Below, piece after piece: positions 1 to 64,000 of a stretch of DNA of 64,000 nucleotides (positions within the stretch are counted from its first letter, which is position 1; each line of letters opens with the position of its first letter). Under the pieces are notes generated by a model. That model was not told the DNA's origin and did not search any database. It was given only the letters and a program-made list of their open reading frames with translations. Both the position numbers and the translations under genes were made by a program. This DNA comes from Liolophura sinensis (lineage: Eukaryota; Mollusca; Polyplacophora; Chitonida; Chitonidae): contig NC_088303.1 in NCBI RefSeq assembly GCF_032854445.1, positions 35,755,265-35,819,264 on the forward strand, read 5' to 3'.

Positions 1-1995
1 TTTGAGGTATGTATCATTATAAAGAGTTTTCTCCGAGTTGTGTAATGTTGTATACTGTTTCACTTTGTGTTGCCTGTGGTGATTAATTTTCATTACACAC
101 CCGCTTTTGGAAAGGGCAAGGGTCAATGTGATAAATCTCTGACAAATGAAAGATACAGTTAGCCAAGCGTAGGTAGTTAATTTCACAAGGGATGAAGAAA
201 AAAAGAAAAAACATCTAAATACAAAAGGAAAGCTAGTAATACCTTGTATAATGAAAACAGATCACGGCTTTGTTTAACAGAAAGTTCTGGAGTGTTAACA
301 TGCAGATGTCTCGTATCAATGAAAAAAAAGTGGAAACTCTGAAATGTTCTCGCGTCTTAACCTAAACAGTTGTCTAGTCTTTTGTTCATTCCCGTAGCAC
401 GTCACACTTTTCAGTGTATGTATGCGCAAAAAGACACTTTGGTTGTACACAAACAACGATATAGCTGAAAGCCAATTTTTAGATCACAGTTTTCGTCTCA
501 AAATATATGGCGGAAATGATTCCTCACAGAGTTGTTTTAACAGCCCTCACCACTGACGTCATGATTGGAGCCCATTATTTCGGGACAGACCGCCGTGGTC
601 CTGAGAATGAATGACTTAACGCGACTTGGGCAATACTGTTATCATAACTTGGCCGGGGGACCTTAGGAAGACAGTAGATATATCTGTTGTCAATAACAAG
701 TTACGAAATTGGATTCTGACGGGAAATTCAAAGATATTGCCATGTTTAGTGACAAGTTTATTACATGTACCGCTTCCATCTTATAAGTTAATATCATTCC
801 CAAATGCCTTTCCTGGGTCACTCTGTTTTATCTTTCTGCTCAGTATCTTGATGTGTGTTTTCACTTGCATCACAGCCCCACTTCTAGGTGGAAAATCTGG
901 CTTTTATTGAGACAAAGAGACTTGTCGACACTTTACCCCAGCCACTCTAGCGTCGATTTACAATTTCGTTTCGCTACGTTTAGTTTAATCATGTTCGATT
1001 TCGTTGAAGTAATCGAATTTTGATGAAAGGATTATAAGTGTTGCTATTAGTTAGTGAAGAGGTTTTCAAATTGTCAGTTCACGCTGCTTGCGACCAAGAG
1101 AATGGGTCATTAGTCAAATTTTCTCTCGTTTGACCATCCGTGACCAATCCTCTGCTTTAAACATTTCTCTGGTGTTTGTTGCTTCCTTCAAAAATAACGA
1201 TTTCAATCAACCTGTTTTCAGATGCCTGCTTAAAAAGAGTTGTAATTTTTGGCATAAAAGGCGGTGTTTGAGTAAAAGTGTTTTCTTTTTTTGGGAGAAA
1301 AAAGCAAGTGAGAAGAGGTATGATAATATCAAGAAAATCAAAAAACCAATCAACAATTGGGAAGGGCTCGGGGAATAGCCTTTCCGTATTAGGCCGAACA
1401 GAAAGAAAAAGACTTGCTATATGTCACTATGATGAACAAGTTCTTTAACTTACACAATGGTTGAAAAAAACCAAACTGCTCAGAGCAAACCACAAACATT
1501 TGATGAGTTTCTGGTGAACTCTCCTACGTGGTATCTGTATCTCAAGGAGGGATGACAGTCGTCTTCTAGATAACTTCATGTCAAACCTCAGAAGGGAGCG
1601 CTGTCTACCACTGAAACTCTTTTACATGTACATACAACATAGCGCATGTTCAAAATGCTGGCATAAAAATGTCAAAAGGGTAAATATAAGATACTGAAAT
1701 GCAAGCATCTTAATCCCTCGAATAAGGTCTCCACCTGTGACAAAACACTAAAATCAACCTCAAGAACGTAACAGTTAAGCCAATCTTAAACTCAAGGAAA
1801 CATATTGCCAATCAGGAAACATCAGCTTAACGCATTGACACACACACAATCCACATGTATAGTATGTCTGGGTGACCCCGACTGCATGTTAATTTTAGCA
1901 GCCTCCATCTAGATGTAGCCAGTATTCATGCAAATTCAATGAATTAGTCTACTTCAGACCACAGCTCGAGTTGTTTCTCATTTTTGGATATTCAG
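1..1995. other. No gene recognised
   Basis: AT-rich, with frequent stops in all frames. The two open frames of ~95 codons show no protein-like pattern or splice context. Confidence 0.6.
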
Positions 1996-2690
1996 TATTT
2001 CGCAATAATAACCATTACCAAAACTTGCGTTATGCGTGTATCCTCCCAAACGCCTACTACCTTTCACTGACAGCGTTACGAGGTAAACCGATTATCTCAC
2101 AGACGTCGACAGATAAAAGGGACGACGAGATGCTTTACAGCTAAAAATAGTCGCGAACAGCGGGTTTTAAAACGGCTCGGATTCTAGAGAAACTGTATCT
2201 GTGCGATATCATTTAATCAGTCTCCAGCGTGTTTTCTGCACCACGTTATATCTTCTTGGTTTATTATATTTTTTTTTACTATATTTCCAGCCTAAATTGT
2301 TTGAGAACTGCTGCTAAATCATTTTATCCAGTCCTTCATTATTACTCTTCAGGGCGTTTCTCGAATGCCTAGGCCAACATAAAAGAATGCTGAAATTGAC
2401 GATGAAGGTTTTCATACCGTCCACGTCGAACCATGTCGATGGATTCCAGAAAGGTCTTGGCGTTACATCTAAATCGGTTGTTTTGGCAATCTACGAATCC
2501 CGTGCTAGAGACATCGCTCTAACCACTGTATTTCTAAAGCGGACGTTACCACGATTGTAAATCAATTTCTAGCCACAAACGACTGGACTGGAGTGCCCAG
2601 CGAGTGGTTGAGGGAGTGTGGGCAACGCTTATTGTCAGCATTCAGAAACCATTCAGAGTTTACAGTCAAGAGCACGCCCATCCATGACAA
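1996..2690. repeat. Dispersed ~700-bp repeat, copy 1
   Basis: Colinear with 22444-23230 over its whole length. Shared blocks include TATTTCGCA.TAATA.CCATT, GATATCATTTAATCA, CCAACATAAAAGAATGCTGA (copy 2 CCAATATAAAAGAATACTGA), ATGTCGATGGATTCCA-type, TAGAGACATC, and TTGTATTTCTAAAG-type. No long frame is conserved. Confidence 0.82.
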
Positions 2691-2769
2691 CAAGACCAGA
2701 GGAAAAGATCGTAGTACACAGAGATAACAGAGAGTGGTATGATTCTAAAGTCGTGTTGATGTGGCATCC

Positions 2770-2921
2770 TCAGCATGGAAGGTGGGTTTCCCTCGGGCTT
2801 CGGGCTCTTCCTGGTCCCTCCCCCCCCCCCCCACCCTTGGCAAAATACTGGCCGCCGTCGTGTAAGTGAAATATCATTGACTACGGCGTACAAATGCAAT
2901 CAAATAAATAAATAAATAAAT
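2770..2921 (+). mobile_element. SINE family A, 3' part
   Basis: Ends with TGGCCGCCGTCGTGTAAGTG, the TACGGCGTA block and (AAAT)n. A C-run has expanded at 2819-2832. It lies directly after the 2.0-2.7 kb dispersed repeat. Confidence 0.8.
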
Positions 2922-5900
2922 TTGAAATTGTACGAATACACCGACACATTAGTACAGTTGATAACTGAAGCACGGGATCATATTACATACAATACGTTAG
3001 ATGTTAAAAGATATGGCAGGTATTGCATGGACTACAGTAGTATGCTGAACGAAAAAAGAAACTTCACAGTTGTAACTTTATGTTCCAAACTATTACTATT
3101 ACCTTGAATATGACAGAATCTTGTGCTATATAACAACAGAATACATTCCAGCATCACTAAGACAACAGCCATTCTGTTAAAATTAACAGATTAATTCTTT
3201 TAGTGTCATGAAGACTTTCCTAGTTTAATGTTTAGCATAGCTCACAATTCCGTCGACAGCAAGACGCCGTAGCTTTGTGTGAGATCGAATCTTATATAAT
3301 TGTCTTATTTAAAGCAAAGTGACTTTATCACTGCCTGGTTCCTCTTAACATAAGGAAATACACCTTATCAGAGTTCCTTTACTTTATGAAATAATAATAT
3401 TGAATCTTAAATTGTCAACAAAGATAATGTTTCAGTTTGAATATTTTAGTTTCATTTAGAAATATGATACAAATCATTGAGAGAGTACCGTACAGAAATG
3501 ATCCGTAACATGAAGCGAGTTGTAAGCAGGTGCAAAACTGTGTACCCACCGTGATTCCGGTTAGGTAGAGGAGTTAATAACACCTCAATAATAAAACATG
3601 AACATGATAAATGTGACATATCGTAAGCATCATATCAGATAAACTACCATAAATCTTGTTTATTTTGTATAGGGTAACCAACGTAAAGATATATCGTTTA
3701 AAATTTAAAAAAACGCATCTGACAGTTTGGGAAAATTGCGTGTTGTTTAAAAGGCTAACACTTTTTCAAAGGTGCACTATGACTTACATGTATCACATTT
3801 TAAAACCGACTCTCGTGGCTCTGGGCTACTTGTCGAGGTTACAAGCGAGATTCCAAATGACTGGTTGATGTCTTGAAAGTGAGATTATATGATCGGTCTG
3901 TGTATGCTTTTCAGTCACTTCTCGGTCCTGTGGTTTTTATAAAACTTGTTCCCTTATGATTATTTCTGTCCTTTCTTCCTGTGTGCGGGCTTATTCTCGC
4001 AGACACCTATCAGGTGTTGATGCCGGAAGAATGGCAGTAGCCTACGTGATAAACATGGTAGTGCCGACACTGCAGTGGATGAGATCTCTTCGTGCGTCGT
4101 CATCAGAGGCAAAATTAGTTCTCAGTACTTGTTACAGATGAAATCACTTTTAGTAAAACCAACAATAGATACCCATTTAGAAACGAATTACTGAAAAAAT
4201 GATAATCCAAAGGAAATGGAAAGGTAATAATCCTCAAGCAATTGGACTATCAAGTGATTTGAATACGACTGTGTCGCATAAATAAATATCCAATGCACTA
4301 ATCCAATGGTCGGACAAACACCTTGCCTTAAACTGTTGCTTACAAGTACAATTGCGAAAAATCGACAATAACCATGAGTTAATTTGGTAAATAAAAAATA
4401 CAATGTTATAAGAGTGAAAAAAAATTTACCTGTAACTGGTAAAAAGGCATGCAGTCGTCATTGGGCGAATATGATACCCTGCTGTACTCCCAATTAATGC
4501 ATAATTATTTATATTTTAGAAAAGAATGGATAACGCTAACTCAAATGATATTTGGTGTCGGTTAATTTTTCTGATTTGCATAAAGATGTGATGTTACGCC
4601 ATAATCAATCGTCCATTCGCATAAAGCGTTGATCTCGTAAGAAGCCATTGGCACCTGACCAGTGAGGGGTTTGAACACAACTTCACCACTGTAAACCCAA
4701 ACTCACTGAAAAGAAAATAATCAATCCGTAGCCGATTTAATTTGTTGTCTGGCCAATTTTTCCAATATTAAAGCAAGGTCTCCGTTTGCTTAGAGAAAAA
4801 TCCCACGATATATATCCCTATGTTCGGCGCACTTGGTTCAGTAAAACACATCCAAGAAATACAGACATAAAAAGTTATATAATACAAATAGTATCGCGAT
4901 GTACTTATACACCTTTGGTGGGCGACACAGCCTTGTAGTTTAGCAAACAACAGCTGCATGAAAAAGGAAACTCGATGAAAATTTTAAAATATTCTGTAAA
5001 TTAGTTTGCTCCCGTCAGGGACCAAATGTTCATGCATAATCAGATGTAGTGTTAACCTTAAACTCCAGACGTTAGCTTCTGTGGACATTAGAGAGGCTAA
5101 CCCGCTTATCTGCAGTTGCTCTGGCAAAATATTGATAAGTAACAGGCACATATTTTGTATGGAAGTGTCTAGTGGAGTTTCATTTTCATTGAGATGTACA
5201 TGTCATGCTTTGTATTTAGCCGCTGAGGAATCCTGACAAATACCTGATAGAAGCTTATGCTCTCCACAATGTCCGTGACAAAACACCTGATATAAAACCG
5301 GTACGGAACCATAGATAGAACCGGATTCGACAAACGATCTCACTGACCAGTGGCTACAGTTAAGTCCCACCCTACTGAGATGTCCCATTTTTTCGTTTGG
5401 GCTTTTGGACAAAAAAACAGAGAGGATAAAACAGAGAGAGTTGGATTCAAACTCATTGTTTAGGGGCTATTGAATTAGTGACATAAGCTTTTAGAACGCT
5501 AGAATAGGGGTATCCGACAAAAAGGCGAAATAAAATAGTTTTAAACCTTTATCCAAAAGTATTGGAACACCAATTTCTATATATTTGGCAAAAGATGTAT
5601 TTAGCCATATTTCAGTATATTACATTTACTTCTTTAAACAGAATATATTTAAAAAATGATGCTACAATGAAACAAAAGGTACATGTATTTTTGCCATAGC
5701 TAAGGCCCACAAAGTCAGCAGTATTATGACGCTAAATTTTGAAGTATTTTGAAGTATTAAAAGACTTTATCGATTGGTTTCGAAGTATGACAAAGTCGAG
5801 ATGTTACTTAAAGACACAACGCCTACATTACACCTGAGGAAATTGTTGACTCGCTAAAATGTGAAAGTGGTTGAGCATGTTCCACTACGATATCACGGCA

Positions 5901-7379
5901 TTGTGCTGTGCTCTCGACAGGCCTGAGGAGATATGTATCAAAGTGGTGAACACAAATGATGAATCGCTCACGTGTGTCTATTCCAAATCTCTAGATAATC
6001 TGATCTGTGATTTCTCCTGGATCAGAATATTTCTTACCACAGAAGTTGATCCGGTGTTATCTGCCTACGAGGGATGAGATTTCGTTGATGCAGCTAGTCT
6101 ATCTCCAGTACATCAAAGGGGAGATAATCTGCTTGTAGATATCCTTCTTTCAAAGTTGTTCGAATCTATGCACCAACGTGAAGTCACTAAAACCTGACAA
6201 AACCACGCATAGGGCATCGTGAAGTAAATCTGCATGCAGGACACCTTAAAGCAGAAGAAAGCATAAAAATGATGCCAAAATCAGCTGAAAGATCGTCAAA
6301 ACTTATTTGCAAATATGGTCTTTAATATTTTGTCGAATTTTTTTTCAGGAGAAAAGGATATTTGAAAATATTTTTGTATGGTTGGTATTTGGCAACATCT
6401 TTTCGTATTCATCGTCGTTACAAAACGATGCTTTGAATCAGGATGCGATGTATGTCAAATAAATTTATTCGAATGTAATTTTTTTTGTTTACATCCAAAC
6501 ATACATGTATGCACTTAATCTGAATTGTGATAGTATGGTGGTATCCTCCCACCATAATGCTGGCCGCCGTCGCATAAGTGAAACATTCTTGAGTACGGCG
6601 TAAAAACACCAATCAAATAAATCAAATTGATTTAGTTAAATGTCTGATTAAATGTGTCTGTAAAAAAAAATTGCTTTTCACGACGCTATCATTTCTCAGA
6701 GTCAAATAAATGTACACACTACTGATATACATATATGAGCGCAGAGATAACACTATTGACGACAAGATTTACAGGACAAGAGGTCCGGTTGAAATTGCTC
6801 CTCTCTAGAAACAAATGTACTGCTCTATCAAATATGCCAAAAATAATCAACGGATCATCCCACTGGCCAGCTTCATATTCATTTATGCTATAAATAACAC
6901 ACTGTAAAAAGCTAGGAACCATCAAAATGACTGGCGCGATAAAAAAAAAACACTCTCTGTGGTCGAAAGTTTAATCTGTCTCAACTCTTCTTCAATCTAA
7001 AACTTTTCTCCTATCAAAAGGTTTCAATAGAGAATAAATTCCAATCTGATTGAAGAATAATGTTCAAAGAGATAAATCTCTTGTTTGCTTCAGCATGCAA
7101 ACAGAAGCTAGTGAAGTTTTAAGTCAAAAAGCTTCTTAAATCACAAACACAGAGTTCAGAGCTAGTCTGTTTACCCTTTTCCCATGCTCGTGTTGCCTAA
7201 CCACGTGGCTTTGCATTGTATATTCTATACATAAAGGCCACTGTTTCTCAGTATGACAAACGGATCTGTCTTGTTATGGTTTTGTTATGATCCTCGTAAA
7301 TATCACCTTGTGCATTCTAGAAATGGCTCAGAAGCGATCGCAGTTTAGTTCAACCTATCTTCCTTACTGGGAAGAGAAG
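2922..7379. other. No gene recognised apart from the SINE at 6545
   Basis: AT-rich sequence, short A/T runs, no repeated structure or convincing exon. Open frames are all under 80 codons. Confidence 0.55.
6545..6628 (+). mobile_element. SINE family A, 3' end
   Basis: CCCACCATAATGCTGGCCGC, TTCTTGAGTACGGCGTAAAA and an AAATAAATC tail; 5' truncated. Confidence 0.82.
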
Positions 7380-8698
7380 GTCACGGTCCTGTTACATTTA
7401 TATGAGTGATCCTGGTATGATCTCATGGCCCGATCATGTTACATTTGTGTCGATGATCCTTGCGTGACGTTGCGTGACGTTGCGTGACGTTACGGCCGGG
7501 TCCTCTTACATTTGTATAGGTGGTCATGGTATTACGTTATGGCCCTGTCCTGTTACATTTATATGGGTGATCCTGGTATGATCTCATGGCCCAGTTACGT
7601 TACATTTGTGTTGGTGATCCTTGTGTGACACTGCGACCCTTTCCTGTTACATTTGTATAGGTGATCATGGTACTACGTTATGGCACTGTCCTGTTACATT
7701 TATATGGGTGATCCTGGTATGATCTCATGGCCCAGTTACGTTACATTTGTGGGGTGACCCTGGTATGACATTTTGGTCCTGTCCTTTTACCTTTGTATGG
7801 GTGATCTTGTTATGACATTTTGTCCATGAAATGATACATTTGTGTGGATGATCCTTTTATGACATTTTGGTTCTGTTTTGTTACATATGTATGGGTGATC
7901 CTGTAATAACATTATGGTTCTGTCCTTTTACATTTGTATGATTGATCCTGTTATAACATTATGGTCCTGTCCTCTTACATTTGTATGGGTGATCCTGTTA
8001 TAACATTATGGTTCCGTCATGTTACATTTTGTATGGGTGATCTTGTTATAACATGATTTCGTCCTTTTACATTTGTATGGGTGATCCTGTTATAACATTA
8101 TGGTCCCGTCATGTTACATTTATATGGATGATCCTGTTATAACATGATGATTTTGTCATGTTACATTTGTATAGGTGATCCTGTTATAACATTATGATTG
8201 CGTCATGTTACATTTGTATGGGTGATCCTGTTATAACATTATGGTTCCGTCATGCTACATTTGTATGGGTAATCCTGTTATAATAATATGGTTCCGCCAT
8301 GTTACATTTGTATGGGTGATCCTGTTATAACATTAAGGTTGCGTCATGTTACATTTGTATGGGTGATCCTGTTATAACATTATGGTTCCGTCATGTTACA
8401 TTTGTACGGGTGATCCTGTTATAACATTATGGTTGCGTCATGTTACATTTGTATAAGTGATCCTGTTATAATAATATGGTTCCGCCATGTTACATTTGTA
8501 TGGGTGATCCTGTTATAACATTATGGTTCCGTCATGTTACATTTGTAAGGGTGATCCTGTTACAACATCATGATTCCGTCATGTTACATTTGTATGGGTG
8601 ATTCTGTTATAACATTAAGGTTGCGTCATGTTACATTTGTATGGATGATCCTGTTATAAGATCATGGTTCCGTCATGTTACATTTGTATGAGTGATAC
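7380..8698. repeat. 47-bp satellite, about 28 copies
   Basis: The core unit contains CATGTTACATTTGTATGGGT and GATCCTGTTATAACATTATG. Copies from ~7900 to 8698 are regular. The first ~400 bp has longer higher-order units (TGATCCTGGTATGATCTCAT recurs at ~140-160 bp spacing) and a nested 10-bp repeat GCGTGACGTT near 7465. Confidence 0.93.
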
Positions 8699-11600
8699 TT
8701 ACATACCTCATGCGTGTGAACTACATGCAGGGGGGTGGTAGATATATGTACGATATTCACATCCCCGGATTTCCTCCAATTTACCGAGAGCACGTGGAAT
8801 TACGTCTCCAGTCTGCTACAGCGATTCCACTGGCCCACTTCTCTGTGTCACCACGGACGCCTGTCTGAAGTGGATTCTTTTATAACCTGTCCTCAAGGGA
8901 CAAATATGAGGACGGAAGATGAAACTTATTGTAATCCCATAAAGCGGACAGGTAACTAAAGGTCAAGCCTTATGCCCGTCTGCTGTCTAGCCACGGGGAA
9001 TGTCATTTACTACAACATGATGTGGTATTACCAGAGAATCATCTGATTTATATGTACAATTGGAAAGCTTCTGTAGCAAATGCGGCTATAGGAATCCTAT
9101 CCTTTACGACCGAAATTTATCTGTACTTTTGAGCAAAAGTGGACCGTGACTAATAATAATAATAATTTTGCTCTATGTCAGCGCTGTATACAATTACATG
9201 AAAACGTGGCATAATTATTGATGCACTCAAGTGACCGAGGCCCTCAATGGTCTGTGGCCAAAATTTAATTAAAATTTATTTGAAATAGGAAAACTATTAC
9301 ACTTCTTAATTTTTACTATTGCGTCACACAATAAAGGATTAAGTAGTTAATCTATGAAATGCACGAATTCAGGTAAATTCTGTGGACTAATAGATTATAT
9401 CTGTAAAGAGCGAAATACATTTTACGTTTAAGGTCATAACTTCTAACTAAAATGTGGGTGTATCTCTTTTGCGAGGATCGCGTCTGAACCATACTGTACA
9501 GTTGTTGTAGAATCACAAACTATGTGGATATTCTCTGTCTAATTTTGTGATAATTTCAAACAAGAGAGAAAAGACTTTGTACATGGAACTCAGTAGCAAG
9601 TATGTTATGGCTACATCTTTGTACTAAATCTTCGTCTCCAGGTCTTAACATCCATTAAGAGGGATATGAAAGTCTTCCCGTTGATGTAACGTGGCCAGAT
9701 TTGAATGATCCATCTGGGCAACGTTTCCAACATTTGATAAAACAATAAGCTACCAACCTCGAACCAGCAAAATGGACATGCGGGACGAATGACTGCGAAA
9801 TCAGCCTCCAAACCAAAGATCAGCCAAACACCTAAATTAAGAAATTGCACTGTAAAGGTCGATGACTGGTTTCTTTCGTGTCTCGTCGTGTCTACCAAAC
9901 CTCGCGAGAGCTGCGTAATTGGTCAGAGTGGAAATCGTCTGTGCAGTACGTCAATGGTGCCGATCTATAACCTGGGTTCTACCTGTATAAGAGTCTTAAT
10001 GTTTGCTGGTAGATACCTGGTAATCTTTATCGGGGTACGTTTGAACTGTTAACTCCTTCTTTGTAACAAATGAAAATCCTCATGTACTCATTTCTTTGTA
10101 ACAAATGAAAAACCTCATGTACTCATTTCTTTCTAACAAATGAAAATCCTCATGTACTCATTTCTTTCTAACAAATGAAAATCCTCATGTACTCATTTCG
10201 TCTGTTGGCATTTTATATCAAATAAAAATATATTTATATGAACGAAGTCATATTACTTTTTTCTCTAGTCCAGTAAAATAAGGCCGTATCAATGGTGATT
10301 TTATGAATTACAATTGGGCCCTTTAACTATTAATAAAACAGAAATAAAGTAACTTCGAATACTAAAGTCATATTATTAATCTATACACACCAGAATTAAA
10401 TCACGGTATCAAAGCCTCTAAAGAATTGTATATATGTAAGCAATTGAGTTTTACAGAATCGTATGTGTCGTTGCTTTCACCCATACCTATTGATTTATTT
10501 ATATTATTATTTACTGCATGATTTTATTAACCCCCCCCCCCTCCTCTTTTAACTCTGGTTTCAGCTGTATGCTCTAATTCTACTTTCCACAATATTTCAT
10601 GCAACACCTCTTACATCAGCTTAATATTATGTCATTCACGCTCAACCATTCCTGTCTTTCTGCTAACTCACCATTCGTTATCTTGTTTTTATACTAGCAT
10701 GCGTTGTACACCTAACCAGCTACATGTATATAAGCCTGTGTATTCTTTTCTGTACACATTTCCTGATGATGGCTCAAACATAGTGAATGAAATATTGACT
10801 AGTAATATGAGTTTTAATACTCGGAGTGACTTTCTTTCTATTTTATGTAAAACTAATCTGTGGAACGACTTGATTATGTCAATTATTATCATCTGTTGAA
10901 TTAATCCCCTGACTCTGATCCCGTGACGCAGATAACTAATTATTATTGTCCACGGTGACAAATGCAAATGACAGCATAATGTGTTTGTTGTAAGCCGTGT
11001 TAGATGGTTGCTCTTGTGGTGGTGATGGTGCTAAAACCACCACTGACAGCCTGGAGGTAAAATGATCTTACGGCCACGGACTTTGTCATACAAAATCATC
11101 TTTGACTGGATGAATACATCGAGGAAATTGATCTGATATGAGTACAACCAACTTCACACCAAATAACTTCATATTTACACCACCGTTAAAAAAAACAAAT
11201 CACGTTGACAAAAATGTTCTCAGAGTCTATCAACTAGACGAATAAATATATGAGCTTTAATTCGTCCCCACCAGGGCAAATGATGTTTAACATATATTGG
11301 ACGATAAAGGGAGGGTAATATTATTTAATTAAGGTGAAAGAAAAACAGCTAAAGCATGGTTCAAAGCATACCCTTTCCAATTAAATGTGTACACCAATTG
11401 CAGGTTGCCATCAATTTCATTGAAATGTTCAGGTCTTTGTCCACTGTGTGTTGTTTTATGGAGACTCACTCCTGTACTGTGTGTCAACGTAAATGAAATT
11501 ACGTAATGTCACAATTATTTGATAGGTAGATCTACATTGTAACTGGTGCTGTCAGTTCTACCTAAATCCAGATTGGGGAGGTACAAGGGGTTGAGTTAAT

Positions 11601-11701
11601 AAGTCCAAAGCTCAAAGCATACTTCTGAAAACACTAACAGCAAGCGAATATCTCATGATCGTGATTATCCTCAATCATGAATTATTATGTTATCTATGAT
11701 G
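8699..11701. other. No gene recognised apart from the 35-bp repeat
   Basis: Opposed ORFs of 95 (minus) and 87 (plus) codons overlap at 9789-9898 around a CTCGCGAG palindrome (9900); neither looks like a known protein. The rest is AT-rich. Confidence 0.5.
10056..10200. repeat. 35-bp tandem repeat, 4 copies
   Basis: Unit TAACAAATGAAAATCCTCAT plus GTACTCATTTCTTTC; nearly identical copies. Confidence 0.92.
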
Positions 11702-11905
11702 GACCTCCGTGGCCTAGTAGTTAGCGCGCTAGCGCAGCACAATGGCCCAGAAGCCTCTCACCAATGCGATCCCTGTGAGTACAGGTCCTGCTCATGCTGC
11801 CTTACCCTCGTGTATATGTTGGAAAATCAGCCAGCAACCTGCGGAAGGTCGTGGCTTTTCCTTGTCGTAAATGGCCAGTTACGCCCAATAAATTTAGCAT
11901 CATTG
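11702..11905 (+). mobile_element. SINE family A, tRNA head and middle, 3' truncated
   Basis: CCTCCGTGGCCTAGTAGTTA (tRNA A-box-like), CTCACCAATGCGATC...GAGTACAGGTCC (B-box-like), then CAGCAACCTGCGGAAGGTCG. The GGCCGCCGTCG tail block is absent. Confidence 0.82.
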
Positions 11906-12317
11906 CATTTTTACCTACTTCTGGTTTTGCCATGGTGCTGAGAAAATAGTGTGTTGCTACTTTTTAAGCATTTACATGAAGAATTAAAACAAATCCTGAG
12001 TTAAATTGACGCGAGTCCTGATTTCATTGGTTACGTGTGACCATTTACTATCATGTCGCTATGTCGCAGCTGATATCTTTTATATTTGCTAATAAAATTT
12101 CAAGAATTAGAACATGTAAGCCCCTTTAACACACGTTCTTTCCTGCAAGTTTTCTTCATTAACTTCGTCCCATTATTCTTCAATGCGATGCTAACGACGA
12201 TACTTCAACACAAACTACTGATCTTATATTTCTCTTACCGATAAAATGGATAACTGACGCATTGGGTGAATAACTCAAAATTAGTAAATTAGTGCTGTCT
12301 GCCCGTACGTTTGTCAC

Positions 12318-12615
12318 TTGGTGAGTGAGTGAGTGCTTGGGGTTTAATGTCATATATAACAATTTTTCAGTTATATGACGACGAAGGAACCCTTAGAATG
12401 CATGTAATGTGCCTTCTTGTTGCAGGACGGATTTCCACCGCTCTTATACTGATACGGATCAACCAGTCGCTGCACTATCCCCTTCATGCTGAACGCCAAG
12501 CAAGGGCGTTACAACTTCCTCTTAGCAGGTCTTAGGTGTGACTTGATCCAGGATTGACCCTGGATCTACCGCTTCCAAAGCGAACGCTTTACCTGTCACT
12601 TGATTGATAGGCCGG
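12318..12615 (-). mobile_element. SINE family B (tRNA-derived)
   Basis: On the minus strand: a tRNA-like segment GCGGTAGATCCAGGGTCAAT with B box, AGTCACACCTAAGACCTG, GAGGAAGTTG, GGCGTTCAGCATGAAGGGGA, TGGAAATCCGTCCTGCAACA, AGGCACATTACATGCATTC, GACGACGAAGG region inverse, and a tail AACCCCAAGCACTCACTCAC. Confidence 0.85.
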
Positions 12616-13739
12616 CAGATCGGTAAACTTTTTAGAACTAAATCTTTTAACACAAGTCATTCACCTAACACGGGATTAAGTTCAAGACATCGACATGTCA
12701 CGGGTTTTGCGAATTTACACTCATTACGTGATAGGTGGAAACAAAGCTGAGTAGGATTAAAAGCAAAGAGAGATGAACTTTTCCTGAGTTAAAATTTTCC
12801 TGAGTTAAAATTTTTTCTCATCCTGAATCAAAGGTCATCCTCACCCCCTCGATTACCTGTTGTAGGCAATAGTTATCCATGGCGTGTTATACCCTGAGGT
12901 CGTTTGTGGAAAGGAAACTCCCAAGCTATTATCTTCAGACATGCAGATTCAGCAAAATGCCGAAAACTATTATAAAATGATTACAGAATTTAGCCGATGT
13001 CAGGCCGATGCCAGGTGTTAACTTATATACGAGCAGATTTCTATTTGACGTGCTGGCTTTTCCCTCTAGTGTCTCATAGTTTTATATCTATTTTAACCTG
13101 CTCGCTCTCGATACGATGGGTTATATTTAGATAAGAGACTTTCATACACTTCCAAGGCTGACGATCAGCAACGCTCACAGACGCCATTCATGAAAATATA
13201 TTACGAACAGTTATTTTTATCTTTAAATTTTTTCTCCCTATAATTGAAATGCTTGATAACTCGTTTACAATAAATAGATTATTAAATGAATACGACGCGT
13301 CCACATCAGCCTGTATTCATTTACTAACCTATTATTATTACTTACCTATATACCATTACATTCCATTTGATCGAACGTTTCACGGACAGAACATCGTCAC
13401 TGAAATTAGATCGGCAATAATCTACTCCAAAGCACATGTAGGATTATCCCTATTTAGTCTGTTACTTACGGAACGTGGGGTTTTAAAGGAGCACTGACTC
13501 ATGAAAATAATCACACCCTCAAAGAAAGAGTGGACTATATTTACCTTCTACTCAGTGAAAACGTAAAAATTTCACTCGACGTTGGGGAAATTACGAATGT
13601 AATATGCTTATGACATTTATGCTTTTGGATATTTACGGCTTAAGGAATAAGGTGTAAATTAAAACCGGCGAAAATTCGACTGATATCCTAGTATAAAGGG
13701 ACAAGATGGTTGGGATTTTGGAGGAACCTCTTTGGCAAT

Positions 13740-14645
13740 ATAGTTTTGAATAGAGTCAGATCCTTTTTAACCGCATTTCAACAATTTTACCGAGTATGAT
13801 GTTTTCCCCTTTGGCTTTGGTGACTGACATAAGCTTCAAGGCAGTGCAATGTCTTTAAACATATTATGTACAATCGCGAATGGATGATTCTGTTTTAAAC
13901 ATTCCGCTACAAGTAATGTACCGTTCGGTAGCCCAGAACATGTTAAATCTTAGGGCCCCGTGGATTTGAATGACCGAGCATTTGTGTTACTTCCAAGTCG
14001 AAGACAAACAAAGAGAATATATGCACATGTACTACCATACCACAGCGTTTGCATACAGTAAACTTAGGGCATCTCATACCGTCTGTTATAAAAGACCTAG
14101 CTCCTATTCAACCGCATTTTACCAAATTTCCCCAATATGACTTTTTTCCCCCATGACTTTGGTCACTGACATCAGCACCATGTACCACGTACAACCGCGA
14201 CTAGATGTTTCTGTATTAAACATTCCGCTACAAGTAATGTACCGTTCTGTAGCCCAGAACATGTCAAATCTTTAGCTCAAGTGCATGTGAATGACCGAGC
14301 AAATGCGTTACATCTAAGTCCAAGGCAAACCAAGCGCCTACATGTACCTGCACTCCCACACCAAAGCATTTGTCTACAGCAAACGATGCGGATCAACCCA
14401 TGCAATCGGCACGTGTTGAGAAAACTTTCAAAATTTTCGCAAGTTTCCAAGGAGTTAGCAACGTTGCTGGGCACTTCATTATGAAATTATCCAAAATTTA
14501 ATCTTCGCTACACTACTCGTCGCAGAGCAATGTGGTTTGCACCACTAGATTTCTCGTCGTATAGTACGTCAGGTAAGCTGCTTTTAGACCGCATTTCAAC
14601 ATTTGTACCGAGTATGACTTTTTTCACTCTGAAACCACCACTGGG
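13740..14645. repeat. Tandem duplication of a ~320-bp segment, 2.5 copies
   Basis: 13740-14070 and 14090-14400 share CATTCCGCTACAAGTAATGT, ACCGTTC.GTAGCCCAGAAC and GAATGACCGAGCA; a third partial copy (ACCGCATTTCAACA, ACCGAGTATGACTTTTTTC) ends near 14640. Confidence 0.85.
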
Positions 14646-15244
14646 AAAGGTCAGTGGTCTACTCCGGGCGATCTGGTTTCCTCTTCATCAACTCCATACA
14701 ACTAGAAAAATAATCACCTATTAAATGAACAAATAAAACCTCCAGGAGTGGTTTGAGAGTAACATGTACGACAACCATATCCAATGGCAGGGTTGTTGAC
14801 ATCAACAGCGTGCAACATGTCCATGACTTCGTTAAGAAAAATGGCTAGACTTCATGCAATTTATCTGGCTTATTTTTCTAGAACAACAATTTTGCCTTGA
14901 ATACATCTGGTGTGGGATACACATATTAAGGTAAGTGTTTGTATTGTAGGCTGTGCAGTGTCGGAGTATATACACAGAAAGAATATTCCTCATATATTCG
15001 TTTTGGTACCTGCATATACCCATCTCTATGGGTAGTTTCTGGCTAATTTTGACAAATATTTTCATTCTCTGTCAGGCAGTGGTCTCAAATATATTTCGAA
15101 TTAAGTCAGTGTATTTATTTATTTGACTTTTATTTTACGCCGCACTTTAAAAGCAGTTTAAAAAACTTTGAAAACGACATCTGTGGTGAACAAAGTTATA
15201 TCATTATTTCAGTTTGGAGAACAACATGAGAAAAGTCAGAGCTT

Positions 15245-15450
15245 TCCTCTCGCTGTTGTGAGTCCATGCCGCCACAGAATTGTCATGCCGAAGACACCAG
15301 GCATGACACCCCACCTAGTCACATTATACACACACGGGGCCAAACAGTTCTGTTTCCTTGCTCTAACCGGTTAGTACCATTTTTGATCCGGGTTTGATCC
15401 CAGGTCTCCCGACTTCGAGTCAGGCGCTAAAACCAGATATATACTCCCTT
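15245..15450 (-). mobile_element. SINE family C (tRNA-derived), partial
   Basis: On the minus strand: tRNA-like head with GGGATCAAACCCGGATC (B-box region), GGTTAGAGCAAGGAAACAGA, the TGTGACTAGGTGGGGTGTCA block and GCGGCATGGACTCAC. Confidence 0.75.
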
Positions 15451-16449
15451 TTGTGCACGCTGGTCCTGACCCATTAGGTAAACGCATGAATCGTTACGTT
15501 CACTGACATTCTTTTTTTTTACTTGTTTTTGGCGGATGATGTTCGATATTTCATAGGTCTTCCTCTTTTCTACAAAGCCAATTAGTTTTCTGAACAAACC
15601 GAACAACCCATTTTACCCTAAGCTACGACAAGACGAAATGAAAAAATTCAGAGGTAATAAAAAATTTCCTTTAAATATGTTTGTGTTACTGTATTTTTAC
15701 CTGAATGTTGCCCGTTAATAGCGAAATGCCACAGAATATTTACTGTTTTTGTTCTGAAACGATTTACGACAATCCATCCCTGATTATGGCATTTATAAGT
15801 ATGGTACATTTAACCAGCCAATCAGCGTCGATTCTGTGTCCCTTTAAGTCGCGCTTTTTCATATAACAGGAAAAGAGGAGTAAAAAGAAATGAAAAAATA
15901 GCTTTACATGACATCAGTTTCGGTTCTTGAGGTGCACACTTCCTTACACTGTAGCCGATACCCCGCTTTGCCGATCCAGGTCCTTTTACTCATTGGAAAT
16001 TAAGATAGCATTTTCACACTAGGGATTCCATCACAAAATTTAAGAAAAAAAAGCTCTCATTTCGTACAATAGATTAACATCTCCAGATTTCACAATTGTA
16101 AAGGATTGGTTGAATTGTTTGGTAGAACGGTTTATGTTGATCATCAAGCGGTAGCCAGAGGCTGTACAACGCTTTAGTCGACTGTGAAATTGATCGCCTT
16201 TCAGAAGAAAAAAAACACTTCCTTAGTAGGTGCACAGTAGGTATTAACAATGAATGTATATTGGGCCTAGAACCATGTTTGCTTTGTTACCATTTGTAAA
16301 ATATCATAACCTTTGTTTCTGTAACATTTACTTTTAGGCATAACTTATCACAACACGACTTAAAGCACTCGAACACTTTATTAAGTTGTTCTGGTCAGTA
16401 TAATGGTGCTATCAGGGTATAATATTATCACCAGCTGTTCATAGATTTC

Positions 16450-16840
16450 CAGTGATGGGCGCGTGTGTCCTGGTGGTCAGCGTGTTAGCGCCGCATAATG
16501 ACCCAGGAGCTTCTCACCAATGCGATCGCTGTGAGGTTAGGTCCTGGGGCAATATTTACCTACAGTCTTAATACTTAAGTCACATAAATTTAAACACAGC
16601 TACAACTAAAATCTTTCGCTTTAGGAGTTGAAAATGTGTACGCGGATTCTTTACAGTGGAGCTATGTACCACCAACCACAGTTTGAGATATTTATTGTTC
16701 TGAGGTTTGGATTCTTAACCACTTGCAATTCATTACTTATCTCGTAAGTTGCTTGATAAATACGTTCCCAGCTCACGCTGCCTTCCTCTCTGGTCTTACG
16801 TGGAAAGGTTTGCCAGCAACCTGCGGACCCTCGGGCCCTG
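16450..16840 (+). mobile_element. SINE family A split by a ~215-bp insertion
   Basis: The tRNA-like head and CTCACCAATGCGATCGCTGT occupy 16450-16553. The continuation (CCAGCTCACGCTGCCTTCC, CCAGCAACCTGCGGACCCTC) resumes at ~16768. The intervening AT-rich stretch has no recognisable terminal repeats. Confidence 0.72.
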
Positions 16841-17654
16841 TTACTGAGAAAAAGAGAAAGCGGTAAAGGCGACTGACGGAGTAATCATCAATACAGAGCA
16901 CTACACCTAACCTACGAGAGTATTATCATCGGACATTGAACTGACTGACTTAATTGTTTTCGAAAATGAAATACATGTATAAGAGGAGTTTTGTGGGGTT
17001 ATTTTTGATAAAGGTATGCGTTGTTGTCCATTGGTTACAACAACAACAACAGTCAAATATTCAGTGACTGATTGTCGCAGATTTCGGGTACTCATAGTTC
17101 ATTAAACGGGTATATACTGCTGGAGTTTCTGTGGTCTTACCTTAGTTAGAAGCCATTTGGATATTCATATCCGACCGAAATGACTTATGTCACTTGGTCG
17201 TGGTGGGTAAAGTAGGCTACACCATGTTGTGTAGCATTTCGGATTAGAGGTTTTGGAATCTAGAATTTTAATAAATACGAAAACGGCTCACATGCTATAC
17301 TGTTATTGTTAGAAAGAGTGGATTATATGGTATCTGTATTTTTCATATTAATATTTAATGATATGAAAAAGGCCGAGGACCGAACGTAGTGTGTAGGCCT
17401 ACATATACATCTATACAGTTTAGCCAAATTAATATTTAAAATGTTATCTACACCCACAGTAGCTGAAAACGGTAAACAGTGGTGTATTTCTCGATTCTTT
17501 AATCTGTGTGTCCTTTAAACGCTGTCTGCCAGGCTATTACCAGGGAAGAGTCTTTCGCTTATAATTGGCTGTTCCATCAGCCTCACATACCTCTACAGCA
17601 TGGATAATTAAAATGGGGCTGACAGGGGAAAAAATAATAATTTGAGAAATCTTT

Positions 17655-17790
17655 GATTTATTTATTTATTTCATTGACGTTTTACGCCGTAGTCAAGAAT
17701 ATTTCCCTTTATACGACGGCGGCCATCATTATGGTGGCATAGCCCGGAGGAAACTCAAGACCATCCGCAGGTTGCCATAGACCTTAACCT
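17655..17790 (-). mobile_element. SINE family A, 3' part
   Basis: (TTTA)n, inverse of the ACGGCGTAAAACG block, GACGGCGGCCATCATTATGG and ACCATCCGCAGGTTGCC. Confidence 0.85.
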
Positions 17791-18152
17791 ATACGTTCGG
17801 TAAGGAGAAGAAGTCATTGAAATGTGATGCTAGATTTCTAGTAAATGTATGACAGGTATGATATAAACGTAGAGAAAACATAGACGCTTTGATCTGAAAA
17901 AATAATTTGTTGCAGACTGTGACCTCATACCGGTAAAACCCATGTTAAGTTACCACCTCCTATATAGATCAGTCTGGATGGTCTTGTGTCTTAAACTTGA
18001 CTGGCTGATACCCTTCTCTGGCTTATAGCCTTATACATCAACGGTGATCACTGTCCATGTTTGTAGCTCTAACAGGAAACTGTGATATCCTTAATTTGCA
18101 CGTTAATATTCATTTTTAGATACAGAGAGCACACGTGCACTGTGAATAAAAT

Positions 18153-18212
18153 TGAGTGAGTGAGTGAGTGCTTGGGGTTTAACGTCGTTCTCAACAATTT
18201 TTCAGTCATATG
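18153..18212 (-). mobile_element. SINE family B/C tail fragment
   Basis: GAGTGAGTGAGTGAGTGCTT, GGGGTTTAACGTCGTTCTCA, CAATTTTTCAGTCATATGA. Confidence 0.75.
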
Positions 18213-18560
18213 AATTGAATTGAATTGTTTTCTCCACGTTCCATATCTGGTTTAATTTACCTATAAAAATTGACCGACACTATGTAAGTGAGCAATTTTT
18301 ATGTACAGCATAAAAACAATTGCATAATTAGCTAAAAAAGAATTTAATAAGAGGTACCACATGAATTCGCCCACTACCCTACTTCTCCTGCTGGTTGTAA
18401 CAGTCGCTGGGACAGCACTGTTGGTTGTTTTGTTGCTTTTTGTATGTAAGCCTATGTAGCGTCACTTTTCAAACTACACGACTCTTTTGATTGGACTGGG
18501 AAGTGCATTTTTCCTATATATTGTGCTTTCTCTGTGACGGACTTGGGAAGAACAGTTTCG

Positions 18561-18718
<158 letters not shown>

Positions 18719-18752
18719 CCGGGCCATATCCGGGCCATATCCGGGCCATATC
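18719..18752. repeat. 11-bp tandem repeat, 3 copies
   Basis: Unit CCGGGCCATAT, three perfect copies between the TA palindrome and the plus-strand Penelope fragment. Confidence 0.85.
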
Positions 18753-18754
18753 AA

Positions 18755-19568
18755 CGACCGTTTTTCTAAGGAATTTGTACTGTCCGGTATAGAAAACAAT
18801 ACATTTGAATCTGGGGATAAAAATTATCGCCAAATTTAAGGCACAGCGATGGGTACCAACCTACGCTACTTTAGTATTAGGATACTTAGAGCAAAAGCTC
18901 TACAGTTAAATTGAAAATAACTACCGACGTAATATATCGAAATTCGTCCAAGAGTCATTCAAAAGGTTTTTAGATGATTGTTTTATCATTTGGGATCAGC
19001 GAAAAGGCAATATAATAGATCTTTTTACTGCCTTAAACAATTTGGACCCAAATATCAAATTCACGTTAGAAACTAGTCACGATAAAATACCTTTCTTAGA
19101 CATTCTTATTACTCTCAAAGGGAGTAATGAGATAATATCAGATATTTTCTACAAACCGACCGATACAAAACAATTCCTAGACTATAGATCCTGCCACCCA
19201 CGTCACACAAAAAATCAATTCCCCTTTACTCTTGCGAGACGAATTTGCACAATCGTACCTAAAAAAAAACTCCGACAAATCAGATTATCTGAATTAAAGA
19301 CTTTTCTATTAATGAGGCATTATCCAAAAGAAATAATAGACATCGGTATTGACAAAGCAAACAAAATTGATATTTCAGTTTTAAGGACCAGCAAACCAAC
19401 TTCTAACACCGACTCGCATTCATTTATATGCACTCATAACCCTGACAATTTCAACTCCTTTCCCCTTATCTTCAACAACCGACCACTACTAGAATCAAAT
19501 GATCGTCTCTCTAAAACTTATAAACGGTAAAAGTCAGGCTCCCAATCTTAAGAAACTTTTATTTTTCA
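18755..19568 (+). pseudogene. Penelope-like retroelement fragment, RT domain
   Basis: The reverse transcriptase core is recognisable: GTAMGT (18856 on), RFLDDCFIIWD with the catalytic DD pair, NNLDPNIKFTLE, IPFLDILITL, FYKPTDTKQFLDYRSCHPRH and LARRICTIV, the signature set of Penelope-like elements. The largest open piece is 19042-19530. A frame change after GTAMGT, a stop just before it, and another frame change near 19515 (NGKSQAPNLKKLL continues in a second frame) show it is dead. It lacks its own GIY-YIG endonuclease and its 5' end. Confidence 0.85.
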
Positions 19569-19589
19569 AATAAATAGAATTTCTTTCAC

Positions 19590-20375
19590 AGCACACTACC
19601 TGATATGATGGCTAACCGGGAGAATACAAAGGTTTACGTTATTGATTTGTTTTCTGTGAACAGTTAGTCTAGATCGCAGATCTGTAGTTTGACCAATGTA
19701 TTTTTTGCCACAACTGGAACAAATAAGGCAGTATATTACAAATTTCTATTCATATGATAATTAAATTTAACTTCAAAATCAGAGTTTCGTTAAATCTAAT
19801 GCTCCACGATATGGACACGAGCTCCACATCTAGATTTGTTACATTTAGTTACTTGTGCATTACACGGGTTGTCAGAGAAGCGAGCCCGAGTTCAAATTGT
19901 CTTAAAGTTAGGGGTTTGACGTTTGCTTTTGATTATAACTGATTATAGCTTTCATTCTATCGCTATTATTTAATATTGGTAATGCATTCGTGACAATCGG
20001 AAATAAGTAATTGTTGTTAGGATTGTAGGTAGTTACCAGAGGTAGAACATTTTTTGTGTTGGTTCGTTTATTGGAGCATTTTCTTAATTCACTGATGGGT
20101 TGAGAGGTGACTTTCTTTATCCCTTGATGAATGAGACCTACTTGATACATCCTTGAGATTGAAGTAGTTTTAACTGTTCATTACAAACAACAGGGTCTTC
20201 TACAATAGAATCGTCTCGCTAGTGAATATGAAATATTTTCCCGTGTTTGCCTAGCATGGTTGGAGCTAAAGTGAAGATAAAGTTGAGTGTCGGCAGGTTT
20301 TATAAAAACATATGTAATTACAGTGTTTCCTTACTTTTTGACTAGGATATCTAGGAATGGTATGCTGGCGTCGCT
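19590..20375 (-). pseudogene. Second Penelope-like fragment: RT C-terminus plus GIY-YIG-type endonuclease, opposite strand
   Basis: Reading the minus strand from ~20375: ASIPFLDILV, a degenerate KPADTQLYLH, LARRF, LPLVTTYNPNNNYLFPI (open frame 19908-20150), then a cysteine pair TKCNKSRCG and finally CLICSSCGKKYIGQT...RLTVHRKQI, the zinc-finger/GIY-YIG end of a Penelope-like element. Stops and frame changes are frequent. It differs from the neighbouring plus-strand copy over the shared RT region, so it is a separate insertion, not an inverted duplicate. Confidence 0.82.
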
Positions 20376-22443
20376 GACATCAATGATGAATACAATTTTT
20401 CAGAAGCAGGGTATTGAGTATAATATGTACAGATTCAATGACGCGAGCACTGGAGGGGCCATAAAAACCGGAAGTTCGGCGCTCGTACTAGTATTTACCG
20501 TGTCTCATGAACACGACAGGTTAATGAATTTAACTTGCACGTTACCTATAGGCTTCTCTTCGCTCGGATTGGCCTTCGGCCTCGCCTCACTACGTTCGGT
20601 ATAACATAATTTGATGGAAATTACGGTGTTTTTCTTTATGCGTACATAAACAAAATTACGTTAAGTTGGCCGTGTTTGCTTCGCTGTCGTAGTAAATTAT
20701 AGGTGGGGCATAGTAAGGGGCGAACGATGGGCTATGCATGGCAGCTAATTAAAACGTAGGATTTTTGGTAGTGAACACTGCCTACTGTGTCTGTACGCTA
20801 TGAAAGGGCATCGATCATGGTGTTTGGTGTTTGGTGTCACAGATGGTCCTGGAGGTCCACGACAGTCAGATGCAGACAAAGACAAGATCAAAGGCAGAGA
20901 TAAAATCAAGACAGCCACAAGGGATTAGTTAGAAGGTACTGCTGATGAAAATTTAGAGTCACTGAAGAATACCGTTGCTAGACAGCTCTATGGTCTCGAG
21001 ACACAGTCTTTAAATCGACGGGCATTCCGCAGGGAATCAACATAGACATTTGCCAGCAATCGCCGATCTTCCTAAGAGGAGCTGATCTTGACTGATAGCG
21101 GGCGGAGCTAATATACTCGCTTACTACAATTGCATGCATCGCTCCCTATGTTTGCTTTACCTAACTACCACAACAAGCAAATTTTGTACAGAAATCTTGA
21201 GCAACGCCCAGGTCCTTGGGGTCACGGTGACGAGGCAGGAAATGATGTCATGAAACACAAAAAGTTTCTGGCGATCTTTATTTTTAACAATACTTTATAC
21301 ACATTCATTCTCTCTATCAGAGGTATGCACAACATGATTCGGAAAAATATCTGAAATAATTTTATTCATGAATGCTAAACAAATAGTTCCGCTCGAGAGC
21401 ACCAATGGTGAGGTTAAGCATAAACAAGCCCATTGTGGTGGCATTGATGTAAAGTGAACGAAGGAAGCTACGTATGCGCTACTAGGAGTACTTCAAATTT
21501 TCTCGATATGGGGGGAGATCAGAAATCTATTATGCAGGAAGGATTTAACGTTATATTGAAGGGACTGGGGCTATATCAGTTAACGAATTATTTCTGTCGT
21601 ATTAAACTGTACATGGGGATTACGGTTAGGTAGAAATTCAAGCGCAAATGCCCGTCTTAATACTTTAAAATAGCTGAAAACTTCTACAGCAAACTATCAA
21701 CAGACAAGAGTTATGCCCCTTGAAACTTCCTCTCACAGTTTTACTCATGTTTGATGATCCGCCTGTATAGAAATATTGCCACTGAACACATATCTACTGA
21801 CAAAAATATTCATTAAATATCTACTTCTGATTAAGTTTTCTTTCCGTTACGCCCCTTATTATTACTGTCTGCCACGCAAAAAAATGTTAAAATATACAGG
21901 AACATTGTTTTTCTTGAACAGCAATATACAGGACACGTCTTTGGGTATGAACAGATGGGGAGAGTGAAGAATAGATTAGGATAGGCTGAGGTGTCAGTCA
22001 TTGCCAGTGTCTGAGGCGTAACTGTACAGTGGTGCAGCATTTCCAACCCGATGTAACATTCTGACATAAGTCTTAACATTAAACATTCAACACCAGTACG
22101 TTTGTACTGGTCCAAACTGATTCTGCTGTCATCGAAAAATTGATAAGATCGTTTTGATGGATGGTCTGCTTCATATCTCAGGAGATAACCCTTCGCGTCA
22201 CTGATGATAAATCGGGAGTCAAAGACGTCAGCAGCAGCGAGTGCTATGGTAAATATGCGCTCGTTTTGATACAGATATATCATATTTCTCAGTGTTATCG
22301 TCTGAATGCTAATTTTATCGCCCTGTCTAGATATGGCCGATATGCATGGCTTCATGCAAGTCACATGAAATATTATGCTGTACAGCTCGAATCGAGTCAA
22401 GGGATGTTCCGCATTTGAGGTATTATGATAATTATGTAATGGC
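20376..22443. other. No gene recognised
   Basis: The minus-strand frame 21831-22400 (189 codons) is the longest unexplained one in the host part but has no motif, no repeated family feature and ordinary intergenic composition. Confidence 0.5.
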
Positions 22444-23230
22444 TATTTCGCACTAATAGCCATTGCCATACTTGTACTTCTTCCATCCTGCCAAACGTCT
22501 GTTGCCACTCACTGAGGCCGTTACGTGGAAAACCAGTTATAACAGGCGTTGACAGATGAGAAAGCTGCTGTCTGCAGTCGTGTTGATGGCGATAAAAGCA
22601 CAAACTGAAGCTAAACAGCTAAAACTAGTCGTGGACAGCGAGTTTAAATATGTCTTGAAATTTCTTGACAAATTGTATCTTTCTGATATCATTTAATCAC
22701 TTTGTAGGCCATTTTCTTGTCCCGTACCATATGGTGAGGGAGTGCTTGGGGTTTAACGTCGTGCTTAACATTTTTTCAGTCATATGACGACGACCGTGTC
22801 ATATAAGCTTGAAATTATTTCTTGTCCAGATTGCGGCGGACTCCAGATTTTTGGTAATTTGTCTGGCGATTATTACCCTCCAAAGCACTTCTTCAACGGT
22901 TTGGCCAATATAAAAGAATACTGATATTAACGATTAGGATTTTATACCGTCCATGTCGCCCTTGGTCGATGGATTCCAAGAAAATTCATGGCGTTAGATC
23001 TAAGTGGTTTGTTTTTAGCACTCTACAAATCTTGCTCTAGAGACATCCTTTTAATCATTGTATTTCTAAAGAGTAAAGTCATTTCCACCAAAGTAAACCT
23101 ATGTCTAACCGCAGACGATGGGACTGGAATGCCCATTAAGAGGGTGAGGGAGTGTAGTCAAGTGGCCTCTGTTTGCCAGTGTGGGTAGACACCATTCAGA
23201 ATTTTCCATCAAGAGCTTATCATCCATACG
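22444..23230. repeat. Dispersed ~700-bp repeat, copy 2
   Basis: Same order of blocks as copy 1, with a SINE-tail insertion at 22735-22795. Both copies have the same orientation and lie 20 kb apart, so they are members of an interspersed family or an old segmental duplication. Confidence 0.82.
22735..22795 (-). mobile_element. SINE family B/C tail fragment inside a dispersed repeat copy
   Basis: GTGAGGGAGTGCTTGGGGTT, TAACGTCGTGCTTAACATTT, TCAGTCATATGACGACGA; absent from the corresponding place in the 2.0 kb copy. Confidence 0.75.
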
Positions 23231-24057
23231 AAGAAAACCTATATCAGAAGAGGAATGGCGGTCATTTACATTTTGCCGTGATCACATGACTTGTGGCAGA
23301 TGTATTCATACAGCCTATTAGAAAGACAAAACACCGAACCATCAACAGAAAGTACAGCATATATAAGACTATAACATAACCACAAGACAAAGCCTCGTCT
23401 CAAATCAAGATCTGTCATGTCAGTTTACATATGCGTTTTACATATGTAGGCCTTACACGGGATCCGCACAGACCGGGAGGAATTATGTCTCATTTAGATT
23501 GTATTTTCTGGTATTAACTGAATGAGCCTGTCTGTTTGGGGGCTAATGGTGTCGGCCTATAAACAATAAATTCTGAAACTCAGGGAATTAGGCTATGATA
23601 TTCTTGATTATGTGTCAACATTGTCCGCCGGAGCTAAATATACAGAAACAGAAGTGGATGTCATATGGACCAGACGGCAAAGACGAGAGATGCCTAGATG
23701 ATGCCAACCAACCACCCTACCCTCTGTCATCCACCCACCCCATTAAGCTCATGTCAGTTCATTCTAACACAACTTCGCTTGTATTCCATGATTATCTGTC
23801 ATTAAACGTCCTGTATAATATTGTAGCTTCCTTTATGGAGACCTGATGTGATACGCGTTATTATAGAGCTTATTACCAGCATTGGCCAATACACTTTCGA
23901 ACAACTCGGCCCGGAAGATTTCTTGAGTGATACAAGATAATATAGACCTGTACGTTAAGCCTAGTCCATATGGGGCAGTTAAGTATCATTGAAGGTCAGG
24001 GTGGCCTGTGTCTGAATTTGTTGAATGATTGTGTCATTTCGGTCATTTGATTAGTTG

Positions 24058-24118
24058 TTATTTATCTATTTATTTGATTGATGTTTCATGTCGTATCCAA
24101 GAATATTTTACTTACCAT
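24058..24118 (-). mobile_element. SINE family A, short 3' fragment
   Basis: TTATTTATCTATTTATTTGA and ATGTCGTATCCAAGAATATT correspond to the inverse of the SINE tail; only ~60 bp remains. Confidence 0.6.
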
Positions 24119-24139
24119 TCGTAAATAAACAAGACTTGA

Positions 24140-24392
24140 TCCGAATGCAGTGTACTAGCGCAGCGTAATGACCCAGGAGTCTCTCACCAATGCGGTCGCT
24201 GTCAGTTCAAGTCCAGCTAATGCTGGCTTCCTCTCCGGTTGTACGTGGGAAGGTCTGTCAGCAACCTGCGGATGGTCGTGGGTTTCCCCCGGGCTCTGCC
24301 CGGTTTCCACCCACCATAATGCTGGCCGCCGTCGTATAAGTGAAATATTTATGGGTACGGCGTAAAACACAAATCAAATAAATAAATAAAGA
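24140..24392 (+). mobile_element. SINE family A, near complete
   Basis: Truncated tRNA-like head, CTCACCAATGCGGTCGCTGT, CAGCAACCTGCGGATGGTCG, AATGCTGGCCGCCGTCGTAT, GGGTACGGCGTAAAACAC and (AAAT)n tail. A good reference copy for the family in this window. Confidence 0.92.
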
Positions 24393-24850
24393 ATGTAGTG
24401 TAAACGTAAATGTACATTGTTAATGCAACCTGATAACTGATCTACTGTTTAAAAATCTTTTGTAATGCATCATGAACACTACCGTACTTATCCAACTCGC
24501 CCCTCTCTGCCATTTTTCTCCCTAGTCTCCTTGGTCATAGACATTCTTTTTAAGTTATTAAAAATGCTACCTTTACCGAATCTAAAAATCCAGTACTCGT
24601 GACTTCGCACAGCAGAAAATCTTGTATATCGTCCTCATAGCTGCCCACCTAAATTTCGTCAGCTATTGAATCTGCTAGTTTTTAATGACTGTAAAAGAAA
24701 TATAAATACCATTACTTGATTTAAAGGAAACTATACACATAGGAAATATTTTGCTAGATTTGTTATCAATCAGCCTAACCCAGTGTGTAGGCTGGTTTTA
24801 GAGGGCGCTCACTATACCATATATAATATAGCCAGCTACTAACACTGTTG

Positions 24851-24896
24851 AAATTCCAGTTATAATGGAATTCCAGTTATATTGGAATTCCAGTTT
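24851..24896. repeat. Short repeat with GGAATTCC palindromes
   Basis: Three tandem ~16-bp units of (GG)AATTCCAGTTATA type, each centred on the palindrome GGAATTCC or its remnant. Confidence 0.7.
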
Positions 24897-25436
24897 GTAA
24901 GAATTATAGGACTGCGCGAGCCCTTGAATATTTCAGCAAAATTGTTGCAGCTCAAACTGCCCCAGGGGTTACATTAGACACAACGTGTGGGAATAGACAA
25001 GGAGACTTCCCCAGTAAACTCGATTCTTATACGTGTGCAGACCTAAAGCCGTTTGTTGACTTTTATTGATTGGTTTGATCCGTCCTTTATCGGTCGGTTT
25101 ATTGTGAAAAGTCTGGTTGATATTAAACCTCACTTCCATAGCAGACAAATAAAAAGATATCTGAACATCTTATTTCCCACAATGACGCTAAATGTTTGAC
25201 CATTACGATTCTGTTGTGAATAAGTCATAAGTTCAAATAAATAGATAAAAACAGTCACCTTGTGTTTAAGTAGTAGACACCTCCATACATCAAATACATT
25301 TAATTAGTATGGTAAGCTTATGTTGCAAGCACGTCATATTCATGACACAGGGTAAATTGTACGCCAGACTATGTTTTTTCTAGGAAGTTAAGTTTGTGGT
25401 TAAAACTATCCACTGTGCATGTAAGCCTACGTTCCA

Positions 25437-25705
25437 GAGCCATAATACCTACATCGTTCATTCAACCATACAAACCAGAGCCATAATACCTACATCGTTC
25501 ATTCAACCGTAACGGACCAGAGCCATAATACCTACATCGTCCATAAAAAGGTAACAGGCCAGAGCCATAAAACATCCATTCTGCATACAAACGTAAGCCA
25601 TAATACCTCCATACAACCGTAACAGGCCAGAGCCATAATACCTCCGTACAACCGTAACAGGCCAGAGCCATAATACCTCCATACAACCGTAACAGGCCAC
25701 CACTA
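25437..25705. repeat. 35-42-bp tandem repeat, about 7 copies
   Basis: Units start CCAGAGCCATAATACCT and end CAACCGTAACAGG; the first units carry an extra CATCGTTCATT. Minus-strand open frames here are products of the repeat. Confidence 0.9.
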
Positions 25706-27469
25706 AATCGTCACTCTTGGAGTGGTATAACAACGGTAACAAAAAACAGCAATAATGCCACTTAAACAACAGCTCACACATCTGTAACAGCACAGTACAA
25801 AAATGTCATTGCAGGCTCCAGATAAAGAATACTAACAATATAGAGCCATGACAGTCATTGTCGCTCAGAGCACTGAAACAGTAGCAAGAACAACAACTAT
25901 ACAATAACGCCTTCTATAGATATGTTCCTATGATTAGTTTTAAACGTTCTCTCTAGCGATGTTTACAAATCTTTTGGATTGTCATCCAGCTCTTATCCCT
26001 CGGTAAGCCATAACCCACGTTTTCATTTTCCATATTATCACTAGTTTGTACGCCGGCGTGGTCACGCAGCACGTGCTCAGGAGAACTCTTAACAGAGAAG
26101 AGAGTCTTGATTCAAAGTGCATAAGATGTAACTAAAAAGTCTTTGACCTTCAAAGTTGAGGTTTGCATTGATGGATTGCATAAAGAATTAAACAGTATGG
26201 ACTTTCGGTTTCAAAAAAATTGAAATTATAATTCTCTATAATGAAGTCGTTTGACAGGAGACGGAAAAGTCCCGGTCTTCGAGCTGCTTACGAATAACGT
26301 GACTGATTCAGCCACTGTTTTAAAGTTTTTTTCTTCTTCTTCTCCGTCAAAATGGTTTATGAATTTGACATCGGCCATTTTTTACCGGTAGAGAGGCTGA
26401 ACTCCGATTGGAATACGACGGTCACAAGCGAGCTCTACCCTTGTCAGTGCTCAGAGAATTTGATCAGAATTATTCGTCAGCTCAGAAACATGAGCCAGAT
26501 TAGTCAGTTAACAGGAATGCACTAATTCACAGCATACATCAATGTAAGCAATCAGTGTCCGATACATGACGACTCACAGTCGCACATTTTCTCTCCCTCT
26601 CTCTCTTTTTTTGGCGGGGATGAAGGGGTGGGGGGGGGGGAGTTTTGGTCTTCATTTGCGCTCTTTGGTTGTCAGAAAAGTTGACAAAGTGGTAGGATAT
26701 GTTTCCGAATGTTTTTGTTATGTTTTGTCAGTGTTTATATTTGTTCATCTGCCTGTCAGAAACTTTGCGGGAAAAATTTACGCAGGGTTTTGAATGAAAT
26801 TTTGGGGATAGTTTGGCCTTTGTCTCATGATCAATCCTTTTGATGACCCTACATTTTATGGTCATAAGAACTGGTATCGATAGAACAAAATTTTTCTTTA
26901 ACCTTTTAATGCAGAATAGTGTACTTAGCTCTTACCTGGTATTAGGAAATTCACCTATCTGGCTTAGATCGGTCTCGGTCCCCAGGAGAGGAGTCCCAAA
27001 ACCGAACTCGACTAAACTTATCATCTGTGGTCTCTAAACCCCAAGATGATTTTGTTCGACCTACCGGGCTGATCTACCACCTGTAGGTGAAAAGGGAGTT
27101 TGGTTTACCAGAACTGCCTTTTGTGGTACGGGAACAAAATCAGGCGGTTGCCCATTTTGCTTCTCGGCCAGAATTTTGAATTATAGGGACTTGACTCTGC
27201 TGACACGAAATATTCCAAAATAAAGATGCTAGCTGTCGACAGATATTCATCTGTTTCCGAGAAACCAATCGGATAAAACCGTGACGTGTTGTGATAAACA
27301 TGCCATCTGTACTTAGGTTCATAATCCCGATGGCTTTGGGTTTTACTCAGCAAGTAGCCTTTTTATTGTTTTACTGATATGTTTTGAGGGAACAACATTT
27401 TACATAAACGGCGAGGAGTCGTTGTGTACATAAACATACTGTATATGCTGTGTCTTATTGTTGTAGGGC

Positions 27470-27695
27470 GAGTGAAGTATCATGGCAAAGACACCAGACA
27501 TGACATTCTACCCAGTCACATTATACTGTCACCGGGTTAACCAGTCTTGCTTCCTTGCTTAAGCTTCTGATGGCAGCGCATCAAGTGAGACAGCAACAAG
27601 TACCATTTTTAAAGTCTTAAAACATGACCCGATCCTGGTTTGATCCCAGGTCTCCCGACTTCGAGGCGGACTCTCTAGCCATTAGGCCAGCGAAG
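27470..27695 (-). mobile_element. SINE family C with tRNA-like head
   Basis: On the minus strand: TGGCCTAATGGCTAGAGAGT (A box), GGGATCAAACC (B box), then GCAAGGAAGCAAGACTGGTT, TGTGACTGGGTAGAATGTCA and TGTCTGGTGTCTTTGCCATG. Confidence 0.82.
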
Positions 27696-28094
27696 TGGTC
27701 TGTCAAATTAAGACATAGAATATCAAAAATCGGAGAACTCGTACAGATATCACATGCCTATACAATGATTTCTTTTGTTTACATAATAGATTTATCGATT
27801 CGCCACTGTGTAACTTTTGTGGGGGAAAATATCGACGTGAATAGTGGCAAAAATAAAACCTCTTGGCGCCATATAGCATACCGAGATTTCTTTTCACACC
27901 TAAGACGTTTTCGAACACTTTTTGCGTGGTTCAAGGTCCTTACAATATGGTGATTTGGTGAAAATGTTACGATATACATAAATGATTTCTTACCGTGACA
28001 TATACCTGCTAGTATAAATCTCACTTACGTGAACATCATCCACACGAGACATGCTCACATAAATCACGACAAAAAATCGTTTTTATGTCTCCTA

Positions 28095-28215
28095 TCATAC
28101 ACGCATATTTATTCACCATTTGTGTTTTATGCTGTAACAAAGAATATTCCACTTATTCAACGACGGCAAGCGTAATGGTGGGAGGGAACCGGGCAAAGTC
28201 CGGGGGAAACGCACA
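28095..28215 (-). mobile_element. SINE family A, diverged 3' part
   Basis: Inverse of the tail block, ACGACGGCAAGCGTAATGGT, and the CCGGGCAAAGTCCGGGGGAA block; older than the other copies. Confidence 0.75.
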
Positions 28216-29689
28216 CAAACATATATAAAAACAAATACATACACATATGTACTATACATGTATAGAATGCATTCTTATATGAAAGATCATCCCATCAAAC
28301 ATTGTTCCAAGCAAATAAGTCAACAAATCGTTAGACCAAATATCCAAATAAAGCAGATTTCCTTTTTTTTCTCTTCTCTCATCTTACTTCAAAGATTATT
28401 TCGCTTAACCTGAGTTTGAGTCATTCGTCTGATTGTTTATCTACGATCAAATCTATATTAAATCGTATTCAGAAATGAATTTTACAATCAAGAATATAGG
28501 AGTTCAGAATGACCAAACTCATGTTTGCGGGTCCATGATCGTCTACCACAAAATAAATATGCTTTTTCAAATTCTAAGGCCTCTACTATATATGTATGCT
28601 ATGGGGTGCCAAATTAACATTTAATTGAAAATTGTCGATATCTTTCTTAGGTTGTCTTTTCATTTTTGATATTGTTACGTTGGCACCGAAAATCGGTTTA
28701 CCGAATTCAAAAATGGAGACATGCATTGCATGGGATGTGATTAAATATTGTAGAAAAACTTTAAGGGCAAACGTTTTATTGCTTATTGCAAATGTGAAAT
28801 ATAAAGTAACAGCATATTTTATTATAAGCGACTATGAACATTAATGTGTAGTAATTCACTTCTTATTTTATACAATTGATATAACGATGTCGTTATATAG
28901 AACAAATACATAATTTTGCAAAGGAAAGTTTGAATAAATTAAATTTGAACGCAATAATCAGCATGTCATTGCCCGTTTCACATCTGTATCCCATCTCACA
29001 CAAAATATGCACGGTATTCATGATTCCATCTGTAAGATGTTTTATTGGACTTCGCAAAGTTCTGGCAAATTCTATAGCTAAGGCTCGGATTGAACCAGCA
29101 CCTCGTAAATCTAATAGATTAAACCGCCTTCAAGTTGAATACAATAGTACACTCGTCACCTCGTGTCGTATGTTGCATATTTCTTCTCAAAATTAAAATA
29201 TATATGGTAACAAAACATTCCTCTGAACTATTTTTGATCTGTTTTGGACTGAAGGACTTTTTATATCAAACAAATGCAGTTGAAAAACACAAAAAATGAC
29301 ACATGTATTTTGACCCTTTTTACGAATATATGCAACAAATGATACAATTTTATGTAATTTTTTTCCTAGCGTTCATGTGAATTATAGGGTCAAGTCTCTG
29401 AGAGTGTCGTGTAAATTTTTCCTGAGGAAATCGCCTGGGAAATTGAACCTTTTTAGCTACAAAGCATTGTTTATCTTTTGTTTAATTATATACCTTCGCC
29501 AAGGGCGTTATTTTTCTGCTAGAGACATTTAGCCACAGTAGTGGCTTTCTGTGCCTTCTTGTTTCTGGTATGTTACACAGTATGTAGTCTGAAGTATAGA
29601 GAACAATAGAGATATTTGTGCGAAAAATACAGTTAAGCACGAACACAATCTGAATCTTCACAACCTGGACGTTTTTATTTAACTATTTT

Positions 29690-29965
29690 TTTTTCTGTTT
29701 TATTTTTTTTTTTTCTTTTTTTTATTGTTTTTTTACTTGACGGCTCACTAAGACAGACGACCTCAAGTCTTTATTGTCTGTGTTTAATATTTTTTCTTGA
29801 CGGGTCAGTAGGACAGAGGCCCTTTAGTCTTCATTTTCTGGGTATATTTTTTTTTACTTGACGGGTCAGTAAGACAGACACCCTCTAATCTTTATTTGCT
29901 GTATTTATTTATTTTATTTTTTAGTTGACGGCTCAGTATGACAGGCGCCCTCTAGTCTTTATTTT
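29690..29965. repeat. ~65-70-bp tandem repeat, 4 copies, T-rich
   Basis: Each unit has CTTGACGGGTCAGTAAGACA, then a CCCTCTAGTCTTTATTT-like segment and a poly-T/TTTA stretch of variable length. Confidence 0.88.
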
Positions 29966-30028
29966 TCTGTGTTTGTCATATATAACAATATATAACTATA
30001 GCACACACACACACACAGTTGTGTCTCA

Positions 30029-35570
<5,542 letters not shown>

Positions 35571-36275
35571 GTCTGAAATGAAACTGAGTGAGCAGTATCA
35601 CATTAAAGGTAGCACGTGTTACCCACAGTGTAATCATTCTATGGCATTACACGTACATGTACTGTGGGTACGGTTGGCCCACTTTGCACCAATTCTGTGC
35701 TCAGTACGAATGCGTCAAGTAGGCCTATATATTGCTCGTCGTCTCTATGTGCTGTGACGTTTTATATCCCAATTCCACTGAAGGTAGCGTTGCTTTGGAA
35801 GTCACTTTGTATCACTTTGTGTCACTTTGGACCGCTAACCAGATACTAAGGGAAGAGTTTGTGACTCGCAGAGAGGTTTGATATCGACCATTCCCCAGGG
35901 TACATTGAGTACGACTGGTTGTCCTTTGGATGCCAGTGTAATCTTTCACTCTAGGAATTCACGAGGTGCTGTAGTACAATTCTAGGGCTAGCTTTTAACA
36001 GTCTATACTTAGAATTGTGCTAGAGGAATTGTAGATAAACCTGTTCCTGTGGATTGAAGCTTGCCACTTAGACTCTGTGAGTTTCGACCGGAACCATGTG
36101 TGCTGTAACCTCTGTGAGAACATATATTTTGTTGTTCTCAACATTATTTTGTACACTGAATATAGGTTGTAATATTTGAATTAGATTAGTCAATTAAGCC
36201 TCTATGTACGTGTATACTGAGTTTATCTAATTGTGTTTATGTTTCTGTGTTTGATGGTGTGTGAGGGTTATAATT
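35571..36275. other. Between the CRAL-TRIO start codon and the virus-like element
   Basis: The upstream exon and promoter of the minus-strand gene should lie here or within/beyond the element. I see no clear TATA box or donor on the minus strand. Confidence 0.4.
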
Positions 36276-36378
36276 CGAGTAGTATACAGAATAGGGGTTC
36301 TGGCACACCCTCCCCCTGGGGCCCTCCCCAGAAAAAAATAGAGGCCCCAGCCGAGGGTCTGATGGCTGTCGAAATTTC
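36276..36378 (+). repeat. Left terminal inverted repeat of the virus-like element
   Basis: Runs from CGAGTAGTATACAG through a GC-rich core (GGTTCTGGCACACCCTCCCC) to the inner end TGTCGAAATTTC. It matches the reverse complement of 42349-42461 with few differences: a 3-bp TAG unit and a 7-bp GCCCCCA unit missing on this side, and a handful of substitutions. Confidence 0.92.
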
Positions 36379-37029
36379 CTATTAGAGAGACACCACCACT
36401 AGGCATTCGACGATATTTGCACAACGGCGCGTACAATGACCAATCACCAAGAAGCACGAGCACTACGGGCGGAGTATGAGACGCTCATAGGCGTGCGGCC
36501 TAGGTACCCACGGTCCCGCATTGCCTTGGAAGAATTGCAGGAGTTCCTCGACAGGTATAAAACGGCTGGGGAGCAAGACAACATGCCAAAGAGTCTCAAT
36601 AATTGCCGGTGGCTTCTCATTGGTTCCACGGAGCTCTGTGGTAAGAGTTGTCTGGGAGAGTACCGCGGCTTCCACCTATACCGTCTGCGGAAAGGTCCTG
36701 GCACCCAGCCATGTATTCGCTGTGGTCGGGGCGTTAAAAACCAATTTCGGCTTTGCGGGGTCTGTGGATATCATAATGTCCAGTCGCGTGAAAGGCATCG
36801 GAGGCGCAAGGCTTTCTTGGACGAGTTAAAACGGCTGGCGGCTATCGAAATTTCCTGTTAGAGAGACACCACCACTAGGCATACGACGATATTGCACAAC
36901 AGCGAGCACAAACAGCTATCGAAATTTCCTATTAGACACCACCACTTGGCATACCTCGAGATTGCACAACGGCGAGCACAAACAGCTATCGAAATTTCAT
37001 ATTGGATAGGCACCGCCACTAGGCATACA
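36364..37029 (+). promoter_or_regulatory. Four copies of a ~70-bp leader module within the element
   Basis: Copies start at about 36364, 36841, 36915 and 36985. Each begins with GCTATCGAAATTTC (or TGTCGAAATTTC) and runs through ACACCACCACTAGGCATA and ATTGCACAACGGCGAGCACA. The first begins in the inner end of the left TIR and leads into the 36436 gene; the last three are in tandem and lead into the 37030 gene. The inner end of the right TIR carries the same motif facing the 42315 gene. I infer promoter or protein-binding sites; the sequence alone does not show which. Confidence 0.5.
36436..36861 (+). CDS. Element gene 1: small zinc-ribbon protein, 141 aa
   Basis: The N-terminal ~45 residues (ARALRAEYETLIGVRPRYP, RIALEELQEFLDR) are helical and basic. 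A putative zinc ribbon follows: CIRCGRG and LCGVCGY about 15 residues apart (C-x2-C...C-x2-C, residues ~94-112), then a basic tail rich in Arg. The start ATG follows the first leader copy by about 10 bases. The last codons (AIEISC) are encoded by the start of the second leader copy, so gene end and repeat overlap. The N-terminal block recurs in the next gene. The ribbon suggests nucleic-acid binding, but I cannot assign a function. Confidence 0.6.
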   Translation: MTNHQEARALRAEYETLIGVRPRYPRSRIALEELQEFLDRYKTAGEQDNMPKSLNNCRWLLIGSTELCGKSCLGEYRGFHLYRLRKGPGTQPCIRCGRGVKNQFRLCGVCGYHNVQSRERHRRRKAFLDELKRLAAIEISC

Positions 37030-37816
37030 ATGAAACATCATCAAAAAGCGCGAGCACTACGGGAGGAGTTTGAGACGCTCCTAGGTGTGCGGCCCAAGTA
37101 CACACGGTCCCGCATTGCCTTGGAAGAACTGCAGGGGATCCTCGACAGGAATAAAACGGCTGTGGCTGGGTTGAAGCGGCTGCAAGACAGCAAGAACTCC
37201 CGAAGTAACGAGGAGTTGAAGCAAGACGTCAGTTGGGGGAGGTCCCTGATGATGATAATAATAAAGCCTTGCGGAGCGAGATCGAAGACCGGATAAGGAA
37301 TCTCGAGGACGAGAGGGTGGCCCGGCTCGAAGCAGCCTCTTTAACGGGCGAAGCCCTGCGCACGCAAATACACCGCATCAAGCAGACGATCGATCGCATC
37401 CTACACAAGGATACCACTCTGGCCGAGCGCGTCCGCACCCTCTTCCGGGAGCAGGGAATAACCGTGGTCTCCATTCTCACGGCAATTGGGATGGCGATCT
37501 CGACACTGGGGCTAGCGATAAAGTTGGAGCTGACTGGTGGGTTCGGCGGGGGCATCCAGCCAACACCACCTCCACCCGACGGGCGTGGTCCTAAAGAATG
37601 GGTGAAAAAGCATCTCCAGTCCCTGGCGCGCGCCCTTGGCAAGCTGACTGGGAAGGCTGCCGCTGCGATTCCGGGTATTATTGGAAGTATCGTGTCCTGG
37701 CTACTGAAGCAGCTGGGTGGTTGGCCGATAATGTCTGGGCTCTAGTCATCGCAGTAGATGGCCTAATGCTCGTGGCTGTTCGCAATTATTTAACGCATAG
37801 TCCACAGCAGCAGTAA
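37030..37816 (+). pseudogene. Element gene 2: N-terminal block of gene 1 joined to a coiled-coil/membrane protein, two frame changes
   Basis: From ATG 37030 the first ~60 residues repeat gene 1's N-terminus (ARALREEFETLLGVRPKY). The frame then ends in a short tail, while another frame opens at ~37233 with a charged helical region (DNNKALRSEIEDRIRNLEDE, residues rich in Glu/Arg), then FREQGITVVSILTAIGMAIS, a hydrophobic segment, a Pro-rich linker and an amphipathic stretch (WVKKHLQSLARALGKL). That frame stops at 37745, but a strongly hydrophobic continuation (WALVIAVDGLMLVAV) lies in a third frame to 37816. The simplest reading is one membrane-associated gene broken by two indels. Its end overlaps the convergent gene 3 by 27 bases. 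Function unknown. Confidence 0.6.
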
Positions 37817-39103
37817 GCCGATACCAACCCCAGCGACGGCGATGGCTGTCTTCTCCGTATCGTGATTCTTTCCTGTGGTGGGCGGTGGGACGCTTTCTTG
37901 TAGCTCAACGAGGGAAAGTGGTGGGACGCTTTCTTGTGGATCAACGTGGGAAGGTGGGGCGCTTTCTTGTGGCTTAATGATCCCGTGGAAAGGTGCGCGC
38001 TTGTGCAAAGTGGGTGGTACTTTAGCGTTCACACCCTCATTGGCGCCTAGCTTCTGGTCCTCTGTGGCCACGACGATTTTGTTGTTGTAGTTCGCCACAT
38101 GGCCGATCTGCAGAAGCATGTCGCTGGGGGCCATATATAGGCCTATGCCATACACAAAGTCTACAGCGCTCCCGGCATACTGTAGCACGTCCTGGTAGCG
38201 TTTGATAGCAGACGGAAGGTCGATCGGAGAGGAAATAGCGTCTTTAACGTTCGCGGCAAACTGTTTTTGCGCGTCGAAGGCTGTGCCCGTGCCTAGAATA
38301 CGCGCTCTTGTTTGCGCTTGGGCGCCTAGAATAGCCCACACGTATGTCCGGATGGAATCGTTTAGGCGCTCCACGCCTGGCTGCGTGAATCCTTGGGATG
38401 TGCCGGCAATGAACGACGCCCAAGCCTCCTCGGCGTCCTGCTGGATATATTCGACGTGGAGCGCTGTAGGCTTTCTAGAGAACGACATCCTGCTCGGATC
38501 GAAGGTCCCATCGCCAACGGGGCTGTAGCCCGTTCTCGTGATATAGTAATAAGCCACTCTGAGGCCGTGATTCACCCCCCTGCGCCTCCAGTCTGTGTGC
38601 TTATCTACGTGGAATTCCCTACAAATCCTCTCATAGGCCCTCTCGTCGTGGGGGTTTCTGAATGCCGCCCACGCTCTGTCTTGCGGCAGGGGGGCCTGGA
38701 TCTCTTCCAAGATCCGCCTAACTTGGTAATACACATGGAACGTGTACAGGGCCCTTATTTGTTGGTCGGGGGCGAGAAGATGGTCTTTTACAGAGACGCC
38801 GCAGCCCGTGGTTGCGCACCAGACCGCGAAGTTCACTTGGTTCTGCTAGAATTGCATAGGATTGGTGTTCCAGGCCCGAACAATGTGATTGCTGGTTATC
38901 TGTGGCAGCCGGTACTTGGCCAACACATCTGTGAACTGGACTGGAAAGGCCTTCTTTTCATCGATGTAGATGTTAAATCGCGTGAGCTGCTCTGCGTGGG
39001 TTTGGATACTATGAAATGCCCCGGCCTTGTAAGCGGCCTCTCTATTGAACCTGTAAGCCTCGCTGTTCATCGTGGTTAAAATGTTCATCACATTGACTGA
39101 CAT
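37790..39103 (-). pseudogene. Element gene 3: large tail-anchored protein with one in-frame TAG
   Basis: A single minus-strand frame of 438 codons from ATG 39103, interrupted only by TAG at 38846-38848 (about residue 86) and continuing in the same frame to TAA at 37790. The body is mixed and soluble, with WCATTGCGVS just after the stop, a long alpha-rich middle, and GIGLYMAPSDMLLQIG near residue 320. It ends in three imperfect Pro-rich repeats (PQESVPP-type, encoded by 37880-37975) and a C-terminal membrane helix (AIAVAGVGIGLLLLW). The shape fits a structural or membrane-anchored virion-like protein, but I recognise no named family. The single stop suggests recent decay; readthrough is possible but unsupported. 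Confidence 0.6.
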
Positions 39104-39740
39104 TCTAAATGGGGGACAGCACACGCTGCCTCATGCCCTTAACAACCTCGACAGCCGCCTTAAAACCGCCCTTCGCGAGATAACATTCTACCCAGCCTGG
39201 GTGAATATCCAAACCGGAGTGGGCTTCTTGCTTGAGGGCAAACGTGTTGAAGTGCCGGCGGGCTACTACAATGTTTGTACGCTGGACATGGATATATTCC
39301 GCCCGCATGGGATTTCTCTGGGATTGAATGAAGCCACGGGCCGCTTAGTCCTTACCCTCCCTAGAAATACCTTCATAACGCTCCAAGAGCTTGCCCCCAT
39401 CTTAGGGTTCTCCGACGGGATTGCGCCCATAGGGGGGACTATGGAGGGTGAAAATCTACCTAACTTGGTCACACACAAAGAAGTCTTCGTGCATTTGGAT
39501 GAACTGAGCACCTCAGAAAACGTGAGAATAACCTCAGATTTCGGTGGCGGTTCAACACTACTTCAGGCCGTCGCCGTGACTGGTGAAGGGATAAACTGCG
39601 GGAAGACGGTTTCATTTCCCAACCCACAGTACAAAGCCTTGCGCGACGACTATATAACGCAATTGACCGTGGCACTTTTGGATAAAAACAGCAAGTATAT
39701 TAATGTGGGATACCTTAGTGCTACCCTAGAAATACAATGA
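39081..39740 (+). CDS. Element gene 4: beta-rich protein, 219 aa, paralogue of gene 5
   Basis: Starts MFITLTD and aligns along its whole length with residues 60-270 of gene 5: TGVGFLL, GISLGLNEATG, ITLQELAPILGFS, EVFVHLDEL, STLLQAVAV, SFPNPQYKAL, and a C-terminal LTVALLDK...SATLEI block. It lacks gene 5's N-terminal module. The start overlaps the divergent gene 3 start by 23 bases; the stop TGA overlaps the next ATG as ATGA. Alternating hydrophobic beta strands and duplication suggest a capsid or spike-type component; that is inference only. Confidence 0.65.
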   Translation: MFITLTDILNGGQHTLPHALNNLDSRLKTALREITFYPAWVNIQTGVGFLLEGKRVEVPAGYYNVCTLDMDIFRPHGISLGLNEATGRLVLTLPRNTFITLQELAPILGFSDGIAPIGGTMEGENLPNLVTHKEVFVHLDELSTSENVRITSDFGGGSTLLQAVAVTGEGINCGKTVSFPNPQYKALRDDYITQLTVALLDKNSKYINVGYLSATLEIQ

Positions 39741-40549
39741 GTATGGAGGACGCAGTCGGTACCAGGTCTGCGTGTCTGTCTTTAAGCGACTTGGCAGATG
39801 TGTCGGAGTTCGAATTAAAAGGCCAGGAAGGTAAAATCTACGCCTTCGAGTTTAAAAATGGTAAGTACATCCGCAAAAATATTGCGGGGAGGCTAGCAGA
39901 ACCTGCTTCGAAGTTCATCACACTTACTGACGCTCCAAATGGGAAACAGCAAGGGCTGACTTTAATCCTTAACAACCTCGACGGCCGCCTTAAAGTCGCC
40001 CTTCGCAAGATAACTTTCTACCCGAACTCGATGCATATCCCCACCGGAGTGGGCTTCTTGCTTGATGGCGAACGTGTTGAAGTGCCGATGGGCGACTACA
40101 ATCTCTGTAACCTGAAAAAGGCTATGTTCCGCCCGCGTGGGGTTTCTCTGGAAGTAAATGAAGCTACGGGCCTTGGCCTCCCTAAAAATTCCATCATAAC
40201 GCTCCAAGAGATTGCCCCCATCTTAGGGTTCTCCAACGGGAGTAAGCTCATAAGGGGGGTTATGGAGGGTGATAATCTACCTAAATTGGTCACACGCACA
40301 GAAGTCTTCGTGCATTTAAATGAACTGAACACCTCAGAAAACGTGAGAATAACCAAAGCTTCCACACTACTTCAGGCCATCACCGTGACTGATCTAGGGG
40401 AAAAGTGCTGGAAGACGGTTTCATTTCCCAACCCACAGAACAAAGCCTTGCTCGCCGAAAATATAACGCACTTTACCATAACGCTTTTAGACAAACACGG
40501 CGAGTATATAACTGGAGGAAAGTTCAGAGCTAGCCCAGAAATACAATAA
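39737..40549 (+). CDS. Element gene 5: beta-rich protein, 270 aa, with N-terminal module
   Basis: Residues ~14-50 form a small module (LSLSDLADVSEFEL, GKIYAFEFKNGKYIRK) that reappears at the start of gene 6. Residues 60-270 are a paralogue of gene 4, with compensating small indels that keep the frame. This open frame is the best preserved of the longer genes. It begins inside the stop codon of gene 4 (ATGA), and its TAA is followed by the gene 6 ATG after 2 bases. Such packing is unusual for animal genes and typical of compact viral or plasmid genomes. Structural role inferred, not shown. Confidence 0.65.
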   Translation: MSMEDAVGTRSACLSLSDLADVSEFELKGQEGKIYAFEFKNGKYIRKNIAGRLAEPASKFITLTDAPNGKQQGLTLILNNLDGRLKVALRKITFYPNSMHIPTGVGFLLDGERVEVPMGDYNLCNLKKAMFRPRGVSLEVNEATGLGLPKNSIITLQEIAPILGFSNGSKLIRGVMEGDNLPKLVTRTEVFVHLNELNTSENVRITKASTLLQAITVTDLGEKCWKTVSFPNPQNKALLAENITHFTITLLDKHGEYITGGKFRASPEIQ

Positions 40550-40551
40550 GT

Positions 40552-41376
40552 ATGGTGGATGCAGCCGGTCCCAGGTCTGCGTGCCTGTCTTTAAGCGACT
40601 TGGCAGATGTGTCGGAGTTCGAACTTCAAGATCAGGAAGGTAAAATCTACGCCTTCGAGTTTTAAAGTGGCAAGTACATCCGCAAAAAGATTCCGGGGAA
40701 AGCAGAACCTGCCACGTTTGATTCCCTTCAAGATGTCTCATCCTCTGTAGAGCAAAATCGCAGGTCACCGTCTGAGGTAATTGAAGAACAAAAACTCTCT
40801 TTAATTCGCTTTGAAGACCGCTTTGTTCTTGCCAGAGCTCGCGACCCCGATTGATTTATAGATGTGAAGGTGACCCCGATGACGGTCCAGGCCGCTAGTG
40901 GCGTGGTGAAAAAAGTTTTCAACTCCGGAGCCTCTTTCATATCGTGGGTACCAGCCAGCGCCTGTCATGTATCTTCGGGTGTAAGAGGTTACTTCACACT
41001 ATCTGCGGCGCCTGGTGTAGATCCCTTGCGTCTTGCCGCGCAAACCGATTTTAAACCCTCACTACTACTATCCCCTGGATCTATACTTATCTTCAACCTC
41101 ATACTTGGCGCGGCCGAACAACGCCGTTGCACTTTGATTACCGGGGTTAAAATAAGGTGGCCTGCGGAGCACGATACAAAGGATCTCAGACTGATGATCA
41201 AATTACTGGCCCAGGGCGAACCAATCATCCGGAGCTCTCTCGAGGATATAAGAGTCGTCATAGGGGGCGTTTTAAATCTCGATGCAATCAATTTAGAGTG
41301 CGGTATACGCCTTCGCCGCTTTCGTGTTAGTATTCCCGATGACGATTTAGAGCTTACTGACGTTGTTGATTCGTAG
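40552..41376 (+). pseudogene. Element gene 6: shares gene 5's N-terminal module, two in-frame stops
   Basis: One frame of 275 codons from ATG 40552 to TAG 41376, interrupted by TAA at 40663 and TGA at 40852. The first ~45 residues are nearly those of gene 5 (LSLSDLADVSEFEL; GKIYAFEF), but everything after is different: a polar linker, then a beta-rich domain of ~170 residues (SGASFISWVPASACHVSSG, SPGSILIFNLILGAAEQRR, RVVIGGVLNLDAINLECGI). The open part from 40855 would otherwise look like an independent 170-residue protein without an ATG. Function unknown. Confidence 0.6.
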
Positions 41377-41386
41377 GACGGACAAT

Positions 41387-42055
41387 ATGGGACGACTGTA
41401 CCCGGCGATCTCGGATGAAGACCCGACAATTACTGATGACCACCCCTTGACCCCGACCGCGCTGATGGTTGAAAACCACCCGGAGGGCGTGGCGCACGCC
41501 CATCGCCTGCAGTATATCAGCGAAATACAGAGGCAGCTTGAATCTGAGGTAGATCTCCGCCGGGCCTTGTACAAAAAGTACCGGCGCGGTGTCTTAACCG
41601 CCGAGGCCCTTGATTCGGCCATGCTCACGGCCGGTTTGGGACTAGGGGTTGCAGGTGCGGGACTACTCGCAACAATAATTCTAGCCCCTGCTGTCTTGGC
41701 TATGGAATCTGCGGCCATAGCTTGCGGTGTCTTAAATGCCGCCGTAAAATTCGTTACCCACCGACTTCACGCAAAGGCCAAGAAACATAACGATATACGG
41801 CTGTTGGCTGAGGCCAAACTTAACAGCATCCGTGCGCAGGTATCTACGGCATTATCTGATGGTGTTATTTCGGACGTAGAGTACAGGCAAGTCGTTCAGG
41901 AGCTCCAGAACTACTCTGATCTGAAGCAGGAGATACGCGCTAAGTCTCGTAAGACATTCAACGCCGTAGAGATCGATGAAAGGATGAAAAAACATCTTAT
42001 AGATCGCGGCCGAAAACTAGCTCGGCAAGAGCTAAAAAACGCTCTTTCCGAATGA
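41387..42055 (+). CDS. Element gene 7: glycine-rich membrane-hairpin protein, 222 aa
   Basis: From ATG 41387 (MGRLYPAISDED): an acidic N-terminus, a helical region with YKKYRRG at ~65, then a glycine-rich hydrophobic stretch (LTAGLGLGVAGAGLLATIIL and the following ~25 residues) able to form a membrane hairpin, and a charged coiled-coil C-terminal half (HAKAKKHNDIRLLAEAKL). The start lies 10 bases after gene 6's stop. The stop is 11 bases from the convergent gene 8. The frame is intact. A membrane-active accessory protein is plausible; no named family is recognised. Confidence 0.62.
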   Translation: MGRLYPAISDEDPTITDDHPLTPTALMVENHPEGVAHAHRLQYISEIQRQLESEVDLRRALYKKYRRGVLTAEALDSAMLTAGLGLGVAGAGLLATIILAPAVLAMESAAIACGVLNAAVKFVTHRLHAKAKKHNDIRLLAEAKLNSIRAQVSTALSDGVISDVEYRQVVQELQNYSDLKQEIRAKSRKTFNAVEIDERMKKHLIDRGRKLARQELKNALSE

Positions 42056-42066
42056 TGTTCTGGGGG

Positions 42067-42315
42067 TTAGGGTTGTTGCCTCATTAGCTCGGGCAGCAGC
42101 CAGTTTTCATAATACTGCCGGATTGGCTCGGGGTGATCTACCGAGGCGCACACGTCGTTGGTGAAGAGCTTCAGCACAAGCAGCCGGCCCGCGTTGACGC
42201 GTCCGTCTCCAAACATGCTGTGGGTGACTTCTTTGTAGCCTCGCAAGTCTTGCACCGTACCGACTAACTTCGCCCAAATAGGCTGGCTGGTCGTTTCCAT
42301 CGTGGGAGATCCCAT
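42067..42315 (-). CDS. Element gene 8: small protein, 82 aa
   Basis: The ATG at 42315 lies 34 bases inside the right TIR, and the gene reads inward, mirroring gene 1 at the left end. It is soluble and mixed-charge (WAKLVGTVQDLRGYKEV, SMFGDGRVNAGRLLVLKLF) with no membrane segment. An overlapping frame from 42325 gives 72 residues of low-complexity composition and is less convincing. No family recognised. Confidence 0.45.
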   Translation of the reverse strand: MGSPTMETTSQPIWAKLVGTVQDLRGYKEVTHSMFGDGRVNAGRLLVLKLFTNDVCASVDHPEPIRQYYENWLLPELMRQQP

Positions 42316-42348
42316 GATTATTCATTGTATTCGCTGTATACTTAAAAA

Positions 42349-42461
42349 GAAATTTCGATAGCCATCAGACCCTCGGCTGGGGGCTGGGGCCTCTATTTTG
42401 TTCTGGGGAGGGCCCCAGGGGGAGGGTGTGCCAGAACCCCTATTCTGTATACTACTACTCG
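42349..42461 (-). repeat. Right terminal inverted repeat of the virus-like element
   Basis: Reverse complement of the left repeat. The outer end is ...CTGTATACTACTACTCG and the inner end GAAATTTCGATAGCC. Flanking bases on the two sides (TATAATT on the left, TCTGGAT on the right) do not form a direct repeat, so the exact boundary and target duplication remain open. Confidence 0.92.
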
Positions 42462-43108
42462 TCTGGATGTTGCACAAGCCATTTCTTTACAGTTTTAATC
42501 CCTGACAGTGCTATGTTTACACAGAGCTCGGTACCATTGTAATATCATTACACTATAGGTAGAATTTCATACCCATAATGTAATATCATTGCTTTATCGG
42601 ATTATATTACTCTAAGGGCGTCTGCAAGGCTACCTATTTGATTTGTGAGAACAGGAGAAAAGTTCGATCGAAACGACTTGCTTCAAACGTTCCCCATAAT
42701 TTACCACATAAAGGTGTAGCATGCCTTGTGCGTGGAATCATGGACATTGTAACGGGAAACACGCTTTAGAACGAGATTATACCTATAAATATATGAGAAA
42801 TGGAAAGAGATCTGCATGGTTTAATGCATGTTATTGTCTTAGGTTTTAGTTAGGTAGATCTTGATTAGTCTGTTTTGTACTATTTTCAGTATGAACCAAG
42901 ATATATTCATAGGCGAGTGCAAATTCCAAATATCACATCATGAGAACTTTAAATGCCTACAGCATGTAGTCGCTCTGATAATGATTTGCATGTTGTGTAA
43001 CACTATAACATTAATTGTTTAGGTATTGGCACTATGCTACCCCTAGATAAACCTCAATTGCTATTAAAGCAACCCAAATCCTACACTAACCTTATGTATA
43101 TATATATA

Positions 43109-43545
43109 CTGTAAAGTACTTATTATTCGCTGGAATTTATTTTCGCGGATTTTCTGCAAAAATATGTTCGCGGGAATTAAATTGCGCGCATTTCGGAAAA
43201 TACTGAAAAACAGATCTTAAAATTTTCCAAGATATAATATGGCCGAAATATTTATTTATTTATTTGATTGGTGTTTTACGCCACACTCAAGAATATTTCA
43301 CTTACACGACGGCGGCCAGCATTATGGTGGGTGGAAACCGGGCAGAGCCCGGGGGAAACCCACGACCATCCGCAGGTTGAAACAGACCTTCCCACCCTGG
43401 CAAAGATTTCACTTCATTATTCTACTACCTGTAGTATATGATTCAATATTGGATATTTTATTGGCTGGAATTTTTTTTCGCGCTAAAATATTGCCCGCGA
43501 AATCCGCCAAAAATTAGTTCCACGCAAAAATTAAGTACTTCACAG
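43109..43545. mobile_element. MITE with TA target duplication, carrying a nested SINE
   Basis: Terminal inverted repeats CTGTAAAGTACTTATTATTC (left) and the inverse of TTAAGTACTTCACAG (right) are flanked by TA on both sides (43107-43108, 43546-43547), as for Tc1/mariner-type elements. Interior sequence next to both ends is rich in TTCGCG/CGCGAA. A minus-strand SINE occupies about 43235-43402, so the MITE proper is ~270 bp. Confidence 0.72.
43235..43402 (-). mobile_element. SINE family A, 3' part, nested in the MITE
   Basis: (TTTA)n tail, then inverse of GAGT...GGCGTAAAACACC, the GGCGGCCAGCATTATGGTGG block and the CCACGACCATCCGCAGGTTG block; truncated before the tRNA head. Confidence 0.85.
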
Positions 43546-44309
43546 TATGCCACCAGATTTCATGTAGTTTTGCACGTAGACCACTGTTTGTCGTCCACCA
43601 CTGCTTCATACAAAAGGTAGTGACAAGGATGGCATGCTTTAATTACCATGATCTTTAAAAAGGTCATTCATAAGGTAAGAATGATTTATATGTAGTGGTA
43701 TTACCACTTGTCTCTCCAAAAGCAACTGTGTGCAAAAAATACACAAGATGTGTTACACATGCACACATCAGTCGTAACAAATATGCCTATGGACATTAAT
43801 GTATGTCATCCTTACGTACGCTACCTACACGTATAATGTGTACCAAATTGTGTACCTGTTATACACATTTTGTTCACATCGCGAGCTACACAATCATAAT
43901 TATGTGTACAAAATGGTACACATTTGCTTTTTGAGAGTACACCCTTCTATGTTACCAAGTCACGAGCATGAAACAGATGCATGACCAACAAATTGAATTC
44001 AAAATGACCCGATAAGACGCCAAAAGTAGGTAAAACTTACCTGTACCTTAATAGGTTTACTCTTCAACTTTAACAAAAGAACCATTACAGCATATAAGCA
44101 AACAGAAGATAGATTAATAAGTAACGAGCGACTTACCTGGTTAGTTTAGTAGGCCTAACAGTAAGTAGGCGGCACAACCTGTACCAGTTCACGGTGACAC
44201 CTTCGCTACAGTCTTACAGTCCGATGCAGGTGCTACACAAGTACGCCCTACTGTGTTCACCACTAGCGAAGAGTTGCAAAGCTGAGCGACATGAAAAATA
44301 AGCCTTCAG

Positions 44310-44336
44310 TTGCCCCCCCCCCCCCCACCTCCCCCA
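44310..44336. repeat. C-rich homopolymer tract
   Basis: A run of about 15 C followed by ACCTCCCCCACC. Similar C or G runs occur at 10530, 26628 and 48762. Confidence 0.85.
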
Positions 44337-45154
44337 CCTTCCACCAGGTATACCCCCGTACAAAAGTCTGGTAACAGGACGTTGTATTTCATGTGTACAT
44401 TACGCCTCTATAACGTGCGTCTAGAACTCATCCGGTACAAAAAATACAGGCCTCGGGATATGCGTCGGTGAGCACAGTTCTTGTTCTATGTAGAGTCTCT
44501 CTCAGGGTGGTCTGTGTATTATCTGCAGTAAAAAGACAAATAAGCCGAGCAGTTCAAGTCCGTTTTTATGCCTGAAAACACCGTTATCGTAGCGCATTTG
44601 CATTTGCCACATTACCCCGTACAATGGTGATGTGCAACCAGCACTAAATTAATGAATACGTTAATAAATACACGCTGTTTTTGGTGTGTGTGTGGTTCTT
44701 TAAGTTTTTAGTTTAGATTTTAGTTTATAACCACCGTTTTCCAATGGATATATAATTATTTCATTGCTGTTTATATTTTATATTACATTACTCATAATAA
44801 AATATAATATTTATATTTTTTAATTTATTTATTAACTTAATTTTTTTATTATTTATTTATATAAAATATAAATTTATTGTTTATATTTATATTGTATTAT
44901 TTCATTGTTGTTTTATAGTTTATAACCACCGTTTTGGAATGGATATATTATTATTTCATTGTTGTTGTTTGAGGAGGTAGCGTTCGGTTACATCGTGCGG
45001 ATAGGATGGTATTATTATGCTGGGTGATCCTTATTTAACCGCTAAGATAGCGGACCGTAACAGTGACATGGTGAAAATGAAATTTTTGGAAGAGAAAAAA
45101 AAATTTTTTTTTGAAGATAAAAAAAAACACATGGTGAAAAAAACAATTGGGGAA

Positions 45155-45483
45155 TGAGATAGCTCAGTTGTTAGAGCGTCCGCTTCGAGGGCAGTAGATC
45201 CAGGGTCAATTCTTGGTTGGGTCACACCTAAGACTTTGAAAGAGGAAGCTGTAGCTTCCTCGCTTGGCGTTTAGCTTGATAACTGGTTGACCTGTATCAG
45301 TATAATGTATCGGGCGGGGCAGCTTACTTGCCTTCGGTAAGTCGTCTTAGTGAAGCAGCACTAGAAAAAAAGATCGGTGGAAATCCGTCCTGCAACAAGA
45401 AGGCACATTACATGCACCCTAAGGATTCCGTCGTCGTCATATGGCATGACAAATTGTTAAGTACGACGGTAAATCCAAAAGGA
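45155..45483 (+). mobile_element. SINE family B with intact tRNA-like head
   Basis: GATAGCTCAGTTGTTAGAGC (A box) and GGGTCAATTCTTGG (B box) form a degenerate tRNA head. The body shares AGTCACACCTAAGACTTTGA-type, GGAAATCCGTCCTGCAACAA and AAGGCACATTACATGCA blocks with the other copies, and it ends in the TTGTTAAGTACGACGGTAAA tail. Confidence 0.88.
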
Positions 45484-46214
45484 CAAAAATAAGAATGGGC
45501 ATGATCGCCTACACTGGTCATTTTCAATCTGTTTAAAAACACATGTTCTTGGCTGTCACGCCACAGTGCTTGTGAACTTCATGTAAATGTACGCCTTGAC
45601 GGGCACGACTAGGTCTATGGAGACACAAAAACCTACTGAAATAATAAAAGAGTGTACCCCTTTAGACCGACCTGTTTTAGGTGGGCAACGCATCTGTCTA
45701 TATCAGCGAGGTGCATTATTAATAAACCGATTTCAAAGAGACATATATGGACTAAATAAACATAAAATATAATATGCAGCCTGCTGCCCCGCCCTTATAT
45801 AGCCTAGTTGAATTCTTTCAGTCTCAAATGCCACAGCTATACGTAAGACACTGTTCGAAAACATGTACTTAATCCAGTCAGGATGAAACTCCGGCAAGTT
45901 ATATATGTCAAGACCAAGGGCCTTAACTCTATGCCACATACATGTCTGAGGACGGCTGTGACAAGTTTTAAACTTTAGTCACTTTGGTCCTGTTTACCGG
46001 CTGTTAGGCGGGGACACAATAGACTTCATATAGGCCTAATTGAAAAATAGGACGCTGTTTTAATCTGTGTTGTTTTTTTTTTGTTTTTTTTTTGTTTTGT
46101 TTTTTTGTTTTTTTTTTGTTTTTTTTTTCATTTGCTTCTCGTAAATAAATACAATATTTATTGTATAAAGATGAAAAGTGGTCTTCCATAAGAAAGTTAG
46201 ACACAAACAGCCGC

Positions 46215-46461
46215 ACGAACCAAGAGGTTAGAGCAAGGAGACAGGACTGGTTGGCCCGGTGTAGGTTAATGTGACAGGGTGGGATGTTATGTTTGGTGTC
46301 CTCGACTTGATACTTAAGTAGCGGCGGCACTTTGGCAGCCTGGACTCGACCTGCCACATGCAGACACAGCATATGTACATACATAGTGGCTCCTCGTCGT
46401 CACAGGACTGAAACATTGTTAAGTACGACGTTAAACCCCAAGCATTCATTCATTCATTCCC
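46215..46461 (+). mobile_element. SINE family C, 3' part
   Basis: GGTTAGAGCAAGGAGACAGG, GTGACAGGGTGGGATGTTAT, ending in the family B/C tail TGTTAAGTACGACGTTAAAC, CCCAAGCATTCATTCATTC. Confidence 0.82.
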
Positions 46462-46519
46462 TATACGAGTGCCGTCGGCCACTTATTGTAACAAAGCTGT
46501 CATAAACATTGAGAGAAGG

Positions 46520-46602
46520 GCATCCTACAAATTCCCTGTTCTCTGCTGGTATTGAACCCGCACCTTCCCCTGGTGGTTTAGGAGTCGCGCACTTTACTCA
46601 CT
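46520..46602 (-). mobile_element. Possible tRNA-like SINE head fragment
   Basis: The minus strand reads GTGCGGGTTCAATACCAGCA with a B-box-like GGTTCAATACC preceded by a degenerate arm. No acceptor stem or 3' body is visible; could be chance. Confidence 0.35.
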
Positions 46603-46772
46603 AAATTATATACATCCTGCTTATACCGTTCCACACGGAAGTGTGTAAAATGCAGCCTTAAAAGCTAGAATGTTTAAGTGTCCCTTTGTTCATAAAATAT
46701 ATCATTCAGCTCTATCTTCTGGACTGCCATGCACTAGAGTAACATATTGTTAATCCGTTGATTTGTTGAACC

Positions 46773-46773
46773 G

Positions 46774-46850
<77 letters not shown>

Positions 46851-46900
46851 TGCAAAATGAAAGTTCGATTAGTTATATCATAAGTTGTCTCCCCTAGACC

Positions 46901-46972
<72 letters not shown>
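46773..46972. repeat. Two (TA)n microsatellites
   Basis: 46773-46849 and 46903-46972, separated by a unique ~54-bp segment. Confidence 0.93.
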
Positions 46973-47206
46973 TATATATTATATATTTCTTGACAAACAA
47001 CATAATTTGACCATAGCTGCTTTCTAATATTCCACAATACATCCCCAATACACCCAATACAAATATTATTCAGCATGTAAGCCACAAATTCAGATTTTTT
47101 TTCAGCATCATAACACATCGTGTTTCGCTCACTCTAAATTATATACAAAACTGTGGAAAGCACAAATTCGCTACATACATGTTGCGACATTTTTCAAAAC
47201 TACTGC

Positions 47207-47518
47207 GGGAGCGGTAGATCCAGGGTCAATCCTGGGTCGAGTCACACCTAAGACTTTAAAAGAGGAAGTTGCAGTTTCCTCGCTTGGCGTTCAGCATGAA
47301 GGGGATAATGCAACTACTGGTTGACCCGTATCAGCATAACGGCTCGGACGGGGCGGCTTACTTGCCTTTGGTAAGGCGTCTCAGTGAAGCAGCACTACGT
47401 TAAAAAGCGATGGAAATCTGTCATGCAACAAGGCGGCACATTACATGCATTCTAAGGATTCCTTCGTCGTCATATGACTGAAAAGTTGTTAAGTCCGACG
47501 TTAAACCCCAAGCACTGT
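47207..47518 (+). mobile_element. SINE family B, head truncated
   Basis: Starts in GCGGTAGATCCAGGGTCAAT and keeps the body and tail (AAGTTGTTAAGTCCGACGTT, AAACCCCAAGCAC). Confidence 0.88.
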
Positions 47519-49404
47519 GGTTAGGCCTCTAAGGCATCCAGTCTGCATGGTGATTATATGCTACCCACCCATCCCACGATACAGATTCTGGAGGCTGGCC
47601 AGTATATATGTAAAGGTCCTGTTTTGAAATTATACAGCGTGCATGTTCCGAGATCTTTAAGTTAATGACCCATATTTAATGAAAGAACCGGCAAAACACT
47701 TCACCGAAAGGCTCAGTTTTATCAGCTTGCATTACGAAGTGAGGAGAGGTATTGTGAGAAGGGGATCAGACGCTGTCGGTGTCCAGTTTGGTTTAAGTTT
47801 TTGGCCAATCATAGGGTTGCAGTGGCCGCCCACATAGTAGGCCTACACAGACAGTCATAGGTAGAGATTTAAATGCCAAAGACGTAGGAAATCTTTTACC
47901 TCCAACAGCTCAACATTTTGCTCAGCTATTCACTGAGCAATACACAGATCGGTTTGAGTATGGCGTTAAACAACAATCAGATGCATGTTGGATCAAGTGA
48001 CACTCGCCAATACCTAATTAATATCGGCGGCCCCAATACAATGAGAGGAGTATGGAAATTAAAATATAGTGTTGTCTACAACAAGACTGTGTGGTATTCT
48101 ATTGGGAACTGCCCTCACAAAACATTCGTTATTAGGGACAAATTAACCGTCATCACTTAGATTTAAAGCTTACAATATTTCTTTCAGGGGGTGCTTCTGT
48201 TAAAAACACGTGCCCAGTAGGCCTACGTTACTTCTCAAAAAGCTGAGAAGTATAGTCTACACAACTGATTTCTTTATTTATTCAATCAGACTTATTATTT
48301 TCCTTAGAGAGATGATTATTTTCTGTTTCCTTGTAGAAAATCTCAAAAGCGTCGCGAATCTTTATTTGTTTCGCATCATCTTGGTGAATCTTAAAAAATC
48401 TGAGCAGAACAAAACATATATACCTATATTGACTATGGGCCCTTAAAAAAACAATGATCAAAAGGTGAGAGGAAACAAAACATCAGAATACATCCCTTGA
48501 AATGATTCGACACATCTGAAACAATAAAATGAGTTTTCAACATTCAAAGCACAGTCTCTTGCACTATAGGTCGATATCGAGGCCAAGACATCTCTGGCGA
48601 TTGAACTGCGTCACACGCAATAATGACCCACCTTCCCCCGTAATGCTGCCTATCATTGGGTCCACAGATTCTTCATATAACCGTTAAAGGTGAAGAATAC
48701 ACTAAAATTACATGAAATTCTAGTTATAGATGTAATGTTCAATGTTTCTTTATTTGTTCGTGGGGGGGGGGGGAGACATTTTTCTTTAAAGAGAACAAGA
48801 AACTTGAAAATAATTTTTGTCTGCTGGGTATTTAGGACCAGCACTTGATATACATTGACTTTGTGCAATAATGTTATAAATGAAGGATATAACACATGTT
48901 TAATAAATATATTTGCACAAGACTTTTCAGCGAACAATGTGTTCAACTTGGAACATAAGCATATTTATTACAAAAATTACATTTTTAATATATTCATAAA
49001 TATTATCATAATTCGTATTAAATACATACGTGTTGATATCAACATCAAATTTACATTTAAATAGATTTATTATTATTATGCAAATACGACATATACCAAG
49101 AAGTGGTCCCAAATACCCACCACACATAAATATTTTCGCATATCCCTTTTCCTGAAAGAAAAACTATTAATGAAGCTATAATTTGCAAGTGAGTTTTCAC
49201 GCTATGTTATCAGATTTTGTCATAATTTTTATGTCTTCTTCTCCCTTAAACAATCTAACATTTAGATAATGTCCCTGAGAGCCAGTTCATTACATTATTA
49301 CCATCAAAATTAACTAACACTAAAACAGACAGACGAAAACAAACACTGGGCAGTGGAGAGTTGGGGAAAGAGACAAAGTATTCCCTAAAACGGGTCAGAA
49401 GTAT
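47519..49404. other. No gene recognised
   Basis: AT-rich; a G13 run at 48762. No exon-like sequence. Confidence 0.5.
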
Positions 49405-49806
49405 GTGGTCACGTGACCACCCTTTCGCGTCGAAAACAAAATGGCCGCCAAATGTTAAAGCATTGAGGGAAAGGCCCCTTTTTGCCACTTCGCTAGCCAC
49501 CGGTACAGTCTAGTTGTGAAAAAAAATAACATCACGAAAGCTCTGCAAAAATACTCAGACTATCTGGAAAGTTGGAAATTATACAATTCCAACGGATAAA
49601 AGATCGCTGACAGCGATTCAAAAATAGGCATTTTCCTATGCAATAACCTTAGGAGGACCGTTTTCTTCACCCACGCCGTTTGCTACTAAGCAGATCACGT
49701 AGTCTCTAGCTTCCGATCCGTCCAACAGACATATGCATATTCATGAGGCCGACTGTCACGTGACTGGTATTTGTCGGAGATTTCTTCCGCGTTTGAGTCT
49801 GAGCGA
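49405..49806 (+). promoter_or_regulatory. Candidate promoter and untranslated first exon of DHRS1
   Basis: A 16-bp perfect palindrome, GTGGTCACGTGACCAC (49405-49420), and a second TCACGTGA (49756-49763) are E-box/CLEAR-type sites. A YY1-like AAAATGGCCGCC follows the first, and local CpG density is higher than in the flanks. The stretch ends at a donor-like GCGAG/GTAATT (49806/49807). The first DHRS1 coding exon starts with an acceptor, so a 5' UTR exon must lie upstream; this is the best position I see. No transcript evidence is available. Confidence 0.3.
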
Positions 49807-50726
49807 GGTAATTCTACTATGTCATTCCTTGACTCGCAGACCTTGACAGTGACTTACCACTGGTTGAAATGTGACCATGAGACAAATGTTTACCGCGGTT
49901 TTAAACCATTGTTAAATCAAAGCTTCTTGCTGTTTGAAGCTGAACTATCGGGCATCAAATAAATCACACGGGTGCACATCAACTTAGCAGGCCCTACCAC
50001 GGATAGCGGTAGCCTAAAGAAGTATGCGCTGTAGGCCTGTGCTAACTCCTGCATCGTGTAATCCATTCGGCTGTACCATTGACTTGCTGTTTGCAGTTTA
50101 CGTAGATTAGTGTATAAGCGGGAAAATGATATGCAGTGTACACTTATGAAACGTTGATGTACACATTTTAAAGGATCTGTAGACTTGTGAAGATAAAAAT
50201 CTTTCTTCAGTTGAAGACATGGTGTAAGTCCAGAGTTATCCCCCAATGTGTACAGTCTAGAGTATAGTCCAGAGTTGTTGCTGCTCACACAGGACTACAT
50301 GTGCATGTAAGACAAAGGTGAAAAAAATTGTCTGAACATACAAATCTCCAAATACATACAGTAATTTGTGCACAAACTGCAAAAGACAGATTCCGGTGCG
50401 TTCCAATAAACATTTTTCAACATGTAGCTGTTGTATAAGGTCTGCACAGTCAAATTAATAAATTTGTTTAATAAAATGTTTAACGGCAATTAATTTTTGT
50501 AACAAATTAGTCTAGATATTTACCAAATGGTAACACTTGAGCCAAATTTTTGACAGTTTTTAAGTATGCAAAGCACAAAAGAGCATCATTTGGAGTGTAG
50601 ACTTATCTGTCTAATGGAGTTTTCAGTTATAGTTTGCAGAAGCCTTGGTGTGTTGAGCATCTGTAGTTCGTATGGCTCAAACTGCATGGGCCTAGTTGGC
50701 TGGCCCTGATGGTTTAAAAGCTCTGT

Positions 50727-50987
50727 GGGGCCTCCGTGGGGGAGGGGTTTAGTGCACCAGTGCGACGCAATGACCTAGGAGCCTCTCAACAATGCGGTCA
50801 CTGTGAGTTCAAGTCCAGCTTTGCTGGCTTCCTGTATGTGGGAAAGCCTGCAGCAACCTGCGGATGGTCGTGGGTTTTCCCCAGGGTTTTCTGCCGTGTT
50901 TCCTCCCACCATAATGCTGGCCGCCATTGTATAAGCAAAATATTTTTGAGTACAGCGTAAGACACCAAGCAAATAAATAAATAAAAA
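50727..50987 (+). mobile_element. SINE family A, near complete, upstream of DHRS1
   Basis: GGGGCCTCCGTGG head, CTCAACAATGCGGTCACTGT, GTTCAAGTCCAGC (B-box), CAACCTGCGGATGGTCGTGG, ATAATGCTGGCCGCCATTGT and (AAAT)n. It lies 345 bp before the DHRS1 ATG. Confidence 0.92.
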
Positions 50988-51032
50988 CTCTGCATGGCGT
51001 ACTGCAACTTTTCAATCCCTTGACCACTGAAG

Positions 51033-51037
<5 letters not shown>

Positions 51038-51091
<54 letters not shown>
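51038..51091. repeat. (TA)n microsatellite upstream of DHRS1
   Basis: About 54 bp of TA. Confidence 0.93.
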
Positions 51092-51097
<6 letters not shown>

Positions 51098-51331
51098 ATC
51101 TGAAGAGACTGCATGAGTGAATTACCCAAGCCACATATTTGCTATGTGAGGAGAGGTTGACTTATTTTGGAGTTTTGGGATCTATATGAACTCTTGCGTA
51201 ATGGTTTATGTAAACCGTTGACCAAATCTACATGGTATCTGTACAATTGTCAGTGTAGTTTACGTAGTTTAATTTGCCTTAATTTTCATACTCTAGTTTT
51301 TTGTTTTTTTTTGTTTTTTGCAGCTTCCAAA

Positions 51332-54300
51332 ATGGCAGCCCCCAAAGCTATGTGTGGAAAAGTGTGTATTGTTACGGGTGCATCTCGCGGGATTGGGCGT
51401 GGCATCGCCCTTCAGTTGGGGGAGGCAGGGGCAGTCGTTTATATCACAGGTAGGCCTAAGGTACCTGATCAAACTAAACAAAGAATCTTGTCCATTTTGC
51501 GAATGAGTGCAGCGGTTAGCTCAAGGCACACCTACATATATGTAAGTAGCTGTGAAAAAGTTCTTTCGTATCAGCTTGACATTAAAAAACATTTAAATAG
51601 TATGACATTTTTGAATAGCGTGGACAAAGTTCAAATCCACTTGTGGACAACATGCCTCTCTTTCGTTGCCTTACAAAATCTTGTCATCACCCTCTACTAG
51701 AATTGGTTTGCTTAGCATATCAGTATGAAATTTTTATTGATGTTTACTTAACTAGTTGAATGTGCGGTAACTATAGTAAATGGGTGCATTTGAGTGCACA
51801 GAGGATGTCAGGCACTTGACTAATGAGATCGCATGATCATATCCAGCTGTCATGACTTCAGCCGCGGATTTAAACCATTAGATTGTCACGTAACTGATAA
51901 AATGCAGTGATTTACTTGGAGCTTTCCAGTTTCCTCCAGTCAGTACACTGTGTAACGACATTGTAATAAATAATTCAAATGTATGAAGCCATAAGCAGTA
52001 AATAGTAATGAATGAATACAACTGAAGTTCTACTATCATTTGTCCAACTAAGAACTTTCTGAATTACATTACGTAGGTCGCACCCTGGAAACCTCATCAG
52101 GAGATAAAACCAGAGGTTCATTAAAGGCCACTGCAAGGGAGGTAAGTCATGATCATCACATCAGGGCTGTGATGCCTGACGATATGGCATAAAGCCATAA
52201 TCATTCATTCAAAATTTACATGTATGTGCTAGCTTTATAATATATGAACGGTTATGTGTATATGCACATGTACTGTGATCTTTCTGTTTCCACATCACTT
52301 ACATTTACAGTAGAAATGAAAATCCTTCTCGCATAACGTCTTTAGCAACAAGTTTCAGAGTTTTGGTATTTTTTTGTTTAAAGGTTGCAGAGATAGGGAC
52401 ACATGCAAGACCTTTAATTGCTTTTTCTTTTTTAATTTTTAAAATTTTTTTTTAATATTATTGAGGCTGTTAATGTGAAGGTTGGCAAAAAAAGTCTCCC
52501 CTTTTAACTTGTTTAGTTACTAAATAGAGAAGTGCTTGTCAGGTTTGGTGAAATTTTGGGGTTTTTTAGTGCAATTCTGTTTCTCCATTTTGCCATCATC
52601 TGGTTTGCCATCTTGGCTACATGTATCATGTCTTTTGCCCTCTAGGTTATAACCATGGGTGCTGTCTTGGTTACCTTTTTGTAAATACCAACTTGTTCAC
52701 CATCTGGACTTTTATCTTGTTTAATATCGGGACTGTCATCTTTTTGCCGTGTTAATTGCATGCATCCTCTTGACCATCATCTTGAGTATCATCTTGGTTA
52801 TCATCTTTTGTTTACCTTCTTTAGCGTCTAGGTTGTCATCTTGGTTATCATCTTTTTTATCTTCTTTAGCGTCTAGCTTGTCATCTTTGTTATCATCTTT
52901 TGTTTACCTTCTTTAGCGTCTAGCTTGTCATCTTGGTTATCATCTTTTGTTTACCTTCTTTAGCATCTAGCTTGTCATCTTGGTTATCATCTTTTGTTTA
53001 CCTTCTTTAGCGTCTAGCTTGTCATCTTGGTTATCATCTTTTGTTTACCTTCTTTAGCGTCTAGCTTGTCATCTTGGTTATCATCTTTTGTTTACCTTCT
53101 TTAGCGTCTAGCTTGTCATCTTGGTTATCATCTTTTGTTTACCTTCTTTAGCGTCTAGCTTGTCATCTTGGTTATCTTGTTTACCCCCCTGGCTACCAGG
53201 TTATTTACCATCTTGGTTGTCATCTTGGACACAATCTTCATCACCATGTTGTTTGTCATCTTGATTTTCATCCTTCTCGGCATTCATCTCATTTACCATC
53301 TTGGCTATCATCTTCATCTAAGTTAGCATCTTGGCTATCATCTTCCTCTTGGTTACCATGTTGGCTATCATCTTCCTCTTGGTTACCATGTTGGCTATCA
53401 TCTTCCTCTTGGTTACCATCTTGGCTATCATCCTCCTCTGGGTTATCATCTTGGCTATCATCCTCCTCTTGGTTATCATCTTGGCTATCGTCCTCCTCTT
53501 GGTTACCATCTTGACTATCATCCTCCTCTGGGTTATCATCTTGGCTATCGTCCTGCTCTTGGTTATCATCTTGGCTATCATCTTCCTCTTGGTTATCATC
53601 TTGGCTATCATTCTCCTCTTGGTTATCATCTTGGCTATCGTCCTCCTCTTGGTTATCATCTTAGCTATTGTCCTCCTCTTGGTTATCATCTTGACTATCA
53701 TCCTCCTCTTGGTTACTATCTTGGCTGTCATCTTCCTCTTGGTTAACATCTTGGCTATCATCCTCCTCTTGGTTATCATCTTGACTATCATCCTCATCTT
53801 GGTTACCATCTTGGCTGTCATCTTCCTCTTGGTTACCATTTTTGCTATCATCTTCCTCTTGGTTACCATCTTGTTTACGATCTTTGCTATGATATGGGAT
53901 ACCATCTTCATCTAAGCTACCATTTTTTTTATCATCTGTATTACCGGTTTGGGTTTAGTATTATATCATGTATAGTTACAGTTATTTGGTTATGATGACA
54001 GATTGAGGCTCGTGGTGGTCAGTGTATACCAGTACAGTGTGACCACTCTAAAGACGTCGATATTGAGAAACTGTTTGAGAAGGTCAAGCGAGAACAGGAT
54101 GGCCGACTTGATGTTCTTGTCAACAATGCCTACTCTGGAGTGAAGGTAATCCCTTTTTATCCGCACATTGATTAGCTGTTCTGTTGGGAGCTCAGGTGCT
54201 TTAGTCGCACTTTCAGATGTGACACACCTAAATCCAGTTCCTGATAACTTCAGGCTAAAGCCTTATTTCTTGAAATTTCCTTGTCAAATCAAAATAAAAA

Positions 54301-57300
54301 TAAACTCTTCATGCATTTAATTTTTAATATATATATATGTACATGGACATGCACTATTAAAACATTTTCATTTTTCAATTTGTGAGTATATTTATCCAAA
54401 ATAAGATTTTATAAATATCAGTGAATAAGGGAAGAGTTGGGGTGTTCCCACTGTGTCAAACCAGACTAATGCTGAGCTGGCATTTAATTTGATATGCAGG
54501 CATTTCATAGGCCTACTCTGAATTGCCTCCCTTGTTACACAACAGCAACTATGATGTAACATAAATTAGTATTTGACATGTGAAACTATGAGAAGTGGGA
54601 CCTCGCCTATTAAAGCGTGCAGTATGTTGGTGATATGACAGTAAAAAATATTTTCTGGGAAACAGAATGCAAACACATGATATCAGACTTAGATAAGAGT
54701 CGCAGAAATGTGGAGAGATCTTAAGGGCAGTATTTTATATTTTTCAATTTAAGTATATATATTTGATGAAATTGCTAAAGCTGTATTTTGAACAGAACTT
54801 TTAAAATTACTTTCAAATGTATTTTAAAAATACATAGCGTTTACCTAAGGCTCTCCGAATATAAAGCTTACAAAATTAAAATCTGTCTTAAAGTTACGCC
54901 TTCAATTATCTTATGTTGCTTTGACTCTGAAACTTGTTATGCGTAATATTATTAGGGGTTCTACCTCACCACAGCTTTCTCCTGTAACACACTTTTTAAG
55001 CGGGATAGTGACCTCAAGGGAGGTATTTTTGTAGTGGCTCTATTTTGCGTGCTTTTCAAAATTTGCCTTCAAACTTGCCTGTTTCTATGTATTTCACTGA
55101 GGGGGCCATAACTTAACTTGTCTCTCTAGTATTGTCTTCATTAGATGTCTCCGTGTTATTGATAAACTATTGATCTAATTAAAGATATTGAATATTAACG
55201 AATTGGCTAATTTATATTGATTTATTTATTTATTTGATTGGTGTTTTACACTGTACTCAAGAATATTTCATGTGTACGACGGCGGTCAGCATTATAATGG
55301 GAGGATAATTTATATTGAACATCACCTACCTTCTTACAATAGCATACTTTAAAGAACTGCTTGTTGTACCAGATTGGTGAGGAGAAAGCTATTGCAAGGT
55401 TTAATTCATCAATGCAGAATATTGTTTAGAATATTTTAAATGCACTGAACTGTGTGAGACTACTCCAGGTTTTGAACCCTCAGTGATCTCAGAGTCAGGT
55501 ACCTGAAGGCCAGCATTTGACAAAGAGTCCCAATCTCATCTACATGTATTGTCTATCTTTTTCGGTGAGGTGATAATAAATTGTGACAAAGCTATAAGAG
55601 AACATTTACACATATTGTGACATAGACATAAATATCTGCAGACTTTGATGGACAACTATGGAAAGCCGTTCTGGGAGCAGCCAGCCACGGTGTGGGATGA
55701 GGTGAACAATGTGGGACTCAGGTACGTCATGTGTGTGTTGGTGAATGGCAGAGAACGTCAAGTATGTGTTGGGGGAAGGCAGGGTACATCAGGTGGGTGT
55801 TGGGGGAAGGCTGGGTACATCAAGTGGGTGTTGGTGAATGGCAGAGTACATCAAGTGGGTGTTGGGGGAAGGCAGGGTACATCAAGTGTGTGTTGGGGGA
55901 AGGCAGGGTACATCAAGTGGGTGTTGGGGGAAGGCAGGGTACATCAAGTGTGTGTTGGGGGAAGGCAGGGTACATCAAGTGGGTGTTGGTGAGTGGCAGG
56001 GTACATCAAGTGGGTGTTGGGGAAGGCAGGGTATATCAAGTGGGTGTTGGGGAAGGCAGGGTACATCAAGTGGGTGTTGGTGAATGGCAGGGTACATCAA
56101 GTGGGTGTTGGGGAAGGCAGGGTACATCAAGTGGGTGTTGGGGGAAGGCAGGGTACATCAGGTGGGTGTTGGGGGAAGGCAGGGTACATCAAGTGGGTGT
56201 TGGGGAAGGCAGGGTACATCAAGTGGGTGTTGGGGGAAGGCAGGGTACATCAAGTGGGTGTTGGGGGAAGGCAGGGTACATCAAGTGGGTGTTGGGGAAG
56301 GCAGGGTACATCAAGTGGGTGTTGGTGAATGGCAGGGTACATCAAGTGTGTGTTGGGGGAAGGCAGGGTACATCAAGTGTGTGTTGGTGATTGGCAGGGT
56401 ACATCAAGTGGGTGTTGGTGAGTGGCAGGGTACATCAAGTGGGTGTTGGGGAAGGCAGGGTACATCAGGTGGGTGTTGGGGGAAGGCAGGGTACATCAAG
56501 TGGGTGTTGGGGAAGGCAGGGTACATCAAGTGGGTGTTGGGGGAAGGCAGGGTACATCAAGTGGGTGTTGGGGGAAGGCAGGGTACATCAAGTGGGTGTT
56601 GGGGAAGGCAGGGTACATCAAGTGGGTGTTGGTGAATGGCAGGGTACATCAAGTGTGTGTTGGGGGAAGGCAGGGTACATCAAGTGTGTGTTGGTGATTG
56701 GCAGGGTACATCAAGTGGGTGTTGGTGAGTGGCAGGGTACATCAAGTGGGTGTTGGGGAAGGCAGGGTACATCAAGTGGGTGTTGGGGAAGGAAGGGTAC
56801 ATCAAGTGGGTGTTGGTGAATGGCAGGGTACATCAAGTGGGTGTTGGGGAAGGCAGGGTACATCAGGTGGGTGTTGGTGAATGGCAGGGTACATCAAGTG
56901 GGTGTTGGGGAAGGCAGGGTACATCAAGTGGGTGTTGGTGAATGGCAGGGTACATCAAGTGGGGTGTTGGGGAAGGCAGGGTACATCAAGTGGGTCTTGG
57001 TGAATGGCAGGGTACATCAAGTGGGTGTTGGGGGAAGGCAGGGTACATCAATTGGTACTTGGGGGAAGACAGGGTACATCAAGTGGGTGTTGGTGAATGG
57101 CAGGGTACATCAGGTGGGTGTTGGTGAATGGCAGGGTACATCAAGTGGGTGTTGGGGAAGGCAGGGTACATCAAGTGGGTGTTGGGGAAGGAAGGGTACA
57201 TCAAGTGGGTGTTGGTGAATGGCAGGGTACATCAAGTGGGTGTTGGGGAAGGCTGGGTACATCAGGTGGGTGTTGGTGAATGGCAGGGTACATCAAGTGG

Positions 57301-58560
57301 GTGTTGGGGAAGGCAGGGTACATCAAGTGGGTGTTGGTGAATGGCAGGGTACATCAAGTGGGTGTTGGGGAAGGCAGGGTACATCAAGTGGGTGTTGGTG
57401 AATGGCAGGGTACATCAAGTGGGTGTTGGGGAAGGCAGGGTACATCAAGTGGGTCTTGGTGAATGGCAGGGTACATCAAGTGGGTGTTGGGGGAAGGCAG
57501 GGTACATCAATTGGTACTTGGGGGAAGACAGGGTACATCAAGTGGGTGTTGGTGAATGGCAGGGTACATCAAGTGGGTGTTGGTGAATGGCAGGGTACAT
57601 CAATTGGTACTTGGGGGAAGGCAGGGTACATCAATTGGTACTTGGGGGAAGGCAGGGTACATCAATTGGTACTTGGGGGAAGGCAGGGTACATCAAGTGT
57701 GTGTTGGTCTTTGGCAGGGTACATCAAGTGGGTGTTGGTCTTTGGCAGGGTACATCAAGTGTGTCTGTTGGGGGAAGGCAGGGTACATCAAGTGTGAGTT
57801 GGGGGAAGGCAGGGTACATCAAGTGTGTGTTGGGGGAGGGCAGGGCACATCAAGTATGTGTTGAGGGAAGGCTGGGTACATCAAGGAGAGATATGTTTTT
57901 GTAGTTAGGCCAGGAGAGATTTGTTTTTGTAGTTAGGCCTTGAAACACCTTGAAATTGAGAACATGCATACTGTCTGATAATAATAATGTGGTTTTACAT
58001 TACTTTACTTAAACTTGTATGACCGTTAATAAATATTTATTCAGAGATTTCTTGAAAATGTGAATACAGGGCCGGGAAAAAAGCCTGTAAGGGCTGTTTA
58101 TACTGGCTTGTTTAAAATCCTACGTCCACAGGAATCATTACATCTGCACAGTGCAAGCAGCTCGTCTTATGGTCCCCCGTAAACAAGGCTTGATTGTCAA
58201 CATCTCTTCAGCTGGTGGCATTGGATATTTTGTCAGCCCTGTATACGGAATTGGAAAAGAGGCTGTAAGTTTACACTGTGTTAAGTGTACCAGGTGTATG
58301 AACGGCTCTCTGTGTGTGCTAAATGATGCTTCTGCTTTAAAATGGAAACTTGAATTCCAAGACCTTTATTGCTTCCTGACTTGGCGCTCCGATTATTAAA
58401 ATGTCAGTATATTGATGTGGCTGAGTGGGGTGTTATGTCTGGGAACTGCAGCATGGCATTTTAGTGAAGCAGCAGCTGTAATACTGCATGATTGCACTGA
58501 ATTTTTAAGTGACCCACTACAAGATCCTTTCAGCCATCGTCTCTTCATCTGTGTTTATAG

Positions 58561-58602
<42 letters not shown>

Positions 58603-60003
58603 TTTATGTTGTTTTGGCTGGAAATATGTTGACTTGAATTTTTGGAAAGACTATACGTGAAATAACTTATCTTTTTCATGTGGTTAGTTTTAAAAGTCCT
58701 CAGAGGTTTAGATAATATAAAAATGGTTTCTCCTTTCTTTATAAGTGTTCACAAGCTTATTATCGGTGCTGTCACAGCTCAGTTGTTTCTTGTGAAAGAT
58801 GGTAATTAAAATCAAACCCTTCTGTCCTCAGGTACAAATGAAATCATTCAGTCATTTTGACTTCTGTTCTCTAGTGTGACCGTATGGCAGCAGATTGTGC
58901 AGTTGAGCTTCGCAAACATAACGTAGCTTGTGTGTCATTGTGGCCTGGAGCGGTGAGAACTGAACATATCCAAGATATCTTCTCGGCAGAACAGGCTTTT
59001 CTCAAGGTGACCTAGCAGCAGTTGTTTTCTCATTGTGAGCTACATGTACACGTAACTACAGAGGTTTCTCAGGATGACCTAGCTGCAGCAGTTTTCTCAG
59101 GGTGTACTCGCTGGAGCAGTTTTCTCAGGGTGTACTTGCAGGAACATTTTTCTCAGTCTGACCTGATTGCAGGAGTTTTCTTGCACTGATCTAGCTGGAG
59201 CAGTTTTCTCAAGCTGATCTAGTCACAGCAGTTTTCTCAAGAACCTATTTGCTGCAGTTTTTTTCAGGATGACCTAGATTCAGCAGTTTTCTCAGCGTGA
59301 TCTAGCTGCAGCAGTTTTCTCAGGGTGACCAAGTTGCACCTGTTTTCTCATTGTGACTTGTAGCAAATTATTTCTGAGGAGAAGATATTTTTCATTGCCA
59401 GGTTAATCATGAACTGAGTGTGATGTTCACTGGGTGTTTGAAAGCCAATAATATTAGAAACAAAAAACTAATAATTTTAAAACATGCAAAAATGTTTGAT
59501 GAATAAAAGGTTTAATTTTATATAGGTTTTTAGTATTAAGACTACAAAGATATTATATGTTGGGTATGGTTCTTGTCATACCAGGTACCTGAAGATGGAT
59601 TTTTGAATAGCAAAGATTATACGAAGGTAAGTATAACACTCTACTGACTTTACTGCGATTGACTTTTGCTATAAAACTAAAGTTTATGTATTTAGACTGA
59701 TTTTGATCCCGATTTTGATACTTGCAAGTGAAAAACTTGTGAGAATAAAGACACCTACCAAATAAATAAATAAATGAATTTAAACACTTCATGTACATGT
59801 AGGTTATGATACTAAAGGATGACTTCAAGTTTGACAAAAAATGCAAACAATAAACAGCCAACGAATTTTAATTTGCTGATTGTATCTTAATGCCCGTGCA
59901 ACTCTGTGACAGAGAGAGAGAGTGAAAACTAGACTTCCCCTCACCACATACACCTTGAGGTTATAAAGTCTAACTCACTCTCGTTTAAGTTACAGAGGAA
60001 TAA

Positions 60004-60049
<46 letters not shown>

Positions 60050-60180
60050 GTATATATATGTTATCAAATGTAATATGTTAGCCGTTGTTTGTTCTTTTGA
60101 TCTTGAGCTTCGGACCATGTTCATGGAATCTGCAGAGAGTGTGGAGCTGAGTGGGAAGTGTATAGTAAAGCTGGCTACAG
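51332..60180 (+). CDS. DHRS1: Dehydrogenase/reductase SDR family member 1, coding exons 1-8 (3' end outside window)
   Basis: NAD(P)H-dependent short-chain dehydrogenase; the vertebrate protein is linked to the endoplasmic reticulum and reduces steroids and xenobiotic carbonyls. Coding exons: 51332-51449, 52077-52141, 54002-54145, 55642-55721, 58132-58264, 58875-59006, 59585-59626, 60108-60180, all with AG/GT borders and compatible phases, giving 262 residues. The cofactor motif TGASRGIG is at 15-22, acidic D75 follows strand 3, NNAYSG (Tyr where most SDRs have Gly) is at 102-107, catalytic Asn is at 132 in NNVG, Ser at 161/162, Tyr174 and Lys178 in YGIGK, and the PG motif at 204-205. ELSGKCIV at the end matches the DHRS1-specific region. 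About 50 C-terminal residues are missing; the last donor (60180/60181) points to an exon beyond base 64000. An acceptor 9 bases before the ATG implies an untranslated first exon. Confidence 0.96.
52750..53180. repeat. 47-bp minisatellite in DHRS1 intron 2-3
   Basis: Unit ATCTTGGTTATCATCTTTTG, TTTACCTTCTTTAGCGTCTA, GCTTGTC; about 8 copies, the central ones near identical. Same period as the 7.4 kb satellite but unrelated sequence. Confidence 0.92.
53290..53900. repeat. 30-bp minisatellite in DHRS1 intron 2-3
   Basis: Unit TTGGCTATCATCTTCCTCTT plus GGTTACCATC, about 20 copies. A period divisible by three leaves frames open on both strands (194 and 197 codons). Related by its ATCTTGGTTATCATC core to the 47-bp array just upstream. 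Confidence 0.93.
55217..55308 (-). mobile_element. SINE family A, 3' fragment in DHRS1 intron 3-4
   Basis: (TTTA)n, ATTGGTGTTTTACACTGTAC, ACGACGGCGGTCAGCATTAT. Confidence 0.82.
55725..57890. repeat. 30/31-bp G-rich minisatellite, about 70 copies, in DHRS1 intron 4-5
   Basis: Unit GGTACATCAAGTGGGTGTTG plus GGGAAGGCAG with variants GTGAATGGCAG and CAATTGGTACTTGGGGGAA. It begins immediately after the exon 4 donor and makes up most of the 2.4-kb intron. Confidence 0.95.
58558..58597. repeat. (TA)n(TG)n microsatellite
   Basis: ATATATATATATGTGTGTGT followed by further TG units, in DHRS1 intron 5-6. Confidence 0.9.
59010..59360. repeat. ~28-bp degenerate minisatellite in DHRS1 intron 6-7
   Basis: Unit like GACCTAGCTGCAGCAGTTTT plus CTCAGGGT, about 12 diverged copies. 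The first copy overlaps the exon 6 donor region (AAGGTGACCTAGCAGCAG). Confidence 0.85.
60006..60062. repeat. (TA)n microsatellite in DHRS1 intron 7-8
   Basis: Interrupted TA tract ending ~45 bases before the exon 8 acceptor. Confidence 0.92.
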
Positions 60181-62069
60181 GTAAGTTTGCCCATTAAGTC
60201 TTCAAGGGGAGTGAATGTATTCAAGGGTTGCCGGGGAGCGGTTCGGCATCAGCTTTGTAAAATCTCTTAGATGAAATTCAGACAAAGGGAATGTTGCTAA
60301 CTTATGTAATCTGAAAATGAAGAAAGTGTGTGAGATGATAAATTCCATGAGCGAAGGACCAAAATTTCACATATTGGTATATTATATGTTAATATTTTTA
60401 ACTTTGTATGTGTTTTTAGTTCATATTTCCATACTATAGCCCTGGAAAATAGGTAGCTTTATTGGTGTTATGTCACTTCGATTGCACACAATGTATTGGT
60501 CAGTGTGTTAACTCAAATTGTGCTTAATATAAGGCAGTAACATTGCTCAGTAAATCCTCCATCAGTTCTGAGAAACCATGTTTTTACCTTTGGAACTACT
60601 TCCTTAACTAATGCAAAATGACAAACATAATGGAATACTAAGCTTTACTGATAAAAAAAGGAAGACACTTAATACCTTTCTGACTTGGAGGAGAGGTGGT
60701 GAGGGGAGGGACCACAACCTAGAACATTTTCCTTTGTGCTCCTTTCTTTTTATCAATTCTGAAACTTACCAAAATAGCCAAACCATCTGACTTGATAGCT
60801 AATGAATAATAACAAGTGGCCACCTGTGACACAATATATTGAAATTTTCAAGTGAATATCTGATTGGTTGACGAAGATGGTGTGTTCAGTTTGATGTGAA
60901 GACTTTAGCATAGCAGACCAATCAAGGCAGAAAACAAGGTGATATAAAATGGTAGCAGTAGACATACATATAGGTAGTGTCTGGCTTGATTTAATTGAGA
61001 TGTTGCAACAAGGGCACAACGAAAGACACTGAACTTTGCTGACATTTAAGATTGTTCTGTTATTTTTTTTTTTTTTTTCAAGCCCACATCTGAAAATAAA
61101 ATTAAAATATGACAAATTCCAAGTGGCATAAAGAAGGAAATCTTGTGCAGGAGATGGCAAACAGAAGATTACCTTTTGAATATGCAACAGGGACGAGAAT
61201 ACTGTAATACATTCACCAGTAATATAATGTCACAATGAGGAATTGCCAGTTTGTAAGAAGTTAAGACGGACTCGTACAAAGAAAAACAGTCCAAAGTATT
61301 CAATCATGAAATAAATCAGTGTGTAAATCGTGTTTGTAGTTTAAAAGTTGTCATTTAGGACTTCTGTGCCTTAGTCTATGTATAGGTAATCAATTATATT
61401 GTATTCCTGTATAAATCAGGGGTCTGCTAGTGGACTAAGCATCCCCGAGGCCTGGTCCCTTTGCATTGTTTTAATGTGATTGAATATTAAATGTGATGGC
61501 AACACAGCATTTTGAGCAATTCTAGACCTGTGAGGTCTAAAAAAATTGAAAATAACATCACTGCAATCTTCTTTTTTTTTTCTTTTACCTAATTCTGCTT
61601 AAGAAATGGTGTTAGAGGGCATGTAAATTACTTCTGTTTATGCATTTACATTAAAAGTTAGAAAAAAAAACCCTAACTGAGATAAGCTGAAAAGGAGTTG
61701 TATTTTGCTGGTTATGTGTGACCATTAGACAGCTATCACACTGTTGTCGCTGCTCTGGTTTTACTGTCTATGCTGTGTGTCTTCTTTTGATAATTATATC
61801 AAAGTATGTATCTCAACTGCTCTTTGCTGCAACTGGAAATTCGTAGGTCCATTGCGGAGAACTTATTCAACAAGATAAATACCCTGCCCTTGTTTTAGGT
61901 TAAGCAGAATCAGACACAATTTTAGCGTCAGACACAATTTTAGCATCAGACACAGTTTTAAAGCATCTTTGACTGAGATTCTGGAAATTCCATCCCTTTT
62001 TACTTGCGCAAGCGCTGTACAAGGCTTATGCTCAGTAAGACAAGGATTCTTTAATTTAATTCTTTGCCG
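60181..62069. other. Start of the last visible DHRS1 intron
   Basis: Begins GTAAGT after exon 8. I searched for a phase-1 exon continuing after GKCIVKLAT with the expected DPNI-like motif and saw none. Confidence 0.6.
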
Positions 62070-64000
62070 AACACAACCAGGCCTTGTTTGCCTGACCCAA
62101 CCAACCCTTGTTTGCTTGACACAACCAGGCCTTGTTTGCCTGACCCAACCAATCCTTGTTTGCTTGACACAACCAGGCCTTGTTTGCCTGACGCAACCAA
62201 TCCTTGTTTGCCTACAAAACCTGGCCTTGTTTGCCTGACCCAACCAATCATTGTTTGCTTGACACAACCAGGCCTTGTTTGCCTGACCCAACCAGGCCTT
62301 GTTTGCCTGACCCAACCAGGCCTTGTTTGCCTGCAAAACCTGGCCTTGTTTGCCTGATCCAACCAATCCTTGTTTGCCTGCAAAACCTGGCCTTGTTTGC
62401 CTGACCGAACCAATCCTTGTTTGCCTGACACAACCAGGCCTTGTTTGCCTGACACAACCAGGCCTTGTTTGCCTGACCTAACCAATCCTTGTTTGCTCGA
62501 CACAACCAGGCCTTGTTTGCCTGACCCAACCAATCCTTCTTTGCCTGCAAAGCCTGGCCTTGTTAGCCTGATTCAACCAGATTTTGTTTGCTTGACATAA
62601 CCAGGCCTTGTGTGCCTAACACAACCAGGCCTTGTGTGTCTGACACAAACATGTTTTGTTTGCAGAACACAACCAGGTTTTGCTTTCCTGACATATCCAG
62701 GCCTTGTTTGCCTGACCCAACTAATCCTTGTTTGCCTGCAAAACCTGGCCTTGTTTGCCTGACCCAACCAATCCTTGTTTGCTTGACACAACCAGGCCTC
62801 GTTTGCCCGACACAATCAGACCTTGTTTTGCCTTACACAACCAAGTTTTTTTGCCTGTTCAACCAGGTTATGTTTTCCTGGCACAACCAGATTTTGTTTG
62901 CCTGACACAACCAGATTTTGTTTGCTTGACATAACCAGGCCTTGTGAGCCTGACACAACCAGGCCTTGTGTGCCTGACACAAACATGTTTTGTTTGCCGA
63001 ACACAACCAGGTTTTGTTTTCCTGACACATCCAAGCCTTGTTTGCTTGACCCAACCAATCCTTGTTTGCCTGACACAGCCAGACGTTGTTTGCCTGACCC
63101 AACCAATCCTTGTTTGCCTTCAAAACCTGGCCTTGTTTGCCTGACCCAACCAATCCTTGTTTGCTTGACACAACCAGGCCTTGTTTGCTTGACACAACCA
63201 GGCCTTGTGTGCCTGACACTATTAGACCTTGTTTGCCTGACACCACCAATCCTTGTTTGCTCGACACAACCAGGCCTTCTGTGCCTGACATAACCAGGCC
63301 TTGTGTGCCTGACGCAACCATGTTTTGTTTGCCTGACACAACCAAGTTTTGCTTTCCTGACACAACCAGATTTTGTTTGCCTGATACAACCAGATTTTGT
63401 TTGCTTGACATAACCAGGCCTTGTGAACCTGACACAACCAGGCCTTGTGTGCCTGACACAACCAAGTTTTTTTTTTGCCTGATATAACCAGGTTTTGTTT
63501 TCCTGACACAATCAGGCATTGTTTGCCTGACACAACCAAGCCTTGTGTGCCTGACACAACCAGGCCTTGTTTGCCTGACACAACCAGGTTTTGCTTTCTT
63601 GACACATCCAGGCCTTGTGTGCCTGACACAACCAGGTTTTGATTTCTTGACACATCCAGGCCTTGTTGCCTGACCCAACCAACCCTTGTTTGCTTGACCC
63701 AACCAATCCTTGTTTGCTTGACACAACCAGACCTTGTTTGCCTGAGGCAACCAGGCCTTGTTTGCTTGACACAACAAGGCCTTGTTGCTAAACACAACCA
63801 GGCCCTGTTGGTAGACACAAACCAGCCTTGTTTGCCTGACACAACCAGGCCTTGTTTCCCTGACACAACCAGGCCTTGTTGCTAGACACAACCAGGCCTT
63901 GTTGCTAGACACAACCAGGCCTTATTGCTAGACACAACCCAGCCTTGTTTGCCTGACGCAACCTGGCCTTGTTTGCTTGACACAACCAGACCTTGTTTCC
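62070..64000. repeat. 24-bp minisatellite, about 80 copies, reaching the window end
   Basis: Unit ACAACCAGGCCTTGTTTGCC plus TGAC. Variants CCCAACCAATCC, ACAACCAGATTTTG and TGCAAAACCTGGCC recur in blocks, so there is higher-order structure. It sits in the last visible DHRS1 intron. Open frames up to 359 codons arise from the period of 24. Confidence 0.95.

Follow-up and report, generated by a model that had tools for sequence, protein, structure and literature searches.

The window, i.e., the whole 64-kb stretch of DNA that was analysed, contains a 6-kb virus-like element bounded by terminal inverted repeats (TIRs). With a probability of about 0.55, we interpret it as an endogenous, decayed copy of a linear DNA element that was non-autonomous, had ends of the Maverick/Polinton type and would have been copied and inserted in trans. 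This interpretation is favoured by the AGTAGT motif at the tips, an ORF density and a GC content unlike those of the flanks, the lack of any recognised core family, and a longest frame of only 351 codons. A sequence-only reading of the same DNA had described a TIR-bounded, virus-like unit without a recognisable replication or integration enzyme; this description holds, except that the copy is decayed and does not consist of intact packed genes. The satellite, passenger or deletion derivative considered there are still the right set of options, while a wholly undescribed class becomes less likely because the (AGT)n tips tie the ends to the Maverick/Polinton type.

Boundaries and termini of the element

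The element extends from position 36278 to 42459 (6,182 bp); the previously proposed edges at 36276 and 42461 were accurate to within 2 bp without marking the exact ends. Its left TIR (36278–36384, plus strand, 107 bp) starts with (AGT)2 at 36278–36283, and the right TIR (42343–42459, minus strand) ends with (ACT)3 at 42451–42459, its aligned arm covering 114 bp from 42343 to 42456. The local BLAST alignment of the arms (114 columns, 90%) contains four mismatches and an indel of 7 bp; it started exactly at AGTAGT and ran inward, leaving one extra AGT on the right arm and thus a right end that is one ACT unit longer than the left. The outer 75 nt of the arms were 99% complementary when compared without gaps, which rules out a chance inverted repeat and bears out the inverted termini of about 100 bp proposed before. 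The GC content likewise differs from that of the flanks as had been claimed, amounting to 0.521 in the element vs. 0.397 and 0.378 in the 5 kb on either side. Further copies within the 64-kb window were looked for and rejected, the element being present there as a single copy.

The tip motif, (AGT)2 on the left and (ACT)3 on the right, is the most telling feature of the element. In the available text of PMC8097293, (AGT)2//(ACT)2 is given as the commonest end motif among the Mavericks of vertebrates, the repeated units being suggested to permit jumping-back in protein-primed replication (PMC8097293). The motif was reported from vertebrates, and applying it to the present host is an extrapolation. 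The chance of about 1 in 4,096 for a given six-base tip under equal base use has to be read in the light of its post hoc recognition and of at least two other known motif types. Slippage at ends of this kind would be expected to produce the unequal number of units at the two tips.

A search for a 6-bp target-site duplication was negative, as no 6-mer was common to 37 nt of the left and 36 nt of the right flank (the latter including 5 nt still inside the element, its first 5), and the longest match between them was a 5-mer located away from the ends. A CG dinucleotide adjoins both ends of the element, which is expected in 1 of 16 cases by chance and is not significant. TIRs lacking a 6-bp duplication, together with these 2 bp of CG at either end, would also suit a non-autonomous DNA transposon of the cut-and-paste type, with captured viral genes and an AGTAGT tip arisen by coincidence. 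We regard such a transposon as quite improbable in view of the exact (AGT)n tip, the unit number differing between the ends as if by slippage, and the dense viral-style ORFs.

A 14-nt box, GCTATCGAAATTTC, is present in five copies within the element, of which four are exact and one has a single mismatch, including three direct copies on the plus strand between 36841 and 36998, which start at 36841, 36915 and 36985. Elsewhere in the 64 kb, it was found once with two mismatches (mean in shuffled sequences, 0.52). The copies lie close to the inner boundary of each TIR as well as upstream of the ATG codons of A, B and H, suggesting a candidate promoter box; because they are related by duplication and not independent, their count overstates the evidence.

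Coding density, gene layout and decay

The element is densely filled with open frames on both strands, as the sequence-only reading had stated. Nine ATG-started ORFs of at least 100 aa, overlapping antisense frames included, cover 71.6% of its length, whereas 200 first-order Markov control sequences contained a mean of 1.8 such ORFs (maximum 5) covering on average 10.5% (maximum 32.8%). One of these controls held an ORF of 251 aa, compared to 270 aa for the longest in the element, and ORF length alone therefore proves little. The dense two-strand ORFs and the GC step led us to reject an ordinary host gene. The longest stop-to-stop frame of the element amounts to 351 codons, which is too short for an intact pPolB.

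About eight genes are present, in agreement with the number proposed, yet they are not all intact. Because at least three of them (B, C and F) are broken, we regard the copy as a fossil. ORF A (36436–36861, plus strand, 141 aa) carries a 46-aa N-terminal segment that is also found in gene B; this segment is followed in frame by a part that is rich in Cys and resembles a zinc ribbon. The matches of ORF A to PF12773 (E 0.053 with the whole ORF, 0.032 with a piece of it) both fall short of the cut-off. Gene B (37030–37816, plus strand) is broken into parts in three different frames, namely the N-terminal segment at 37030–37296, a coiled-coil-looking and hydrophobic ORF at 37233–37745 and a hydrophobic tail at 37598–37816, which probably derive from a single gene. 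Gene C (37790–39070, minus strand) occupies a single frame of 427 codons including the final stop and ends in a C-terminal hydrophobic stretch; a stop at codon 75 cuts it into the ORFs 39070–38849 and 38845–37790.

The next genes on the plus strand include two tandem paralogues. ORF D (39072–39740) codes for 222 aa from a GTG start (219 aa from the first ATG) and is 64% identical to ORF E (39737–40549, 270 aa), which has an additional N-terminal segment and overlaps with D at the predicted ATGA junction, located at 39737–39740. Gene F (40552–41376) repeats the N-terminal segment of E, contains stops at 40663 and 40852, and continues with an unlike ORF at 40864–41376 (170 aa). ORF G (41387–42055, plus strand, 222 aa from the first ATG) combines a hydrophobic stretch with a charged C-terminus, and ORF H (42067–42315, minus strand, 82 aa) is a small ORF at the right end. 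An ATG at 42325 directly upstream of ORF H lies in a different frame, and ORF H may therefore be damaged as well.

Searches for core genes and relatives

None of the nine ORFs matched a pPolB, integrase, packaging ATPase, protease or jelly-roll capsid family at E values up to 1 in Pfam (where a tenth ORF, 36892–37293, was included), PHROGs or NCBIfam, which agrees with the proposed absence of a recognisable replication or integration enzyme; PHROGs covers viruses of prokaryotes and NCBIfam prokaryotes, and their silence therefore says little on animal viruses. A capsid family was likewise absent from the matches in Pfam and among PDB sequences, and the structure model of ORF E, the capsid candidate, reached a pLDDT of 30.8. 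The best PDB sequence match of D/E, the F piece, the C piece and G had an E value of 0.27 and was judged to be due to chance. An Rfam search of the whole window produced no match.

Several weak family names were also judged to be chance matches, all of them under the cut-offs where such exist. They comprise hypB of NCBIfam (E 0.0015) and tail and virion names of PHROGs (E 0.06–0.09) for gene B, and DUF533 (E 0.0028) and a PHROGs head morphogenesis name (E 0.034) for ORF G. The sole polymerase-named match, the chi subunit of bacterial Pol III (E 0.036), was obtained with ORF G as well. A motif resembling phage tail fibres was suspected in the N-terminal segment shared by E and F; PHROGs and phage searches gave no support for it, and it is not claimed here.

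No relatives were found in viral contigs with single-protein queries, which reach close relatives only and comprised ORFs A, E and G, a piece of B, the long C piece and the 170-aa F piece, but neither ORF H nor the N-terminal part of C. The D/E alignment and the TIR pattern found no relative there either, nor did ORF G among prokaryote genome contigs, and tblastn searches against phages gave no match for the long C piece and the N-terminal segment of E. The lack of any ORF at a curated family cut-off and the chance-level PDB sequence matches would be expected if this were a virus or element of a new class, small but complete, with a replication protein that has diverged past recognition. We consider this highly improbable, since the longest open frame has 351 codons, several ORFs are short or hydrophobic, and the tips already fit Maverick-type priming.

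The only coherent family lead, a suggestive one, is a Bcl-2-like match of ORF H. It was obtained with PF00452 (E 0.004, 18.1 bits vs. a cut-off of 31.4) and TIGR00865, the NCBIfam bcl-2 family (E 0.016, 15.2 vs. a cut-off of 283.35), and falls mainly on the BH1 region, none of the matches reaching a curated cut-off; given that nine or ten ORFs were scanned, an E value of 0.004 is not overwhelming. Among PDB sequences, three BAX chains were matched at E 0.4–0.9, followed by an unrelated Mediator chain at 1.1. A single-sequence structure model of ORF H (pLDDT 47) contains helices at residues 11–26, 28–33, 40–58 and 63–79, and no PDB fold matched this model.

Evolution of the repeated genes

Comparing D with E over 212 codons (after dropping the first three aligned codons) resulted in a dN of 0.226 and a dS of 0.116, i.e., a ratio of 1.95, with 111 differences distributed over the codon positions as 44/37/30; Fisher's test on rounded counts gave a p value of 0.010 for the excess. 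Neutral simulations with three transition biases and 1,000 runs each reached ratios of at least 1.945 in 0.4%, 0.2% and 0% of the runs, and both copies stayed free of stops in 2.7%, 4.0% and 8.3%. D and E have remained open through their 111 differences, compared to a mean of 2.6–3.7 stops in the simulations. Because both the high ratio and the stop-free copies are rare under neutrality, it is probable that D and E evolved as proteins, amino-acid change exceeding silent change.

Attachment proteins can show amino-acid change in excess of silent change, and D and E may by analogy have such a role. The shorter repeats fail to mirror the excess, the N-terminal copies of E and F showing a dN/dS of 0.38 (36 codons) and those of A and B one of 0.74 (46 codons), and they count against an attachment-type interpretation. 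Virion genes of Mavericks are reported to be under strong purifying selection, in contrast to the ratio of 1.95 for the pair studied here.

These genes bear on another possible origin, namely as a stable satellite or as segment two of a bipartite protein-primed virus, laid out like VD2 of Bombyx mori bidensovirus (BmBDV), which would share its ends with a helper and carry only attachment-type and host-modulation genes. According to the available text of PMC4061559, the linear segments of bidnavirids measure 6.5 and 6 kb, and VD2 is proposed to have arisen from the main one through an exchange of genes that preserved the ends; VD2 carries a candidate gene for a receptor-binding minor capsid protein and a potential defence modulator (PMC4061559). 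The size of 6.2 kb, the lack of a visible broken core gene, the tandem paralogues with their dN/dS of 1.95 and the Bcl-2-like ORF would all suit such an analogy. We nevertheless consider it rather unlikely, as no helper was seen and one copy only is present in the window, neither Pfam nor PDB matches (the latter outside genes A and B) included a parvovirus-like or reovirus-like name, and a genomic fossil requires some insertion route. Moreover, the tips of BmBDV are given as GTGTGTGT in that text (PMC4061559), whereas those of the element read AGTAGT. Equally doubtful is a whole lineage of such satellites or second segments belonging to Maverick-like viruses of animals, which would use the protein-primed ends of a helper and carry only diversifying attachment-type genes and a Bcl-2-like death modulator.

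Surroundings of the element

The window is probably genomic DNA of an animal-like host, to judge from an exon-like dehydrogenase piece, minisatellites and interspersed repeats. An interspersed repeat of 145–170 bp occurs in at least four places of the window (24183–24390, 32194–32364, 43251–43395 and 50838–50985), one of them about 800 bp to the right of the element, and its copies are 81–93% alike in inverted pairs among the matches listed. An exon-like ORF at 51161–51700 contains the start of a short-chain dehydrogenase (PF00106, E 1.3e-5, just under the cut-off) and probably belongs to a host gene. A 206-aa ORF at 18910–19530 bears some resemblance to the final portion of a reverse transcriptase from a retroelement, for which Pfam gave no support. 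The regions 55701–57797 and 61863–63921 consist of long minisatellite-like arrays with repetitive open frames and strong GC skew.

Proposed origin and propagation

According to the preferred interpretation as a Maverick-ended element propagated in trans, the protein-primed polymerase and the integrase of a full-length relative would recognise the (AGT)n-tipped inverted repeats, the polymerase copying the element by jumping-back initiation and the integrase inserting it into the genome. Its cargo would be mainly of an accessory or structural type, comprising the two tandem, diverging paralogues, the third gene with their N-terminal segment, the hydrophobic proteins and the Bcl-2-like piece. Because accessory regions flank the core in most vertebrate Mavericks (available text of PMC8097293), the simplest origin would be a larger Maverick-like virus that lost its core gene modules. 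No truncated core gene marking a deletion junction was seen in the element, which speaks against a simple deletion. Also counting against a Maverick-type assignment are the lacking 6-bp duplication, a length of 6.2 kb far under the 12.7–24.6 kb of intact vertebrate Mavericks (PMC8097293, available text), and the lack of any product linked to a Maverick protein.

Since protein-primed ends should work in trans, parasites of Mavericks are to be expected. The terms non-autonomous, satellite or mini Polinton/Maverick were not found in the literature searched, where 'Polinton-derived' does occur. A confirmed gene-rich Maverick parasite in an animal would inform the origin of segmented relatives such as the bidnavirids, while a mere deletion fossil would be of modest interest.

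Comparison with known systems

Adintoviruses are comparable as animal-associated Maverick relatives, some of whose genomes contain duplicated penton genes (PMC11071296); as defined in the available text of PMC11071296, they possess a PolB with an OTU-like domain and a recognisable hexon, whereas neither of these defining genes was recognised here. VD2 of the Bidnaviridae is similar as a linear, polymerase-free segment of about 6 kb with inverted ends and, by analogy, a possible attachment-type and modulator-type cargo; it differs in its tip sequence and shares no detected protein with the element, which is integrated in a genome. Mavericks/Polintons share with the element the TIRs, the repeated short end motif of (AGT)n tips, genes on both strands and the occurrence as a decayed genomic copy. 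They differ from it by a size of about 17 kb compared to 6.2 kb, by their pPolB, integrase, ATPase, protease and capsid proteins, none of which was recognised here, and by a 6-bp target-site duplication. Because its length lies outside the 12.7–24.6 kb of intact vertebrate Mavericks, and tests for the core enzymes and a target-site duplication were negative, the element is not classed as a Maverick, and it behaves as a Maverick-ended passenger.
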